NCBI GenBank assembly: GCA_002083775.1
Contig: MTEI01000002.1
Coordinates: forward strand, 1 to 64,000
DNA length: 64,000 bases
Direction: 5' to 3'
Origin: Rhodoferax ferrireducens
GTDB lineage: Bacteria > Pseudomonadota > Gammaproteobacteria > Burkholderiales > Burkholderiaceae_C
The notes beneath the pieces are model-generated. The model worked only from the letters and a program-made list of their open reading frames with translations, was not told where the DNA came from and searched no databases. Within the stretch, counting starts at the first letter, position 1, and the number at the start of each line of letters is the position of its first letter. Of the stretch, positions 1 through 64,000 are shown in pieces. The position numbers and the translations under genes are program-made.

Positions 1-88
1 AAATCGTGGACACCCGAAAACCCGCGCAAACCCGCATTGGCATTAGCTTTGCGGACGATGTGCTTTGATTTAACCGGACAGTAGTGAT

Positions 89-925
89 GTGAACCAGCAG
101 ATGGCCCTGCTGACCGGCTGCACCCGTGACGAACTGATTGGCGCACCGTTCAAAAATTACTTCACCGACCCTGGTCGTGCCGAAGACGCGATACGGCTGG
201 TGTTGACCAAAAAGAAGGTCACCAATTACGAGTTGACCGCGCGCGACCGCGAGGGCCGGGAGACCGTGGTGTCTTACAACGCTACCACCTTTTATGACCG
301 TGACCGCCGCCTGCAGGGCGTGTTTGCTGCGGCGCGCGACATCACCGAGCGCAAGCTGGCCGAGAAGCAGATCCTGGACTTGGCGCTGCATGACGCCCTG
401 ACGCGCCTGCCCAACCGGCGCCTGCTCACCGAGCGGCTGGGCCAGACCATGGCCGCAGGCAAGCGCAGTGGCCGCTTCAGCGCGCTCATGTTCCTGGATC
501 TGGACCATTTCAAGCCGCTCAACGACACCCATGGTCATCATGCGGGTGATTTGCTGCTGATTGAGGTGGCGCAGCGCATCATCAGCTGCGTGCGCGGTGT
601 CGATGTGGTGGCGCGTTTTGGCGGCGATGAGTTTGTGGTGATCCTGAGCGAACTGGGGCTGGACAAAGCACCGTCTACCGCCCAGTTGTTGCTGGTGGCC
701 GAGAAGCTGCGAGCGGCGCTGGACAAGGCTTATGTGTTGACCTGGCATCAGGAGGGGCACGCGTCGGTGACCGTGGAACACCACAGCACGGCCAGCATTG
801 GTGCGGTGCTGTTTCAGGACAACGATAGCAGCCAGGACGATGTCCTGAAATGGGCCGACTTGGCCATGTACCAGGCCAAGGAAGCGGGCGGTAATCAGGT
901 TCGCCTGCACGACCCCGGCGTCTGA
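89..925 (+). CDS. PAS-GGDEF diguanylate cyclase, 5'-truncated
   Basis: This encodes the C-terminal part of a diguanylate cyclase, which makes cyclic di-GMP from two GTP. Residues about 1-90 are a PAS domain that begins midway: the usual first beta strands before the 'DVNQQM' segment are absent. The GGDEF domain follows (about 100-270), with an intact FGGDEF active site and an RGVD product-inhibition site five residues upstream. The frame is closed by TAA at 71-73, and the GTG start at 89 has no recognisable ribosome binding site, so this is more likely a remnant than a complete gene. Positions 3-68 form a separate open frame ending in TGA that may be the tail of an unidentified upstream protein. 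The catalytic domain is certain; whether it is expressed is not. Confidence 0.75.
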   Translation: MNQQMALLTGCTRDELIGAPFKNYFTDPGRAEDAIRLVLTKKKVTNYELTARDREGRETVVSYNATTFYDRDRRLQGVFAAARDITERKLAEKQILDLALHDALTRLPNRRLLTERLGQTMAAGKRSGRFSALMFLDLDHFKPLNDTHGHHAGDLLLIEVAQRIISCVRGVDVVARFGGDEFVVILSELGLDKAPSTAQLLLVAEKLRAALDKAYVLTWHQEGHASVTVEHHSTASIGAVLFQDNDSSQDDVLKWADLAMYQAKEAGGNQVRLHDPGV

Positions 926-1075
926 AACGCGGGGTGCAGACGTGAAGACGCCCCGGCATCCGATAGGCGAATGGCGGGGCGACAAGCTGTTAAGGCCAAG
1001 CTCAGGCGCTGGTCAAAGGGCACTGGTTGGTTTGAACCCCCTTTCCAGATCGTTGCAAGGCGATATCAGGGCTGA

Positions 1076-1390
1076 TCAGGGGCGCACAGCGATCTCGTTT
1101 TTGACAGACTTGACGTTGTTCACGCCTTGGGCGATGCGTCCGGCTTCGGACTTTTCGGTGTTGCTCTTGGCAAAGCCAGACAACATCACGACGCCGTTGA
1201 GCGTTTCCACGCTGATCGACGTGGCGCTGACCAGCTTGCTCTCGGCCATGCGTGATTTCACCAGCGTGGTGATACCGGCATCGTCCACATAGGCGCCCAC
1301 GGTTTCTTGACCACGGGTAACGGCGCAGCCGGTAGCTGTGAGCAGGGCGGCAGCAGTCATGACGGCGGCGAGGGTAAGTTTCAAATTCAT
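1076..1390 (-). CDS. BON-domain lipoprotein (OsmY-like)
   Basis: A 104-residue envelope protein. Residues 1-20 form a lipoprotein signal peptide ending in TATGC, so the mature protein should be anchored by a lipidated cysteine. Residues about 33-103 form one BON domain, including 'SISVETLNGVVMLSGFAKS', a fold found in osmotically induced or membrane-associated proteins such as OsmY. I chose the ATG at 1390 because it follows AGGAG with good spacing and begins a proper signal peptide; the open frame extends 23 codons further upstream without these signals. It is a single gene convergent with the truncated cyclase. A role in envelope stress or osmotic protection is inferred from the family. Confidence 0.85.
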   Translation of the reverse strand: MNLKLTLAAVMTAAALLTATGCAVTRGQETVGAYVDDAGITTLVKSRMAESKLVSATSISVETLNGVVMLSGFAKSNTEKSEAGRIAQGVNNVKSVKNEIAVRP

Positions 1391-1516
1391 AAGTGACTCC
1401 TGGGCTATTTTGATGGTGAAAGCCCCACCACCTTTGGGCGATAAACCGGGGTGATCCAAGTTGATGGTTGAACTTTAGAGGGTGTGCAACATCTCGTCAG
1501 TACGCTGGCGCACGTA

Positions 1517-4387
1517 TCACATCGCGATCACAAAAATATTCCGGTCCGGCAGGTCCGGCCAAACCAGCGCTTGGCCCGGGGCCAGCAGGCTGGCGCCGTG
1601 CTGCGCTGCGGCCTGTGATGCCGCCTCGGGCGACGCGTGCATCAGGATGAAGCGCATGCTGCGCGCGCCGCGCACCAGTGTGATCTCAGCCTGTGGCCAG
1701 TGGCTCGGCAGGTGAGGGTTGAAGACCAGCGTTTGCGCGGTTTGCCTCAAGCCGAAAATGGATTCGATCACGGCCCGGTGCATCCAGGCTGCCGCACCGG
1801 TGTACCAGCTCCAGCCGCCGCGCCCGACATACGGTGGCTGGCTGTACACATCAGCCGCCATCACATACGGCTCCAACCCGTACAGCGGACCGCGCGTGGG
1901 GTGGCTGGCGCGATGTGCCGGGCTCAAATAGGTCAAATAGCGATAGGCGGCGTCGCCCCCGGACACCGCGGCTTGGGCCATCAGCGCCCAGATGCCCGCG
2001 TGGTTGTACTGCCCGCCGTTTTCGCGCACACCTGGCGGGTAGGCCTGGATGTAACCGGCGCTGGGCAGCGCATCGCTCAAAGGCGGGTCCAGCAGCTTGA
2101 TCAGCCCGGCCTGGGGGTCAACCAGATAAGTTTCTGCCGAGGCCATGGCTTGGCGCGCCAGTTCGGGCGGTGCAGCCTCTGAGAGCACGGCCCAGGCCTG
2201 GGCGATCAGGTCGATGCGGCCTTGGGTGTTGTCTTGCGAGCCCAGGGGCTGGCCGTCGTCAAAGTAGGCACGCTTGAACCATTGGCCGTCCCAGGCGGTG
2301 CTGGCCAGCGTCTGCCTCAAAGCGGTGGCCACCCGTTGCCAGCGTTGGACCCGCACACTGTCGCCACGTGCCAATGCCCAGGGCGCAAAGTCGGCAATCA
2401 GGCGGCACAAAAACCAGCCCAGCCAGACAGACTCGCCCCGGCCTTCGATGCCGACGCGGTTCATGCCGTCGTTCCAGTCGCCGCTGCCCATCAGCGGCAG
2501 GCCGTGGCTGCCCAGCGTCAGGCTGCGGTCGATGGTGCGCGCAGTGTGTTCATAAACCGAGGCGGTTTCCGGGCTGATGCTGGGACTGTCATAGGCGTCT
2601 TCTGCCCCGGCGGCAATGGCGCTGCCTTCCAGAAAGGCCACCTGCACATCCAGTACACCGGTGTCGTCGGTGGCTTGCAGGTAATGCGTGCAGGCGGCCA
2701 CCAGCCACAGCCGGTCGTCAGAAAAATGGGTACGCACGCCCGCACCGGTGGGCGCATGCCACCAGTGCTGCACGTCGCCCTGCACAAACTGGCGCGAGGC
2801 ATGCAACACAATTTGCGCGCGCAGCATGGCCGGTGCGGCCCAGGCCAGGGCCATGGCGTCTTGCAACTGGTCGCGAAAACCGGTGGCACCACCGGCCTGG
2901 TAAAAGCCGGACTTGGCCCACAGGCGGCAAGACACGGCCTGGTACAGCAGCCAGCGGTTGACCATGGCGTTGAGCAGCGGGTCCGGGGTCTGGACGGTGG
3001 TGGCACCCAGCAGTTGGTCCCAAAACACCTGCACCTGTGCCAGCCGGTCGGCGGCTGGCAAGGCTGTCGCCTGCGCCAGCAGGGGTGCCACCTGCACCGC
3101 GCTGGCGGCAAAACCTAGCAGGAAAGTGCATTGGGCCGTCTGCCCGGCGGCCACATCCCGGTGGGTGGAGAGCGCCGCGCAGGGGTCCAGCCCGTCGCCG
3201 CTGATCTGGCCAAAGTAATCTGGCAGCACCAGGCGGCCCCTTGCATCAAACAGCTCTCGCCGGTCACAGGTCCAGTCGCTGGCATCCATCGCTTTGGGGC
3301 TGGCGTCTGCCACGCTCAGGAAAGCGGTGCCTTCGCCAAACCCGGCGGCGCGCTCGCGCTGGGTGGCCAGCAGGGTGGTGCAACCGCTTTGGTGCATCAC
3401 GGCAGTGCGCACGGTGCCACGGTCGCTACGGTTGGCACCCATCAGCCATTCGGCGATGCCGATCAGGCGCAGGTGCAGGGTTTTGTAGCCGTGGTTGGTC
3501 AGGTTGAGATGCACGTGCTTGATGGCGGTGTCGGTGTCCACACACCAAGTGGCGCTGATGTCCAGATCGCCGTGGCGGTGCGCCATGCGGCTGAAGCCTT
3601 GCCCGTGGGTCACCTGGTAGCTCAGCACACTGGCCACCCCGGCACCGGGCGCCACCGGCCAGACCTCGCGGGTTTGGGTGTTTTGCACCAGAAACCACTC
3701 GGAGGGCGGGTCAGACAAGGGGTCGTTGGACCAGCCGGTGAGCTGGTTCAGACGGCTGTTAATGGCCCAGCTGTAGCCGCCGCCCGCCTCAGACAGGTGC
3801 GCGCCAAAGTGGGCGTTGGCCAGCACATTGATCCACGGCCGGGGTGGGCGCTGCCCGGCTGAGACGGCAAAGCTGAACTCGCCGGATGCTGGTGCAAAGG
3901 CGCCCTCAGCGGGGCGAGGGCTGGCGTTGGTGGGTGCGGCCAGGGGCAGGGCGCTGGTGGCGGTTTCTTGCCGGTGTGCCAGCGCGACCTCTTGCAAATG
4001 CAGCCAGTCCTGCACATGGTGGTTGAGCGGTCGGCCATCGGCACGCAGCACCATACGCGCCAGGCTGTGCAGGGTGTTGAGCTCGGCGTGGGTCAGGTCG
4101 TCAGCGCGCAGCAGATGCAGGCGGGTGCTGGCAGCACCCGCCTTGGCGCTGGCATCGGCGGCGTGGCGGTCACGCAGGGTGGCCAGTTCATGGTCTAGCG
4201 TCATCAGGTATGAAGCGGGCTCGGCGTTCACCACCACCAGATCGCAGGGTACGTTACCCCACAGCCACAATCCCAAGGCCTGTGACAGGGCGCGGATCAG
4301 CCCCAGCCCCTCGTTGACGCTCACCAGCACCAGCAGCATAGGCCGGTCGCCCGAGATACCAAACGCCACAACAGCCGACGGTCGCAC
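1517..4387 (-). CDS. ndvB: Cyclic beta-1,2-glucan synthase, C-terminal GH94 part (frameshifted)
   Basis: This 956-residue frame is the C-terminal third of an NdvB-type protein: a sugar-binding beta-sandwich followed by a GH94 phosphorylase-like (alpha/alpha)6 barrel. Visible family motifs are 'GFRDQLQDAMALAW' (about residue 500, containing the predicted general-acid Asp), 'GSGDWNDGMNRVG' (about 635) and 'YNHAGIWALMAQA' (about 795). In the family this part trims or controls the chain length of periplasmic beta-1,2-glucan. It overlaps the N-terminal part by 67 bases in another frame. 'FGISGDRP', normally preceded by 'LW R' in the same chain, is split between the two frames, so the GTG at 4387 is not a genuine start. 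With one base restored near 4361-4363 the two parts make a typical protein of about 2,800 residues. Confidence 0.85.
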   Translation of the reverse strand: MRPSAVVAFGISGDRPMLLVLVSVNEGLGLIRALSQALGLWLWGNVPCDLVVVNAEPASYLMTLDHELATLRDRHAADASAKAGAASTRLHLLRADDLTHAELNTLHSLARMVLRADGRPLNHHVQDWLHLQEVALAHRQETATSALPLAAPTNASPRPAEGAFAPASGEFSFAVSAGQRPPRPWINVLANAHFGAHLSEAGGGYSWAINSRLNQLTGWSNDPLSDPPSEWFLVQNTQTREVWPVAPGAGVASVLSYQVTHGQGFSRMAHRHGDLDISATWCVDTDTAIKHVHLNLTNHGYKTLHLRLIGIAEWLMGANRSDRGTVRTAVMHQSGCTTLLATQRERAAGFGEGTAFLSVADASPKAMDASDWTCDRRELFDARGRLVLPDYFGQISGDGLDPCAALSTHRDVAAGQTAQCTFLLGFAASAVQVAPLLAQATALPAADRLAQVQVFWDQLLGATTVQTPDPLLNAMVNRWLLYQAVSCRLWAKSGFYQAGGATGFRDQLQDAMALAWAAPAMLRAQIVLHASRQFVQGDVQHWWHAPTGAGVRTHFSDDRLWLVAACTHYLQATDDTGVLDVQVAFLEGSAIAAGAEDAYDSPSISPETASVYEHTARTIDRSLTLGSHGLPLMGSGDWNDGMNRVGIEGRGESVWLGWFLCRLIADFAPWALARGDSVRVQRWQRVATALRQTLASTAWDGQWFKRAYFDDGQPLGSQDNTQGRIDLIAQAWAVLSEAAPPELARQAMASAETYLVDPQAGLIKLLDPPLSDALPSAGYIQAYPPGVRENGGQYNHAGIWALMAQAAVSGGDAAYRYLTYLSPAHRASHPTRGPLYGLEPYVMAADVYSQPPYVGRGGWSWYTGAAAWMHRAVIESIFGLRQTAQTLVFNPHLPSHWPQAEITLVRGARSMRFILMHASPEAASQAAAQHGASLLAPGQALVWPDLPDRNIFVIAM

Positions 4388-7300
4388 AACTGGGTGACAG
4401 TGCCTTGCTCGCGCACGGCCCGCGCCTGCGGACGGCTCAGGCTCATCACCAGCAGGCTGGTCAGGTTTTGCAGGGCGGCAAAGTTGTCGGTACTGATGCG
4501 CAGGGCACGCAGGCGGATGCCGCTCAAAGTGGCGGACATGAGTGAGGCACGCTGCACGTTGTTGGCCTGGCGGTATTTGTCGATGACCGCGCGCAGGGTG
4601 TCGGGGCTATGCGCCACGGCGGTGGCAAAGGTCAGCCGCGCTTTGGCGCCAGGGGCAATGTGCAGCCGGGTGGACAGCGCACACACCGGGTCCAGGCCGG
4701 TGTCCAGCGTGAACGGCTGGTCATCAGCTGCTTCTGGGGCCGGGGTCATCCGGGCCAAAGGCTGGCAGCTGGCGCGGTTGCGGCCCTGCCAATGTTGCCG
4801 GTCAGTACACAGCTGCACCTGGGTGATGGGTGTGCTGTTGTCGGTTAAAAAATGTGCCAGCTGCAGCCCGGGCTCGGTGACCAGGCGGGGTTTGCGGGTC
4901 ATCAGCAAGGCCTGGTGCGTGGCCAGCCAGCGGGCGCTGACAAACAGGTTGGTGAAGGCCGGGTGCGCCTCGTCAGCGCGTGGGTCTGAGAGGGTGACCT
5001 CAAAGGCCGACAACAGCTCGATGTCCAGCGGCACCTCGCCCAGATTGCGCAGCTCCACCTGGCGAAACTCGATGTCGTCTTCGGGGCTGACCCACACCGT
5101 CATGTGCGTCTGCAAGTCGTCCCAGTCGGTATCAAAACACACCCGGTCGGCATGAAACACGCTGTTGTAGTGGGCGCCAGGGTCAGGCGCCGGGTGCTGG
5201 GTGATGGAAAACAGGCCGGGCTGCTGGTGCCGGCGGAGGTAGAAGAAGCTGCCCCGGTCGTCGCGCAGCGCGTCGTCGCGGCTGCGGGTGATGCCAATTT
5301 GCTCAAAACTGCTGCTGCCTGCGCCATTGGCGCGCAGCAAGACGCTGTAGCGCCCGTTGGACAGCAACTGGGTAGGAGCCACCGCCGTGCTGCCTGGCAA
5401 AACTTCGCGCAGCAGCCCCTGGCTGTGGCGGCGCTGGGCCTGGCGGCGCGGGTGGGCGGGCGGTGCGTGCAGGGTAGACACCTCGCGCGGAATACGCTCA
5501 TGCAGCAGGATCGAGACCGCCTGCAGATGGGCATTGGCCATGCCCCAGCGCTGGGGAGCGCCCCACAGCAGCACATTGGCCAGGGCGACGATGGTCATGC
5601 CCTGGTGGTGGGCCATGAAAGTGGCCACCGGCACAAACGGCTCGGTGCCGACACGGCGCGTGGCCGTGTAATCCAGCGCCTCGATAAAGCCATATTGGCC
5701 GCGGGCGCCCAGAAGCTCCAGTGCGGCGAAGTTCTGCCGGGCCAGGGCCGGGTCCAGCAGCGCCGCGAGCGCGGTGGCGTAGGGGGCAATCACCAGCTCG
5801 TCTGGTGGGGTGCGGCGCAAGGCCAACCGCGGCACGCCTTGCGGCGCGTACTGGTAGGCCAGGGTGTAGTCGCTGGCGGCATAGGCCGACTCGGACACGC
5901 CCCACGGCACGCCCAGCGCCTGGGTGAAGGCCACCTGTTCCAGCAGCGCGGTGTGGCAGGCTTCAAACAACACGCTGCCGCGCGGCTCCTTGAGCACCAG
6001 ACTGGGCATCAGGTACTCAAACATGGAGCCGCTCCAGGAGCGCAAACCAGCGTCGGCAGCATGGGCAAAAAACGGCCGCCCCAAGTGCGTCCAGTGCCGC
6101 ACTGGCAGGTCGCCGCGAGCCACGCCCAGCAGGCTGGTCAGGCGCGACTCCGAGGCCAGCAGGTCATAAAAACTGGTGTCAAGCTGCTGCTCGGCCACGC
6201 GGTAGCCAATGTGCAGCAAATGGCGCTTGCGCGAGTACAAAAACTGGAAGTCTGCCTCCCAGGCCAGGGTGTTGAAGGCGTGTGCTACCGCCTGCAGGCG
6301 TTGCCGGGTGAGGTCGCTCACGTGGGTTGGGCCGGTTTGATCAGCTTGCCCGGCGCGTGCCTGGGCGTCCAGACGGGCGGACTGCAACGTGTGGCGATGA
6401 TCGGTCAGCAGCCAGCCCAGTTCTTCGCGTTGCGCGGCTGACAGCTGGTGACGTGCCCGGAGCAGCGGCCGCAGTCGGGCGCGCGACGACGCAAGAGCGC
6501 GCCGACAGGCGGCGCCCTCGTCAGGCAGTTCGGCAAATTCCAGGCAGGCCTGAGCCACCGCCAGCAAGTGGCCGCTGAGGTTGCCGCTGTCCACCGTGGA
6601 CACGTACATCGGCAGCATGGGCTGGGCGGTCTGGGTGTCGTACCAGTTCATGAAGTGGCCGCGGTGGCGGGCCATCTGGCTCAGGGTGGCCAGGGTGGCG
6701 TCCAGCCGGGTCAACAGGTCTTGCGTGCCGATCCAGCCAAATTGCCGGGCGCAGGTGGCGCTGAGCAAATACATACCGATGTTGGTGGGCGAGGTGCGGT
6801 GCGCCAGCAGGTCGTGCGGCAGCACCTGTAGGTTGTCGGGTGGCAGGTGGTGTTCTTCGGGGCCGACGCAGCGCTCAAAGAGGCGCCAGGTGTCGCGCGC
6901 CACACCCTGCAGGTAGACCTGGTCGGCCAGAGGCAAGGGGTCATCCACCCTCAGGGTGCATACCCGGCTGACCCACCAGGTCCAGACCGGCGCAGCACCC
7001 CACAAAAGGCATAGCACATTACCCAATGCAGATAAGGGCTCAGGCACTAAAACGAGCATAAACATCAGCACCAGCGCGGCCAACGGCTCACGCCAGTGCT
7101 GGCGGGCAATGGCTGGCAGAGTGGTCTTGGCTTGCGCTTGGGCGGCGGCGGCGGTGGTCCACTGCAGCAAATGGCGCCGACTCACCCCCGTGCGGTACAG
7201 CGCGCGGATGATGGCGTCCAGGCTGGCCAGCGCCTGCTGCAACAGCTCGGCCAGCAGCCACAGGCCGCTGAGCCCGATGCGGGCCAGGTCGGTGAGTGCG

Positions 7301-9912
7301 TCGCGGTAAAAATGCCGCATGGCCAGGTCGCTGCGGCTGGGCAGCAAACCGGCCAGCGCGCCCATCAGGGGTCCGGCAGTAAACGCTGCCAGCACCAGCA
7401 CCAGGGCCACCCATGGCGACAGGCCGACACCTGCCAGACTGATCAGCAGCAGCCCGAGCGACATCGGCGCCACCAGCGAGCGGCGCAGGTTGTCGGTCAT
7501 TTTCCAGAGGTGGATGCCACGCAGGCCATACCGCTTGGGCTGCAGCATCAGCGGCAGCAATTGCCAGTCGCCACGCGTCCAGCGGTGCACGCGCGAGGCC
7601 GCCACATCGGCGTGGAATGGTGCGTCTTCAATCACTGAGATGTCGGTCACGGTGGCGCAGCGGGCGATCGACCCCTCGATCAGGTCGTGGCTGAGCACCT
7701 GGTCCTCGGGCAGTCGCCCTGCGAGCACCGCGTGAACGGCCTGCACATGCAACAGGCCTTTGCCGGTGAACGTGCCTTCAGAAAACACGTCCTGATACAC
7801 CTCGGAGCTGGCCGCACTGTAGGGGTCCATGCCACACTGACCGGCAAATAACCAGTGGTAGCGGGTGAACTCGCTGAGGTCTGGAAGCGGCGTGGCCACC
7901 CGGGGCTGCAGGATGCCGTAACCTGACAGCACCTGCTTGCCACTGGCATCGAGTTGCGGCTGGTTGTGCGGGTGGGCGGCCACCCCTGCCAATTCACGCA
8001 GGCGGCCCGGGGGCAATTGGGTGTCGCTGTCGAGCGTGAGCACGTACACCACACCGGTGGCCAGGCGCGAACTCTCACCCAGCTCCATAAACGCCTCATT
8101 TTGCCCGGTGGCCAGCGCGCTGATCAAGCCTTCGAGCTTGCCGCGCTTGCGTTCCCAGCCTATCCAGCGCTGCTCAGACTCGCTGAACTGGCGCCCCCGG
8201 TGCAACAGGATGAAGCGCGGCGCATCCAGGTTGTTGGGCGCTGCGGGGTGGCGGGTGTTGAGTGCCTGAATCTGCGCCATGGCGCTGGCCACCAGGGCGG
8301 CGTCGCCCAGCAGCTCGGGGGTGTCGGCGTCCAGCCAGTCGGTCAGCAGGGCAAATTGGGCTTGTGGCTCGGGGTTGGCCAGATAGTGCAGGTGCAGCCG
8401 GTGCGCCAGGTCGGCAGCAGAGGCCGCGCTGTTGAGCATGCCCGGAATCACCACCAGTACCCGATGGTCTTGCGGTATGCCCGTGGCCAGCGCCAGGCGT
8501 GGCAAGTGTTGCGGGCGGGCCGATTCGCTGATCAGACGGTTGATGACCGCCACCACCGCCTCGGAGGCCGGAAACAGCGCCAGCAGACCCACCGCCAGCA
8601 GGCTCCAACCAAAAGGCTGCGGGCTGTGGTGCAACAACAGCCACAGCAGCAGGCTCAATACCGCCAGCAGGGTGCCCAGATACAGCGGCAGCGCCAGGCG
8701 CCGCGACACCAGCAGCCACAGGCGCGCGCGCAGCGGGTTCATGCCCAACGCCTGCAGCAGCGCGGGTTTGCCAGAACCCAGCAGCCAGTGGGTGGCCACC
8801 GCGTCGGCATCCAAGCTCATCAGCCCCAGCAGCTTTCTGGCCACCTGCACCTCGGGCTGGCCGCTTTGTCGGGCCAGGCGCTCAATGGCGTGCAGGCTCT
8901 GGTCGCGGGTGGTGTTGTCCTCCATGGCAAACAGCGGCTGGGTGAGCATCAGGCGCATCAGCGCGCTGGTACGGGCAATGATGTCGGGCCAATCGGCATC
9001 GCCAATGGCACGCAGCGAGGTGATGGCGTTGCTCACACTCAAGTTGTCGGCCGCCTGGTCGGCGCCCTGCTGGGCTTGCAAGGCGGCCAGGTCGGGCAGG
9101 GCGTCGCCGAGCCAGGTTTGCAGGGTCAGCTGCTCACCATCGAGCCGGGCAATGCGGTGGTCTTGCAGGCGCAGCGCCATCTGCAGCAAAAACACCCGCC
9201 CCACACCGCGCTCGTTAAGCTGGCCCAATAGGTCTTCCAGCACCGGCAGCGAGAGCGTGTCAATGGCATCAAAACACAGGTTGGCGGCTTCGCGGGCGGC
9301 CTTGTGGGTGGCAATACTCTCAGCCAGACGGCGCAGGTTTTCTACCAGCACCACGCGCAAGGTGGTGGGCAGCGCCCACATTTCGCTCAGGTTAAGCGGG
9401 CGCACCTCTTCATAGGCACTCAAAAACTCGATCAGCAGGGTGTCGTCAAAGGCGCCGTCGGTATGCGCCACAAACGCCCAGGCCACGCCATAGATGCGCG
9501 GCAGGCCCGCCAGTGGCTCGTCTTGCAGCAGGGGCAAGGCGCGGTAAAAGCTGCGCGGCAGACCTTGCCGGATTTCTTTGAGCTGGGCTTCAACCAGGTG
9601 AAAGTTGTCCAGCAGCCATTCGGCGGCCGGGGTGATGTCGTAGCCGGTACTGGCCAGCGCGCCAATGTAGGCATGCGCTTCGCGCAAAACGGTGATGTTG
9701 CCCTGGATGCGCGGAAAAAACGGCGCAGCGCCCAGGGTGGAATGTGCGGCGCGGTGTGTTTCGGCCAAGCTGCGGCCATGTTGCGCAAAGCGCTGCGGGC
9801 CAAATATCTCTGACCGGATGGGAACCTGGATCGGCCCCCGGGTGGGGTTTAGCAGCTCGCGCAATGCAGCGGGCGCGTCTGGCAGCAGACGGTTTTGCGG
9901 GGTGCGCACCAT
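4321..9912 (-). CDS. ndvB: Cyclic beta-1,2-glucan synthase, N-terminal GT84 part (frameshifted)
   Basis: A 1,863-residue inner-membrane glycosyltransferase that builds beta-1,2-glucan from UDP-glucose for the periplasm (osmoregulated periplasmic glucan). In order: a soluble N-terminal region (1-390), two or more membrane segments (about 395-455), the GT84 domain (about 475-790) with 'LTLDSDTQLPPGRL' and 'RWTRGDWQLLP', further membrane segments (about 800-935), a glycoamylase-like domain (about 1090-1450) with 'YVSTVDSGNLSGHLLAV' and 'HHQGMTIVALANVL', and the first GH94-associated beta-sandwich. The last 15 or so residues after 'TVTQLCDRRLLWR' are out of frame. The gene stands alone on the minus strand with only a small possible gene 10 bases upstream. 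If the frameshift is real, the protein lacks its phosphorylase domain. Confidence 0.88.
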   Translation of the reverse strand: MVRTPQNRLLPDAPAALRELLNPTRGPIQVPIRSEIFGPQRFAQHGRSLAETHRAAHSTLGAAPFFPRIQGNITVLREAHAYIGALASTGYDITPAAEWLLDNFHLVEAQLKEIRQGLPRSFYRALPLLQDEPLAGLPRIYGVAWAFVAHTDGAFDDTLLIEFLSAYEEVRPLNLSEMWALPTTLRVVLVENLRRLAESIATHKAAREAANLCFDAIDTLSLPVLEDLLGQLNERGVGRVFLLQMALRLQDHRIARLDGEQLTLQTWLGDALPDLAALQAQQGADQAADNLSVSNAITSLRAIGDADWPDIIARTSALMRLMLTQPLFAMEDNTTRDQSLHAIERLARQSGQPEVQVARKLLGLMSLDADAVATHWLLGSGKPALLQALGMNPLRARLWLLVSRRLALPLYLGTLLAVLSLLLWLLLHHSPQPFGWSLLAVGLLALFPASEAVVAVINRLISESARPQHLPRLALATGIPQDHRVLVVIPGMLNSAASAADLAHRLHLHYLANPEPQAQFALLTDWLDADTPELLGDAALVASAMAQIQALNTRHPAAPNNLDAPRFILLHRGRQFSESEQRWIGWERKRGKLEGLISALATGQNEAFMELGESSRLATGVVYVLTLDSDTQLPPGRLRELAGVAAHPHNQPQLDASGKQVLSGYGILQPRVATPLPDLSEFTRYHWLFAGQCGMDPYSAASSEVYQDVFSEGTFTGKGLLHVQAVHAVLAGRLPEDQVLSHDLIEGSIARCATVTDISVIEDAPFHADVAASRVHRWTRGDWQLLPLMLQPKRYGLRGIHLWKMTDNLRRSLVAPMSLGLLLISLAGVGLSPWVALVLVLAAFTAGPLMGALAGLLPSRSDLAMRHFYRDALTDLARIGLSGLWLLAELLQQALASLDAIIRALYRTGVSRRHLLQWTTAAAAQAQAKTTLPAIARQHWREPLAALVLMFMLVLVPEPLSALGNVLCLLWGAAPVWTWWVSRVCTLRVDDPLPLADQVYLQGVARDTWRLFERCVGPEEHHLPPDNLQVLPHDLLAHRTSPTNIGMYLLSATCARQFGWIGTQDLLTRLDATLATLSQMARHRGHFMNWYDTQTAQPMLPMYVSTVDSGNLSGHLLAVAQACLEFAELPDEGAACRRALASSRARLRPLLRARHQLSAAQREELGWLLTDHRHTLQSARLDAQARAGQADQTGPTHVSDLTRQRLQAVAHAFNTLAWEADFQFLYSRKRHLLHIGYRVAEQQLDTSFYDLLASESRLTSLLGVARGDLPVRHWTHLGRPFFAHAADAGLRSWSGSMFEYLMPSLVLKEPRGSVLFEACHTALLEQVAFTQALGVPWGVSESAYAASDYTLAYQYAPQGVPRLALRRTPPDELVIAPYATALAALLDPALARQNFAALELLGARGQYGFIEALDYTATRRVGTEPFVPVATFMAHHQGMTIVALANVLLWGAPQRWGMANAHLQAVSILLHERIPREVSTLHAPPAHPRRQAQRRHSQGLLREVLPGSTAVAPTQLLSNGRYSVLLRANGAGSSSFEQIGITRSRDDALRDDRGSFFYLRRHQQPGLFSITQHPAPDPGAHYNSVFHADRVCFDTDWDDLQTHMTVWVSPEDDIEFRQVELRNLGEVPLDIELLSAFEVTLSDPRADEAHPAFTNLFVSARWLATHQALLMTRKPRLVTEPGLQLAHFLTDNSTPITQVQLCTDRQHWQGRNRASCQPLARMTPAPEAADDQPFTLDTGLDPVCALSTRLHIAPGAKARLTFATAVAHSPDTLRAVIDKYRQANNVQRASLMSATLSGIRLRALRISTDNFAALQNLTSLLVMSLSRPQARAVREQGTVTQLCDRRLLWRLVSRATGLCCWCW

Positions 9913-9921
9913 GGCGCGGTG

Positions 9922-10164
9922 TCAGACGAGCCAGAGCGTCATGCCCAGAACGACGGCTGGCAGCAACACGGTGGTAACCAGGCGCGCCGCCACAAAACCG
10001 CGAACGCTGTGCGCAGCGCAGCGCAGGCTCTGCAGGTGGCGATGGCTGCTTTGGCAATGGCCCAAGTGTTCACCCAGGGCCAGCAACTCACCGGCAGAGG
10101 TGTCAACAACCAAGCCATTGGACGCGGTGCTCCAGCAGTGGGGTGGGGAAGCGAAGGTGATCAT
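9922..10164 (-). CDS. Small hypothetical protein with C-terminal membrane helix
   Basis: An 80-residue frame ending 10 bases before the ndvB start on the same strand. The first 55 residues are His/Ser-rich without a recognised domain. The last 25, including 'VTTVLLPAVVLGMTLWLV', look like one transmembrane helix with a short tail. I use the ATG at 10164; an ATG nine codons upstream (10191) is also possible and neither has a strong ribosome binding site. The spacing to ndvB suggests a joint transcript. I recognise no family, and the frame may be fortuitous. Confidence 0.35.
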   Translation of the reverse strand: MITFASPPHCWSTASNGLVVDTSAGELLALGEHLGHCQSSHRHLQSLRCAAHSVRGFVAARLVTTVLLPAVVLGMTLWLV

Positions 10165-10388
10165 GGTGTGGCCCTGGGTTGAGTTTGGCAATGGGTGGCG
10201 TGCTGTTGGGGCACCACGTCAGGGCTTGCGAGGTCTTTGGCTGGAGTATGGAGAGCGCAGCAGAAGGGGTCTGTACGTTACCGAACACTGGGGGGCAGGC
10301 GGTGTGAGAGCAATGGGTGTCATGTTCGCAAGCGCACAGACCGCAGGGTTTCAGGGTCTTAACTTCAGGGTCTTCTCAAGGAGCCCCC

Positions 10389-10934
10389 ATGCACCACTTG
10401 CATCCCTATGATTCCCGCGCAACGCTGGCTCGCGATGCGGCAGCGCTGCTGTTTGTTGGCACGATCTACCCGGCAGCTGCGCAAGCCTTACCCTGGCCAG
10501 GTAGCGAGTCGGACCAGCCTGACGCCGGTGGCCCGCACGTCAGCGCGCAGTTCATGCGCATGCTCAAGGCCTATCGTCATAGTGGCGGACTGTTTCGTGC
10601 GAATGAGGCAGCTGCACGGTGCAAGCCCCATGGCGGCACCGACGCATACACCTTGGCTGGCTGGATCCTGCAACGCAAGGTGGTCAGTTTTGAGTGGCTG
10701 TCGCGCATCTGGTTGCCGGTGTTTCAGTTCAATCGCCATGACATGTCACGCCAAAACGGGCTCGATGCGGTGATGTCGGAACTGACAGCGGTGTGTGACG
10801 ACTGGGAAATCGCCAACTGGATGTCAACGCCCAATGCCTGGCTGGCAGATGCCACCCCGGCAGACCGGCTGGCCAGCGCGGCAACCGAGGTGCTTGATGC
10901 CGCGCGCGCCGACCGCTTTGTGTTGGCTGGCTAG
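10389..10934 (+). CDS. Conserved hypothetical protein, MbcA/ParS-like C-terminus
   Basis: A 181-residue soluble protein. The ATG at 10389 follows AAGGAG with correct spacing, so the longer open frame from 10317 is not needed. Residues about 110-180 ('ANWMSTPNAWLADATP' followed by an Ala/Asp-rich helix) resemble the toxin-binding domain of Xre/MbcA/ParS antitoxins, where a W..PN..L....P pattern is typical. No RES-type toxin gene is adjacent and no helix-turn-helix is obvious, so an antitoxin role is only a suggestion. A palindromic repeat begins four bases after its stop and separates it from the export operon. Confidence 0.65.
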   Translation: MHHLHPYDSRATLARDAAALLFVGTIYPAAAQALPWPGSESDQPDAGGPHVSAQFMRMLKAYRHSGGLFRANEAAARCKPHGGTDAYTLAGWILQRKVVSFEWLSRIWLPVFQFNRHDMSRQNGLDAVMSELTAVCDDWEIANWMSTPNAWLADATPADRLASAATEVLDAARADRFVLAG

Positions 10935-10937
10935 TCT

Positions 10938-10999
10938 TGATAGCTACATGAAATATAGCTATAGGCCCTTTATAGATAGGGGCTAGAGGCATAAATAGC
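10938..10999 (-). repeat. Palindromic repeat, copy 1
   Basis: A member of the CTCTAGCCC ... GGGC(C)TA..AGCTAT repeat family, read on the minus strand, with the complementary cores AGGGGCTAGAGG and TAGCTATAGGCCC. It fills the gap between the hypothetical gene and the export operon and reaches within two bases of the operon's first ATG, so its GAGG (10985-10988) is the only visible ribosome binding candidate for that gene. Confidence 0.85.
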
Positions 11000-11001
11000 A
11001 T

Positions 11002-12507
11002 ATGAAATCAGCCACCCGTCAGACCACAACGCACCCTGCCCCCCGACCCGTCTTGCGGCGCTGGGTGCTTGGCGTCGTGGTGCTCATCCAATGCGCCTGC
11101 GCGTCGATCCAAACCCCACCGGCTGCGCCTCTCGGGTTTGACCTGCCCGACACCTGGGCAGGCCGAGCTGGGCAGGCGGCGGCAGAACCCTCGGAACAAT
11201 GGCCAGGGAACCAGCTGGCATTGCACCAATGGTGGCTGCGTTTTGACGATCCGCTCTTGAGCCGCCTGATCGATCAGGCGCTGACAGCCAATACCAGTGT
11301 GCGTGGCGCCCAAGCTGCCTTGCAGCAGGCACGGGCCTTGCGCGATGTGGCCGGGGCCTCGATATGGCCATCGGTGGGCAGCTCGGCCTCTGCCGGGCGC
11401 AACCGCAATGGCGATGTCACCCACAACAGCTTCAACGTGGGTCTGGATGCCAGTTGGGAGCTGGATTTTTTTGGTGGCAACCGGGCGGCCTTGAAGGCTG
11501 CCGATGCCGCTGCTCAGGCCAGCGCCGCCACTTTGGCTGACGTACAGGTGTCGCTGGCTGCCGAAGTGGCGCTCGACTACCTGGCGCTGCGCAGCGCTCA
11601 GGAGCGACTGGCCATTGCCCAAGCCAATTTGGCGAGCCAGCAAGAGACTTTGCAACTGACCGAGTGGCGGCTGCAAGCCGGGTTGGTGACCTCGCTGGAG
11701 GCGGCGCAGGCGCGGGCCTCGGCTGAGCAAACGGCGGCGCAAATTCCCGCGCTGCAAACCACCATCAGCCAAACCACCCACGCTTTAAGTGTGCTGGCGG
11801 GCCAGGCGCCCGCCGCCCTGACGCTGACGCTTTCGGCGCTGGCCCCGGTGCCGCAAGTGGCAGGCGACTGGGCGCTGGCTTTTCCGGCAGACACGCTGCG
11901 CCAGCGCCAGGACGTGCGCGCCGCTGAATATCAGGTGGCTGCCGCGGCGGCGCGCGTCAGCCAAGCGGACGCGGCGCGCTTGCCCAATTTCAAGCTCGGC
12001 GGCTCGCTGGGCCTGAGCGCCCTGACCACCGGTGCCTTGACCGACGGGGCCTCGGTGGTGGCGGCGCTGCTGGCCAGCGTGTCATGGCCAGTGTTTGACG
12101 CCGGGGCGTCGCAGGCCCAGCTGCGTGCCCAGCAAGCGGCGCTGGCGCAGGCAGCCACGGTGTACCAGGCAGCGGTGTTGATCGCCTTGACCGAGGTGGA
12201 AGACGCGCTGGTCGCCTTGCGCGGTGACCGCTCGCGCCTGCTGCGCCTGCAAAACGCTTTTGAGGCCGCCGACATCGCCGCCAGCCTGGCCCGCCAGCGT
12301 TACAGCAGCGGGCTGGTGGACTTTCAGACCGTGCTGGAAACCCAGCGCACCCGCCTGAGTTCACAAGACAGTCTGGCCACCGCCCGTGCCAGCGTGAGTG
12401 CCGACCATGTGCGCCTGGTCAAGGCGCTGGGCGGCGGCTGGCTGCCTAGCCAGGGTTCCACACCCTCTTTGACCGACCCGGATTCACCCAGGACAACCGT
12501 TCCATGA
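11002..12507 (+). CDS. NodT-family outer-membrane efflux lipoprotein (TolC-like)
   Basis: A 501-residue outer-membrane channel for a tripartite exporter. An N-terminal signal (about 1-32, 'VLGVVVLIQCACAS') contains candidate lipoprotein cysteines. It is followed by two outer-membrane efflux repeats (about 65-260 and 285-480) rich in Ala/Gln coiled coil, including 'ASWELDFFGGNRAALKAADA', a hallmark of NodT/CusC-type channels. The stop overlaps the next start as ATGA, so the channel and adaptor are translationally coupled. As the first gene of a four-gene operon it should pair with the MacAB-like proteins that follow, probably exporting a small molecule or peptide; the substrate cannot be read from sequence. 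Confidence 0.9.
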   Translation: MKSATRQTTTHPAPRPVLRRWVLGVVVLIQCACASIQTPPAAPLGFDLPDTWAGRAGQAAAEPSEQWPGNQLALHQWWLRFDDPLLSRLIDQALTANTSVRGAQAALQQARALRDVAGASIWPSVGSSASAGRNRNGDVTHNSFNVGLDASWELDFFGGNRAALKAADAAAQASAATLADVQVSLAAEVALDYLALRSAQERLAIAQANLASQQETLQLTEWRLQAGLVTSLEAAQARASAEQTAAQIPALQTTISQTTHALSVLAGQAPAALTLTLSALAPVPQVAGDWALAFPADTLRQRQDVRAAEYQVAAAAARVSQADAARLPNFKLGGSLGLSALTTGALTDGASVVAALLASVSWPVFDAGASQAQLRAQQAALAQAATVYQAAVLIALTEVEDALVALRGDRSRLLRLQNAFEAADIAASLARQRYSSGLVDFQTVLETQRTRLSSQDSLATARASVSADHVRLVKALGGGWLPSQGSTPSLTDPDSPRTTVP

Positions 12508-13910
12508 CCAACCCAACCCCCTCAGCGCTTGAGCCCAAAGGCTCCCCCGCGCAAGCTGCCGCAGGCGCTTCACCTGCTTCGTTACCTGGTGCGGCACCCG
12601 GCGCAACCGCCCCGCCCGGCGAAGACGTGGACCCGTCCACCTTGCTCGACGAGCCGTTGCAACGTGCCTGGTACCGACGCCCGGTGGTCTGGTCTGGCGC
12701 GTTGCTGCTGGTGCTGGCGGCGGGTGGCATCTGGTACTGGCAAGCCAAAAAAGCCGCCAACGCCGCCCCAAGCTACAGCACCCAAACCGTGGCGCGCGGC
12801 AACTTGACGCTGACCGTCACGGCTAACGGCACCATTCAGCCGACCCGCACCATCAGCATTGGCAGCGAACTCTCCGGCACGGTGCTGAAAGTGAATGTGG
12901 ATGTGAACGACAGCATCAAAAAAGGCCAGGTGCTGGTGGTGCTGGACACGTCCAAGCTCAAGGACCAGATCCTGCGCTCCAAAGCCACGCTGTCGGCCGC
13001 CAGCTCCAAGGTCGAGCAGACCCAGGCCACGGTGAGCGAGGCCGCCGCCAGCCTGGCGCGTTTTGAAGAAGTGGCGCAACTCTCGGGCGGCAAGGTGCCC
13101 TCCAAAGCCGAGCTCGACACCGCCCGCGCCACGCTCAAACGCGCCCGCGCTGACGCATCGAGCGCCCAGGCCGGGGTGCGCGACGCGCAGGCGGCGCTGT
13201 CCACCGACCAGACCAACCTGTCCAAGGCGTCCATCAGTGCCCCGGCCGACGACGTGGTGCTGACGCGCACGGTCGACCCCGGCAATGCCGTGGCGGCCTC
13301 GTTGCAGGCGGTCACGCTGTTCACCGTGGCTGAAGACCTGGCCAAATTACGCCTGTGGGTGTATGTGGATGAGGCCGACGTGGGTTCGGTGAAAGTGGCG
13401 CAAAACGCCACCTTTACCGTCAGCGCTTACCCCACGCGCAACTTTCCGGCGCGCATCACCCGCGTCGGTTTTGGCTCCACCATCACCGACAACGTCGTCA
13501 CTTACCTGACCTATCTGGATGTGGCCAACACCGATTTAAGCCTGCGCCCCGGCATGACCGCTACCGCCAGCATCATCGCCAGCCAGCGCACCGATGTGCT
13601 GCTGGTGCCCAACACCGCCTTGCGCTTCACACCCACTGAATCAGCAGCCGATGTGGTCGCCAAGGGCGGTGTGATGTCGAGCCTGACGCCGCGTATGCCG
13701 CGCACCAACACCCGCAAATCAGCTGCCAGCGAAGCCAGCACCGCCGGTGCCAAACAGGTCTGGGTGCTGCCCGAAGGTGACCAGGCTGAACCAAAAGCGG
13801 TGGCGGTGACTCCCGGCATCAGCGACGGCCACATGACCGAAATCACTGGCGGTGATTTGGTGGTCGGCATGCGGGTGATCACCGACCAGAAGATCGCGGC
13901 GGCCAAATGA
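12504..13910 (+). CDS. MacA-like periplasmic adaptor (membrane fusion protein)
   Basis: A 468-residue HlyD/MacA-type adaptor. A Pro/Ala-rich cytoplasmic stretch (1-58) precedes one membrane helix (about 62-80, 'VWSGALLLVLAAGGIWYW'). Then come a lipoyl/barrel-sandwich half ('GSELSGTVLKVNVDVNDSIKKG'), a long coiled-coil hairpin (about 150-235), the second lipoyl half, a beta-barrel and a membrane-proximal domain. A low-complexity insert around 385-410 (Ser/Thr/Arg-rich) is unusual for MacA. The start overlaps the channel gene by ATGA and the end overlaps the ATPase gene in the same way. It should bridge the MacB-like permease to the NodT-like channel. Confidence 0.9.
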   Translation: MTNPTPSALEPKGSPAQAAAGASPASLPGAAPGATAPPGEDVDPSTLLDEPLQRAWYRRPVVWSGALLLVLAAGGIWYWQAKKAANAAPSYSTQTVARGNLTLTVTANGTIQPTRTISIGSELSGTVLKVNVDVNDSIKKGQVLVVLDTSKLKDQILRSKATLSAASSKVEQTQATVSEAAASLARFEEVAQLSGGKVPSKAELDTARATLKRARADASSAQAGVRDAQAALSTDQTNLSKASISAPADDVVLTRTVDPGNAVAASLQAVTLFTVAEDLAKLRLWVYVDEADVGSVKVAQNATFTVSAYPTRNFPARITRVGFGSTITDNVVTYLTYLDVANTDLSLRPGMTATASIIASQRTDVLLVPNTALRFTPTESAADVVAKGGVMSSLTPRMPRTNTRKSAASEASTAGAKQVWVLPEGDQAEPKAVAVTPGISDGHMTEITGGDLVVGMRVITDQKIAAAK

Positions 13911-14647
13911 CTACCCCTTTGATCCAGTTGCGCGGTGCCACCAAGCGCTACGGTGAGGGTGCCAATGAACTGCTGGCGCTCAAAGGCATTGACTTGGAGA
14001 TCAACGCGGGCGAGTTTGTGGCCATCATGGGCCCCAGCGGCTCGGGCAAATCCACCGCCATGAACATTCTGGGTTGCCTGGACACACCCACATCGGGCGA
14101 GTATCTGTTCAAGGGCGCGCACGTGGAGTCGTTGTCGCGCGACCAGCGGGCGCGGCTGCGCCGGCGCTACCTGGGTTTTGTGTTTCAGGGCTTCAACCTG
14201 CTGGCGCGCACCTCGGCGCAGGAAAACGTCGAGCTGCCCTTGCTGTACCGCGGCGACAGCGCCAGCGTGCGCAGCGTGGCGGCGACCAAAGCGCTGCAAT
14301 CGGTGGGCCTGGGCGGCTGGGAGCGGCACACGCCCGCCGAGTTGTCGGGCGGCCAGCAGCAGCGCGTGGCGATTGCGCGCGCCATCGTTACCGCGCCCGC
14401 CGTGGTGCTGGCGGACGAGCCCACCGGCAATCTGGACACCCAGCGCAGCCATGAAATCATGGGCCTGCTGCTGGCACTGAACCGCGACCACGGCATCACC
14501 GTGCTGATGGTCACCCACGAGCCGGACATGGCGGCTTACGCGCGGCGCATGGTGCATTTTCTGGATGGCCGCCTGGCCAAAGACGAGGTCAATACCCACC
14601 CCATCACCGAAGCCCCGGCTGATCTGGCAGACACGGAGACCACCTGA
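13907..14647 (+). CDS. ABC transporter ATPase, MacB/LolD type
   Basis: A 246-residue nucleotide-binding subunit. It has Walker A 'GPSGSGKST', a Q-loop in 'FVFQGFNL', the signature 'LSGGQQQRVAIARA', Walker B 'VVLADEPTGNLD' and an H-loop 'MVTHEPDMA'. In Escherichia coli MacB this domain is fused to the permease; here it is a separate protein whose TGA overlaps the next ATG (TGATG). It should energise the neighbouring permease. Confidence 0.93.
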   Translation: MTTPLIQLRGATKRYGEGANELLALKGIDLEINAGEFVAIMGPSGSGKSTAMNILGCLDTPTSGEYLFKGAHVESLSRDQRARLRRRYLGFVFQGFNLLARTSAQENVELPLLYRGDSASVRSVAATKALQSVGLGGWERHTPAELSGGQQQRVAIARAIVTAPAVVLADEPTGNLDTQRSHEIMGLLLALNRDHGITVLMVTHEPDMAAYARRMVHFLDGRLAKDEVNTHPITEAPADLADTETT

Positions 14648-15870
14648 TGTTGTACAGCGTTCTCATGCTGGCCTTGCACTCCGTTCAGCGCAACATGCTG
14701 CGTTCGTTCCTGACGATTCTGGGTATCGTTATTGGTGTGTCGGCGGTGATCACCATGGTCACGCTGGGCAATGGGGCAACGCAGGCGATTGAAAATCAGA
14801 TTACCAGCCTGGGTACCAACTTGTTGATGGTGTCGCCCGGGCAACGCGGACCCGGTGGCAGTGGCCCTGGCACTGGCGGTGGCGTGCCGCTGTTTACCGA
14901 GGCCGACGCACTGGCCATTGCCTCGCAAATTGGTGGCGTGGCCAACGTGGCACCACAGAGCCGTGCTTCGGTCATGGTGGTGGCCAATGGGCGCAACTGG
15001 TCTACCAGTGTTGTCGGTAGCACCAACGCCTGGTTTGAGACGGGTAACTGGAAGCTCGCCAGTGGCCGTGTTTTCACCGCAGAAGAGCAACTGGGCGGTG
15101 CCGCCGTCTGCATCATTGGTGAAACGGTGCGCCGCGAGCTTTACGGTGGCACACCAGGCACCACCGGGCTGGGTGCCGCGTTGCGGGTCAAACAGTTTTC
15201 CTGCACCGTGGTCGGTATTCTGGCGGCCAAGGGCCAGGGCGGCATGGGGGATCAGGACGACACCGTGCTGCTGCCGCTGCACACACTGCAGCGCCGTGTG
15301 ACAGGGAGCCGAAAGGTCAACACGCTGCAGGTGTCGATGCAGGCGGATGCCGATAGCGCACCGCTCAAAGCCAGCCTGCGCCAACTGCTGCGTGAGCGGC
15401 GCAAACTGGCAGCTGGCGATGACGACAACTTCAACATTTTCGACACCCAGCAACTGGCCGAAACCCTGTCCAGTACGATGGGTGTGCTGACCAACCTGCT
15501 CGGCGCCGTGGCCGCGGTGAGCTTGCTGGTGGGTGGCATCGGCATCATGAACATCATGCTGGTGAGCGTGACTGAACGCACCCGCGAAATCGGCTTGCGC
15601 CTGGCGGTGGGCGCGCTGGAAAACGAGGTGTTGCTACAGTTTTTAATTGAGGCGGTGGTGCTGTCGGCCCTCGGGGGCGGCATAGGCGTGCTGATTGCTA
15701 CCGCTGCATCGTATGGGCTGTCTTTGTATATGGCGGTGCCGTACGCGTTTGACGCGTCCATCAATGTGCTGGCACTGGTGTTTTCTGCGGCTATTGGTGT
15801 GCTGTTTGGCTACTTTCCCGCCCGCCGTGCAGCGCGCATGGACCCGATTGAGGCGCTGCGGCACGAGTAG
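14647..15870 (+). CDS. MacB-like ABC transporter permease
   Basis: A 407-residue permease with MacB topology: a first helix (about 20-42, 'FLTILGIVIGVSAVITMV'), a large periplasmic domain (about 45-285) and three C-terminal helices in an FtsX-type domain ('LLGAVAAVSLLVGGIGIMNIMLV', about 275-300, then two more). The segment 'GPGGSGPGTGGG' near residue 75 is a flexible glycine-rich loop typical of this family. Together with the preceding three genes it makes a mechanotransmission exporter that ejects substrate from the periplasm. It is the last gene of the operon; an inverted repeat follows the stop. Confidence 0.93.
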   Translation: MLYSVLMLALHSVQRNMLRSFLTILGIVIGVSAVITMVTLGNGATQAIENQITSLGTNLLMVSPGQRGPGGSGPGTGGGVPLFTEADALAIASQIGGVANVAPQSRASVMVVANGRNWSTSVVGSTNAWFETGNWKLASGRVFTAEEQLGGAAVCIIGETVRRELYGGTPGTTGLGAALRVKQFSCTVVGILAAKGQGGMGDQDDTVLLPLHTLQRRVTGSRKVNTLQVSMQADADSAPLKASLRQLLRERRKLAAGDDDNFNIFDTQQLAETLSSTMGVLTNLLGAVAAVSLLVGGIGIMNIMLVSVTERTREIGLRLAVGALENEVLLQFLIEAVVLSALGGGIGVLIATAASYGLSLYMAVPYAFDASINVLALVFSAAIGVLFGYFPARRAARMDPIEALRHE

Positions 15871-15879
15871 GGCAGGAGG

Positions 15880-15910
15880 CACGTAGCCGGGCGATGCGCT
15901 TGGCTACGTG
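15880..15910 (+). terminator. Inverted repeat after the export operon
   Basis: CACGTAGCC (15880-15888) and GGCTACGTG (15902-15910) form a perfect 9-bp stem with a 13-base loop, ten bases after the permease stop. No T-run follows, so it is not a textbook intrinsic terminator. The loop GGGCGATGCGCTT can instead pair with AAAGCGCATCACCC further downstream, giving a competing fold. Confidence 0.45.
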
Positions 15911-16039
15911 TCCCCCGGCCACTGCGCGGCCTCCGCCTGACCTCCGCAAAGCGCATCACCCGACGGATTTGATGCGGTCGCTGGCCGGTGAATAATTGGG
16001 TGCTGCAAGTAACCCGTCATCCAACGTATTGACCGCTCC

Positions 16040-17356
16040 ATGAAAAACTTCACTGACATTGGCATCCAGATCCCGCAGGTGGTTTTGCCCCAACCCGGCA
16101 CCGACCTGCACAAATGGGCAGTGGTCGCCTGCGACCAATACACCTCCGAGCCCGCCTACTGGCAAGAGGTGCAGCAGCTGGTGGGTGAGGCCCCGTCCAC
16201 CCTGAACCTGATCTTTCCCGAGGTGTATCTGGAGCAGCCCGGCGCGCCAGAGCGCATCGCGGCCATCAAAAGCACCATGGACAGCTACCTGCAGGCTGAC
16301 CTGTTTGCGCCGCATGAGGGCCTGGTGTACGTGGAGCGCAGCGTGGCGGGCAAGACGCGCCACGGCATCATGTTGTGCCTGGATTTGGAGTGCTACGACA
16401 TCCGCGCAGGCTCGGCCAGCCTGATCCGCCCCACCGAGGGCACGATTGTTGACCGCCTGCCGCCGCGCATCAAAATCCGCGAGTCTGCCGCGCTGGAGTT
16501 GCCGCACATTCTGGTGCTGATTGACGACCCCGCGCACAGCGTGATCGCGCCACTGACCCGCGCCAAAGCCGACTTTGCGCCACTGTATAACGTGGAATTG
16601 ATGCAAGGCGGCGGTCATCTGGCCGGTTTTGCCGTGCCTGCCGGGGCCGAAGATCAGGTGGTGCAGGCGTTGCGTGCGCTGGCCCAGTCGGACACTTTTG
16701 CCGCCAAATATGGCGTGGGGCAAGACCAGCCGGTGCTGTTGTTTGCCATGGGCGACGGCAACCACTCGCTGGCCACCGCCAAAGCGATCTGGGACAAAAA
16801 GAAACCGCTGGTTGGCATGGATCACCCGAGCCGTTATGCGTTGGTGGAAATCGAAAACGTGCATGACGAAGGTCTGGAATTCGAGCCGATCCACCGGGCG
16901 CTGTTTGGCCTGAAGAAAAACCTGCTGGCGGAACTCAGCAGCGCCTGGGGCGAGGGCTTCCGTTACACCGAAGTGGCTACCGCAGAGGCCATGCGCCAGC
17001 GCGTGGACGGCGCACAGGGCAACACCCAAGCCATCGGGCTGCTAGGCGGCGGGCAAAGTTTTGGCGTCATTGAAATTACCCAGCCCATGTCAACCCTGGC
17101 CGTGGGCAGCCTGCAAGCGTTTCTGGACCAATTCCTGAAAGACGGCGGGGCAGAGGCGATTGACTATGTGCATGGTGCTGATGTGCTGGAGCGGCTGGCG
17201 CTGCAGCCGGGCAACGCGGGTTTTTATCTGGCGGGTTTGCCCAAGTCTGACCTGTTCAAGACCGTGATTCTGGAAGGTGCCTTGCCACGCAAAACCTTCT
17301 CACTCGGTGAGGCGCATGAGAAACGGTTTTATATGGAAGCCCGCAAGATTGCCTGA
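16040..17356 (+). CDS. DUF1015 family protein
   Basis: A 438-residue soluble protein that matches the conserved DUF1015 family throughout, including 'VACDQYTSEPAYWQEV' near the N-terminus, 'GDGNHSLATAK' (about 237-247), which looks like an active-site or ligand loop, and 'GNAGFYLAGLPKSDLF' near the C-terminus. The biochemical function of the family is unsettled, so I assign none. The gene stands alone between the export operon and a palindromic repeat. The ATG at 16040 gives the expected N-terminus although its ribosome binding site is weak. Confidence 0.88.
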   Translation: MKNFTDIGIQIPQVVLPQPGTDLHKWAVVACDQYTSEPAYWQEVQQLVGEAPSTLNLIFPEVYLEQPGAPERIAAIKSTMDSYLQADLFAPHEGLVYVERSVAGKTRHGIMLCLDLECYDIRAGSASLIRPTEGTIVDRLPPRIKIRESAALELPHILVLIDDPAHSVIAPLTRAKADFAPLYNVELMQGGGHLAGFAVPAGAEDQVVQALRALAQSDTFAAKYGVGQDQPVLLFAMGDGNHSLATAKAIWDKKKPLVGMDHPSRYALVEIENVHDEGLEFEPIHRALFGLKKNLLAELSSAWGEGFRYTEVATAEAMRQRVDGAQGNTQAIGLLGGGQSFGVIEITQPMSTLAVGSLQAFLDQFLKDGGAEAIDYVHGADVLERLALQPGNAGFYLAGLPKSDLFKTVILEGALPRKTFSLGEAHEKRFYMEARKIA

Positions 17357-17420
17357 GGGTTGGCTGGAAAGTTCGCCACGTAAACCAGCTGTTGCGTCTG
17401 GATGGCCCCTTGTTTTTTTG

Positions 17421-17480
17421 CATGTTTTTGGCATCCAGCCATTATTTTGATTGGGCCAATAGCTATTTTTTACGTAGCAT
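17421..17480 (+). repeat. Palindromic repeat, copy 2
   Basis: GGCATCCAGCC and TTGGGCCAATAGCTATT are the conserved cores, in the plus orientation. It lies in the gap between the DUF1015 gene and the nitroreductase gene and is one of the more diverged copies. Confidence 0.75.
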
Positions 17481-17599
17481 CAATGTGGGGCAGCCCACAG
17501 ACACTGCAGGCGCTTGCCGGTTAAGTTCAGACGCTCTGCCTCTTCCATTCCCGGTCTGGCAGTTTTACAGTGTTTGCTGGACAGCAGGAGGGCGCCGTC

Positions 17600-18709
17600 A
17601 TGATCACACGCAGGCAATTCAGTGCTTCGGCACCGTGGCTTTTGGGTGGCGTTGTACCGATCTCGGGTTGCTCCCCAGAACCTGCAGCGGACAGTTATGA
17701 AGTGGTCGCCAGTCAAACCTGGCGGCTAGGTGCTGGGCAGGGGTTGAGCGGCGCGGCGCTGGGTCAGGAGCTGGTTCGGTATGCCACGCTGGCCCCCTCC
17801 AGTCACAACACCCAGTGCTGGAAGTTCGCCCTGGCCGGTGCTGGCCGGGCCATCACCCTCTTGCCCGACCTGTCGCGACGCTGCCCCGCCGTGGACCCGG
17901 ACGATCACCATGTGTTTGTGTCTCTGGGCTGCGCTGCTGAAAATCTGGCGCAGGCTGCGTTGGCGCATGGGTTCAAGGCGGACGTGCAGTTTGACCCGGC
18001 AAGCGATGTGGTGCGCGTGACGCTTGACCCCACTGCGGCGCAGTCGTCGGATTTGTTCAAGGCCATCACCCAGCGGCAGTGCACCCGGGGTGAATTTGAC
18101 GCCAAACCGCTGTCTGGCGAAGAACTGGCGCAATTGCAGCGTGCAGGCAGCTCAGGAACCGTGCAACTGTTGCTGCTGACCGGGCGTGCCGCGCTGGAAA
18201 ACACGCTGGACTATGTGGTGCAGGGCAACACTGCCCAGATGGCCGACGCCGCCTTCGTCAAGGAGCTCAAAGCCTGGATCCGCTTTAACGGCCAGGACGC
18301 TGTGCGCACGGGGGATGGTCTGTACAGTGCGGCCTCCGGCAACCCGAACCTTCCGGCCTGGCTGGGTGAGTTGGCTTTTGGTGTGTTTTTCACCCCCCAA
18401 AGTGAAAACGACAAATACACCCGGCAAATCCGCAGCTCGGCAGGCATCGCAGTGTTTGTCGGCCAGAGCGCCGACAAGGCGCATTGGGTGGAGGTGGGGC
18501 GTTGCTACGAGCGCTTTGCGTTGCAGGCAACCGCGCTGGGTATCCGCAACGCTTTTCTGAACCAACCGGTGGAAGTGGCTGCGCTGCGCCCTCAGTTTGC
18601 GGCTGCCCTGGGGCTGGGCGGGCAGCGCCCAGACTTGGTGGTGCGCTTCGGGCGTGGCCCGGCCATGCCCACATCTTTGCGCCGACCCGTTGCGGCGGTG
18701 CTGGTCTGA
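17600..18709 (+). CDS. Acg-like nitroreductase with Tat signal
   Basis: A 369-residue protein of the nitroreductase superfamily resembling Acg-type FMN-binding proteins. The N-terminus 'MITRRQFSASA' followed by a hydrophobic segment is a twin-arginine signal, and 'ISGC' at its end could also be a lipobox, so it is probably exported folded with its flavin and possibly lipidated. 'ATLAPSSHNTQCWKFAL' is the usual FMN-binding start of the fold, and 'RQIRSSAGIAVF' and 'CYERFALQATALGIRNAF' are later conserved blocks. I chose the ATG at 17600 because GGAGGG precedes it; the frame is open ten codons further upstream. The physiological substrate is unknown. Confidence 0.82.
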   Translation: MITRRQFSASAPWLLGGVVPISGCSPEPAADSYEVVASQTWRLGAGQGLSGAALGQELVRYATLAPSSHNTQCWKFALAGAGRAITLLPDLSRRCPAVDPDDHHVFVSLGCAAENLAQAALAHGFKADVQFDPASDVVRVTLDPTAAQSSDLFKAITQRQCTRGEFDAKPLSGEELAQLQRAGSSGTVQLLLLTGRAALENTLDYVVQGNTAQMADAAFVKELKAWIRFNGQDAVRTGDGLYSAASGNPNLPAWLGELAFGVFFTPQSENDKYTRQIRSSAGIAVFVGQSADKAHWVEVGRCYERFALQATALGIRNAFLNQPVEVAALRPQFAAALGLGGQRPDLVVRFGRGPAMPTSLRRPVAAVLV

Positions 18710-18739
18710 TTGCCGGTCATTTTGATTGAAGGCCCCCTG

Positions 18740-19609
18740 ATGAACTGGTTGCTCTGGCTCGGTTTGGCTGCAGGCTTGCTGTGGGTGGCTGCGGCTGGCC
18801 TTTCGGCATTTGGCAGCGCGCGGTGGGACAAGCGCCTGCAGGCATTGGCCAGCAGGCTGGAAGCCGCCCGCATCAGACACACAGCCGGTCCGCCGATGCG
18901 TTTTGATGCTGCTGAACTGACGGGCTTACCCGCGCCGGTGCAGCGCTACTTTCGTGCGGTGCTCACTGATGGCCAGCCGATCATCTCCGCTGCCACGCTG
19001 GAGATGCGTGGCCGCATCAACCTGTCGGCCACGGCCGGGCAGTGGAAGCCGTTCACCTCTTGGCAACGCGTCATCACGCGCCGATCGGGCTTTTTGTGGG
19101 CGGCTCGGGTAGCGATATTTCCCGGCGTGCCCGTACGTGTGGTAGACAGCTACATCGCCGGGCAAGGCCTGCTGCAGGCGGCAGTTCTGGGGCTGTTTCC
19201 CGTGGCAGATGCCAGCGGTGGTGGCGAGATTGCGCGTGGCGAATGTTTGCGTTTTTTTGCTGAAGCGGGGTGGTATCCCACCGCGCTGCTGCCCAGCCAG
19301 GGCGTGTTGTGGACTGCGGTGGATGACACCTCGGCAAACGCCACCCTGGTCGACGGCCCACTGACGCTGACCTTGCTGTTCCGGTTCAACGCTGACGGTT
19401 TGATTGACTCGTTTTGCGCCGAAGCCCGGGGTGCCGGGGCGGGCAAGGACATGGTGATGTTGCCATGGGAAGGCAACTGGTCCAACTACCAGCGGCGCGA
19501 TGGCATGCTGGTGCCGTTGACTGGCGAAGTGGCGTGGATGCGGCCCGCAGGACGCAAGGCCTACTTTCACGGCACCGTGACATCGCTGGCGTACGAGTGG
19601 GCGGTGTGA
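18740..19609 (+). CDS. Conserved hypothetical protein, DUF6544-like, membrane-anchored
   Basis: A 289-residue protein with an N-terminal membrane helix (about 3-25, 'LLWLGLAAGLLWVAAAGL') and a large periplasmic or extracytoplasmic domain. The domain contains 'PAPVQRYFRAVLTDGQP' and 'RYLR'-like blocks such as 'CLRFFAEAGWYPTALLP', which I associate with the DUF6544/DUF6920 group of unknown function. It starts 30 bases after the nitroreductase stop and is probably cotranscribed with it. I recognise no catalytic motif. Confidence 0.7.
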   Translation: MNWLLWLGLAAGLLWVAAAGLSAFGSARWDKRLQALASRLEAARIRHTAGPPMRFDAAELTGLPAPVQRYFRAVLTDGQPIISAATLEMRGRINLSATAGQWKPFTSWQRVITRRSGFLWAARVAIFPGVPVRVVDSYIAGQGLLQAAVLGLFPVADASGGGEIARGECLRFFAEAGWYPTALLPSQGVLWTAVDDTSANATLVDGPLTLTLLFRFNADGLIDSFCAEARGAGAGKDMVMLPWEGNWSNYQRRDGMLVPLTGEVAWMRPAGRKAYFHGTVTSLAYEWAV

Positions 19610-19633
19610 ACCGCTTGCCTGGTTGCGCCTGAG

Positions 19634-20029
19634 TCAGACAAACATTCCGCCGGGCAGCAGCAGCCAGATGAAGGTCAGCAGTTGCGCCATGTTCAGCCCG
19701 ACGCTGAGCCAATGCAGGGTTTTGAAATGGGCGCTTTGCTTGTTGTCACGGGCCAGGTTGACGCGCGGCGTGAGCCAGAAGCAGCTGAAGAAGAACACCA
19801 CGGCGCAGACCATCAGCGCCAGTTGCTCGCCAAGTCCGTTGACCCCGGTGGTGGCCATCGCCGTGGTGACACCCAGAAAGAAAAAGTACTTTGGAAAGAA
19901 CTTGCGCACATACGCTGCCGACCATTCCGGTGGCAGCGCGGTAAACACGGTGGGGGCAACCACCACGGTAAAAAACACCATGATGCCAACGTTGGCTGCC
20001 ACCAGCAGGTTGCACCAGTATTGCCACAT
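19634..20029 (-). CDS. DUF4149 family membrane protein
   Basis: A 131-residue integral membrane protein with four predicted helices (about 5-30, 48-66, 70-90 and 108-128). The conserved 'KFFPKYFFFLGV' block and the overall layout match the DUF4149/TMEM205-like family. Function is unknown. It is convergent with the preceding gene (24 bases between stops) and divergent from the SOUL gene. Confidence 0.8.
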   Translation of the reverse strand: MWQYWCNLLVAANVGIMVFFTVVVAPTVFTALPPEWSAAYVRKFFPKYFFFLGVTTAMATTGVNGLGEQLALMVCAVVFFFSCFWLTPRVNLARDNKQSAHFKTLHWLSVGLNMAQLLTFIWLLLPGGMFV

Positions 20030-20289
20030 CAGCGAATCCTCCGAAGGCAGCTGTGCCGGGTAAAAGGGCAGGGGGGACTTTGGGAGACAACACTCATGGT
20101 CGACGACTTCACGGATGCCAGAACATGCTGGAGCGCGTTTTTATCGCAACACCGCCTCCAGCGCTGCAGCGGGGGCTTGTTGTCAGCAAAATCCGGACGC
20201 CTGGCCTGTTGTGCCACCATCACGCCTTCGTTCATTTGCAACCCGCCCTGGGTACCGGGCGGATTGCCCACACCGGGACCATCCAACCC

Positions 20290-20862
20290 ATGACCAGTCA
20301 AGCCATTGAAGAGCCCCCCTATGCGGTCGTTCAGCAGTTCGGCGGCATTGAAATCCGCGCTTACGCGCCTTTCAGTGCCGCTGAAGTGGTGGTCACCGGT
20401 GACGCCAGTGACGCTGGCCGGCAGGCTTTCCCGATCCTGGCTGGCTACATCTTTGGTAAAAACCAAGGTCAGCGCAAGCTGGCGATGACCGCCCCGGTGA
20501 CGCAAGCAGCGGTGCCGGTGAAGCTGGCCATGACCGCGCCAGTGACGCAAACCGCAGCACCTGGCGGCTTTCTGGTGCAGTTTGTGCTGCCGCACGGCGT
20601 GACGGCGGCGACTGCGCCGGTGCCACTGGACCCGCGGGTGATGCTGCGGGATGTGCCGGCCAGCCGTGTGGCGGTCATCCGTTATTCGGGTTTCTGGTCC
20701 CAGGCCAACTACAACACGCATTTGGGCAAGCTGTTGTCGGCACTGACATCGGCCAAACTGACCTGGAGCGGTGAGCCGGTGCTGTCGCGCTACAACGGGC
20801 CGATGACACCGTGGTTTATGCGGCGCAACGAGATCTGGCTGAATCTCACCGCCGCCCCTTGA
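20290..20862 (+). CDS. SOUL-family haem-binding protein
   Basis: A 190-residue protein of the SOUL/HEBP family, which binds haem or other tetrapyrroles with low affinity. The family signature 'KLAMTAPVTQ' occurs twice in tandem (about residues 64-73 and 79-88), a feature shared with many bacterial members. 'EEPPYAVVQQFGGIEIRAYAP' marks the start of the domain, which fixes the ATG at 20290 even though the frame is open to 20053. No signal peptide is seen, so it is probably cytoplasmic. The next gene begins 17 bases after its stop. Confidence 0.85.
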   Translation: MTSQAIEEPPYAVVQQFGGIEIRAYAPFSAAEVVVTGDASDAGRQAFPILAGYIFGKNQGQRKLAMTAPVTQAAVPVKLAMTAPVTQTAAPGGFLVQFVLPHGVTAATAPVPLDPRVMLRDVPASRVAVIRYSGFWSQANYNTHLGKLLSALTSAKLTWSGEPVLSRYNGPMTPWFMRRNEIWLNLTAAP

Positions 20863-20879
20863 TCTTGAGGTCACCCGTC

Positions 20880-21275
20880 ATGACAACCATCCACGCACGT
20901 CGCTACCGGGTCAACCGCTGGTTGGCCTCCGCTTTGCTGGCGTTCAGTGCCCTGCAGGTCAGTGCTGAAGACGCCTGGCAAACCATCCGGCCCGGCAGTG
21001 TGGTGCTGTTTCTCCATGCGCTGGCACCCGGCGGTGGTGACCCGCCGGAGTGGCGGCTCAATGACTGCAGCACGCAGCGCAACCTGAGCGCCGAAGGCCA
21101 GACCCAGGCCGCGCTGGACTTTCTGCTGTCCCGCCCGGATAACGGGGTGACGGTGGTCATCACCCACCAGGTCAACATCACCGCGCTGACCGGTGTCTTT
21201 CCGGGCTCCGGGGAAGGGGTGGTTGTCGACACCAGTGGGCAGGCGCTGAAGGTTCTGGGTCGGGTGACACCCTGA
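20880..21275 (+). pseudogene. Degenerate histidine phosphatase-family protein
   Basis: A 131-residue exported protein (signal peptide about 1-30, 'WLASALLAFSALQVSAED') that retains both ends of a histidine phosphatase-like domain: 'FLHALAPGGGDP.EWRLNDC' and 'VVITHQVNITALTGVFPGSG'. In functional relatives the first block reads LRHALAPG. The catalytic Arg is Leu here, and the 50-70 residues that normally join the two blocks are missing. The reading frame is intact and TGAGG precedes the ATG, so it may still be translated, but phosphatase activity is unlikely. The missing middle fits an in-frame deletion; I infer this from memory of the family. Confidence 0.6.
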
Positions 21276-21308
21276 TCTTGGGGTGCCGGGGCCCTGTTAC
21301 TGCATCAC

Positions 21309-21377
21309 GATATTTGATGGTGTTTTATGCCTCCAGCCCATATCCCAAAAGGGCTGGCAGCTATCTTATTTGTAATG
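21309..21377 (+). repeat. Palindromic repeat, copy 3
   Basis: TTATGCCTCCAGCCC and GGGCTGGCAGCTATC form the cores, with CCAGCCC pairing GGGCTGG. It lies between the convergent histidine phosphatase remnant and the ferric-reductase-like gene, a position where the hairpin could end transcription from both sides. Confidence 0.85.
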
Positions 21378-21393
21378 CTGCCCCCAGTGCGCT

Positions 21394-22728
21394 TCAGCGC
21401 ATCTCAAACAGTTCCTGGTGAAAGCGCTCTGAAGCCAAGCCCATGGCCATGAAGTCATGCTTCAAGGCCTGGCCAAAGCCGGTGGGGCCACAAAACCAGA
21501 TGTCAGCCTCGCGCCAGTCGGGCACGAGTTGGACAATGCGGGCAGCGTCCAGCATGCCGTCTCTGGCGTCCGAGAGCACATGCAACTGCACCTTGGCGGC
21601 TGCGGCGTCGCGCTCCATCAGGCGGATGGCCTGCGGGTCTAGCACACGCGTGCTGTGAAACAGGTCAATCTGACGGCCATCGGGCACGTTGGCCAGCGTT
21701 TGCATCCGGGCAATGAACGGGGTGATGCCGATACCGGCACCCACCCAGATTTGCCGCTGTTGACCACCGTCAAAATTGAAGCGGCCATAGGGCCCCTCGA
21801 CCCGCACCACATCCCCAAGCTTGACGCGCTCTGGCAAGGTGCTGGTGTAGTCCCCCAAGGCCTTGATGATGAACGTCATGCGGCCATCATTCGCCCAGGT
21901 GGAAGAAATGGTGTAGGGGTGGGCACCCTCGTCGGCGTGCAAGGTGACAAAGGCAAACTGCCCGGCTTCATGGCCCGGCCAATGGCCCTGAAAGGTGATG
22001 TCGATCTCCATCACCTGCAAGGCCTCATGGCGGCGAATTCCAGCCACTTCACCCACCAGCTGGCGCTTGATCGCCACCCGGCCCAACAGCACCATCACCG
22101 CAGCGGCACTGCCCAACATCATCAACACCAGCATGACTGGGCCGATCAGGCCGCTCCAGTCGTCAAACTTGAGCAAGATAAAACTGTGCCAGACCAGTGC
22201 CAGGTAGGCAACGGCAAGCAAGCGATGTGTTTTCAGAAAGTATTTGTAGGGGAAGCGTTTCACCAAGGCCAGCACCATCAGCACCGCTGCGGCGTAAAAC
22301 GCCCATTCCCCCAGGCTCTCGGCAATGCCCTTTTGCCCCATGAAAAACTGCCGAACCGCGTCGCCGGATACGCCACCGCGCGGACCGTGGGCGCCGCGTT
22401 CCATGAGCCCCAGGCCGCTGAGCCATTTCGGCCCATTGGCAATCAACCAATGGCTCACGGCCAGCACCAGCGCGGCAATTCCCAGCCACTTGTGCAGGCG
22501 GTACATTTTGTCGAGCCCACCTAAATAGGGTTCAAACAGCACCGGGCGCGAAGACAGAATCATCGCCACACTCATCACACCCATGGCCAGCACGCCGGTG
22601 ACTTGCATCAGCATACCGCGCCAGCTGGCAACGGTGGTCAGGCTAGCCAGGGTTGGTGTGTCGGTAAGCCACCACAGACCCGTCAAGCCGATCAGGAAGG
22701 CCCAGAAGAAAATTTTGATGTGATTCAT
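21394..22728 (-). CDS. Ferric reductase-like transmembrane flavoprotein
   Basis: A 444-residue membrane oxidoreductase. Residues about 1-210 hold six or more helices with paired histidines ('KMYRLHKWLGIAALVLAVSHW', 'LKTHRLLAVAYLALVWHS') expected to bind two b haems. A cytoplasmic FAD-binding domain follows (about 220-315, with 'HPYTISSTW'), then an NAD(P)-binding domain ('VGAGIGITPFIARMQ', 'DIWFCGPTGFG'). It should move electrons from NAD(P)H through FAD and haem across the membrane, by analogy to ferric reductase and NADPH-oxidase-like proteins; the acceptor is unknown. It is a single gene on the minus strand. Confidence 0.88.
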   Translation of the reverse strand: MNHIKIFFWAFLIGLTGLWWLTDTPTLASLTTVASWRGMLMQVTGVLAMGVMSVAMILSSRPVLFEPYLGGLDKMYRLHKWLGIAALVLAVSHWLIANGPKWLSGLGLMERGAHGPRGGVSGDAVRQFFMGQKGIAESLGEWAFYAAAVLMVLALVKRFPYKYFLKTHRLLAVAYLALVWHSFILLKFDDWSGLIGPVMLVLMMLGSAAAVMVLLGRVAIKRQLVGEVAGIRRHEALQVMEIDITFQGHWPGHEAGQFAFVTLHADEGAHPYTISSTWANDGRMTFIIKALGDYTSTLPERVKLGDVVRVEGPYGRFNFDGGQQRQIWVGAGIGITPFIARMQTLANVPDGRQIDLFHSTRVLDPQAIRLMERDAAAAKVQLHVLSDARDGMLDAARIVQLVPDWREADIWFCGPTGFGQALKHDFMAMGLASERFHQELFEMR

Positions 22729-22903
22729 AGGGTGTGTCAGTCAAGAAGGCCGGTTGCCTAGGCAAAGCCTTGGGTCGAACGCAGCACGTTGTCCACGTTT
22801 TGAAAATACGTGAACCGGCTTGAAACTCAGGTCATCAGGGCGGTTACCACAGCAGCACGTTGAGGGCGCGGGCGCTCACATCCAAGGCGTGGGCGGTGTG
22901 GTT

Positions 22904-23074
22904 TTAGGCCATGCTTCCTTGGGTTTCGGCCTGCCTGGCATCACCCGCATCGTGCAGCAAAGCGGCTTGACGGTGGTGCTTGACAGCTTTTTCAAGTTGT
23001 ATAGCCGCTTCCCGGTGCAAAGATTGTGGGGTCAGCGTTGACATTGGCGGGAAGGATTTGTCAGCATCGTTCAT
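22904..23074 (-). CDS. Small His/Ala-rich helical protein, possibly cut short by a stop codon
   Basis: A 56-residue protein with 'HREAAIQLEKAVKHHRQAALLHDAGD', a heptad-like helical pattern seen in small Burkholderiales proteins of unknown function. The ATG at 23074 is preferred over upstream ones because it starts the recognisable sequence. Immediately after the TAA at 22904-22906 the same frame continues as 'NHTAHALDVSARALNVLLW' before a second TAA at 22844-22846. This reads like the natural C-terminus, so the gene may carry a nonsense mutation. The rest of the gap up to the ferric-reductase-like gene shows nothing recognisable. Confidence 0.5.
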   Translation of the reverse strand: MNDADKSFPPMSTLTPQSLHREAAIQLEKAVKHHRQAALLHDAGDARQAETQGSMA

Positions 23075-23147
23075 GGTGATTCCAGATGGTTGGGAAAACC
23101 ATCTTAGGATTGCGCGCGCTGCTTGACTGTGTGGTGGCGCACCGAGT

Positions 23148-24323
23148 TCAACCCATAGAAGTCTGGTGTGAATGGACGTAAACCTCAACCCGGTTGCGTC
23201 CAGCCGCTTTGGCACGGTACAGCGCCTGATCTGCGGCACCAATCAAATCGTCACACTGTGGGTCTTGCAACTGGCTCATCGCGCACAAACCAATGCTCAC
23301 CGTGACGGCAATTGGCTCGCCAGACGCCGCCTGAAATGACGCCCCCGCCACGCCTTGGCGCAGGGTCTCGGCCAACTGCCGGGCGCCTTCCTCATTGGTG
23401 TTGGGCAAAATCACCAAAAATTCCTCGCCACCCAGGCGGCCTAGCAGGTCTTGCACCCGGGTGCGCTGTGCAATGACACGTGTGATGGCCTTGAGCACAC
23501 TGTCGCCCGAAAGGTGACCATAGCTGTCGTTCACCCGTTTGAAATAGTCCACATCGACCATCAACAATGACAGAGGCTGCCCGTAACGCTTGGCCGTCGA
23601 CAGGTGTTGCGCCATGGATTCGAGCAAAGACCGGCGGTTGATCAGCCCAGTCAGCTCGTCACGCATCGCCAGGTTCTGGTTGCGCTCATCGGCACGCTCT
23701 TTGGTCATGACGACCAGCCCCAGGCTGACCACCACCACACTGACGGCCGCGACCAGAAAAACCACTGTCTGCCCCACATGGGGGGTTGTGATGGAGGCGA
23801 TCTGATCGGCGCGCAGCAACGTGCCAACCCCCTGAAACGCAAACGCCACAATCATCATCAAAAAGCCAGCGACCATAAAGTACTGCCCCACCCCCACTGT
23901 GGTTGTGCGGCGTTGCAGCAAGCTTTGCACGATGACTGTACTTTGCGCAGAAAAGACAATCGCACCCAGCAGCACACGCGCGACTTGCCAGGGAATCAGC
24001 GCGGCAAACAGCAGGGCGGTCGCCAACACCGGCAGCCAGATCGCACAACGCCGGGGCTGGCGATTTTGAAACTGGAGCACACCCTCCGTGAACAAGGCAA
24101 ACACGCTGGAGAACAGCACATTAGCCAAAACGATGGAAAGCAAGTCACTGATCTGACCGCGCAGCGCGAGAAGCATATACCCTGCCGTGTTGCAAGCCAG
24201 CCCCGCCGCCCAATAGGCCATGCCATCACGCAGCTGCGCCCGAGCCACCAGGCCCACTGACAAAGTGAGTGTGATGTTGATGGCAATCAACATCAAAAAA
24301 AGGGTAGGCACGTGGGCGTTCAT
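23148..24323 (-). CDS. Membrane-bound diguanylate cyclase
   Basis: A 391-residue protein with about six membrane helices in residues 1-200 (for example 'TLFLMLIAINITLTLSVGLVA' and 'VVFLVAAVSVVVVSLGLVVM') followed by a GGDEF domain (about 220-385). The active site is GGEEF, an allowed variant, and RVQD five residues upstream is an intact inhibitory site, so it should make cyclic di-GMP under product control. The membrane part resembles no sensor I can name. I chose the ATG at 24323, which begins the first helix; the frame is open 26 codons further upstream. It is a single gene. Confidence 0.88.
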   Translation of the reverse strand: MNAHVPTLFLMLIAINITLTLSVGLVARAQLRDGMAYWAAGLACNTAGYMLLALRGQISDLLSIVLANVLFSSVFALFTEGVLQFQNRQPRRCAIWLPVLATALLFAALIPWQVARVLLGAIVFSAQSTVIVQSLLQRRTTTVGVGQYFMVAGFLMMIVAFAFQGVGTLLRADQIASITTPHVGQTVVFLVAAVSVVVVSLGLVVMTKERADERNQNLAMRDELTGLINRRSLLESMAQHLSTAKRYGQPLSLLMVDVDYFKRVNDSYGHLSGDSVLKAITRVIAQRTRVQDLLGRLGGEEFLVILPNTNEEGARQLAETLRQGVAGASFQAASGEPIAVTVSIGLCAMSQLQDPQCDDLIGAADQALYRAKAAGRNRVEVYVHSHQTSMG

Positions 24324-24640
24324 CACCGGATCATTCTGACATGAGCGGCCTCGCAGTGGTAGCGAAACGCATCCGTCAAAGTGCTGTGCGCCCAAGCGCA
24401 ACGGGCATCTAGGCCCGGCACCCCTTTGGGTCTAGAGTCCCAAAGCCCCGCTGTTCAAAGGCCATGGCAAGCCTGACCCGCATCCATGGCCTTGGGTTGA
24501 CTGATCAAAGAAGGCTGTCATTGCGGGCTTGACCCGCAATCCATGGCTCAGGGTTCACGAATCCCCGGGCCGTGGCCCGGGGCAGGCTCCTCAAGTCAGC
24601 GATGACCGCCTGGACCTTGCATATTCACCAGGCGGGCCAC
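24324..24640. repeat. Intergenic block of hairpins including GTCAT...ATCCATGG repeats
   Basis: A gene-free stretch of 317 bases packed with short palindromes. 24515-24547 reads GGCTGTCATTGCGGG-cttga-CCCGCAATCCATGG, a dispersed repeat with a 7-bp stem. 24455-24495 looks like a decayed copy flanked by GGCCATGG and CCATGGCC. CCCCGGGCC/GGCCCGGGG (24563-24571 and 24574-24582) is a perfect 9-bp stem with a 2-base loop. CCGCCTGG/CCAGGCGG (24606-24613 and 24628-24635) sits just after the gpmI stop and may end its transcript. Confidence 0.7.
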
Positions 24641-26281
<1,641 letters not shown>

Positions 26282-26367
26282 GGTGGGTTCCGGAGTAAAA
26301 GTGCAATGAATACCCCAATTTTGCGCCACATCGTCCACACTGCTTGCGCTGGGGCTACCATGGCGTC

Positions 26368-27168
26368 ATGAAAAAATCCAAGAACGGCAAGCCCGGCCCA
26401 TTGGGCAAGAGTGATTATTTTGACAAGCTCGAGCCCCTGCAGCATGAGCTCAATGACCTCGCCCGCTGGCTGGTGCACACCGGCAAACGCCTGATGGTGG
26501 TGATCGAGGGGCGCGACACAGCTGGCAAGGGCGGCGTGATTGCGGCCATTTCCGACACCTTGAACCCGCGTCAGTGCCGCACGGTGGCGCTGGGCAAACC
26601 CGGCGAGCGCGAGCAGACCCAATGGTACTTTCAGCGCTACGTGCCGTATCTGCCTGCGGCGGGCGAGATCGCGCTGTTTGACCGCAGTTGGTACAACCGA
26701 GCGGGTGTGGAACGGGTCATGGGCTTTTGCACTGAAGCGCAGACCCAAGACTTTCTGAAACAGGCGCCGGTGTTTGAGAAGATGCTGGTGGACGACGGCA
26801 TTCTGCTCTTCAAGTACTGGCTGACGGTGGACCAAGCCCAGCAGGAAGAGCGCTTTGCCGAGCGCCTGGCCGACCCCCTCAAACGCTGGAAACTCAGCCC
26901 GATTGACGTGAAAGCGCGGGAAAAATACGCCGAGTACGGACAAGCGCGTGAAGTGATGCTGAGAGCCACCCATTCCAAACACGCGCCCTGGACGCTGGTG
27001 GACTTCAATGACCAGCGCGCTGGCCGCCTGACGCTCATTCGCCACCTGCTGGACCACATTCCAGATCGCAAGGTCGCTGAGACCCTGGTTGAATTTCCTG
27101 AGCTGGGCCATGCGCCGCTATGCGAGAAATTTGGCACCCCGCTGAAGCCGATCAAGACCAAGGTTTAA
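26368..27168 (+). CDS. ppk2: Polyphosphate kinase 2
   Basis: A 266-residue one-domain PPK2, which transfers phosphate between polyphosphate and nucleoside diphosphates. Walker A is 'EGRDTAGKGG' (about 46-55), Walker B 'LFDRSWYNRAGVERVMGF' (about 108-125), and a lid region with 'RWKLSPIDVKAREKY' (about 175-190). Size and motifs fit the class that makes ATP or GTP from the diphosphate, but nucleotide preference cannot be read from sequence. I use the ATG at 26368, where the basic N-terminus starts; the frame opens eight codons earlier. It lies opposite gpmI, so the two may share a regulatory region. Confidence 0.93.
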   Translation: MKKSKNGKPGPLGKSDYFDKLEPLQHELNDLARWLVHTGKRLMVVIEGRDTAGKGGVIAAISDTLNPRQCRTVALGKPGEREQTQWYFQRYVPYLPAAGEIALFDRSWYNRAGVERVMGFCTEAQTQDFLKQAPVFEKMLVDDGILLFKYWLTVDQAQQEERFAERLADPLKRWKLSPIDVKAREKYAEYGQAREVMLRATHSKHAPWTLVDFNDQRAGRLTLIRHLLDHIPDRKVAETLVEFPELGHAPLCEKFGTPLKPIKTKV

Positions 27169-27269
27169 CCGCCAGGGCTGAATCAAAGATACGACAGCCG
27201 AAAGCCTGGCTGGCGCTGTCTCGCTTCACAAGCTGGCTGCTTCTGGCCAAAGGTCATCTTGTGGTCGCG

Positions 27270-29957
27270 TCAGGCCTGCCGACCTGGGCGGCGGCGCCAA
27301 GCTTTTTCAAGCTCCACCACCACGCCCACCACGGCGGCAGCGCCCAGGCAGATGCCTAGCTCGCCCAAGCTCAGTGGCTCAGTCTTGAAGATCGGATTGA
27401 GTGCAGGCACATAGATGGTGGCCATTTGCAGCACAAAGGTCAGCAACACCGCGCCCAGTAGCGGCTTGTTGCTTAAAAGGCCCAGCGTCCACAGCGCGTC
27501 ACGCTCGGAGCGGATCGCCATCACATGCACCATTTGTGACAGCGTCAGCACGGTGAATACCATGGTTTGCCAGTGCGCGTGGCCAGTAGACAAGGCCCAG
27601 GCCTGCACGCCCAGACACAAGGCGCCAATCAACAGCCCCACACCCAGGATGTGCTGCCACATGCCGCCAGCAAACAGACTCTCTTTGGGCGGGCGTGGTG
27701 GGCGTTGCATGACGCCGCGCTCAGCGGGCTCAGCCGCCAGTGCCAGGCCGGGCAGCCCGTCGGTGACCAGGTTTACCCACAGGATGTGGATCGGCAGCAG
27801 CGGGATCGGCAACATCAGCAGGGGTGCCAGAAACAGCGTCCAGATCTCGCCCGAGTTGCCGGTCATGGCATAACGAATGAACTTGCGGATGTTGTCAAAA
27901 ATGCGCCGCCCTTCGCGCACCGCTGCCACGATGGTGGCAAAGTTGTCATCCAGCAGCACCATGCTGGCGGCTTCGCGGGCCACGTCGGTGCCGCCTTTGC
28001 CCATGGCGATGCCAATGTCGGCACGTTTCAGGGCCGGGGCGTCGTTGACGCCGTCACCCGTCATGGCGACGATCTGCCCCTGTGCCTGCAGCGCTTCCAC
28101 AATGCGGATTTTTTGCGCCGGGTCGACGCGGGCATAGACGCGCACATCGGCCACTTGGGCCTGAAGCGCAGCCTCATCCAGCGTGGCCAGGTCTTGCCCG
28201 GTCAGCACCGGGGCGTGGGCGTCGGGGACGATGCCCAGGCGCTGCGCAATGGCCAGCGCGGTGGCCGGGTGGTCGCCGGTGATCATCACCGGGGTGATAC
28301 CGGCGCTGATGCAGTCGCGAACAGCGGCCGCTGCCTCGGCGCGTGGCGGGTCGATCAGGGCGATAAGACCGAGAAATTGCAGCTGGCTTTCGATCGTCTG
28401 GGTGGCTTCGGGCGCCTCCAGCGCGTCACTGCTGGGCAGCACCGCGTGGTCGCGCCGCGCCAGCGCGAGCACCCTCAAGCCTTGCGCAGCCAAGGTACGC
28501 GCCTGGTCCATGATGGCGGCGCCATCCAGTGGCTGAGCACCGTTGGGCGACCATTGCGCTGTGCAGTGTGTCAAAAGCGACTCGGGGGCGCCCTTGGTGT
28601 AGGCGACAAAACCGCTACCAACGCGGTGCAAGGTGGTCATGCGTTTGCGGTCGGAGTCAAACGGCAGTTCCTGCACGCGCGGCCAATGCGCGTCCAGTTC
28701 GGCCTTGTCCAGTCCGGCCGCTGTGGCGGCATCTACCAGTGCGGTTTCGGTTGGATCGCCCTGCCAGGGCTGTGCGGGCCCGGCTGGGTTGGCTTCCTGG
28801 TTACGGTGTGCGTCGTTGCAGAGAGCCGCGGCGCGCAGCGCTTCCTGAACCACCGGGCCAGGCGGCGTTTTGGCCGATGTATCGCCTGGCATCCAGGGGT
28901 TGCCATTGGCCCACAGCAGCTCGGCGTGCATCCTGTTTTGGGTGAGTGTGCCGGTTTTGTCAGAACAGATGGTGGTGACCGAGCCCAGCGTCTCTACCGA
29001 CGGCAGACGCCGCACCAGCGCGTGCACCGCCACCATGCGCTTTGCACCCAGGGCCAGCAGCACGCTCACCACGGCTGGCAGGGCTTCGGGGATGGCCGCC
29101 ACCGCCAGGCTGATGGCGGTCAACGCCATCAGCAGCACGGGTTCGCCACGCCACACGCCAGCCGCAAAAATGACCAGGCAGATGGCAATCACCACCAAAG
29201 CCAGGCGCTTGCCAAAGGCTGTCAACCGGTTTTGCAGCGGGGTGCTGCGGTCTTCCTGATCGAGCAACTGGGCCACCTTGCCCAGCTCGGTGTTCATACC
29301 GGTAGCCACCACCAGGCCATGTGCTCGCCCGAGTGTGGCCGTGGTGCCTTTGAAGGCCATGTTGAGCTGCTCGCCCAGGGAAGTGTTGCTTGAGGCGGGT
29401 AGGGCGCCCGTTTGCTTGGCCACCGTGACGGATTCGCCGGTGAGTGCCGATTCGTCCACCTGAAACTGTGCCACCTTGATCAGGCGCAGGTCAGCAGGTA
29501 CCCGGTTGCCCGCCTCCAGCAGAACGACATCCCCCGGTACCAGGCTGCTTGCTGGCAAGACCTGCATCTGGCCGGCACGCTGCACGGTGGCTTGTGCCGC
29601 CGACAGTTGTTTCAGGGCGGCCAGGGCCTGGTCAGCGCGCCAGCTTTGCACAAAGCCGATCACCGCGTTGAGCACCACAATCACCAGAATGGCCAGGGTG
29701 TCGATCAAGTCACCAATGACACCCGACACCACCGCAGCCACCAGCAACACCAGCACCATGAAATCCGAAAACTGCGCCAGCAGCAAGCGCCAAGGGCTGC
29801 GCCGGGTCTGCTCGTGCAGCACGTTCGGGCCGAGTTGCTGCAGGCGCTGGGCAGCTTCATCTGCGGCCAGACCCTGCGCTGGGTCGATGCCTTGCTCGCT
29901 CAAAATAGCGTGCGCCTCACGCTGATGCCAAGGGCGCGAGTCAGGTGTGCTTGTCAT
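27270..29957 (-). CDS. P-type cation-translocating ATPase (Ca2+ ATPase-like, PII)
   Basis: An 895-residue ion pump of the PII group. It has an N-terminal cation-ATPase domain (1-75), an actuator with 'DESALTGESVTVAKQ' (about 170-185), the ion-site helix 'AAIPEALPAVVSVLLALGAKR' (about 290-310), the phosphorylation site 'CSDKTGTLTQN' (about 332-342), the nucleotide domain, the hinge 'MTGDGVNDAPALKRADIGIAMG' (about 630-650) and six C-terminal helices. The Ca2+-pump motif is usually PEGLP; here it is PEALP, so ion specificity (Ca2+, Mn2+ or monovalent) is open. It is a single gene with no regulatory neighbour. Confidence 0.92.
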   Translation of the reverse strand: MTSTPDSRPWHQREAHAILSEQGIDPAQGLAADEAAQRLQQLGPNVLHEQTRRSPWRLLLAQFSDFMVLVLLVAAVVSGVIGDLIDTLAILVIVVLNAVIGFVQSWRADQALAALKQLSAAQATVQRAGQMQVLPASSLVPGDVVLLEAGNRVPADLRLIKVAQFQVDESALTGESVTVAKQTGALPASSNTSLGEQLNMAFKGTTATLGRAHGLVVATGMNTELGKVAQLLDQEDRSTPLQNRLTAFGKRLALVVIAICLVIFAAGVWRGEPVLLMALTAISLAVAAIPEALPAVVSVLLALGAKRMVAVHALVRRLPSVETLGSVTTICSDKTGTLTQNRMHAELLWANGNPWMPGDTSAKTPPGPVVQEALRAAALCNDAHRNQEANPAGPAQPWQGDPTETALVDAATAAGLDKAELDAHWPRVQELPFDSDRKRMTTLHRVGSGFVAYTKGAPESLLTHCTAQWSPNGAQPLDGAAIMDQARTLAAQGLRVLALARRDHAVLPSSDALEAPEATQTIESQLQFLGLIALIDPPRAEAAAAVRDCISAGITPVMITGDHPATALAIAQRLGIVPDAHAPVLTGQDLATLDEAALQAQVADVRVYARVDPAQKIRIVEALQAQGQIVAMTGDGVNDAPALKRADIGIAMGKGGTDVAREAASMVLLDDNFATIVAAVREGRRIFDNIRKFIRYAMTGNSGEIWTLFLAPLLMLPIPLLPIHILWVNLVTDGLPGLALAAEPAERGVMQRPPRPPKESLFAGGMWQHILGVGLLIGALCLGVQAWALSTGHAHWQTMVFTVLTLSQMVHVMAIRSERDALWTLGLLSNKPLLGAVLLTFVLQMATIYVPALNPIFKTEPLSLGELGICLGAAAVVGVVVELEKAWRRRPGRQA

Positions 29958-30008
29958 GGCTGAATATTTGTCGGACGAACAATAGCTTATCTGGCACCAG
30001 CTACCAAA

Positions 30009-31076
30009 TCAATGCGCATGCATCTGAATATGCCACACGGCCATGAACATGGCGGCAATCACCGGCCCCAGCACGAAGCCGTTGATGCCAAAGATCGCCA
30101 TGCCGCCCAGCGTGGTGATCATCACCACGTAGTCGGGCATGCGCGTGTCTTTGCCCACCAGAATCGGGCGCAGCAGGTTGTCTACCAGACCAATCACCAG
30201 CACGCCATAGGCCAGCATGGCCAGGCTTTTGCCCAGTTCACCCGCCAGCAGAAAGTAGATCGCCACCGGTGCCCAGACCAGCCCGGCACCCACCGCAGGC
30301 AGCAGCGACAAAAAGGCCATCAACACCGCCCACAGCACCGCACCACTCACGCCCAGCGCCCAAAATCCCACACCGCCCAGGGCGCCCTGAATCGCCGCCA
30401 CCAGCAAGTTGCCTTTGACCGTGGCGCGCACCGCAATGGTGAACTGCTGTAGCAGGGTTTCTTTGTGCACCGCTGCCAGCGGCACGGCTTGCCAGATGGC
30501 ATGCACCACCGCGTTGCCGTCGCGGATCAGGAAAAAAGACAAGTACAAGGTGATGAACAGGCTGGCCACAAATTCGAAGGTATTCTGGCCAATATTGAAG
30601 GTTTGCGTGGCAATCAGCTGGGTGCCCTGAATCAGCGCGGCGGTCAGGCGAGCCTGCAGGCTGTTGAAGCTGACCAGCCCGAAACGGTCCAGCACCGCTG
30701 TGACCCCGTCTGGCAAGGCATTGAACAGGCCGCGAAAATAAAGTGCCGGGTTCAATTCGCCGGTTTGCAGCATCACGTAGAGAAGCGTGGCTTCCCGCAC
30801 CAAAGAGGCAGCGATGATTGCCAGCGGCAACACCACCACCAGCAGCACGATCAACAGGGTCAACAGGGCGGCCACGGTGGGCCGCTGGTGCACTCTGGGC
30901 AGCAACCAGTCAAACAGGGGCGCAAACAGCAAAGCAATGATTGAGCCCCACATGATGGCACCGTAGAACGGCAGCAGGATGTAGAGCAGCGCCAGCGACA
31001 CGGCCAGCAACAGCGCTGGCAGCGCCCGGTTGGCGCGGCGCGGGGTGACAGGTGTTGGCTCAGGGAGCGGGGTCAT
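30009..31076 (-). CDS. AI-2E family transporter (PerM/YdiK type)
   Basis: A 355-residue membrane protein with seven or eight helices and the AI-2E family pattern, including 'PFYGAIMWGSIIALLFAPLF' near the N-terminus and the C-terminal 'VLVIGLVDNLLRPILVG' and 'VVMITTLGGMAIFGINGFVLGPVIAA'. The family includes exporters of autoinducer-2 and Na+/H+ antiporters, so the substrate is uncertain. It is the last gene of a minus-strand group with overlaps (17 bases with the preceding gene), which suggests cotranscription with the YqjD/YqjE-like proteins. Confidence 0.88.
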   Translation of the reverse strand: MTPLPEPTPVTPRRANRALPALLLAVSLALLYILLPFYGAIMWGSIIALLFAPLFDWLLPRVHQRPTVAALLTLLIVLLVVVLPLAIIAASLVREATLLYVMLQTGELNPALYFRGLFNALPDGVTAVLDRFGLVSFNSLQARLTAALIQGTQLIATQTFNIGQNTFEFVASLFITLYLSFFLIRDGNAVVHAIWQAVPLAAVHKETLLQQFTIAVRATVKGNLLVAAIQGALGGVGFWALGVSGAVLWAVLMAFLSLLPAVGAGLVWAPVAIYFLLAGELGKSLAMLAYGVLVIGLVDNLLRPILVGKDTRMPDYVVMITTLGGMAIFGINGFVLGPVIAAMFMAVWHIQMHAH

Positions 31077-31518
31077 GGCCTGGTGTGGCAGTGCCTGGCA
31101 GCTGGGCGGGCAAGTGTTTGCTCACTTCAGACAAGATTCTCGGTAGCAGTGTGGCCAGCACCGTGGTGCTGGAGACCCAGCGCCACGGCCGCATCAGCGT
31201 CAGCACCCCACCAAACAAGGCAGCCCCCAACACCAAACGATACGGATGGCGTTGCGCTGTGGGCTGCAAGGCCGTGGTGGTGGCCTGTGCGGCCAAGGTC
31301 AAAACCAACTGCAAAGGCTGTTTGCGCCACCAGGACTGCAGCAGATCGAGCAGTATGCTGGCTTCTGGTGCAGATGTTGCACTGGCCAGCCAGGGTGAGG
31401 AGCCTGCTGCGCTGACTGTGCTGCCTGCTGCCGGGCCGGTACCACCGTGACCGAGAACCTGCCGCAGCCGTTCGCGCGACTGGGCCAGCCGTTCGCAGGC
31501 GCCAGGCTCTGTGCTCAT
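31060..31518 (-). CDS. Hypothetical protein following YqjE-like gene
   Basis: A 152-residue protein of no recognised family. Residues about 50-75 ('SILLDLLQSWWRKQPLQLVL') and 95-112 ('YRLVLGAALFGGVLTLMRPW') suggest membrane association. Its ATG overlaps the upstream stop as ATGA and its end overlaps the AI-2E transporter gene by 17 bases, so it is clearly part of the operon. By position it corresponds to yqjK in the enterobacterial yqjC-D-E-K group, but I see no convincing sequence match. Confidence 0.7.
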   Translation of the reverse strand: MSTEPGACERLAQSRERLRQVLGHGGTGPAAGSTVSAAGSSPWLASATSAPEASILLDLLQSWWRKQPLQLVLTLAAQATTTALQPTAQRHPYRLVLGAALFGGVLTLMRPWRWVSSTTVLATLLPRILSEVSKHLPAQLPGTATPGHDPAP

Positions 31519-31895
31519 GCGGCACCCGCCGTGCGCAACATGGCCATGTCCGCATTGAGCTGGCGGCCCAGACTGGCAAAATTTTCGGAATCAGCGGGTT
31601 GGCGTGCCATCAGCAGGCAAACCCCAGCAATGACCAGTGGCAGCATCGGCGTTGCCCACAGCACCCAAAGAGCACGCTCTGGCAGCGGTTCTGTCACGGC
31701 CCACAACATCAGGGCAGCACCGCCGAGGACGAACGCCACGCTCAGGCTGCAGAAAACCGCTACCTGCAACAACGCCTGGCGCCGCCAGCGCTGGCTGGCC
31801 AGCCGCAGTTCTTCATTCAGCAACGCCGAGTAACCCTGCAGATGCTCGGCCAGCAACTGGGGTTGGGTGGCCAGCAGGGTCAGCAAGGGGCTCAT
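31515..31895 (-). CDS. YqjE/holin superfamily membrane protein
   Basis: A 126-residue protein with two membrane helices (about 45-68 'LLQVAVFCSLSVAFVLGGAAL' and 78-98) joined by a short hairpin and flanked by charged ends. The layout matches the YqjE (DUF1469, 'phage holin family III') proteins that follow YqjD in many proteobacteria; these are not lytic holins. It lies 14 bases after the YqjD-like stop and overlaps the next gene by four bases. Function is unknown; a role in membrane stress or stationary phase is assumed from YqjD. Confidence 0.75.
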   Translation of the reverse strand: MSPLLTLLATQPQLLAEHLQGYSALLNEELRLASQRWRRQALLQVAVFCSLSVAFVLGGAALMLWAVTEPLPERALWVLWATPMLPLVIAGVCLLMARQPADSENFASLGRQLNADMAMLRTAGAA

Positions 31896-31909
31896 GCGGT
31901 TTTGGGGGT

Positions 31910-32290
31910 TCAGTTATGGCTGCGTGAGCGGGCCACCAGGCTGACCAGCGCCATCAGGGCAGCGCCGGTAGCAGCGGCGATCAGCACCGATTTCACCGGC
32001 TCGTGGCGGATGTAGCTGGTGGTGCCCTCTGAAGCGCGTTCTGCCTTCAGCCTCAACTGGTGTGCGGTTTCGCGCACGCTGTCCATGCCGTGGCGGGCCA
32101 TGGCGCTGACCTGGTCGCTGGCATGGTCCATCAGCGGTGTGGCTTGGTGGCGCAGGTCCTGCATGGCGTTGGCCAGGGTTTTCAGGGCGTCATTGGCGGC
32201 TTGCTGGCTGGCCAGAATGGCGTGATCAGCCGACTCTGAAGCCTGTTGGACCAAGCTGGGAGAGGTGTCAGTGGTGGAGAAGATAGACAT
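31910..32290 (-). CDS. YqjD/ElaB-like membrane-anchored protein (DUF883)
   Basis: A 126-residue protein with a long amphipathic helix (about 15-90), 'YIRHEPVKSVLIAAATGAALMALVSLV' near the C-terminus (one membrane helix after the conserved R..P motif) and a basic tail. These are the marks of the YqjD/ElaB/YgaM family, whose E. coli members are tail-anchored, bind ribosomes and rise in stationary phase. It is the first gene of a minus-strand operon with the YqjE-like, hypothetical and AI-2E genes. Confidence 0.85.
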   Translation of the reverse strand: MSIFSTTDTSPSLVQQASESADHAILASQQAANDALKTLANAMQDLRHQATPLMDHASDQVSAMARHGMDSVRETAHQLRLKAERASEGTTSYIRHEPVKSVLIAAATGAALMALVSLVARSRSHN

Positions 32291-32350
32291 GAAAATTCCT
32301 TAAAAATGAAAGTGAAAAAGAGACGCGCAATCGGGTGTCTCGCAGGGTGG

Positions 32351-32515
32351 CTAAAACCCTTTGACCGATCCAAAAACCACGCTGACGATGGCCAGCACGA
32401 TGAACACAAAGAACAGAATTTTGGCAATGCCAACCGCTCCTGCAGCAATGCCACCAAAACCCAGCACCCCGGCAATCAGGGCGATGACAAAAAAGACGAC
32501 GGCGTAATACAACAT
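32351..32515 (-). CDS. DUF1328 small membrane protein
   Basis: A 54-residue protein that is almost entirely two membrane helices: '[20 protein letters not shown]' followed by '[21 protein letters not shown]'. This is a full match to the DUF1328/YtjA family (usual length 50-60). GAGGGG precedes the ATG. The function is unknown; members are often stress-responsive. It stands 60 bases upstream of the YqjD-like gene in the same orientation and may be transcribed with it. Confidence 0.88.
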
Positions 32516-32619
32516 GGCGAACCCCTCGGGATAGTGGAGGTGTTGACCATATCTCGGCGGCAGCGCGGGGTCTGTTCGCCCGCGCACATAAGTCACCGCT
32601 GGTGCACCGCAGCGCGGGT

Positions 32620-33534
32620 TTAGCGCGGCAGCGGCGTCGGTTGGCGGCGTTTCAGCAAGTCCAGCGACAGCGCCGTGCCGCTCAAAATGACCGCGCCGCA
32701 GATCAGCATCCAACTGGTGACCGATTCGCCCAGAAAAATCACACCGTAAATCACCGCAAACACCGGAATCAGGAACGTCACCGTCAGCGTGCTGGCCGCG
32801 CCCATTTTGTCGATCAGCCGGAAAAAAAGCACATAAGCGATGCCGGTACACACCACCCCCACCACCAGCAGCGCCAGCCAGGCCTTCAGGCTGGGGTTTT
32901 GCGCAGGCCACAGCCACAGCGTGGGCAGCGCCAGGCCCAGTGTGGCGCCGATCTGGCTGCCGGTGGCCACCACCAGCGATGGCACGCCGCTGAGGTAACG
33001 CCGGGTATAGCTGGCGGAAATGCCGTAACACAGGCAGGCCACCAGGCAAGCCACCACCGCCCAGCCGCTGGACAAGCCTGAAGCGTCCGGCTTGAAACTG
33101 GCCTTGCCCCAGGCCAGCATGGCCACGCCGACAAACCCGATCAGCAGGCCGAGAATTTTCAGGCCATGCGGCCGGTCTTTCAGCCACAGCCAAGCCACCA
33201 GCGCACCAAACAGCGGCACGGTGGCATTGATCAAAGCGGAGAGCCCGGTGGTGATGGTCAGCAGCGCGTAGGCGTAGCAGGCAAACGGAATGCCTGAATT
33301 GAGCATGCCCAGCAGAAAGATCTTTTTCCAGTGCCGGGCCAGCGCCAGCCCCTGACGGCGCGCCAGCAGCAAGGGCAGCAAAAAGACCGCCGCAATCCCG
33401 ACCCGCAAACCGGCGGTGGGCAACGCGCCAAATTCAGCCGCACCCAGCCGGGTAAACAAAAATGAGGCACCCCAGATGGCACCGAGCAAAACAAATTCGA
33501 TCAGCCAAGGCTTTTTGGCCAGCAGGGCGGTCAA
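32620..33534 (-). CDS. EamA/DMT family transporter
   Basis: A 304-residue inner-membrane protein with ten helices in two EamA repeats (about 8-145 and 160-292). '[26 protein letters not shown]'-like sequence marks the end of repeat one and '[26 protein letters not shown]' that of repeat two. Members export amino acids or other metabolites; the substrate cannot be inferred. The ATG overlaps the ogt stop as ATGA, so the two are translationally coupled although functionally unrelated. Confidence 0.88.
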
Positions 33535-34025
33535 AGCGCGCCCTCAAGCTGCAGCAGCGCCGTTTTGCGCGGTAGGCCGCCCGCGTAGCCGGTCAAGCTG
33601 CCGTCGGCACCCACCACCCGGTGGCAGGGCACGATGATGCTGATCGGGTTGCGCCCCACCGCCGCGCCCACCGCCCGCACAGCGGTGGGTTTGCCGATGC
33701 GCCGGGCCAGCTCGCCATAACTGCAGGTGGTACCGATCGGAATGTCGCGCAAGGCTTCCCACACGGTCTGCTGGAAAAGTGTGCCGGTGGTGGTGTTTAA
33801 CGGCACATCGAAGCTGCGGCGTTGCCCGGCAAAGTACTCGGCCAGCTCTGCAGCGGCTTGCACCAGCACCGGGTAGTCTGGTGCGCTGGGGCAGTGTGAC
33901 AGGTCAGGCAGATGCGCTTGGCCCTCAAACCACACGCCCACCAGTTGCTCATTTAGCGCGGCCAGGGTCATGCGGCCCAGCGGGCTGGCAAAGCTGGTTT
34001 GAACTGTATGTGCAGGAAGTTTCAT
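33531..34025 (-). CDS. ogt: Methylated-DNA--protein-cysteine methyltransferase
   Basis: A 164-residue suicide repair protein that moves alkyl groups from O6-alkylguanine to its own cysteine. The active site is 'ISIIVPCHRVVGADGSLTGY' (Cys in PCHRV), preceded by the helix-turn-helix 'CSYGELARRIGKPTAVRAVG' that inserts into DNA. I chose the ATG at 34025, which starts a normal N-terminus; the open frame extends 40 codons further through the palindromic repeat. It lies next to an ada-alkA fusion on the same strand, so this is an alkylation-repair cluster. Confidence 0.93.
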   Translation of the reverse strand: MKLPAHTVQTSFASPLGRMTLAALNEQLVGVWFEGQAHLPDLSHCPSAPDYPVLVQAAAELAEYFAGQRRSFDVPLNTTTGTLFQQTVWEALRDIPIGTTCSYGELARRIGKPTAVRAVGAAVGRNPISIIVPCHRVVGADGSLTGYAGGLPRKTALLQLEGAL

Positions 34026-34078
34026 AGTTTTTTGCCTTCTAGCCCTTATTCTATATGGGCTAATAGCTATATTAATGA
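34026..34078 (+). repeat. Palindromic repeat, copy 4 (supplies the ada-alkA stop)
   Basis: CTTCTAGCCCTTATT and ATATGGGCTAATAGCTAT are the cores. It fills the entire gap between ogt and the ada-alkA gene, and the TAA stop of the latter (34072-34074 on the minus strand) lies inside its last bases. Confidence 0.85.
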
Positions 34079-35637
34079 GAGTATTCGGAGGCTTTGAACG
34101 CTGGCTTGGCAGACGGCGGTGCATCCGACAGACGCGCCCAGGCACGCATCACTGCATAACTGCGCCAGGGTTGCCAGGCGCTGGCCGCAGCCAACGCTGC
34201 TTTGGCGAGATGGGCTTCATGCTGAACTGCCAGTGCCTTGTGCAGCGCCACATCACCTGCCGGAAAGGCATCGGGCCAGCCCAGCGCGCGCATGGCAATG
34301 TACTGCACCGTCCAGTCGCCAAAGCCGGGCAGCGCCTGCAGATTGCTCAATGTTGGCGCCAGCGGCGCGCCCGGGTGCAGGGTCAGTTGGCCGTCCGCCA
34401 CCGCTCGCGCCAGCGCAATGATGGCGTTCTGGCGTTGTTTGACGATGCCCAGTTGCCCCAGGTCATCACCGGTGGCTTGCGCCAGCACCTGCGCGCCGGG
34501 AAAAAACCGGGTCAGCCCGGAAATCGGGGTGGTGATGGGTTCGCCAAAACGCGCCACCAGCCGGTTGCACAGCGTGCGCGCTGCAGCCACGCTGATCTGC
34601 TGGCCCAACACGGCGCGCACCGCCAGCTCGAACCCGTCCAGCGTGCCGGGCAGGCGCAAACCGTCGCCGTGCGGGAAATCGTCGTGTAACACAGCGTTGA
34701 TGGCCTGCGGGTCAGCGTCCAGGTCCAGCAGGTGACGCACCGCAGCCATCACCTGCGGCAGCGCAGTCATCAATGATTCACTCATCGTCAAGTTCACGCG
34801 GTGGTGGGCTTCGTCAAAACCGGCGCTGAGCCAGCCGCACAGCCGCTGCCCTGCTATATCTACAGACAAGGTTCTGGCCACGCCTGACTGCCCGGGTGCC
34901 AGCGTGACCACCTCGGTGCCTGCCAGCTGGCGGGTCTGGAAAAAACTCAGCATCGCTGCCACGTCATACGGCGGGCGGTAAGCCAGTTGCACGCTGATTC
35001 CCCCCGGCGCGCCTTGGCTGGCAACGGCTCTGTCCCGGCGAAACTGCGTGGGCTGAAGGCCATAGTGGCCGACAAAGACCGTGTTGAAGCGCCGCACGCT
35101 GGCAAAACCGCTCACATTCGCCACTTGGGCGACAGGCAGCGGCGTGTCGGTGAGCAACTGTTTGGCGCATAGCAGGCGGCGGGTTTGCAGGTAACGCAGC
35201 GGCGACACGCCAAAATGCGCCTCAAAAATGCGCCGCAAGTGCCGGTCGCTGATGCCCAGGCGCTGTGCCAAAGCGGCTACGCCGGGCGCGCTGTCGCCCC
35301 AACTGAGCGGGTTGTCCAGCAGTCGGGCCGCCTGATGCGCCAGGATGCTCGACGCGTCCTGCATCGACCAGGCGGGGTGGCTGCCGACCAGGCCGTTGCG
35401 GGGTGCCAGCTCCGGGCGGCAGCGCAGGCAGGGGCGAAAACCCGCCAGCTCGGCTTGGGCGGCGTGCGGGAAAAAGCGGCAGTTCTCGCGTTTGGGCGTG
35501 CGCACCCGGCAAACCGGGCGGCAATAGATGCCGGTGGAGGTCACGCCGGTGAAAAATCGGCCATCAAAACGGGCGTCCCGCGCTTTCAACGCCAGGTAGC
35601 AGGCATCGTCAAAAGGCTGGGCAGGCGCGGCGGTCAT
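34072..35637 (-). CDS. Ada regulatory / AlkA DNA glycosylase fusion
   Basis: A 521-residue DNA-repair protein with three parts. Residues about 8-85 are the Ada zinc domain, with four cysteines in 'YCRPVCRVRTPKRENC' and 'CLRCRP', the first of which accepts methyl groups from phosphotriesters. Residues about 95-200 are an AraC-type helix-turn-helix pair. Residues about 210-500 are AlkA: the N-terminal domain, then the helix-hairpin-helix 'LPGFGDWTVQYIAMRALG' and the catalytic Asp in 'AFPAGDVAL'. It should sense methylation damage, activate its regulon and excise 3-methyladenine. The last residues 'ASEYSH' and the stop come from or abut the repeat, so the natural C-terminus may have been altered. 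Confidence 0.92.
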   Translation of the reverse strand: MTAAPAQPFDDACYLALKARDARFDGRFFTGVTSTGIYCRPVCRVRTPKRENCRFFPHAAQAELAGFRPCLRCRPELAPRNGLVGSHPAWSMQDASSILAHQAARLLDNPLSWGDSAPGVAALAQRLGISDRHLRRIFEAHFGVSPLRYLQTRRLLCAKQLLTDTPLPVAQVANVSGFASVRRFNTVFVGHYGLQPTQFRRDRAVASQGAPGGISVQLAYRPPYDVAAMLSFFQTRQLAGTEVVTLAPGQSGVARTLSVDIAGQRLCGWLSAGFDEAHHRVNLTMSESLMTALPQVMAAVRHLLDLDADPQAINAVLHDDFPHGDGLRLPGTLDGFELAVRAVLGQQISVAAARTLCNRLVARFGEPITTPISGLTRFFPGAQVLAQATGDDLGQLGIVKQRQNAIIALARAVADGQLTLHPGAPLAPTLSNLQALPGFGDWTVQYIAMRALGWPDAFPAGDVALHKALAVQHEAHLAKAALAAASAWQPWRSYAVMRAWARLSDAPPSAKPAFKASEYSH

Positions 35638-35780
35638 GCAGCGGATGATACGGGTGCCAGCGCCGTCGCAGGGCCCAAAAGCAGCCGTTTCCGGACATGT
35701 GGCTGCGCCCGGAGCCGACCCTACAATTCACGTCGAAAAACCGTCCGTTCACCGGTTTGACCATTCACAAGGGATTTCTC

Positions 35781-37163
35781 ATGCACTTGCCAGCCTCTAT
35801 TTTCAAAGCCTACGACATTCGCGGCGTGGTGCCGAGCACGGTCAATGTGGAGATGGCCCAAGCACTGGGCCGCGCTTTTGGCACGGTGGCGCTGCGCGAA
35901 GGGCAAAAAGTGGTGGCGGTGGGGCGTGATGGGCGCTTGAGCGGCCCGGCGCTGAGCGCGGCGCTGGTCAGCGGTCTGGTGTCGGTGGGGATTGAGGTGC
36001 TTGACATCGGCAAAGCCACCACGCCCATGCTGTACTTTGCCGCCAACACCCTGTGTGCCAGTGGTATCCAGGTCACCGGCAGCCACAACCCCAAGGATTA
36101 CAACGGCTTCAAGATGGTGATGGCTGGCCGGGCTATCTACGGCGACGAGATCCAGACCCTGCGCCAGATCATGACCGACGAATCCTGGGCGCTGCAAGAG
36201 GGGGGGGCCGTGCGCAGTGTGGACGTGCTGGCTGCTTACGAGGCGCGCATTGTGAGCGGCATCAAGCTGGCGCGCCCGATGAAAATTGTGGTGGACTGTG
36301 GCAATGGCATTGCCGGTGCCTCAGCCCCTGACATTCTGCGTGCCATTGGCTGCGAGGTGACCGAACTCTTCAGCGAGGTCGATGGCAACTTTCCCAATCA
36401 CCACCCGGACCCGAGCAAACCCGAAAACCTGCGCGACGTGGTGGTGGCCCTCAAAGCGGGTGACGCCGAGATCGGCCTGGCCTTTGATGGCGATGGCGAC
36501 CGTCTGGGCATCGTAACCAAGGAAGGCAACACCATTTACCCGGACCGCCAGATGATGCTGTTTGCCCGCGACGTGCTCAAGCGCGCCCCTGGCGGCACCA
36601 TCGTGTTTGACGTGAAATGTTCGCAGCGCCTGGCACCTGCCATTGTGGCAGCGGGTGGGGTACCGATGATGTTCAAGACCGGGCACTCGCTGATCAAGGC
36701 CAAGATGAAAGAAATCGGCTCGCCGCTGGGTGGCGAGATGAGCGGCCACATCTTCTTCAAGGAGCGCTGGTACGGTTTTGACGACGGCACCTACGCCGGT
36801 TGCCGCCTGCTGGAAATTTTGAGCCAGTCACCTGATGCCAATGCGGTGCTCAACGCGCTGCCGACCAGTTTCTCCACCCCTGAGCTGAACGTGAAGTGCG
36901 CCGAGGGCGAGCCGCACGCTCTGGTCGATCAACTGGTGGCCAAGGTTAACTTCCCCGCACCCGCTGTCGTTACCACCATTGACGGCCTGCGCGTCGATTG
37001 GCCGGACGGTTTTGGTCTGATCCGCGCCAGCAACACCACGCCGGTGCTGGTGCTGCGTTTTGAAGGCCACACGCCCGAGGCGCTGGCGCGCATCCAGGCC
37101 GACATGCTGGCGCTGTTGCACACGCTCAAGCCCGATGCCACCTTTGACGAAGCGGCGCATTGA
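35781..37163 (+). CDS. Phosphomannomutase/phosphoglucomutase
   Basis: A 460-residue alpha-D-phosphohexomutase (AlgC/ManB type) that interconverts 6- and 1-phosphates of mannose and glucose for polysaccharide and LPS synthesis. The active-site Ser is in 'GIQVTGSHNPKDYNGFK' (about 98-114), the metal loop is 'LAFDGDGDRLG' (about 234-244), the sugar loop is 'GGEMSGHIFFKERW' (about 316-329), and the phosphate loop 'IRASNTTPVLVLRFE' is near the C-terminus. AAGGGA precedes the ATG at 35781. It is followed by waaC and waaA on the same strand. Confidence 0.93.
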   Translation: MHLPASIFKAYDIRGVVPSTVNVEMAQALGRAFGTVALREGQKVVAVGRDGRLSGPALSAALVSGLVSVGIEVLDIGKATTPMLYFAANTLCASGIQVTGSHNPKDYNGFKMVMAGRAIYGDEIQTLRQIMTDESWALQEGGAVRSVDVLAAYEARIVSGIKLARPMKIVVDCGNGIAGASAPDILRAIGCEVTELFSEVDGNFPNHHPDPSKPENLRDVVVALKAGDAEIGLAFDGDGDRLGIVTKEGNTIYPDRQMMLFARDVLKRAPGGTIVFDVKCSQRLAPAIVAAGGVPMMFKTGHSLIKAKMKEIGSPLGGEMSGHIFFKERWYGFDDGTYAGCRLLEILSQSPDANAVLNALPTSFSTPELNVKCAEGEPHALVDQLVAKVNFPAPAVVTTIDGLRVDWPDGFGLIRASNTTPVLVLRFEGHTPEALARIQADMLALLHTLKPDATFDEAAH

Positions 37164-37205
37164 GGTCACTTTGACAGGGCAACCGTTGATTGGCTGGACG
37201 CTGGT

Positions 37206-38288
37206 TTGCGCATCCTGATCGTCAAACTCTCCTCGCTGGGCGATGTGGTGCACGCCATGGCGGCTGTGCAGGACATCCGCCAGGCGCGCCCCGACGCGCA
37301 GATCGACTGGGTGGTGGAGCGCGCTTTTGCCCCGCTGGTGCTGCGTTGCAAGGGCGTGCACCGGGTGATTCCGTGCGAACTGCGGCGCTGGCGCAAAGCC
37401 ATGTTCAGCCCCGAGACACGCCAGGCCTGGCAACTGTTCAAGACTGATTTGCAGCAGGATGACTACGACGCGGTGATTGATCTACAGGGTCTGGCCAAGT
37501 CTGCACTGGTGTCGCGGCTGGCGCGTTTGACCCAAAGGGGCAAGCGCTACGGCTTGGCCAACCAGACCGAGGGCTCCAGCTTTGAAGCGCCTGCGCGCTG
37601 GGTGGCAGATGTGGCCATCACCCTGCCCGCACGCAGCCACGCCGTGACCCGCTCGCGCCAGCTGTGTGCGCAGGCGCTGGGCTACACGCTGCCGTTTTAT
37701 ATGTCTTTTGGGCTTCTGGCCGTTATGGATAAAGGGCTACCAGCTACAAAAAAATTAGCTTTCAGGACGGGTTTGCAAGGCATCGTGGCGCTGGTGCATG
37801 GCACCTCACGCGCTGACAAGGAGTGGCCGCTGGCCCATTGGCGCGAGCTGGGTGCGCGTCTGAACGCCGCCGGTTATATGGTCGCCCTGCCGCACGGCAG
37901 CGCGGCAGAAGAAGCCATGTGCAATGCCATTGCGCAAGATTTGCCGCACGCTCAGGTCTGGCCCCGGCTGGCGCTGGATGCGTTGACCGACACGCTTGCC
38001 AATTGCGACGGCGTCATCGGGGTCGATAGCGGCCTGAGCCACATCGCCGTGGCGCTGGATCTGGCGCATGTGCAGATTTACAACTTTGACACCGCCTGGC
38101 GCACCGGCCCGTTGGCCGAGCAGCAGGCCAGTGCAGGGGGCCCGCCGCCGCGCCAGGTGAGCCTGTTTGCCGAGCCCACGCCGTCGGTGGACAGCGTCTG
38201 GCAGGCCTGGGAAGCGGTGGCTACCGCCGCCGCGCAGGCCAGAATTTCAACCCCCACTTTCCGGGCCTCGGGCCTGGCCAGTCTGTGA
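37206..38288 (+). CDS. waaC: Lipopolysaccharide heptosyltransferase I
   Basis: A 360-residue GT9 glycosyltransferase that adds the first heptose to Kdo2-lipid A on the cytoplasmic face. 'ILIVKLSSLGDVVHAMAA' is the N-terminal family signature, 'DYDAVIDLQGLAKSAL' follows, and 'VALVHGTSRADKEWP' and 'CDGVIGVDSGLSHIAVAL' form the ADP-heptose site. It starts with TTG at 37206, the only start that gives the conserved N-terminus. Residues about 165-190 ('MSFGLLAVMDKGLPATKKLAF') interrupt the usual link between the two domains and are encoded by a palindromic repeat read in frame. The stop overlaps the waaA GTG start. Confidence 0.92.
   Translation: MRILIVKLSSLGDVVHAMAAVQDIRQARPDAQIDWVVERAFAPLVLRCKGVHRVIPCELRRWRKAMFSPETRQAWQLFKTDLQQDDYDAVIDLQGLAKSALVSRLARLTQRGKRYGLANQTEGSSFEAPARWVADVAITLPARSHAVTRSRQLCAQALGYTLPFYMSFGLLAVMDKGLPATKKLAFRTGLQGIVALVHGTSRADKEWPLAHWRELGARLNAAGYMVALPHGSAAEEAMCNAIAQDLPHAQVWPRLALDALTDTLANCDGVIGVDSGLSHIAVALDLAHVQIYNFDTAWRTGPLAEQQASAGGPPPRQVSLFAEPTPSVDSVWQAWEAVATAAAQARISTPTFRASGLASL
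37701..37764 (+). repeat. Palindromic repeat, copy 5, in frame within waaC
   Basis: CTTCTGGCCGTTATGGATAA and AGGGCTACCAGCTAC are clear variants of the repeat cores. The copy is translated as part of WaaC in the frame LLAVMDKGLPAT, the same frame as the copy in waaA. Confidence 0.85.
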
Positions 38289-39643
38289 TACGTACTCTCT
38301 ATTCGATAGCGATGTGGCTGGCCCAGCCGCTGCTCAAAATCAAACTCAAACGGCGTGGCCAGCAGGAACCCGGTTACCTGCTCGCCATTGACGAGCGCTT
38401 TGGCCGCTACAGCGCCCCGGTGCCGCCGCATGACGGCCCCACGGTGTGGGTGCACGCCGTGTCGCTGGGCGAAACGCGAGCGGCGGCGGTGTTGGTGGCC
38501 GCACTGCGCGATTTGATGCCCGACATGCGCCTGCTGCTCACCCACGGCACGGCCACCGGCCGCGCTGAGGGGGCCAAACTGCTTGAGCCGGGCGACCTAC
38601 AAGCCTGGCAGCCGTGGGACACGCCGGGTGCCACGCAGCGATTTCTCAAACATTTCAGGCCGCAGATTGGCGTGCTCATGGAGACTGAAATCTGGCCGAA
38701 CCTGGTGCATAGCTGCCATGTGCGGCAGATGCCGCTGGTGCTGGCCAGCGCCCGGCTGAGCGAAAAGTCCTTGCGGCAGGCACAAAAATGGTCCTGGCTG
38801 GCGCGCCCGGCCTTCACCGAACTCAACGCCGTCTGGCCACAAACGCCGACAGACGCTCAGCGCTTCCACCAGCTTGGTGCGCCGGTGCGCGCGGTGTTTG
38901 GCAACCTCAAGTTTGACGCCACGCCAGATGCCCGGCAGATTGCACTGGGGCGCAAGGCGCGTGCACGCATCGGCAAACCGGTGGTGATGTTCGCCAGCTC
39001 ACGCGAGGGCGAGGAGCTGGCGCTGCTGCAAATCCTTAAGGATTTTAGGCCTCTAGCCCTTATGGATAAAGGGCAGGTAGCTACTGATTTCGTAGTCAAT
39101 CAGGTGCAGTGGTTGATCGTCCCCCGGCACCCGCAGCGGTTTGATGCAGTCGCCGAGTTGGTCACCGACCAGGGTTTTGCCGTGTCACGCCGCAGCAGCT
39201 GGGGCGTGCAGGGGCCGGAATTGCCCGAGGCTGCGGCAGGCCAGCCGCCCACGGTCTGGCTGGGCGACTCGCTGGGTGAGATGGCGCTGTATTTCGGCCT
39301 GGCCGATGTGGCTTTGTTGGGTGGCAGTTTTGAGCCTCTGGGTGGGCAAAACCTGATCGAAGCCGCGGCCTGTGGCTGCCCGGTGCTGATGGGGCTGCAC
39401 ACCTTCAACTTTGCCAAAGCCGCCGAGCAGGCGCTGGCGGCAGGCGCTGCGCTGCGGGTGGCTGACCTGGCCGAGGCGGTCACCGTGGCCGGTGAACTGG
39501 TGGCTGATGCTGATCGGCTGGCCAGCGCCCGCCAGTCCTGCAGTGACTTTTCACAGGCGCACCGTGGCGCCGCGCACGGCCTGGCGCGTGCCATCGTGCA
39601 TGTGATGAATGCCTCGGTGGCGGGCTTGGTGGAAACCGGTTGA
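38285..39643 (+). CDS. waaA: 3-deoxy-D-manno-octulosonic acid transferase
   Basis: A 452-residue GT30 enzyme that adds Kdo to lipid IVA. It has an N-terminal membrane anchor (about 3-18), 'WVHAVSLGETRAA' (about 55-67, containing the catalytic acidic residue), 'METEIWPNL' (about 135), 'VPRHPQRFD' (about 278) and the C-terminal nucleotide site 'LGGSFEPLGGQNLIEAAACG'. The GTG start overlaps the waaC stop (GTGA). Residues about 252-272 ('DFRPLALMDKGQVATDF') are an insertion encoded by a palindromic repeat, placed in the linker before the CMP-Kdo-binding domain, where length variation is likely to be tolerated. It is convergent with tolC. Confidence 0.93.
   Translation: MIRTLYSIAMWLAQPLLKIKLKRRGQQEPGYLLAIDERFGRYSAPVPPHDGPTVWVHAVSLGETRAAAVLVAALRDLMPDMRLLLTHGTATGRAEGAKLLEPGDLQAWQPWDTPGATQRFLKHFRPQIGVLMETEIWPNLVHSCHVRQMPLVLASARLSEKSLRQAQKWSWLARPAFTELNAVWPQTPTDAQRFHQLGAPVRAVFGNLKFDATPDARQIALGRKARARIGKPVVMFASSREGEELALLQILKDFRPLALMDKGQVATDFVVNQVQWLIVPRHPQRFDAVAELVTDQGFAVSRRSSWGVQGPELPEAAAGQPPTVWLGDSLGEMALYFGLADVALLGGSFEPLGGQNLIEAAACGCPVLMGLHTFNFAKAAEQALAAGAALRVADLAEAVTVAGELVADADRLASARQSCSDFSQAHRGAAHGLARAIVHVMNASVAGLVETG
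39042..39096 (+). repeat. Palindromic repeat, copy 6, in frame within waaA
   Basis: GGCCTCTAGCCCTTATGGAT and AAAGGGCAGGTAGCTACTGA match the repeat cores. It is translated as PLALMDKGQVAT, the same frame and orientation as the waaC copy 1.3 kb upstream. Confidence 0.88.
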
Positions 39644-39657
39644 GGTTGACGTCAACG

Positions 39658-39696
39658 GCTGTCATCCCGGACGCGATCCGGGATCCATGGCAAGCC
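39658..39696. repeat. GTCAT...ATCCATGG repeat between convergent waaA and tolC
   Basis: GGCTGTCATCCCGG-acgcg-atCCGGGATCCATGGC shares its ends (GGCTGTCAT and ATCCATGGC) with the element at 24515-24547 but has a different stem, ATCCCGG/CCGGGAT. Keeping a stem with a different sequence supports a structured repeat. It lies between two convergent stops, where it may act as a two-way terminator. Confidence 0.75.
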
Positions 39697-39744
39697 ATGA
39701 CAAATGACCTACTGCAATGTAGGTGGCTTTGCAGCCCTGCGCGC

Positions 39745-41067
39745 TTACCTGGCCAGCAAGGCGTTGACCGCGTTCAGGTCGTCTTCTTTCAAAGAGCCAT
39801 TGGCCTGGCGCAGTTTCAAGCCGCCCAGCAGCACGTCATAACGCGCCTTGGCCAGTTTGGCCTTGGTGTCAAACAGGGTGGTTTGCGCGTTCAGCACGTC
39901 AATGTTGATGCGCACGCCCACCTGGTAACCTAACTTTGTAGCATCCAGGGCGCTCTGGCTGGAGGCCTCCGCTGCTTCCAGCGCTTTCACCTGGCCCAGG
40001 CCAGACTGCACGCCAAAGAAGGCGCTGCGCGTGCCTTGTGCCACGTTGCGCGTGGCGGCGTCCAGGTCAGAGCGTGATTTTTCTTCCAGTGCCACGGTTT
40101 CCTTGACGCGGTTCTGAATCGCGTAGCCAGCAAACAGTGGCAGGTTGAAGGCCAGGCCCACTGTGGCGGCGTTGGTGCGGTAGTCACCTGCGTAACTGGC
40201 AGAGCCGTCGTTTTTTGTGATGTTGTAGCTGCCCGTCAAGTCCAAGGTGGGCTTGTGGCCAGCCTGGGCTTTCTGGGTTTCCAGCTGCGCCACTTCCAGC
40301 GCCAGGCGCGCCTGTTGCACCGCCGGAGAAAGTTCTTGTGACTGGGCCACCCAGGGCGCGACCTCATCAGGGGTGATGGCAGGCAGGACGACCGGCACCG
40401 CCAGAGGTTTGGGTGCTGCGACGGCGCGCCCGGTGACTTGGTCAAGCGCCAGCTTTTTGATACGCAGGTCGTTTTCAGCCGCTATTTCCTGAGCCAACAC
40501 CAAGTCTGACTTGGCCTGGGCCTCACGCGTGTCGGTGATGGTGGCGGTGCCAACTTCAAAGTTGCGCTTGGCTGAGGCCAGTTGCTCTGACACGGCCGTT
40601 TTTTGTGCCTTGACAAAGTCCAGGTTGTCCTGCGCGGCCAGCACGTCAAAGTAGGCTTGGCTGACGCGCACGATCAGGTCCTGGTCCGCGGCCAGCAACT
40701 GCGCCTGGGCCAGCGCGGCCTGTTTTTTGCCTTGTTCGGCGGTGGCCACATTGGCCGGACGGTACAGCGGCTGCGAGGCGCTCACGGTGGCGCTTTGACT
40801 GCCAAAACCGCCACGGTCAAATTGGGTGGTGTTGCTGCTCACGTCAGTGCGGCTGGCACCCAGCCCCAGGCCGATGGTCGGCAGCAGGCCCGCCCGGGCT
40901 TGCTCACCTTTGGCCAGATTGGCCTCATACAGTGACTTGGCCGACTGGTATGGCGCATCAAATGCCTTGGCTGACTGGTACAAATCCACCAAACTTTGCG
41001 CCTGTGCAGGGAGCGCCAGCGTGGCTGTGATGGCGAGCGTGAGAGGAAGCAGACGCAAAATGTTCAT
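39745..41067 (-). CDS. tolC: TolC family outer-membrane channel
   Basis: A 440-residue TolC protein. The signal peptide (about 1-23, 'LPLTLAITATLALPAQAQ') is followed by two outer-membrane efflux repeats (about 28-215 and 235-425) of alpha-barrel coiled coils and beta strands, with 'SLVDLYQSAKAFDAPYQSA' at the mature N-terminus, typical of TolC. It is third in the order pcm, rhodanese, tolC on the minus strand. An RND pump with its adaptor but no channel of its own lies 1.1 kb upstream on the same strand, so TolC may be its partner as well as serving other exporters. Confidence 0.93.
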   Translation of the reverse strand: MNILRLLPLTLAITATLALPAQAQSLVDLYQSAKAFDAPYQSAKSLYEANLAKGEQARAGLLPTIGLGLGASRTDVSSNTTQFDRGGFGSQSATVSASQPLYRPANVATAEQGKKQAALAQAQLLAADQDLIVRVSQAYFDVLAAQDNLDFVKAQKTAVSEQLASAKRNFEVGTATITDTREAQAKSDLVLAQEIAAENDLRIKKLALDQVTGRAVAAPKPLAVPVVLPAITPDEVAPWVAQSQELSPAVQQARLALEVAQLETQKAQAGHKPTLDLTGSYNITKNDGSASYAGDYRTNAATVGLAFNLPLFAGYAIQNRVKETVALEEKSRSDLDAATRNVAQGTRSAFFGVQSGLGQVKALEAAEASSQSALDATKLGYQVGVRINIDVLNAQTTLFDTKAKLAKARYDVLLGGLKLRQANGSLKEDDLNAVNALLAR

Positions 41068-41092
41068 GGTAATCCAGTGTTTTGGGCAGAAG

Positions 41093-41434
41093 TCAGTAAC
41101 GTGGCACCGTCGGGTCTACCTCGGCAGACCAGGCGTTGATGCCGCCGGCGATGTTGGCGACATGCTCGAAGCCACGCGCTTTCAGGAACGAAGCCACCTG
41201 CATGCTGCGCGCGCCGTGGTGGCAAAGGCAGGCAATGGGTTGGCTCGGTTTCAGTTCGTTGAGGCGTGGCGGAATCACACCCATGGGAATGGTGATGAGC
41301 TCGAAACCGTCGGCCTTGATGCTGGCCATGCGCAACTCGTAGGGCTCGCGCACATCCAGCACGGCCGGGCTGCCAAATTCCTTGACTGATTCCAGCCAAG
41401 CCGGGAGTTGTGAGGGGCGAATCTGGGTGATCAT
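41093..41434 (-). CDS. Rhodanese-domain protein
   Basis: A 113-residue single-domain rhodanese. The active-site loop is 'CLCHHGARSMQVASFL' with Cys in CHHGARS, and 'AVLDVREPYELRMASI' is the other family signature. Such proteins carry sulfur as a cysteine persulfide; the acceptor is unknown. The ATG at 41434 is two bases after the pcm stop, so translation is coupled. It precedes tolC by 25 bases. Confidence 0.9.
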   Translation of the reverse strand: MITQIRPSQLPAWLESVKEFGSPAVLDVREPYELRMASIKADGFELITIPMGVIPPRLNELKPSQPIACLCHHGARSMQVASFLKARGFEHVANIAGGINAWSAEVDPTVPRY

Positions 41435-41436
41435 TG

Positions 41437-42099
41437 TCAGAATTTGAAGCTGGGGGGTTGCGGGAAGTTCACCAAACGCGGGGCGTTGTCGTCCCACTTT
41501 TCGTCGGTCTTGAAATTGGTCTCGCTGGTGCGGGTGACCACCAGGGCATGCATGATGGGCTCGTCACCGACGATCGCCACCAGGCGCCCCCCCACCTTGA
41601 GCTGGCCCAGCAGCGCCTGCGGCACTTCAGCCACCGAGCCACCGAGAAAGATCACGTCAAAAGGCCCCTCGGCAGCGGCGCCTTGTGCGCCGTCAGCGCA
41701 GCGCACCTCGGCATTGTGGATATTGGCGCGCTGCAGGTTGGCGCGGGCCAGGTCGGCGAGTTCAGGGTTGATTTCCAGCGAGATCACGCGCTGCGCCTGG
41801 CTGGCCAAAACGGCGGTGGTGAAGCCACTGCCCGTGCCGATTTCGAGCACCTTGTCGGTGGGCTGCACAGCAGCGTCTTGCAGCAAGCGCGCCTGGATGC
41901 GTGGCTCCAGCATCACCTGCTGGGCGGGCAGCGGCACCGCCATGTCGGCAAACGCCATCGCCTTGTAGGCCGTGGGCACAAAGTCCTCGCGCTTGATGGC
42001 CGACATCAGGTGCAAAACGGTCGCGTCAGCCACATCCCACGGGCGGATCTGTTGCTCGATCATGTTGAAACGGGCTTGCTCAATATTGGGCAGATTCAT
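41437..42099 (-). CDS. pcm: Protein-L-isoaspartate O-methyltransferase
   Basis: A 220-residue SAM-dependent enzyme that repairs isoaspartyl residues in aged proteins. 'VLEIGTGSGFTTAVLAS' (about 78-94) is the SAM-binding glycine loop, 'FDVIFLGGSVAEVPQALLGQL' (about 145-165) follows, and 'PRIQARLLQDAAVQPTDKVL' is the region before the loop. GGSV replaces the more usual TAA(A) motif, as in several betaproteobacterial members. I use the ATG at 42099, which starts 'MNLPNIEQARFNMIEQQIRP'; the frame is open 26 codons further upstream. Confidence 0.9.
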   Translation of the reverse strand: MNLPNIEQARFNMIEQQIRPWDVADATVLHLMSAIKREDFVPTAYKAMAFADMAVPLPAQQVMLEPRIQARLLQDAAVQPTDKVLEIGTGSGFTTAVLASQAQRVISLEINPELADLARANLQRANIHNAEVRCADGAQGAAAEGPFDVIFLGGSVAEVPQALLGQLKVGGRLVAIVGDEPIMHALVVTRTSETNFKTDEKWDDNAPRLVNFPQPPSFKF

Positions 42100-42201
42100 C
42101 TGGTTACTCCGGGGGGTATGGTAGGTGAGTTGAACGATTTTAACTGGCGCCAGCGCAAAGACCCGGTGCCAACCCATGGCTTTACCGGGATTTACCTGGT
42201 C

Positions 42202-45200
42202 TTAACCCATGCTCGTCGCCACTGGCTGCAACGGTTTGGGGCCAAACACGCGCCTGAGCCACTGCGCCAGGTCATCCATGTAGCAGTACACCACGGGCAC
42301 CACCACCAGAGTGAGCAGTGACGAGGTGATGACGCCGCCAATCACCGCCTGGCCCATGGGCGCGCGCATTTCCGAGCCCTCGGTCATGGCAAAGGCCAGT
42401 GGCACCATGCCGAAAATCATCGCCAGGGTGGTCATCAGAATCGGGCGCAACCGCACCCGGGCGGCCATCAGCAGGGCTTCATGGCGCGGCAGACCAGGCT
42501 GGGGGTTACCGTTGTCATCCAGCGTGGATTCACGCGCACGGATGGCAAAGTCCACCAGCAGAATCGCATTTTTGGTGACCAGCCCCATCAGCATCACCAC
42601 CCCGATCACCGAAAACATCGACAGCGTCGAGTTGAACAGCATCAGCGCCAGCACCACGCCAATGAGTGTCAGCGGCAGCGCTGTCATCAGTGCCAGTGGC
42701 TGGAAGAAGCTCTTGAACTGGCTGGCCAGAATCATGTAGATGAACACAATCGCCAGCACCAGGGCCGAGACCGCATAACCAAAGGCTTCGCCCATGTCTT
42801 TGGTGGAGCCGCTGAACTTGTAGCTGTAGCCCGGCGGCATGGCAATGCTGTCCATGGCGACCTTGATGTCGGCCGAGATCTGGCCCGCCGCGCGGCCTGA
42901 CACGTTGCCGGAAATGGCGACTTCGCGGGTCAGATCGCGCCGGTTGATCTGGTTCGAGCCGGTTGAGGCCACCACGCTGGCCACTTGGCTCAGGCGTACC
43001 ACGCGCGAGCTGCCGTCGGCATTTGTTCCCAGCGTGAAGGGCAGGTTGTCCAGGTCTGACGGCTGGTTGCGCGCTTGGGGTGCCAGGCGCACGTTCACGT
43101 CATAGGTCTGGTCGTCCGGCGCGCGCCAGTTGCCCACAGTTTGCCCGGCCACCAGGGTGCGCAGGGCGTTGCCGATCTGCGCCACGCTCAGGCCCAGGTC
43201 AGACGCAGCTTCCCGGTGCACCTGCACGTCCAGGGTGGGTTTGTCGGGTTTGAGCGACGAGTCCAGGTCCACCAGGCCGGGCACATTGCGGATCTTGTCC
43301 AGCGCCATGTCGGTCAGGCGCGCCAGCTCGGCAATGTCGGCCCCCTGGATCGAGAAGGCAATCTGCTTCTGGCCACCAATGGGGTCCAGCAGGCCCACAT
43401 GGGTGACGATGATGCCCGGCACCTGGCGTAGGCGTTGGCGCAGGATCACCGACATCTCTTCCAGGCTGCGGCTGCGTTGTTTGCGGTCCACCAGGCGGAT
43501 GTAGACGCTGGCGTAGATTTTCCCCATGGCGTTGCCGGTGTTGATGGTCGTCAGCGTGTAATTCACTTCGGGGAACGAGCGGATGATGCCTTCCACCTGG
43601 CGCGCACGCTCTTCGGTCACCTCCAGGGAAGATCCCACCGGTGTGTTGAAGGTGACGCTGGTCTCAGAAAAGTCGGACTTGGGCACAAACTCGGTGCCCA
43701 GCAGCGGCACCATGAAGAGGCTGGTGACAAACACCACCACGGCCAGCCCGATGGTGCCGAGCTTGTGGGCCAGTGCCCGGCGCAGAATGGCCTGATAAAA
43801 GTCCACCAGCGCATCGGTGGCATGGTCAAACAAGGCCGTCACGCGGCCAATGGTGCGGTCGTAAAAGGAGCGCGGCGCATGGCGCTTGCCATGCGCTTCA
43901 ATGCTCGGGTCGTGCCAGATGCTCGACAGCATGGGGTCGAGCGTGAAGCTGACGAACATCGAAATCAGCACTGCGGCCACGATGGTCAGGCCAAACTCGT
44001 GGAAAAACTTGCCGATGATGCCGCCCATGAAGCCAATCGGCAGAAACACTGCCACGATCGACAGCGTGGTGGCAAACACCGCCAGACCGATCTCGCTGGT
44101 ACCGTCCATGGCCGCCTGAAACGCGCCTTTGCCCATCTGCACATGGCGCACGATGTTCTCGCGCACCACAATGGCGTCGTCAATCAGCAGGCCCACACAC
44201 AGGCTCAGCGCCATCATGGTGATCATGTTGATGGTGAAGCCCAGCAGGTTCATGAAGAAGAAGGTGCCAATCAGCGCAATCGGCAGCGTCAGCCCGGTGA
44301 TGATGGTGGAGCGCCAGGAGTTCAGGAACAAAAACACAATCAGCACGGTCAGGCCCGCACCCTCAATCAGCGTTTGCTGCACATTCGCCACCGACACGCG
44401 GATTTGCCGCGAGTTGTCGGTGATCTGGGTCAGCTTCACGCCCGGTGGCAGTTGCGACTGCATGGTTTGCAGGGTTTTCTTGAGCCCATCCACCACCGCA
44501 ATGGTGTTTTCGTCCTGCGATTTTTGAATGTTCAGCAGCAGCGTGCGTTGGCCGTTGTACAACGCCAGGCTCTCGATCTCCTGGGCACCGTCGGTCACTT
44601 GGGCCACTTGTTCCACCCGCACCGGCGCGCCGTTTTTGCGGGTGATGATGATGCGCCCGAAGTCTTCCGGGCGCTGCACCCGGGCTGCAATCTGGATCAC
44701 GCGGTCTTGGTCTGCTGAGCGGATGGTGCCTGCGGGATAGTCCTGGTTTTCGCTGCGCACCGCGTTCACCACCTGGTCGGGGGTGATGCCAAAGGCTTCT
44801 AGCGCGACCGGATTCAGGTAGATGTTGATCTCGCGCTTGCTGCCGCCCACCAGCGTGACCGAGCCAACGCCGCGCACGTTTTCCAGCCGCTTCTTGAACA
44901 CTTGCTCGGCCCAGTTGGTGAGTTCCACCGGGTTCATGGCCTGGCCAGGCACGCTGTCGTCAGGCAGCACCGCCACCGACCAGATCGCCCGGCTGCTGGG
45001 GTCAAAGCGCAGCACGCGCGGCTCTTTGACCTCGGTGCGCAGCAGCGGCCGGATCGAGGCCACTTTTTCACGCACGTCGTCGGCAGCCTTGCGGCCATCC
45101 ATGTGCAGGCCGAATTCGATGATCACCACCGATGTGCCCTCGTAAGAGCGTGAGGTCAGGGCGTTGATGCCAGCGATGGCGTTGACACCTTCCTCGATTT

Positions 45201-45396
45201 TTTTGGTGACTTCGCTCTCCACAATCTCGGGCGAGGCGCCGGGGTAGTCGGTACTGATCACCACCACTGGAAAGTCGATGTTGGGGAACTGGTCGACCTG
45301 CAACCGCTGGATGGAGAACAAGCCCAGTACCACCAGGGCCAGCATCATCATGGTGGCAAAGACCGGGTTGGTCAGGCTGATACGGGTGAACCACAT
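42202..45396 (-). CDS. RND multidrug efflux transporter (AcrB/MdtB type)
   Basis: A 1,064-residue inner-membrane proton-driven pump. Twelve helices surround two large periplasmic loops. '[20 protein letters not shown]' is in the first porter domain, '[17 protein letters not shown]' (about 403-419) holds the paired aspartates of the proton relay, and '[17 protein letters not shown]' (about 955-971) is the matching helix in the second half. It is cotranscribed with its adaptor: its ATG directly follows the adaptor TGA with no gap. Substrates are probably hydrophobic or amphiphilic compounds; specificity is unknown. Confidence 0.94.
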
Positions 45397-46539
45397 TCAA
45401 CGTGCCCCTTGTGCCGGGGCGGGAACTTTCACCTGCGTACCTTCGCGCAGCACCCCTACCGTGCCGGACAGCACAGTGGCCCCCTCAGGCACCCCGCTGA
45501 TACCCACCAGCGCCTGGCCGTTCACCTCGCTGCGGGCACCCAGCCACACGGTGGTATGTTCGACCTTGCCACTTTGCACCACCTGCACATAGGGTTTGGG
45601 CTTGTCGGTGCGCACCGCGCTCAGGGGAATCGCGAGCGTAGTCAGTGTGCCGGTGGCCAGTAGCCCCTGCGCAAACAGCCCATGGCGCAACGCGCTGCCG
45701 GGCGCCACGGCCAGGTAAACCACCACCGCGCGGCTGCCCACCGAGGCGCTGGGGTTGATGCGCGCCACGCTGGCCGCCACCGGCTCGGGCAAACCATCTA
45801 CCCGCAGTTGCGCGCTTTGCCCCACTTTCACCTGCTGGGCATCACCCACACTGAGCTCGGCCTGCATCTCCAGGCGGCTCAGGTCGACCACTTCCAGCAC
45901 CTTGGCGTCAATGCCCAGTCGTTCACCGGGCTGGGCCAGCCGTTGCGACACCCAGCCGTCAATGGGCGAGCGCAGCACCGTGTCGCTGACGCTCTTGGCT
46001 GACACATCGGCAGCGGATTGCGCGGCTGCAAAGGTGGCTTGCGCGGCGGCCAGGTTGGCTTGCGACACGCTCAGCGCGGTGCTGGAGATGAAGCCCTGGG
46101 CCACCAGCGCCTGGTTGTTCTCATGGGTGCGCTGGGCGATGTCGACCTGCGCTTTGGCGGCCTGGGCCTGCTGGCGCGTCTGGCGCAGCCGCGCATCAGG
46201 CTCGGTGGGGTCAATCTGGCCCAGCACCTGGCCCGCCTTGACACGGTCCCCCTCACGCACCTTCAGGCCCTGCAACTCGCCAGCTACCCGCGCCTTGATC
46301 ATGGCGGTGTTGACTGCCGACACCGTGCCCGAAATAGCCACATTCAGGGGCAGCGCGCGCTGGGTGGCAGTCAGCAGGTCAGTGCTGACCAGATCGACCG
46401 TGACCTGTGTCTGCTGTGCCAGTTGCTGCGCTTCCAGAGCGGCCTGCTTGTTCTTGCGCGCCGACAGGGTGCGCACGGTGCCGCCCGCCAGGATGGCGAT
46501 CACCAGGCCCAGGGCCGTCCATTTGATCCAGGGTTTCAT
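45397..46539 (-). CDS. RND efflux periplasmic adaptor
   Basis: A 380-residue membrane fusion protein. It has one N-terminal helix (about 5-27), the split lipoyl domain ('GELQGLKVREGDRVKAGQVL' about 90-109), a coiled-coil hairpin (about 115-175), the second lipoyl half ('LRSPIDGWVSQRLAQPGERLG') and beta-barrel domains. Its ATG overlaps the tetR stop as ATGA, so regulator, adaptor and pump are translationally linked. It should join the RND pump to a TolC-type channel. Confidence 0.93.
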   Translation of the reverse strand: MKPWIKWTALGLVIAILAGGTVRTLSARKNKQAALEAQQLAQQTQVTVDLVSTDLLTATQRALPLNVAISGTVSAVNTAMIKARVAGELQGLKVREGDRVKAGQVLGQIDPTEPDARLRQTRQQAQAAKAQVDIAQRTHENNQALVAQGFISSTALSVSQANLAAAQATFAAAQSAADVSAKSVSDTVLRSPIDGWVSQRLAQPGERLGIDAKVLEVVDLSRLEMQAELSVGDAQQVKVGQSAQLRVDGLPEPVAASVARINPSASVGSRAVVVYLAVAPGSALRHGLFAQGLLATGTLTTLAIPLSAVRTDKPKPYVQVVQSGKVEHTTVWLGARSEVNGQALVGISGVPEGATVLSGTVGVLREGTQVKVPAPAQGAR

Positions 46540-47249
46540 GCAGTAGGTTGCTCCGAATTTGAAAGGGTTGCCAGCGCCGGGCCGTCTGTGCCGGTGCTGA
46601 AGCCGCGCAACAACATGTCGAGTTGGGCCGCCAGGTATTTGTCAGGCTCGATGCGCGCCTGCGGGGCGCAGCAGGCATCCAGCGAATGCGTCCACATGGC
46701 CAGAAACAGCAGCGGCGCCAGCACCATGTAAACACCATACTTCAGGTCCATGGGCCGGAATTCGCCACGCGTGATGCCGCGCTGCAAAATGCGGGCGATC
46801 AGCGCGCTGCCGGGTGCAATCACCTCATGTTGGTAAAACGCACCCAGCTCGGGAAAGTTGCGCGCCTCGCCCATCATCAGTTTGGGGATGCCAGAGGCTT
46901 TGGTGGCGCCTATGTGCTCCCACCAGCTGTTCAGGCAATCATGCAGCATGTCGTGCGAACTGCCTTCAAACCGCTCGATTTCTTCGCTCCAGACCGCAAA
47001 GTGCCCGGAAATGTGCTCGCGTACCACGGCCTTGAACAGCTCTTCCTTGCTGGAAAAGTACAGGAACAAGGTGCCTTTGGACACGCCAGCCTGGCTGGCC
47101 ACCTCTTCCACACGGGTGGCCGCATAGCCTTTTTCCACAAACAGGTCCAGCGCGGCGGCCAATAGCTCGCCGGGTCGCGCATCTTTGCGGCGAACGCGTC
47201 GGGCGTGGGCATCTGTCAGGGTGAGATCTGCGGCAAGAGACAAGGGCAT
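46536..47249 (-). CDS. TetR family transcriptional regulator
   Basis: A 237-residue repressor. The DNA-binding domain is about residues 27-75, with the helix-turn-helix 'RVEEVASQAGVSKGTLFLYF'; the C-terminal ligand domain (about 90-220) has a TetR_C-like layout. It heads the efflux operon, so it probably represses its own transcript until a pump substrate binds. The ATG at 47249 is only two bases from an inverted repeat and no ribosome binding site fits between, so the mRNA may be leaderless or translation may begin at a later start. Confidence 0.88.
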   Translation of the reverse strand: MPLSLAADLTLTDAHARRVRRKDARPGELLAAALDLFVEKGYAATRVEEVASQAGVSKGTLFLYFSSKEELFKAVVREHISGHFAVWSEEIERFEGSSHDMLHDCLNSWWEHIGATKASGIPKLMMGEARNFPELGAFYQHEVIAPGSALIARILQRGITRGEFRPMDLKYGVYMVLAPLLFLAMWTHSLDACCAPQARIEPDKYLAAQLDMLLRGFSTGTDGPALATLSNSEQPTA

Positions 47250-47251
47250 GA

Positions 47252-47275
47252 ATTAATGACTAATCGGTTATTAAT
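47252..47275. promoter_or_regulatory. Inverted repeat upstream of tetR, probable TetR operator
   Basis: ATTAATGAC (47252-47260) and GTTATTAAT (47267-47275) are inverted arms (8 of 9 positions) separated by TAATCG. The 24-bp size and the position just in front of a tetR-type gene fit an autoregulatory operator that also controls the pump genes. Confidence 0.6.
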
Positions 47276-47326
47276 GTAACTTTCAGTTGACAGGGTGTCA
47301 ATTTGCGGGGCTTTGCCCTGGTGCAT

Positions 47327-48163
47327 TCAAGCTGTAGCGAGTGCCAGTTCCAGCACCACCGGCGCGTGGTCGCTGGGGCGTTCGTTCTTGCGCGGCGTTT
47401 TGTCGATGTGGCAGGCGCTGACCAGGGGTTTGAGGGTCTTGCTGACCAGAATGTGGTCAATGCGCATGCCGCGGTTGCGCCGGAATGCCATGTCGCGGTA
47501 GTCCCACCAAGAATAACTTTTGGGCGGCTGGGCAAACAGCCGGTGTGCGTCCGTCAGGCCCAGGGCGATGAGTGACTGCAGGTGGTATCGCTCCTCGTCG
47601 GTGCAGTGGATCTGGTCGCGCATGCCCTCGGGGTCCCACACGTCGGCGTCGTCAAAGGTGATGTTGTAGTCACCCATCAGCACCAGATTCGGGTAAGTCT
47701 GCAGTTCGGTGCGCAGCCAGGCGCGCAAGCCACTCAGCCACGCCATCTTGTACTCAAACTTGTCGCTGCCGGGCTCCTGGCCGTTGGGAAAATAGGCCCC
47801 AATCACCCGCAAGCCCTTATTTATATTGGGTAAGACGCTATCTTTTGAGGAATCATTTGCGGCGTTACCCAGCAGGGGAAACGTGGCGCTGATGACCCGC
47901 GCCATGTCGTCGTCAAAGCCGGGGATGTTTTTCACCACCGCAACAGCTGGAGTGCGCGAGGTCAGCGCTACGCCGTTGTAGGTTTTCTGGCCGAAGCACT
48001 GGCTGCTGTAACCGGCCTGGGCAAAAGCGGTGTGTGGAAACTTGTCGTCGGTGAGTTTGAGCTCTTGCAGCGCCAGCACGTCCACCGGGTTGGCGGCGAG
48101 CCAATCCAGCACTTGGGGTAGGCGCACGGTCAGCGAGTTGATGTTCCAGGTGGCAAGTTTCAT
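47327..48163 (-). CDS. xth: Exodeoxyribonuclease III
   Basis: A 278-residue AP endonuclease/3' repair nuclease. Catalytic and metal residues are in 'LATWNINSL' (Asn), 'LALQELKLTD' (Glu), 'VLMGDYNITFDD' (Asp, Asn) and the C-terminal 'ERPSDHAPVVLEL' (Asp, His). Most homologues are about 255-265 residues. The difference here is a stretch around residues 98-120 ('NAANDSSKDSVLPNINKGLR') between two core strands, which is encoded by a palindromic repeat running opposite to the gene. It should sit in a surface loop. The next gene upstream, folA, is separated by another repeat copy. Confidence 0.9.
   Translation of the reverse strand: MKLATWNINSLTVRLPQVLDWLAANPVDVLALQELKLTDDKFPHTAFAQAGYSSQCFGQKTYNGVALTSRTPAVAVVKNIPGFDDDMARVISATFPLLGNAANDSSKDSVLPNINKGLRVIGAYFPNGQEPGSDKFEYKMAWLSGLRAWLRTELQTYPNLVLMGDYNITFDDADVWDPEGMRDQIHCTDEERYHLQSLIALGLTDAHRLFAQPPKSYSWWDYRDMAFRRNRGMRIDHILVSKTLKPLVSACHIDKTPRKNERPSDHAPVVLELALATA
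47808..47866 (+). repeat. Palindromic repeat, copy 7, within xth (opposite strand)
   Basis: GCAAGCCCTTATTTATATTG and GTAAGACGCTATCTTTTGAG match the repeat cores in plus orientation, while xth is read on the minus strand. Translation therefore passes through the reverse complement (KDSVLPNINKGL) and stays open. Confidence 0.75.
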
Positions 48164-48222
48164 AGGAAAAATTGGGCTCTAGCCCTTGTACGTGTTGGGT
48201 GAGTAGCTATCTATTTCAAGTC
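48164..48222 (+). repeat. Palindromic repeat, copy 8
   Basis: GGGCTCTAGCCCTTGTACG and GTTGGGTGAGTAGCTATC are the cores. It fills the whole gap between the xth start codon and the folA stop, only about 300 bases from the copy inside xth. Confidence 0.85.
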
Positions 48223-48224
48223 AA

Positions 48225-48719
48225 TCAGACGCTGACTGTGCGGCGGTAGGTGACAAAGTCAAACCGCAGTCCCTGGCTGGAAACCTGCGGTTCGCGGGCC
48301 ACTTCCACCCACGCCGCATCCAATTCTGGCGCAAAAGCGTCGCCTTCAAAGGCAGCGTTTATCTCGGTCACCACGGCTTCGGTGGCGTGTGCGAGGGCCT
48401 GGGCATAGATTTCGGCACCGCCAATGACCCATGCCGTGGCCTCTGGCGGGCACACATCACAGGCCTGCTGCACCGAGTGCGCCACCTGCGCGCCCGGTGT
48501 CTGCCAGTTCGGCTGGCGTGTCACCACCACATTGAGCCGACCAGGCAGCGGGCGAAATTTGGGCGGCAGAGAGTTCCAGGTTTTGCGGCCCATGATCACC
48601 GGGCAACCCAATGTGGTGCGCTTGAAGTGCGCCAGGTCTTCCGGCAGGTGCCAGGGCAGGGCGCCGTCGCGGCCAATCACGCCGTTGCTGGCGCGGGCAA
48701 AAATGAGTTTGAGTGGCAT
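48225..48719 (-). CDS. folA: Dihydrofolate reductase
   Basis: A 164-residue NADPH-dependent enzyme that makes tetrahydrofolate. 'LIFARASNGVIGRDGALPWHLPEDLAHF' spans the substrate site (the active-site acid is Glu in LPEDL, where many bacterial enzymes have Asp), 'VIMGRKTWNSLPPKFRPLPGR' is the NADPH/substrate block, and 'WVIGGAEIYAQAL' is the glycine loop. It is 12 bases downstream of a DMT transporter gene. Its product works with thymidylate synthase, encoded 3.4 kb upstream on the same strand, although the two are not in one operon. Confidence 0.94.
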   Translation of the reverse strand: MPLKLIFARASNGVIGRDGALPWHLPEDLAHFKRTTLGCPVIMGRKTWNSLPPKFRPLPGRLNVVVTRQPNWQTPGAQVAHSVQQACDVCPPEATAWVIGGAEIYAQALAHATEAVVTEINAAFEGDAFAPELDAAWVEVAREPQVSSQGLRFDFVTYRRTVSV

Positions 48720-48730
48720 CAGATGGGTCC

Positions 48731-49621
48731 TCAGGTGGCTATTTTGCGGGCAGGCAACAGCACGGCGGCGATGGCGCCCATCACACACAGCATGGCGGCA
48801 AAGTCTTGCCAGGTGGGGCGCTCGCCCACGATCACCGTGGCAGCCAGGGTGCCCACCAGCGGCACCGCCATGATGCTCATGGCGCTGGTGGCAGGCGGCA
48901 GGTGTCTGGCCAGGCTGGACCAGATGGTTTGCGCAAAGCCATAATTCACCAGCATGCCATAGGCCAGGCTGCCCCACATCAGGCCTGAGAACTGCCAGAC
49001 GGGCGGGGGCTCGTTGAGCCAGGCAATCAGCCACAGGCAGGCGGCTGACAGAATCATCATCCAGACGGTAAGCGCTTCGATCGACAGGGTGAGCTTGGCG
49101 CGGCGCATCATCAGCGTGCCGGTGGCCCACAGCAGCGCGGCCAGTTCCATCCAGACAATGCCCAACGGCCGCCCTGTCAGTGCCGTCAGCTCATTAAAAG
49201 TGAGCAAACCAATGGCCAGCGCCATCGCCACTACAGCAAAACCAACGCGCCGGGTCAGGCGCTCGCCCAGCACCAGCACCGTCAGCAGCACCGTCCAGAT
49301 CGGCATGGTGAAGCCCAGAATGGCGGCGCGACCGCTGGCAAGCTCCTTCACGCCCAGGATCGACATGGTGTGCCAGCCCAGCATGTTGGGCAGTCCCAGG
49401 GCAAACACGGCGCGCCATTCAACCCCTTGCGGCAGCATGCGCAGGCCCCGGGCGCTGTAGTAGCCGTACAGCCAGAGGGCGCCGCCAGTCATGGTCAGCG
49501 CACGAAAGTACAGCGGCGAGAGCTCGCGCAGGCTGTACTTCATCATCGGCCAGTTGATGCCCCACATCAGCGTGAGTGCCACCAGGCTCCAGAGTTGGCG
49601 GCGTGTGATGGGGGTGTGCAT
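48731..49621 (-). CDS. EamA/DMT family transporter
   Basis: A 296-residue protein with ten helices in two EamA repeats (about 8-140 and 155-288). 'WGINWPMMKYSLRELSPLYFR' opens repeat one and 'LPPATSAMSIMAVPLVGTLAA' lies in repeat two. It is probably a metabolite exporter of unknown substrate. It is placed between folA and an MFS gene in the same orientation, with short gaps on both sides. Confidence 0.88.
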   Translation of the reverse strand: MHTPITRRQLWSLVALTLMWGINWPMMKYSLRELSPLYFRALTMTGGALWLYGYYSARGLRMLPQGVEWRAVFALGLPNMLGWHTMSILGVKELASGRAAILGFTMPIWTVLLTVLVLGERLTRRVGFAVVAMALAIGLLTFNELTALTGRPLGIVWMELAALLWATGTLMMRRAKLTLSIEALTVWMMILSAACLWLIAWLNEPPPVWQFSGLMWGSLAYGMLVNYGFAQTIWSSLARHLPPATSAMSIMAVPLVGTLAATVIVGERPTWQDFAAMLCVMGAIAAVLLPARKIAT

Positions 49622-49643
49622 GGGTTGAATTGTCGCTGCGGGT

Positions 49644-50825
49644 TCAGGTCAGACGGTTCAGCCGCTCAGTCACCAGCAACAGGCCCAGCAGTACCAGAAT
49701 CAGCGCTGGCATCACCATGGGCAACCCGGCATAAGCCGCCAGCAGGCCGCAGGCAGCGGGCACGCCGGCGCTACCCAGGTAAGACAAGCCGACCTGACGG
49801 CCAATCACTTTGGCGGTGAGATTGGCCGTGAAGCGCCGGGCTGTCTCGTGCATCATCGACGGGTAAATGGGCGCGCAACCCAGCCCCATCACCACCAGAC
49901 CCAGCAGCGACAGCGGCGCGGGCAGGGCCGGAATGGCAAACACCACAGCACCCGCCACCGCGATCAGGATGCCCAACCGGATCAGCCGCCGGTTGCCCAG
50001 TCGATTCGCCACCAGCCCCACGCCAAAGCGCCCGGCGGTGATGGCGCCAAAGAACAACGCCACCCACGTACCGGCAGTGGCGGGGCTGGTGCCACGGCTG
50101 TTGACCAGAATACTGGCCGCCCACAACCCGGTGCCAGCTTCAGCCGCCACATAGAGCAAAAAGCCTAGCGGCGCCAGCCAGGTGGCGGTGATGGAGACTG
50201 GTTTCAGCCGCGCCTGCTGCGCCGCGCTGTGCACCTCAGCGGGTGGTTTGGCGTTTTCACGCTGCCATAAAGAGAGTGACAAAAGCAGCACCACCGCCAA
50301 GGAGAGCTGCAAAAATGCAAGGGTCTGGTAGCCGCTTTGCCAGCCGTGTGCGGCCAGTGCGGCTACCATGATCAATGGGCCGAGTGTGGCGCCAATGCCC
50401 CAGCAGCCATGTAACCAGTTCATGTGGCGTGACGAATAGTGCGCCGCCACAAAGTGGTTCAGCCCGGCATCCACCGCGCCGGCGCCCAGCCCCAGCGGAA
50501 CGCAAAGCAGCAGCAACCAGCCAAAAGACGGCGAATAAGCAAACCCCAACAGCGCCAGGCCGGTCAAAAAGCCACTGATCATCACCACCGGCCCGGTGCC
50601 CAGCCTGCTCAGCACCTGGCTGCTGACCACGGTGCTGAGGCCGGAACTGATGGTGAGCGTGATGGTCAACAAGCCGACGGCGGCCAGTGGCTGGTTCATA
50701 TCCCGCTGCATGGCCGTCCAGGCCACACCCAACACCCCGTCAGGCAGGCCCAGGCTGATAAACGCCAGATAGATGATGGCCAGCAGGGCCAGGTGCACCA
50801 GTGGCACCTTGTTCTTGAAAGGCAC
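49644..50825 (-). CDS. MFS transporter
   Basis: A 393-residue major facilitator with twelve predicted helices. 'YLAFISLGLPDGVLGVAWTAM' at the first helix and 'GAGAVDAGLNHFVAAHYSSR' in helix four resemble the fucose-permease-like (FHS) subfamily, but no substrate-specific motif is secure. A 46-codon open frame precedes it by three bases. It is probably a proton-coupled sugar or metabolite carrier. Confidence 0.85.
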   Translation of the reverse strand: MPFKNKVPLVHLALLAIIYLAFISLGLPDGVLGVAWTAMQRDMNQPLAAVGLLTITLTISSGLSTVVSSQVLSRLGTGPVVMISGFLTGLALLGFAYSPSFGWLLLLCVPLGLGAGAVDAGLNHFVAAHYSSRHMNWLHGCWGIGATLGPLIMVAALAAHGWQSGYQTLAFLQLSLAVVLLLSLSLWQRENAKPPAEVHSAAQQARLKPVSITATWLAPLGFLLYVAAEAGTGLWAASILVNSRGTSPATAGTWVALFFGAITAGRFGVGLVANRLGNRRLIRLGILIAVAGAVVFAIPALPAPLSLLGLVVMGLGCAPIYPSMMHETARRFTANLTAKVIGRQVGLSYLGSAGVPAACGLLAAYAGLPMVMPALILVLLGLLLVTERLNRLT

Positions 50826-50828
50826 GGT

Positions 50829-50969
50829 TTAGACGACCATTTGCAGTTGTGCCAAGCCTGCTTGGCCAGCTTTCTTGGCGACGGTGCACGCCGCTAGAAG
50901 GGTGTTTTGAAACTGGGACAGCAGGGGTTTGGGCCTTGATACGCCGACGGTGGGAATGACGGGGGTCAT
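50829..50969 (-). CDS. Possible small protein upstream of the MFS gene
   Basis: A 46-residue frame (starting MTPVIPTVGVSRPKPLLSQ and ending LAQLQMVV) that finishes three bases before the MFS start codon. It has no recognised domain and no strong ribosome binding site. The position suggests a leader or small partner, but it may be chance. Confidence 0.3.
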   Translation of the reverse strand: MTPVIPTVGVSRPKPLLSQFQNTLLAACTVAKKAGQAGLAQLQMVV

Positions 50970-50970
50970 G

Positions 50971-51034
50971 AGACTTTTATATGTATTTTGATAGCTTATA
51001 ACGCTTATTGGACGAGGGCTAGAGGGTTATTTGA
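50971..51034 (-). repeat. Palindromic repeat, copy 9 (overlaps the HEPN gene stop)
   Basis: Read on the minus strand, CCCTCTAGCCCTCGTCCAAT and AAGCGTTATAAGCTATCAAA match the cores. The stop codon of the HEPN gene (51027-51029) lies at the start of the repeat, as also seen at the ada-alkA gene. Confidence 0.8.
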
Positions 51035-51446
51035 CTACTAAACGTTGCACGTCAAGAATCAGGCCCTGGACCAATGTGCACATCTCAGCCACGGTGGATT
51101 CTTCTACATCCAGGTAGCCTTCGTACTCGGCCAAATTGCGTTTTTGATGCGCAGTGTCCAGTACACGCCAGCGGTTGGCGGGCCAGCCCAGCGTGTGCGT
51201 CAGACATTGAAAAACCGTATAGCGGTTTTCGCTGCGGTAGCCGTGCCAGCGCAATGCTGCCAGGGCTGCGGAGTGGGCGGCGTTGTAGGCGCTGGTAAAG
51301 CGACCTTCCAGCGACAGGTTGCTCAACTGGGCATCATTCAAGCGTGACCGCGCCATGGAAAGCATGCGGTTGACTTCCTGGGTATTGCGCGGCTCAGCTT
51401 TGAGCTGGCCGATGCGCACCAGATTGTCCAGTTCAGGTTGACTCAT
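51027..51446 (-). CDS. HEPN-domain protein, probable toxin of a HEPN/MNT pair
   Basis: A 139-residue all-helical protein. 'FTSAYNAAHSAALAALRWHGYR' and 'HQKRNLAEYEGYLDVEESTV' fit the HEPN fold. The usual RNase motif is Rx4-6H; here 'RWHGYRSENRY' and 'TAHQKRN' are the only candidates, so catalytic competence is unclear. Its start overlaps the upstream nucleotidyltransferase gene by 14 bases, the standard arrangement of HEPN/MNT toxin-antitoxin pairs, in which the transferase neutralises the HEPN protein. The last residues and stop run into a palindromic repeat. Confidence 0.75.
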   Translation of the reverse strand: MSQPELDNLVRIGQLKAEPRNTQEVNRMLSMARSRLNDAQLSNLSLEGRFTSAYNAAHSAALAALRWHGYRSENRYTVFQCLTHTLGWPANRWRVLDTAHQKRNLAEYEGYLDVEESTVAEMCTLVQGLILDVQRLVVK

Positions 51447-52014
51447 GCGCGTCCCCGATCAACGGCAAGGTAGGCTGCGACAACACCCGGTTGACAAACG
51501 AGTCCGGCTCGGCGCGGCGGCGTTCAAACTCTTGGGGTGAATAACAGCTTGGATTGATTTTTCTACCAAGCTGCGCCTCAGCGGGTTCCAGAGCGGTCAA
51601 CACCTGGTTGAGCAGCAAGTCGTTGCCGACCAGCATCACGTCAATGTCGCTGCGGGCGGTATCAGTTTGTTTGGCCACCGAGCCATAAACCCAGGCTGAT
51701 TGCAGATGGGGCAATAAGGGCAGCAAGGCATTGCGCAGCACCGGCACGGTACCCAACGTTTTCCGGGTCAAGGCCACCAACTCGGTATAAACCGGCGATT
51801 GCGAGTTGGCCTGAAAGCGGCGCAGGTTGCCCACCGCTTGCGCATCGACCAGTCCCGCCATGGTCAAGCGGTTGAGCTCCCGCTGCAACGAGGCGCTGCC
51901 TAAACCAGTCAGGCGGCGAAGCTCGTTGAGGTGATAGGCACGGTCAGGCTGGCCAAACAGCCAGACGTAGAGGCGAGATTGGCTGTCGGTGAAAAGTGCG
52001 GAACTGATTGCCAT
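51433..52014 (-). CDS. Nucleotidyltransferase with N-terminal winged helix, probable MNT antitoxin
   Basis: A 193-residue protein. Residues about 5-85 form a winged helix ('YHLNELRRLTGLGSASLQRELNRLTMAGLV'). Residues about 95-180 form a minimal nucleotidyltransferase with the core 'YGSVAKQTDTARSDIDVMLVG' (GSxAxG-like loop and DID metal site). I choose the ATG at 52014 because 'SALFTDSQSRLYVWLFGQPDR' then aligns with the usual start of this family; an ATG twelve codons upstream is possible. An inverted repeat covers the start, so the protein probably represses its own operon. Confidence 0.82.
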   Translation of the reverse strand: MAISSALFTDSQSRLYVWLFGQPDRAYHLNELRRLTGLGSASLQRELNRLTMAGLVDAQAVGNLRRFQANSQSPVYTELVALTRKTLGTVPVLRNALLPLLPHLQSAWVYGSVAKQTDTARSDIDVMLVGNDLLLNQVLTALEPAEAQLGRKINPSCYSPQEFERRRAEPDSFVNRVLSQPTLPLIGDAHEST

Positions 52015-52050
52015 GCCAAATATTAGCACGAAGAGGCTAATTTTTGGCAT
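52013..52050. promoter_or_regulatory. Inverted repeat at the MNT/HEPN start, probable autoregulatory operator
   Basis: ATGCCAAATATTAGC (52013-52027) and GCTAATTTTTGGCAT (52036-52050) are inverted arms matching at 14 of 15 positions, separated by eight bases. The site covers both candidate start codons of the winged-helix nucleotidyltransferase. It is well placed for autorepression by that protein. Confidence 0.7.
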
Positions 52051-52085
52051 AGTTCCGGTGGTGCCGCAATGAATGACGGCACGCT

Positions 52086-52928
52086 TTAGACGGCGACAGG
52101 GGCCTTAATGGCGGGGTGGCAGGTGTAGCCCTGCACCTCGAAGTCTTCAAATTGATAGTCAAAAATGCTAGCAGGCTGGCGTTTGATGACAAGGGCTGGG
52201 TAAGGAAAAGGCTCGCGGCTCAGCTGCAAGTCCACCTGTTCCTGGTGGTTGCTGTAGATGTGGCAATCACCGCCAGTCCAGATGAAATCGCCCACGTCCA
52301 GGTCACATTGCTGCGCCACCATGTGCGTCAGCAGCGCGTAGCTGGCAATGTTGAAGGGCACACCCAGAAAGATGTCGGCGCTGCGTTGGTACAGCTGGCA
52401 ACTGAGTTTGCCTTTGCCGCCGGGTGTGGTGGGCGGCGCCACATAAAACTGGAACAACGCGTGGCACGGCATCAGCGCCATCTGATCGAGTTCGGCCACA
52501 TTCCAGGCGCTGACGATGATGCGGCGACTATCCGGGTTGGATTTGAGCGCATCGATCACCTGCTGGATCTGGTCGATGTGGCCGCCGCCGGGTGTGGGCC
52601 AGCTGCGCCATTGGACGCCATAGACCGGGCCCAAATCGCCGTCCGGGCGCGCCCATTCGTCCCAGATGGTGCAGCCGCGCTCTTGCAGCCATTTGACGTT
52701 GCTGTCGCCCCGCAGAAACCACAACAGTTCCACGATGATGGCGCGCAGAAACACTTTTTTGGTGGTCACCAGCGGAAAACCTTCGCTCAAATCAAAACGC
52801 ATCTGGTAGCCAAACACGCTTTTGGTGCCGGTGCCGGTGCGGTCAGGTTTGAATACGCCGTGCGTGTTGACGTGACGCAAGAAGGTTTCGTATTGGGAGC
52901 TTGGTTTGGTCACCAAGCGCTCTGCCAT
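52086..52928 (-). CDS. thyA: Thymidylate synthase
   Basis: A 280-residue enzyme that methylates dUMP using methylenetetrahydrofolate. The catalytic Cys is in '[12 protein letters not shown]', the folate and dUMP residues are in '[19 protein letters not shown]', '[16 protein letters not shown]' and '[20 protein letters not shown]', and the C-terminus '[10 protein letters not shown]' closes the site. The usual length is 264, and the family start aligns near '[10 protein letters not shown]'. I use ATG 52928 (MAERLVTK), although ATG 52994 is open too and neither has a clear ribosome binding site. The open frame runs back to 53237 through a hairpin element, which I regard as coincidence. Confidence 0.93.
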
Positions 52929-53112
52929 GATGACGGTCGACTCAGCCAATTCGACGGTGATGATTTCGTTGCTTCCATCAGCGCAGTCAGTCATGAATTT
53001 AGCCCCAAAAGGACAGGATTTTAGGGGGCCCAACAGGTCTGTCAGACTTTGGGTGCGACTCAGACTGCTGTGGGCTTGGTAGTTAAGACATCCACGCCAC
53101 ATCTGCACCCGG

Positions 53113-53238
53113 CAGGGCGACAGGGTCAGGGGCGTGCGGTTTTGGGGCCAAATCACGCGCGGGGCCAAGGGCTCAGTACGCCAGCGCCTGGGGACGCGCG
53201 CCTTTGGCCCCAAAGCCCGGTCCCCTGACCCAATCACC
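53113..53238 (-). repeat. Long hairpin element, copy A
   Basis: Read on the minus strand it starts GGTGATTGGGTCAGGGGACC and ends CGCCCCTGACCCTGTCGCC, giving long imperfect inverted arms (GGGTCAGGGG/CCCCTGACCC and GGGGCCAAA/TTTGGCCCC) around a central TGGCGTACTG. It matches the element at 53461-53588 in inverted orientation. It lies upstream of thyA in a gap of about 800 bases between thyA and the FAD oxidase gene. Confidence 0.8.
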
Positions 53239-53272
53239 CTGCCTCACGCTGTTGGTGTTAGAAGGTTTGTAT

Positions 53273-53331
53273 GAGAAAACAGGCTCTAGCCCATATGCAA
53301 TAAGGCCGAGCAGCTATCAAAATGTGTTTAG
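53273..53331 (+). repeat. Palindromic repeat, copy 10
   Basis: CAGGCTCTAGCCCATATGC and AAGGCCGAGCAGCTATCAAA are the cores. It stands between the two inverted hairpin elements. Confidence 0.82.
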
Positions 53332-53460
53332 TTGCAGTGTTGACGCCAGTTTGATGAATCACCCAGCCGGATCACCGGTCAGGTTGGCGGAGTCACTTTA
53401 CGGCCAACAGTCCTCGGCTGTTCAGGATGTTCTTCCGCCGACCCAACACCGCCAAGGCGT

Positions 53461-53588
53461 GGTGATTGGGTCAGGTGACCGGGCTTTGGGGTGCAAGGCG
53501 CGCGTCCAATAGCTTTGGCGTACTGTTGAACCAGCCCCGCGCGTGATTGCATCCCAAAACCGCACGCACCTGACCCGGTCGCCGCGCC
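53461..53588 (+). repeat. Long hairpin element, copy B
   Basis: It starts GGTGATTGGGTCAGGTGACC and ends ACGCACCTGACCCGGTCGCC. The arms pair as GGGTCAGGTG/CACCTGACCC and GGGGTGCAA/TTGCATCCC around TTGGCGTACTG. Compared with copy A, paired positions differ together (G-C to T-A in the outer arm, CCAAA/TTTGG to TGCAA/TTGCA in the inner arm). Between 53589 and the FAD oxidase stop at 53738 nothing else is recognisable. Confidence 0.8.
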
Positions 53589-53737
53589 GTTCAAAGCGAC
53601 AGCTTGGGCACACACAAGACAGAACTCCCAAGAAAACCATCAGCACAATCCACAAGGCGCACAAACAAACGAGCGGTCTGGGCGATCACACCACCTTCAA
53701 TCGCACCCCAGACGCAGAGGTGACGACGCTCAGAAAT

Positions 53738-55171
53738 TCAAACAATGATCACCCGCCCCGGGTTCATCAGGTTGTGCGGGTCCAGCGCGCGCTTGACGGC
53801 GCCCATCAGCTCCAGCGCCACGGCAGATTTGTAGTGCGCCAGGTGCTCCACCTTCAGGCTGCCCACACCATGTTCGGCAGAAATCGAGCCGCCAAACCGG
53901 ACCACCGCGTCAAACACCAGGCGGTTGACGGCGGGTTCAAAGTCGCGCAAAAAGTCTGCCGGGTCGCTGCCCTCGGGCGCTTGCACGTTGTAGTGCAGGT
54001 TGCCGTCGCCCAAATGGCCAAAGTTGACCAGCCGCACGCCGGGGATAGCCTGCGCCAGAGCCGCATCGGTGGCCTGCACAAACGCCGGGATGGCTGAGAC
54101 GGGCAGCGAGATGTCGTGTTTGATGTTCAGCCCTTCTTCCGACTGCGCCAGCGAAATGCTCTCGCGCACCTGCCACAGTGTTTTGGCCTGTGCCAGGCTC
54201 TCGGCGATCACCGCATTGGTCACGCAACCCTCTGCCATGGCGGCCTCCAGCAAGCCCTCCAACTGGGCGCGGGCGTGGGCTTCAGACTCATGGTCCGAAT
54301 TTTCCAGCAGCACACAAAACGGCTGCTCAGCGAACAGCGGCACGCGCAGTTGCTTGAAATGTTTGTCCACCAGGCTCAGGGCAAACTGGCCCATCACCTC
54401 AAAACCGGTCAATCCAGCCCCTAGGTGGCGGTGTGCCAGCCCGAGCAAAGTAACAGCCGCCTGCATCGACGGCACAGCCGCCCAGGCAGTCAGCTGTGCG
54501 GCGGGCAGCGGGTACAGCTTCATGCTGGCGGCGGTGATGATGCCCAGCGTGCCTTCGGAACCAATGAACAGATGCCGCAGGTCGTAACCGGTGTTGTCCT
54601 TGCGCAGCCCGCTCAAACCGTGCCAGATCTCGCCCTGCGCGGTGACCACTTCCAGGCCCAGACACAGCTCACGCGCATTGCCAAAACGCAGCACCTGGGT
54701 GCCACCGGCGTTGCTGCCCAGGTTGCCGCCCAGCGTGCAGGAGCCCTCTGCGGCCAGACTCAAGGGGAACAAAAAACCCGCAGCCTGGGCCGCTTCCTGC
54801 ACACTTTGCAGGATGCAGCCCGCCTCGGCGGTGATCGTCAAATTGGCGGCATCCACCGCGCGCACAGCGTTCAGACGTTGCAGGCTCAGCACAATTTGCT
54901 GGCCGGACGCATCGGGCGTGGCACCCACCACCAGCGAGGTGTTACCGCCTTGCGGCACCAGACTTAAGGCCCTGTCGGGGTGTTGGGTCTGGTATGCGGC
55001 GCAGGCTTTGACCACGCCAGCTACTTCTGCGGTGCTGCCGGGGCGCACCACCGCCAGGGCCCGGCCGTGTCCGCGTTTGCGCCAATCCTGTTCCCAGGCG
55101 CTTAAATCGCCATCGGTGAGCACATGGGCGTCACCAACCAGACGTTTCAGGTCATTGAGCAGGCTTTGCAT
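53738..55171 (-). CDS. FAD-binding oxidoreductase (GlcD / D-2-hydroxyglutarate dehydrogenase type)
   Basis: A 477-residue flavoprotein of the 2-hydroxyacid dehydrogenase family. Residues about 45-225 are the PCMH FAD-binding domain ('LVPQGGNTSLVVGATPD', 'GNLGSNAGGTQVLRFGNARE', 'DLRHLFIGSEGTLGIITAA'). Residues about 230-475 are the C-terminal oxidase domain with 'FGHLGDGNLHYNV' (metal or active-site histidines) and 'SAEHGVGSLKVEHL'. Likely substrates are D-2-hydroxyacids such as D-2-hydroxyglutarate or D-lactate. The ATG at 55171 overlaps the end of the DUF2069 gene by 20 bases, so the two are cotranscribed. Confidence 0.9.
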   Translation of the reverse strand: MQSLLNDLKRLVGDAHVLTDGDLSAWEQDWRKRGHGRALAVVRPGSTAEVAGVVKACAAYQTQHPDRALSLVPQGGNTSLVVGATPDASGQQIVLSLQRLNAVRAVDAANLTITAEAGCILQSVQEAAQAAGFLFPLSLAAEGSCTLGGNLGSNAGGTQVLRFGNARELCLGLEVVTAQGEIWHGLSGLRKDNTGYDLRHLFIGSEGTLGIITAASMKLYPLPAAQLTAWAAVPSMQAAVTLLGLAHRHLGAGLTGFEVMGQFALSLVDKHFKQLRVPLFAEQPFCVLLENSDHESEAHARAQLEGLLEAAMAEGCVTNAVIAESLAQAKTLWQVRESISLAQSEEGLNIKHDISLPVSAIPAFVQATDAALAQAIPGVRLVNFGHLGDGNLHYNVQAPEGSDPADFLRDFEPAVNRLVFDAVVRFGGSISAEHGVGSLKVEHLAHYKSAVALELMGAVKRALDPHNLMNPGRVIIV

Positions 55172-55580
55172 CGGCTGCAGACGCCAGGGCGGCATTTTTC
55201 AAATCGCGAAAACGCCAGCGAATGTGCATGGCACTGGCCAGAAACAGCAGCAGGCACAGCGCGATCTCGACCATGGCCAGGTAGTTGCTCGGCGGTTTGT
55301 CGCTGTAGGCGCGCACCACACCCTCGGTGAAATACAGCCACACCAGCAGGGTGACCCAGCGGTGCGTGTACATGCGGTTTTTGAGCAACCCGATCAGGGG
55401 GAAACACAGCGGCAGTACTTTGAGCGCCAGCAGCGAGCCGCCCGGGCGCACGGGTGCCAGCACCAGTTCCCAGGCCAGGCCCAGAAGGATCAGGCCGAGC
55501 AAGCTGCCCACCGACAGGTAGCGGGTGAAGGCAACCGACGAGGACGGTTGGTTTTGAAGGGGAGGGTTGGGTGCGTTCAT
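55152..55580 (-). CDS. DUF2069 family membrane protein
   Basis: A 142-residue protein with four membrane helices (about 22-42, 52-68, 74-92 and 103-120). 'SLLALKVLPLCFPLIGLLKNRMYTHRW' and 'LYFTEGVVRAYSD' are the conserved blocks of DUF2069. Its function is unknown. It diverges from the yihY-type gene with only 21 bases between start codons and overlaps the FAD oxidase gene downstream. Confidence 0.87.
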   Translation of the reverse strand: MNAPNPPLQNQPSSSVAFTRYLSVGSLLGLILLGLAWELVLAPVRPGGSLLALKVLPLCFPLIGLLKNRMYTHRWVTLLVWLYFTEGVVRAYSDKPPSNYLAMVEIALCLLLFLASAMHIRWRFRDLKNAALASAADAKPAQ

Positions 55581-55601
55581 CGGGATGGCATCATAGCGGC
55601 C

Positions 55602-56840
55602 ATGACCGATTTGCCACCCGACCGCCCTGACCAGCCCGCACTGCTGGAAGCCTTTTTGCAGCAACTGCGCCGTTTTCCCTGGAAAAACACCGCCCTGACC
55701 CTGCGTGAACGTTTTCGTGAAGACCGCCTGGGCCTCACCGCCAGCAGCCTGACCTTTACCACCACCATTGCGCTGGTGCCGTTGTTTACCGTGTTGCTGG
55801 CGGTGTTTACCGCGTTTCCAATGTTTGCCAAATTTCAGCAGGTGCTGCAGAACTGGCTGATCGAGAGCCTCATTCCCGACAGCATTGCGCGCCAGGTGCT
55901 GGGTTACCTGACACAGTTTGCCGGCAAAGCCAGCCGTCTGGGGGGTGTGGGTTTGGGGGCGCTGGTGTTGACCGCGCTGGCACTGATCTTGACGATTGAC
56001 CGCACCTTGAACGGCATCTGGCGGGTGCGCAAACCGCGGCCCCTGGGGCAACGGGTGCTGGTGTACTGGGCGCTGTTGACGCTGGGGCCGTTGTTGCTGG
56101 GCCTGAGCTTGAGCGCCACGTCTTATGCGTTGTCGGCTTCCAAAGGCCTGGTGGGGGTGCTGCCGGGCGGCCTGCAACTGCTGCTGGACATATTGCAATT
56201 TTTCTTGCTGGCCTGGGGCATGGCGGCGCTATACCACTATGTGCCCAACACCCACGTGCGCTGGGGTCACGCCTGGGCGGGGGGCTTTTTTGTCGCCGCC
56301 GGGTTCGGGCTGGCCAAAAGCCTGCTGGTGCTGTACCTGGGCAAGGTGCCGACCTACTCGGTGCTGTATGGCGCCTTTGCCACGGTGCCAATTCTGCTGA
56401 TCTGGATTTATGTGGCCTGGGTGATTGTGCTGCTGGGGGCGGTGATAGCGGCCTATTTGCCCAGCCTGCTGACCGGCGTGCAGCGCCGTGCCCGCGCCCA
56501 CGGCTGGCAGTTTTTGCTGGCGCTGGAAACGCTGCAGCATCTGGCGCGTGTGCACCCATCGCCCGAGCGCGGCCTGAGCCTGGAGCAGCTCAGCGCCGTG
56601 ATGCGGGTGGACCAGCTGCAGCTTGAGCCGGTGGTGGAAACCCTGCTGGAGCTGGATTGGGTGGGTCAACTCGCCGAGGAGCGCCCGGACGCCAGCGCGC
56701 GCCTGGTATTGCTGGCCGACCCGGACGCCACTTTGTTGGCACCGTTGTTCAATGCCTTGCTGCTACAGCAAGAGGCGTCTACCCAGAATTTATGGCAAAA
56801 CGGCCTCTGGCCCTCGTTGAATATGCGCAGTGCGCTATAA
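55602..56840 (+). CDS. YihY family inner-membrane protein
   Basis: A 412-residue YihY/UPF0761 protein, formerly misnamed RNase BN or BrkB. Six helices lie between about residues 45 and 290. 'LTASSLTFTTTIALVPLFTVLLAVF' opens the domain, 'YHYVPNTHVRWGHAWAGGFF' is the central loop, and 'SVLYGAFATVPILLIWIYVAW' closes it. A C-terminal cytoplasmic region (about 305-412) looks like a winged helix, as in longer members. The function of the family is unproven. ATG 55602 is the first that gives the conserved N-terminus. Confidence 0.9.
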   Translation: MTDLPPDRPDQPALLEAFLQQLRRFPWKNTALTLRERFREDRLGLTASSLTFTTTIALVPLFTVLLAVFTAFPMFAKFQQVLQNWLIESLIPDSIARQVLGYLTQFAGKASRLGGVGLGALVLTALALILTIDRTLNGIWRVRKPRPLGQRVLVYWALLTLGPLLLGLSLSATSYALSASKGLVGVLPGGLQLLLDILQFFLLAWGMAALYHYVPNTHVRWGHAWAGGFFVAAGFGLAKSLLVLYLGKVPTYSVLYGAFATVPILLIWIYVAWVIVLLGAVIAAYLPSLLTGVQRRARAHGWQFLLALETLQHLARVHPSPERGLSLEQLSAVMRVDQLQLEPVVETLLELDWVGQLAEERPDASARLVLLADPDATLLAPLFNALLLQQEASTQNLWQNGLWPSLNMRSAL

Positions 56841-56852
56841 AAATTGAATTTC

Positions 56853-56872
56853 TTGACGTGCTGAGGCGTCAA
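56853..56872. promoter_or_regulatory. Inverted repeat TTGACG-N8-CGTCAA
   Basis: A perfect 6-bp inverted repeat with an 8-base spacer in the 169-base gap between the yihY-type gene and the outer-membrane barrel gene. It starts 12 bases after the yihY-type stop. TTGACG could also be a -35 box. No T-run follows, so I cannot tell a terminator from a protein-binding site. Confidence 0.35.
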
Positions 56873-57009
56873 ACTGACTGCGTGCGCAAGCGTACAGACC
56901 CGACACCAGGCGCTGGTTAAGCTGGCTTTACGTTTACAGACAAGTCTTGTTTGTGACGCCAGTGCCATGGCTTTCTGCCGTGGTGATCACGTCAAGAAAA
57001 GGACACTTC

Positions 57010-57609
57010 ATGAAAAAATCTCTCCGCATCTCCGCCAGCCTGCTGGCTGTGGTTGCCTCGTTCACCTTGGCAGCGGGCGCACAAGCCCAAACCAACACAA
57101 CGCGCACTGGCCCGATGCTTGCCCCGGGTGCCAGTTATGCTGACTTCACCGTTGGCCGCTCTGACTTCTCGGTGGGCAACGGCTACGATTTCCCTGACCG
57201 TGACGATGGCGACACCGCCTACAGCGCCCACATTGGCAGCTATTTCAATGAAAACTTCGGCTTGGAACTTGGCTACACCGACTTCGGCACCATTAACCGT
57301 GCCGGTGGCGAAACCAGTGCCCGTGGTATCAACCTGAGCTTGGTCGGCAAATACCCGGTCACCCCTGAGTTCAATGTGCTCGGCAAGATTGGTACCACTT
57401 ACAGCGACACTGATGTGTCCAGTCGCGATCCACTCGTGGTAGCCGGTTCCGAAAACGGTTTCGGCATGTCCTACGGTCTGGGTGTCGAATACGCTTTCAC
57501 CCCACAGTGGTCGGCTTTGCTGCAATACGAATCTCACGAAATGAAATTTGCGGGTGACGTTGATGACCGCATTGGCATAACCACCGTGGGTGTGCGTTAC
57601 CGCTACTGA
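57010..57609 (+). CDS. OmpA-like outer-membrane beta-barrel protein
   Basis: A 199-residue small porin-like protein. The signal peptide (about 1-26, 'SLLAVVASFTLAAGAQAQ') is followed by an eight-strand barrel with alternating aromatic strands ('NFGLELGYTDFGTI', 'FGMSYGLGVEYAFTP', 'WSALLQYESHEMKF') and the C-terminal 'GITTVGVRYRY' ending in an aromatic residue, the outer-membrane assembly signal. AAAGGA precedes the ATG. There is no peptidoglycan-binding domain. Its stop overlaps the convergent hydrolase gene by seven bases. Confidence 0.88.
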   Translation: MKKSLRISASLLAVVASFTLAAGAQAQTNTTRTGPMLAPGASYADFTVGRSDFSVGNGYDFPDRDDGDTAYSAHIGSYFNENFGLELGYTDFGTINRAGGETSARGINLSLVGKYPVTPEFNVLGKIGTTYSDTDVSSRDPLVVAGSENGFGMSYGLGVEYAFTPQWSALLQYESHEMKFAGDVDDRIGITTVGVRYRY

Positions 57610-58439
57610 TGAGTGACTGACCGGGTCGTCAAAAACCCGGTCAGCGCGGCAAGCAATTGCTCAGGCGCCTCGGTCATCTGGTTGTGCCCCACGGGCAACT
57701 GGATGACTTGGGCGCTTTTTTCGTGGGCGCGCGCGGCTGTGATGAGGCTTTGCGCAGCTTTGGGCGGGGTCATCTGGTCCAGCGCGCCCAGCACAAACAG
57801 CACCGGGCAGGTGATCTGCGCCATGGCTTGTTCGCCGTTTCCGTAGCTGTCACAGGCTGTGAAACCCCGGTGAAACACGTTGACATGGGTGTTGCTGGCC
57901 AGCACCCGGCGCGCCAAGGCGATGGAGGCACCATACACCCAGGTGCCCGGCCCCAGCGCAGACGGTGGCGGTGACAGCGTGCTGCGAGAGAACACATTGA
58001 CCAGCTTGATCGCCTCCTCGGGGTTGTGAATGGAGGCTTCCAGCAGCGCGGGAGACACCAGCATCGGGTGGGCGGTGCCCACCAGCGCCAGGTGGCTGAC
58101 CCGCTCTTTCAGTCTGGCGGCTGCTTCCAGCGCAATCAGTGAGCCCCAACTATGACCAACCAGCGCGGCGGTCTGCACGCCTGCTGCGTTCAGCAGCGCG
58201 GCGATGAAGTCGGCGGCTTCTTCCACCGAGCTGGGTGCTTCACCCGCGCTTTTGCCGTGGCCCGGCAAATCAATGGCCAGCACATTGAAGCCGTGGTGCG
58301 CCAGGGAACGCGTCTGCAAAATCCAGACGCTGTGGTCGTTCAACACGCCATGGATGAACACCACGGTCGGTTTGGCCGCGTCAAACGCTTTGCCGCCGGT
58401 GTAGCAGTAGGTTTTGGCTTGGTTGACGGTGAGGTACAT
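57603..58439 (-). CDS. Alpha/beta hydrolase
   Basis: A 278-residue hydrolase. 'VVFIHGVLNDHSVW' is the oxyanion region, 'ALVGHSWGSLIALEAA' (nucleophile Ser in GHSWGS, about residue 96) the elbow, 'VLGALDQMTPPKAA' the acid Asp, and 'LPVGHNQMTEAPEQ' the catalytic His. The triad is complete. There is no signal peptide. The substrate is unknown, and it may be an esterase or C-C hydrolase. It is a single gene downstream of a repeat-rich gap. Confidence 0.9.
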   Translation of the reverse strand: MYLTVNQAKTYCYTGGKAFDAAKPTVVFIHGVLNDHSVWILQTRSLAHHGFNVLAIDLPGHGKSAGEAPSSVEEAADFIAALLNAAGVQTAALVGHSWGSLIALEAAARLKERVSHLALVGTAHPMLVSPALLEASIHNPEEAIKLVNVFSRSTLSPPPSALGPGTWVYGASIALARRVLASNTHVNVFHRGFTACDSYGNGEQAMAQITCPVLFVLGALDQMTPPKAAQSLITAARAHEKSAQVIQLPVGHNQMTEAPEQLLAALTGFLTTRSVTHQ

Positions 58440-58460
58440 GCTGTGGTTCCTGCTGGTTTT

Positions 58461-58520
58461 GTATAAGAAAAATGCCTCTAGCCCTTATTCTTTAAAGGCT
58501 GATAGCTATGTTTTTTATGC
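58461..58520 (+). repeat. Palindromic repeat, copy 11
   Basis: AATGCCTCTAGCCCTTATTC and AAAGGCTGATAGCTATG are the cores. It lies 21 bases upstream of the hydrolase start codon and 78 bases from the double-hairpin structure. Confidence 0.88.
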
Positions 58521-58598
58521 TTGTATATCACGTTGTCGCGCGAATTTTGAAGTTGAAGAAAAGGTTCATTCACGGACGTGCTGGCGCTTCAGGTGGGC

Positions 58599-58843
58599 CA
58601 TGTGGGTGAAGGCAGGGGGCCTCATACGCGTTGCTTTTTAAAATCGGCCCCCTGCCTTCACCCACATGACCGACGAGCGACTTGAGGTGCGCAAACCAAA
58701 GGAGCCCGGAAGTCCAGGGGCCCGGGTTCTCGGCTGTTAAACGATGGCGAACTTGAGCGCGTGCCGCAGTGGGTGGGGTATGGGGGTGCGCCGATTTTAA
58801 AAAGCAACGCGTATGAGGCGCGCCCCCATACCCCGCCCGCTGC
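58599..58843. repeat. Double hairpin with complementary 24-nt loops
   Basis: Hairpin 1 has a perfect 23-bp stem (58599-58621 with 58646-58668). Hairpin 2 has a stem of about 27 bp (58766-58792 with 58817-58843) in which the three differences are G-T pairs. Each loop is 24 bases (58622-58645 and 58793-58816), and the loops with their two closing bases form a perfect 28-bp inverted repeat of each other (58620-58647 and 58791-58818). A 97-base spacer lies between the hairpins. The gap from 58440 to 58908 holds no convincing gene; a 112-codon open frame through the structure looks fortuitous. Confidence 0.85.
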
Positions 58844-58908
58844 CACACAAGACGCAAGACAGCCAACGACATCATGAATTTGGCAGCCAGCCCAAGCATG
58901 ACAACCAC

Positions 58909-60204
58909 TCACCCCCGCTCCGCCGCCTTCAGCGCCCGCTTCAAATCGTCAATCAAATCATCCGCATCCTCCAGCCCGATCGACAGCCGAATCGTCCCCT
59001 GGGTGATGCCACCCGCCGCCAGCGCCTCGTCACTCATCCGGAAATGCGTGGTGCTGGCCGGGTGAATCACCAGGCTGCGGCAATCGCCCACATTGGCCAA
59101 GTGGCTGAAGATCTTGAGCGCCTCGACAAACTTCTTGCCCTGCTCGCGGCTGCCTTTCAAATCAAAACTGAACACCGATCCCGCCCCGCGTGGTAACAAC
59201 TTGGCCGCCAGCGCGTGGCTGGGGTGACTTTCCAGCAGCGGGTGCCCAACGCGCGCCACCAAGGGTTGGCTGGCCAGAAACTGCACCACTTTTTGCGTGT
59301 TTTCCATGTGCCGCGCCATGCGCAACGACAAAGTTTCCATGCCCTGCAAAATCAGCCAGGCCGAGTGCGGGCTCAAGCACGCACCAAAATCGCGCAAGCC
59401 TTCACGCCGGGCACGCAGCAAAAACGCCCCCACGGTCGATTCTTCTGAAAACACCATGTTGTGAAAGCCGTCGTAGCCTTGCGTCAGCTCGGGGAATTTG
59501 CCGGACTTTTCCCAGTCAAAACTGCCGCCATCCACGACCAGCCCGCCAATCACCGTGCCGTGGCCGCTCAAAAACTTGGTGGCCGAGTGGTACACCAGAT
59601 CGGCACCCAGCTCAAATGGCTTGATCAGCCAGGGGGTGGTCAGGGTCGAATCGACCAGCAGCGGCACCCCGGCTTCATGCGCTACGGCGCTGACGCTGGG
59701 GATGTCCAGCACATCCAGCCCCGGGTTGCCCACGGTTTCACCAAAAAACAGCCGGGTGTTGGGCTGCACGGCGGCGCGCCAGCCGTCGATGTCACCGGGT
59801 TTGACAAACGTCGTCTCAATACCAAAGCGGCGCAGCGTGTAGTGCAGCAGGTTCTGGCTGCCGCCATACAAGGCGGTGGAAGCCACGATGTGCGAGCCTG
59901 CGCCCATCAGCGTGGCCACGCTCAGGTGCAGTGCCGCCTGGCCGCTGGCAGTGCTGATGGCACCAATACCGCCTTCCAGCGCGCTGATGCGCTGCTCCAG
60001 CACCGCATTGGTCGGGTTGCTGATGCGACTGTACACATGGCCTGCACGCTCCAGATTGAACAGCGCCTGGGCGTGGTCACTGCTCTCAAACACAAACGAG
60101 GTGGTCAGGTGGATCGGCACCGCACGGGCGCCAGTGACGGGGTCGGGCGCCGCACCGGCGTGCAGCGCGAGGGTGTCAAAACCGGGGTCAGCGTAGCCGG
60201 GCAT
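58909..60204 (-). CDS. metY: O-acetylhomoserine sulfhydrylase (homocysteine synthase)
   Basis: A 431-residue PLP enzyme of the Cys/Met metabolism family that makes homocysteine from O-acetylhomoserine and sulfide. 'VYSRISNPTNAVLEQRISAL' and 'ATLYGGSQNLL'-type sequence bind the cofactor phosphate, and 'LVYHSATKFLSGHGTVIGG' holds the PLP lysine (about 208). The length and 'NPGLDVLDIPSVSAVAHEAG' favour MetY over the shorter MetZ or MetB. It is a single gene with the double hairpin after its stop. A role in methionine synthesis by direct sulfhydrylation is inferred from the family. Confidence 0.9.
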   Translation of the reverse strand: MPGYADPGFDTLALHAGAAPDPVTGARAVPIHLTTSFVFESSDHAQALFNLERAGHVYSRISNPTNAVLEQRISALEGGIGAISTASGQAALHLSVATLMGAGSHIVASTALYGGSQNLLHYTLRRFGIETTFVKPGDIDGWRAAVQPNTRLFFGETVGNPGLDVLDIPSVSAVAHEAGVPLLVDSTLTTPWLIKPFELGADLVYHSATKFLSGHGTVIGGLVVDGGSFDWEKSGKFPELTQGYDGFHNMVFSEESTVGAFLLRARREGLRDFGACLSPHSAWLILQGMETLSLRMARHMENTQKVVQFLASQPLVARVGHPLLESHPSHALAAKLLPRGAGSVFSFDLKGSREQGKKFVEALKIFSHLANVGDCRSLVIHPASTTHFRMSDEALAAGGITQGTIRLSIGLEDADDLIDDLKRALKAAERG

Positions 60205-60356
60205 GGGTGAGTCCTTGTCTGGGAAAGTGCGTCAACGACCGTTATTTTGCGCGCACTTTGGGGCGCTTCAGGGTTGGATCGTGTTCGCTTGGGAATTGAT
60301 ATAGGTTAAGGAAAAGCGCTACCAGAAGGTCAGAATAGCCCATCTGAGGAGCCTTA

Positions 60357-60845
60357 TTGGAGCCCGCCATCCCCACCATCACCACGAACGCAGCGCTTTC
60401 CGTGCGGTTGATCCATTTTTTGGAGCGTCAGCCCGGGTGGCGTTTGTGGTTGGGGTTCTCGCTGGCTTGTCTGGTGGCGGTCGAGGTCATTGTGTCGCTG
60501 ATGGACCTGCTGCTCAACGGTGCAGTCACTTGGGATTACCTGCTAACTGGCCTGGTGGCTGCGGGTTTGGTGGCGCCGGTGTCATTGGCCGGGCTGACCT
60601 ATTTGCTGGAAACCACCCGCCAGGCCAAGGCCGACGCACTGGAACTGCAGAACCTGCGTGCTGGTAAAAACATGCAGGTCAGCCTGGACGCCGCCCAAAT
60701 GCTGTTTTGGGAGCTGGATCTGGCCAGCGGCAGGCTGGCCTTTGACGACAGCCGCTTGCACTGGCTTGGTTTTGAACCATCCGAAGCGCTGCACACAGTA
60801 GATGGTTTTTCGCATTGGTGCATCCGGACGACCGCGCACTGCTGA
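60357..60845 (+). CDS. PAS-GGDEF protein, N-terminal part (frameshifted)
   Basis: A 162-residue frame that starts with TTG at 60357, six bases after GAGGAG. It holds two membrane helices (about 28-48 and 58-82), a short coiled linker and the first half of a PAS domain ('MLFWELDLASGRLAFDDSRL'). The last ten or so residues ('CIRTTAHC') are out of frame. The normal continuation 'VHPDDRALLTRR' is in the next frame, which overlaps it. It is therefore the N-terminus of the protein encoded from 60815 on. Confidence 0.8.
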   Translation: MEPAIPTITTNAALSVRLIHFLERQPGWRLWLGFSLACLVAVEVIVSLMDLLLNGAVTWDYLLTGLVAAGLVAPVSLAGLTYLLETTRQAKADALELQNLRAGKNMQVSLDAAQMLFWELDLASGRLAFDDSRLHWLGFEPSEALHTVDGFSHWCIRTTAHC

Positions 60846-62455
60846 CACGCCGCGTCGCGCAGTCCACCCTCCATCTGAACGAGCCTGGGCGCGAATACCG
60901 CATTGGGCTGCCTGACGGGCGCTGGGTCTGGCACCGCACCATGAGCCGTGTGGCCGCGCGCAACGCAGCAGGCCAGCCTGCAGTGATGGCTGGCGGCACG
61001 GTGAATATCACCGAACAAAAGCATGCCGAGTTGGCCCTGCGCGCCAGCGAGGAACATGCAAACCGCCTGGCCACCATGCTGCGCCTGGTGAGTGACAACG
61101 TGCCCGACATGATCTGGGCCAAAGACCTCAACAAGCGTTACCTGTTTGCCAACAAGGCGGTTTGCGAACAGCTGTTGGGCGCCACGTCGCCCGACGAGGT
61201 CATCGGCCGCGACGATCTTTTTTTTGGCCAGCGTGCCCGTATCAGTCATCCGGGCAACCCGCTTTGGCATACGCTGGGTGATTCCAGTCTGGAAAGTGAC
61301 GAAGAAACCCTGCTTCAAGGCATAACGCAACGGTTTGAGGAGGCGGGTTACTTGAAGGGGCAGTTTGTGGTGTTGGATGTGCACAAGGCGCCGTTACTGG
61401 ACGATCAGGGTCATGTCATGGGCGTGGTGGGAACCGCCCGCGATGTGACAGCGCAAAAAGCGGCGCAGGACAAATTGCGCCTGGCTGCCTTGGTGCTGGA
61501 AAACAGCAGCGAGGCCATGCTGGCCACCGATAACAGCAACTGCATTGTGGACATCAACCCGGCGTTCACCACCCTGACCGGCTACACCCGTTTGGACGTG
61601 CTGGGCCAGGATCCGTCGATGTTGAACTCTGGCCGCCAGAGCGCAGACTTTTACAAAGGCATGTGGTCGGATCTCAACACCAAGGGCCATTGGCAGGGCG
61701 AACTGTGGAACAAGCGCAAAAGCGGTGAAATCTATGCCGAGTGGCTGACCATCAATACCATTTATCTGGAAGACGGCTCGGTACACAGGCGGGTGGCGCT
61801 GTTCTCGGACGTGACCCAGAAAAAACAGGCCGAAGAGCTGATCTGGCGCCAAGCCAACTTTGATGCTCTGACCGGCCTGCCCAACCGGCGCATGTTTCTG
61901 GACCGCTTGGGGCAAGAGCTGCTCAAGGCGCAGCGCTCTGGCCATCGGCTGGCGCTGTTCTTCCTGGACCTGGACCATTTCAAGGAGGTCAACGACACCC
62001 TGGGCCACGAAACCGGCGATTTGCTGCTGGTGGAGGCAGCGCAGCGTATTGCTGCCAGCGTGCGCGTGTCTGACACGGTGGCGCGCCTGGCAGGCGACGA
62101 GTTCACTGTGATCCTGACTGAATTGGACGACCCGACCCGGGTGGAGACCATTGCGCGCAACATCATTGGCGCGCTTTCCCGTTCCTACAACTTTGATCGC
62201 CGCCCGGCGCGCGTCACGGTCAGCATCGGCATCACCTTTTACCCGGAGGACGGCATGACTGTCGACACGCTCATGGCCTGTGCCGATCAGGCTATGTATG
62301 AAGCCAAGCACGCAGGGCGCAACCGCTTCAGCTTCTACACCCCCGGCGATCCGGCAGCGCACCCGCGGGCAGGCGGTCTGTTTTTCAAATCCACGGCCGC
62401 CAGTGGGATCGAGTCCCTGTCTGTTAGCGCTGATGCACTCACCATTCCCGATTGA
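60815..62455 (+). CDS. PAS-GGDEF diguanylate cyclase, C-terminal part (frameshifted)
   Basis: A 546-residue frame beginning inside a PAS domain ('VHPDDRALLTRRVA'), then a second PAS (about 85-215), a third PAS (about 225-345, 'LVLENSSEAMLATDNSNCIVDINPAF') and a GGDEF domain (about 355-520). The active site is AGDEF in place of GGDEF, and RVSD five residues upstream is a complete inhibitory site. AGDEF proteins can be active cyclases. The apparent TTG start at 60815 has no ribosome binding site; restoring one base in GG at 60817-60818 joins it to the upstream frame as one protein of about 700 residues. Confidence 0.88.
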   Translation: MVHPDDRALLTRRVAQSTLHLNEPGREYRIGLPDGRWVWHRTMSRVAARNAAGQPAVMAGGTVNITEQKHAELALRASEEHANRLATMLRLVSDNVPDMIWAKDLNKRYLFANKAVCEQLLGATSPDEVIGRDDLFFGQRARISHPGNPLWHTLGDSSLESDEETLLQGITQRFEEAGYLKGQFVVLDVHKAPLLDDQGHVMGVVGTARDVTAQKAAQDKLRLAALVLENSSEAMLATDNSNCIVDINPAFTTLTGYTRLDVLGQDPSMLNSGRQSADFYKGMWSDLNTKGHWQGELWNKRKSGEIYAEWLTINTIYLEDGSVHRRVALFSDVTQKKQAEELIWRQANFDALTGLPNRRMFLDRLGQELLKAQRSGHRLALFFLDLDHFKEVNDTLGHETGDLLLVEAAQRIAASVRVSDTVARLAGDEFTVILTELDDPTRVETIARNIIGALSRSYNFDRRPARVTVSIGITFYPEDGMTVDTLMACADQAMYEAKHAGRNRFSFYTPGDPAAHPRAGGLFFKSTAASGIESLSVSADALTIPD

Positions 62456-62499
62456 TCCTTGGTCAAAAGCTGGCCCGCCGACCGCCGCAGCCGCACGGA

Positions 62500-62527
62500 T
62501 TGACGTCAGCGTATTTGCCATTAAGAT
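62500..62527 (+). promoter_or_regulatory. Probable sigma-70 promoter of the CBS-domain gene
   Basis: TTGACG (62500-62505) and TAAGAT (62522-62527) are separated by 16 bases, close to the sigma-70 consensus, and lie 45 bases before the CBS gene start. I judge this by eye only. Confidence 0.45.
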
Positions 62528-62571
62528 GGCGCGCTCGCTCCCAACTCAACCTCTACCAGACCAGGACCACC

Positions 62572-63042
62572 ATGAAAGTTGCTGACATTCTGCGCATCAA
62601 GGGCAGCACGTTGTACACGGTGACACCCGCCGAGCCCCTCATGAAAGCCCTGGCGCTGATGGCTGACCGCGACATCGGCTCGTTGGTGGTCATGGAGCAT
62701 GGCGACCTGGTGGGCATGCTCACCGTGCGCGAGCTGACTAACATTCTGGTCAAGACCGGCGGCAACATCGGCACCACCATTGTGCGCACCGCCATGGACG
62801 ACGCGCCGCTGACCTGCACCACCCAGACCGACATGGACGAAGTGCGCCGCATGATGCTGGACCGCCACGCCCGCTACATGCCGGTGATGGACAAGAAGAT
62901 GCTCATGGGCGTGATCAGCTTCCACGATGTGGCCCGCGCCGTGGTCGACAGCCAGAACTTCGAGAACAAGATGCTCAAGGCCTACATCCACGACTGGCCC
63001 GAAGGCGAGGGCGAGAATCCGGACGACGCGCCCAAGCTCTGA
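62572..63042 (+). CDS. CBS-domain pair protein
   Basis: A 156-residue protein made of two CBS domains (about 8-65 and 75-132). 'DRDIGSLVVMEHGDLVGMLTVRE' and 'ARYMPVMDKKMLMGVISFHDV' are the two core strands and helices. Such stand-alone pairs bind adenine nucleotides and act as sensors or regulators. AGGA precedes the ATG. It lies 70 bases upstream of aroC in the same direction, but I see no functional link. Confidence 0.9.
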   Translation: MKVADILRIKGSTLYTVTPAEPLMKALALMADRDIGSLVVMEHGDLVGMLTVRELTNILVKTGGNIGTTIVRTAMDDAPLTCTTQTDMDEVRRMMLDRHARYMPVMDKKMLMGVISFHDVARAVVDSQNFENKMLKAYIHDWPEGEGENPDDAPKL

Positions 63043-63112
63043 ACCGCCCGTATCTCAACCGACCGGGCAAGCTGCCAACGCGCCCTGCGGCGCTCTGGGA
63101 TAATCCAGCGCC

Positions 63113-64000
63113 ATGAGCGGTAATACATTTGGACAACTTTTCGCAGTCACCAATTTTGGTGAATCCCACGGCCCGGCCATTGGCTGCGTGATCGACGGCT
63201 GCCCGCCGGGCATGGCGCTGTGCGAGGCCGACATCCAGGGCGATCTGGACCGGCGTCGCCCCGGCACCAGCAAGTTCGTCACCCAGCGCAACGAGCCTGA
63301 CACGGTTGAAATTCTGTCCGGCGTGTTTGAGGGCAAAACCACCGGCACGCCCATCTGCCTGCTGATCAAAAACGCCGACCAGCGCAGCAAGGACTACGGC
63401 AACATTGTTAAGACCTTCCGCCCCGGCCACGCTGATTACGCCTATTTTCAGAAATACGGCATCCGCGACCCGCGGGGTGGGGGCCGCAGCAGCGCCCGCC
63501 TGACCGCGCCCATGGTGGCCGCCGGTGCGGTGGCCAAAAAGTGGCTGGCTGAGAAATATGGCACCACCTTCCGTGGTTGTATGACGCAGGTAGGCGAGTT
63601 GCCAGTGGCCTTCGAGTCCTGGGAATATGTGCCGCAAAACCCGTTTTTTGCACCGGTGGCGGATGTCTCACCGCTGGAAGCCTATATGGAAGCGCTGCGC
63701 AAAGACGGTGATTCGTGCGGCGCGCGGCTGCACGTGAGCGCGTCCAACGTGCCGGTGGGCCTGGGTGAGCCGCTGTTTGACAAGATGGACGCCGATATTG
63801 CCTACGCCATGATGGGCATCAACGCTGTCAAAGGCGTGGAAATTGGCGCTGGCTTTGCCTGCGTGGCACAGCGCGGCAGCCAACATGGCGATTCGCTCTC
63901 ACCCGTCGGGTTCAAAGGCAACAACGCCGGTGGCACGCTGGGCGGCATCACCTCGGGCCAGGACCTGGAAGTGTCGGTGGCGATCAAACCCACCAGCTCG
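63113..64000 (+). CDS. aroC: Chorismate synthase (partial, runs off the window)
   Basis: The first 296 residues of the last shikimate-pathway enzyme, which converts EPSP to chorismate using reduced FMN. '[21 protein letters not shown]' (His in GESHG) is the N-terminal signature, '[27 protein letters not shown]' the FMN and substrate region, and 'GIEIG'-type '[12 protein letters not shown]' the later core. The frame is open to the last base; the full protein should be about 360-370 residues. The ATG at 63113 matches the family start. Confidence 0.96.

Follow-up and report, generated by a model that had tools for sequence, protein, structure and literature searches.

The window analysed here, a 64,000-nt stretch of a Rhodoferax ferrireducens contig (MTEI01000002.1, positions 1 to 64,000 of the forward strand), carries a pair of long inverted hairpins between two minus-strand genes, an alpha/beta-hydrolase gene (PF00561; 57603-58439) and a metY-like gene encoding a Cys/Met metabolism PLP enzyme (PF01053; 58909-60204), the latter with its 3' end toward the second hairpin. 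This setting, given in an earlier note on the same DNA, was confirmed by gene and Pfam calls. The whole paired unit (58585-58860) consists of hairpin 1 (58593-58674, minus strand), a spacer (58675-58760) and hairpin 2 (58761-58848, plus strand), the two hairpins being referred to, by our own labels, as the beta and alpha type, respectively. Two covariance models of the family, R1 and R2, match hairpin 1 at 58595-58673 and 58597-58670 and hairpin 2 at 58765-58843 and 58768-58841. The conserved strand of the family (CGATTT...ATGAG) is the minus strand in hairpin 1 and the plus strand in hairpin 2, which is inverted with respect to it. Family conservation delimits a core in hairpin 1, CGATTTTAAAAAGCAACGCGTATGAG (58621-58646, minus strand), proposed to comprise an internal loop and an apical part, and the core of hairpin 2 (58792-58817, plus strand) is an identical 26-nt sequence. 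A second copy of the whole unit was found at G000:C18:29458-29709 (75% identity, E 4e-46); it contains a counterpart of hairpin 1, and the spacer is partly alignable with this copy and with the orthologues in genomes G084 and G005.

Folding of the plus strand as RNA (58590-58850) recovered both hairpins where they had been described, with a 23-bp unbroken stem in the first, a 27-bp stem containing G.U pairs in the second and a loop of 24 nt in each. The minimum free energy of this segment (-156.3 kcal/mol, z -9.8) was equalled by none of 200 shuffles. A separate inverted-repeat search placed the arms at 58593-58621/58646-58674 (93% complementary) and 58761-58792/58817-58848 (84%), and outer arms of 62 nt are also present at 58604-58665/58773-58834 (77%). 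The loops are exact reverse complements, as claimed: with up to three mismatches allowed, the 24-nt loop has two matches in the window, both exact and one on each strand, against an expectation of 0.00. Also, six perfect 18-mer inverted-repeat seeds (gap of up to 60) occur in the window and none in each of 20 Markov resamples. The hairpins at 58593-58674 and 58761-58848 are thus real and far above chance expectation. The three G.T pairs of hairpin 2 on the plus strand correspond to three A.C mismatches on the other strand.

Other palindromic sequences occur in the same window. Separate and unrelated nested inverted repeats occupy 53100-53600, with 71-nt arms at 53174-53244/53455-53525 (83%) and a minimum free energy of -305 kcal/mol (z -16.1), and are absent among the hairpin-model matches listed. 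Another short palindromic repeat, of the CTCTAGCCCTT...GATAGCTAT type, lies at 58474-58512, with a similar one, recognised by eye, at 53285-53320; the type is found at loci L005 (approximately 1640-1690) and L007 (approximately 3375-3415) as well, and occurs both between genes and within an MmeI-type ORF.

Further copies of the hairpins, sought after the earlier note, were found across Rhodoferax and other genomes of its family. With up to three mismatches, the 24-nt loop occurs six times in this genome (0 for the reversed control), and its sole exact match in a named record is from Rhodoferax sp. BLA1. Model R1 was built from 22 hairpins, collected mainly by loop sequence and in two cases by BLAST. 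This genome holds at least 19 distinct hairpin places, 18 among the R1 matches listed and one more recovered by another search. Since palindromes can be reported on both strands, counts of model-match rows are inflated, and the maximum of 34 R1 matches per genome, to which this inflation applies, corresponds to a copy number of tens at most, not hundreds; genome G062, for instance, has six R1 matches. With the own genome counted each time, R1 matched 72 of the 89 genomes of the genus, with 44 of the 50 of good quality among them, 52 of the family's 399 genomes (28 of its 141 genera), and 5 of 349 genomes of the order, all five within the family. The broader model R2 matched nine of 399 genomes of the order, six in the family and three outside it; of these last three matches two have the core, and the third, in genome G267, is a plain palindrome with the core missing and was not counted as a member. 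Single family members with longer apical parts occur in two other families of the order (L299 in G057 and L302 in G230).

When a single hairpin of the T1 type was compared with other genomes, similarity away from its own locus spanned only about positions 750-855 of the query. In many matches this type measures approximately 86-91 bp, and the window hairpins are 82 and 88 nt long. Searches of plasmids and phages with the T1 hairpin, of plasmids with the window unit and of IMG/VR with two exact core patterns were all negative, and on these grounds a plasmid or phage origin was rejected. The window unit is one copy of a dispersed chromosomal repeat family in Rhodoferax and its relatives, the copies of which differ in presence between species.

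On the conserved strand, family members present an outer stem, CGATTT, a small inner hairpin, (T/C)ATGAG and the outer stem again; CGATGT...CTGAG is one of the exceptions. Several classes of the inner part exist, e.g. AAAAAGCGAAGCG, GCAAAGCGCAGCG, TGGGCCTTTGACAG and TGGTACCCCAG. Set out as opposed strands, the core suggests a probable geometry of G.A, A.G, U.U, U-A, U.U and C-G. Among 38 readable sequences the U-A position has U-A in 34 and G-C in the other 4; variation on both sides is seen at the C-G position as well. The stems show the covariation that had been proposed as a check, with 24 of the 27 pairs altered on both sides in the 22 hairpins, most of which were found by their loops; 84.3% of the cells of these hairpins are pairing, against 64.8% after shuffling and 37.6-42.4% after sliding. 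In the 39-row alignment A3, for which hairpins had to pair at 17 or more of 22 outer positions, the 98% pairing arises by construction from the selection on outer pairing, the inner pairs being unselected. Complete compensations and G.U intermediates are both common between orthologous stems at the cobS-like and MmeI-type loci, as counted over genome pairs, which are non-independent, in hairpins preselected for pairing. The core is conserved across genera. The outer stem sequence is therefore free to vary widely provided that it pairs on the CGATTT strand, the core being nearly fixed. That the stems vary yet nearly always fold on one strand around a conserved core suggests that a folded single strand is recognised.

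Imperfect pairs differ strongly between the two strands. On the CTCAT strand, where an A.C cell equals a G.T on the CGATTT strand, the 22 hairpins carry 75 A.C and 2 G.T imperfect cells. In 61 hairpins from six genomes, which remain of 100 model rows once 39 that repeat these sites on the opposite strand are set aside, the CGATTT strand has 131 G.T against 24 A.C, with a similar lean in every core class (A 64:4, B 33:9, C 28:8, D 6:3), and RNA folding energy is lower on this strand in 51 of the 61. A set of 143 hairpins, picked from fetched loci by core sequence alone, averages 2.45 G.T against 0.17 A.C per hairpin on the CGATTT strand, and 43 of their 47 locus clusters lean to G.T, two to A.C and two are tied; many loci of this set had been fetched with R1, which implies some ascertainment, whereas the first 22 hairpins hardly depended on the stem. 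The excess of G.T over A.C on the CGATTT strand indicates that pairing is maintained on one strand, as RNA or as single-stranded DNA. The earlier observation that stem changes in hairpin 2 keep pairing can accordingly be extended to the whole family, but for the CGATTT strand specifically.

Hairpins occur singly and in pairs. The 73 loci chosen for comparison contain, in addition to single hairpins, 35 divergent pairs (3' ends outward) at 15 loci, four same-direction neighbours and one convergent locus, found in seven genomes beside a gene which, from its first residues, we take to be cobS. All core-to-core gaps at these 73 loci are at least 111 bp; the cores are 111-267 bp apart in 23 of the 35 pairs and 1224-1586 bp apart in the remaining 12. 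Cores within a pair are strikingly alike, with a mean edit distance of 1.17 (19 pairs identical, 16 non-identical) and stems 60% identical. For the four genomes with at least three pairs each (19 pairs) the distance is 1.21, against a mean of 5.76 and a minimum of 2.63 in 2000 permutations within genomes. The 35 pairs are non-independent, since they fall in 15 loci and ten of them represent the MmeI-type locus; when each locus contributes a single pair, the distance is 1.8 (range 1.6-2.5 over choices), against 5.4 when permuted (minimum 3.2 of 400). Taken by class, the matching persists in A (12 pairs) and B (15 pairs), no such signal comes from the 4 pairs of class D, and class C is represented by one pair. 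Of the nine pairs that are one edit apart, five (L104, L110, L122, L126 and L239) have a transversion at one and the same apical position, so exact complementarity of the cores is not required. Complementarity of the two loops thus holds as a rule throughout the family, with cores matched within pairs far above chance, but the kissing of the loops proposed in the earlier note is weakened as a strict requirement by the 16 non-identical pairs and by these transversions.

When the orthologous loci of the 30 best among 73 matching genomes were scanned by core pattern, three carried the metY unit, namely those of the window, G084 and G005. Since the units of G084 and G005 occupy the orthologous site, an assembly artefact, which had been considered at the outset, is excluded. 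These orthologues differ in hairpin 1 by three neighbouring base pairs that are swapped in both arms. The window and G084 have the GCAACG variant of the core in both hairpins; in G005 both cores are of class B and differ mutually by one U-A/G-C pair. Both cores carry TTTT in the window and TTTC in G084. At a second locus, with flanks 92% and 87% identical between G061 and G079, both hairpins are of class C in G061 and both of the CGACTT form of class B in G079, G084 and G010, G098 having one class C hairpin among the hairpins listed. A third locus has CGATTT...TATGAG as both cores in G061 and G079, and CGATGT...TCTGAG as both in G098, with flanks 85% and 74% identical. Both cores of a pair therefore differ together between species at three orthologous loci; this joint change may reflect selection, templated copying or replacement of the whole unit. 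At the cobS-like locus the hairpins are conserved in eight genomes (loci 72-94% identical), and the spacer and outer flanks are divergent. Neither a clean empty site nor a target duplication could be recovered at the metY or L100 locus, where element-free genomes are too diverged or rearranged, and this, together with one old pair shared by eight genomes, makes current mobility uncertain.

Heuristic gene calls, which covered 133 of the 140 unique hairpins, place 54 of the 62 locus clusters between genes and eight within them. On the 3' side of the hairpin a gene 3' end is found in 25 clusters, a gene 5' end in 10 and neither within 150 bp in 19; the corresponding figures on the 5' side are 6, 4 and 44. 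A recurring pair lies inside a restriction-modification gene, identified at L007 as an MmeI-type ORF by Pfam and PADLOC. In 10 of 11 distinct loci checked, a single open frame with an NPPF motif runs across both hairpins; L224 is without the frame, L037 and L227 come from one genome and several frames exceed the locus ends. Beside the first hairpin of L007, the MmeI-type ORF also contains palindromes of the CATCCCGGACTCGATCCGGGATCC type (1880-2190), which encode HPGLDPGS-like peptides.

On balance, we favour the view that the element is a dispersed, chromosomal, non-autonomous palindromic repeat, akin to REP/BIME (REPIN) sequences and probably recognised as a folded single strand. A protein may bind the folded strand via its core, in the way that HUH/Y1 transposases and TnpA-REP recognise irregular palindromes, the most likely substrate being single-stranded DNA exposed during replication or transcription. 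Such a protein would copy or move single hairpins or inverted pairs, and the cores of a unit would stay alike either if one factor must read both or if inverted cores template each other. Counting against this REP-like reading, tolerance of G.T suits RNA no less than single-stranded DNA. Both a structured RNA and a non-autonomous mobile element had been named as candidates in the earlier note, and the dispersed family, with pairing on one strand and tolerance of G.U/G.T, agrees with both in direction. It is also conceivable, if doubtful, that the family represents a class of mobile single-stranded hairpins in which a putative enzyme reads one strand, only a short internal-loop motif is fixed, the stems are nearly free and the two cores act as a matching specificity pair, in a lock-and-key-like manner.

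The likeness to REP, BIME and REPIN sequences, as far as the consulted parts of the published descriptions go, lies in dispersed and mostly extragenic hairpins, inverted pairs, strand polarity, irregular palindromes and complementary stem changes (PMC2817692, PMC3733652, PMC8266576). In the same sources, a REP palindrome is 20-40 bp long and untagged REP-like sequences are mentioned in Bordetellae (PMC3733652), RAYT genes are said always to lie between two inverted REPs (PMC2817692), and TnpA-REP processes single-stranded, strand-specific REPs, binding one strand of the folded REP and using GTAG (PMC8266576). The window hairpins, at 82 and 88 nt, are about twice as long or more, and REPs have conserved stems and a tag, whereas here the stem is variable and the apical core constant. 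The family also differs in its lower copy number, in some in-gene copies and in having neither a constant GTAG/CGTC tag nor a copy-flanked transposase that could be found. Within 20-nt flanks of 163 hairpins, GTAG occurs in three on the 5' side and two on the 3' side, and CGTC in 24 and 14, respectively (raw counts, without a background). With no GTAG tag and no flanked transposase gene found, the element is not filed as a REP.

Genes matching PF01797 (Y1-transposase), of any type, are present in 79 of the 89 genus genomes. A search of 30 loci around such genes (E <=0.01) gave no R1 match, as did a looser one (E <=1) of 14 loci, the gene sets overlapping partly and covering part of the PF01797 matches. 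Relatives of the RAYT-like gene of this genome occur in 370 of 399 family genomes, among which, by eye, are all 52 hairpin genomes; being near-universal, the gene does not single these out. RAYT was rejected as the mover, given that most hairpin-free genomes have the gene too and that no hairpin lies near the loci examined. At L208 (1938-2642) and its relatives (four loci, by eye) the RAYT-like gene adjoins a glutamate-synthase-like gene, with no family hairpin nearby.

Two further systems invite comparison. The ends of IS200/IS605-type elements are two hairpins in the same direction; in the family described here the unit hairpins are inverted and no associated gene was found. Integron attC boxes read GTTRRRY/RYYYAAC, and in a rough test such boxes near the stem foot were seen in just 0 to 7 of 163 hairpins. 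The features in common, in the available part of the source, are strand-specific folded palindromes with irregular stems for IS200/IS605 and folded single-strand recognition for attC (PMC8266576).

The only near match in the literature searched, within the portions of the sources available, was the Betaproteobacterial repeat element (BRE), and nothing in that literature described the core, the strand bias or the matched pairs. BRE is about 90 bp long, GC-rich, chromosomal and inter- or intragenic, and its hosts include Comamonadaceae such as Rhodoferax ferrireducens (4 copies) and Polaromonas JS666 (29) (Hot et al. 2011, PMC3110155, in the part consulted). Size, GC content, hosts and in-gene copies agree with the hairpin family; BRE is reported in tandem in Bordetella, against core gaps of at least 111 bp at the 73 loci here, and its description in that part is without a hairpin core, strand polarity or matched inverted cores (PMC3110155). 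From this comparison by description, BRE could belong to the hairpin family, with a likelihood of about one in three.

The strongest competitor to the REP-like reading, possible but rather unlikely in our judgement, is a family of structured non-coding RNAs, in which the CGATTT strand would be transcribed, the hairpin bound by protein or processed, and the repeats would be copies of an RNA-coding stretch. Such RNAs would account for G.U being tolerated far more than A.C on one strand, for the one-sided G.U changes common among orthologous stems and for the exchange of the inner U-A pair for G-C (34 and 4 of the 38 readable sequences); furthermore, an 80-nt transcript, bprJ1, is reported from a region of Bordetella pertussis with a repeat of similar size, a relevant precedent if the family is the same (PMC3110155, in the part consulted). 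It is mainly the G.U tolerance and this transcript that keep the RNA reading open. Against it, the CGATTT strand is often antisense to a gene, with its 3' end facing the gene 3' end (the 25 versus 10 clusters above, 19 having neither), and in six of the eight in-gene clusters, by heuristic gene calls, it is antisense as well. A pair would need transcripts from both strands, also inside MmeI-type frames, and T1 similarity extends little past the hairpin. No sigma-70-like site was found in 58400-59000, where merely 0.3 would be expected by chance, and no Rfam family matched the window at gathering score, matches at the element being far under these scores and nearly all to miRNA families.

Neutral quasi-palindromes, in which template switching during replication copies arm on arm and core on core and so yields covariation and matched loops without function, would explain the three base pairs swapped in both arms at the metY locus and the joint differences of the two cores between orthologues. 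We nevertheless regard this as very unlikely, because correction of arms at the duplex level should give G.T and A.C in about equal numbers and is hard to square with 43 clusters leaning one way and two the other; the conservation of the core across genera, and of hairpins beside divergent spacers at one locus, speaks against it too.

Even less probable are intrinsic transcription terminators or stabilisers of mRNA 3' ends: hairpins do often lie near gene 3' ends, yet TTTT follows the stem in 1 of 163 cases when the CGATTT strand is read and in 8 of 163 when the other is, and the strand that would be within the mRNA of the upstream gene is the one with the A.C mismatches. Least credible are sites of site-specific recombination or inversion with the core pairs as crossovers, e.g. 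in the MmeI-type gene, where, in L007, the target-recognition domain and the second half of the methylase region lie between the inverted cores: inversion would disturb that open frame, most pairs are merely 111-267 bp apart, and the loop inversion suggested in the earlier note finds no support in the three aligned metY orthologues, in which spacer and hairpin order are the same.

REP-type repeats are conserved in sequence, whereas in this family it is the fold and a small internal motif that are kept while the stem drifts, and the bias in mismatches reveals directly which strand folds. This makes two questions testable, namely what reads the hairpins, be it a DNA- or RNA-binding protein or a transposase, and how inverted cores stay matched. 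The family also provides a natural case in which selection on folding can be told apart from correction by template switching, and its covariance model can be run on any Burkholderiales genome.
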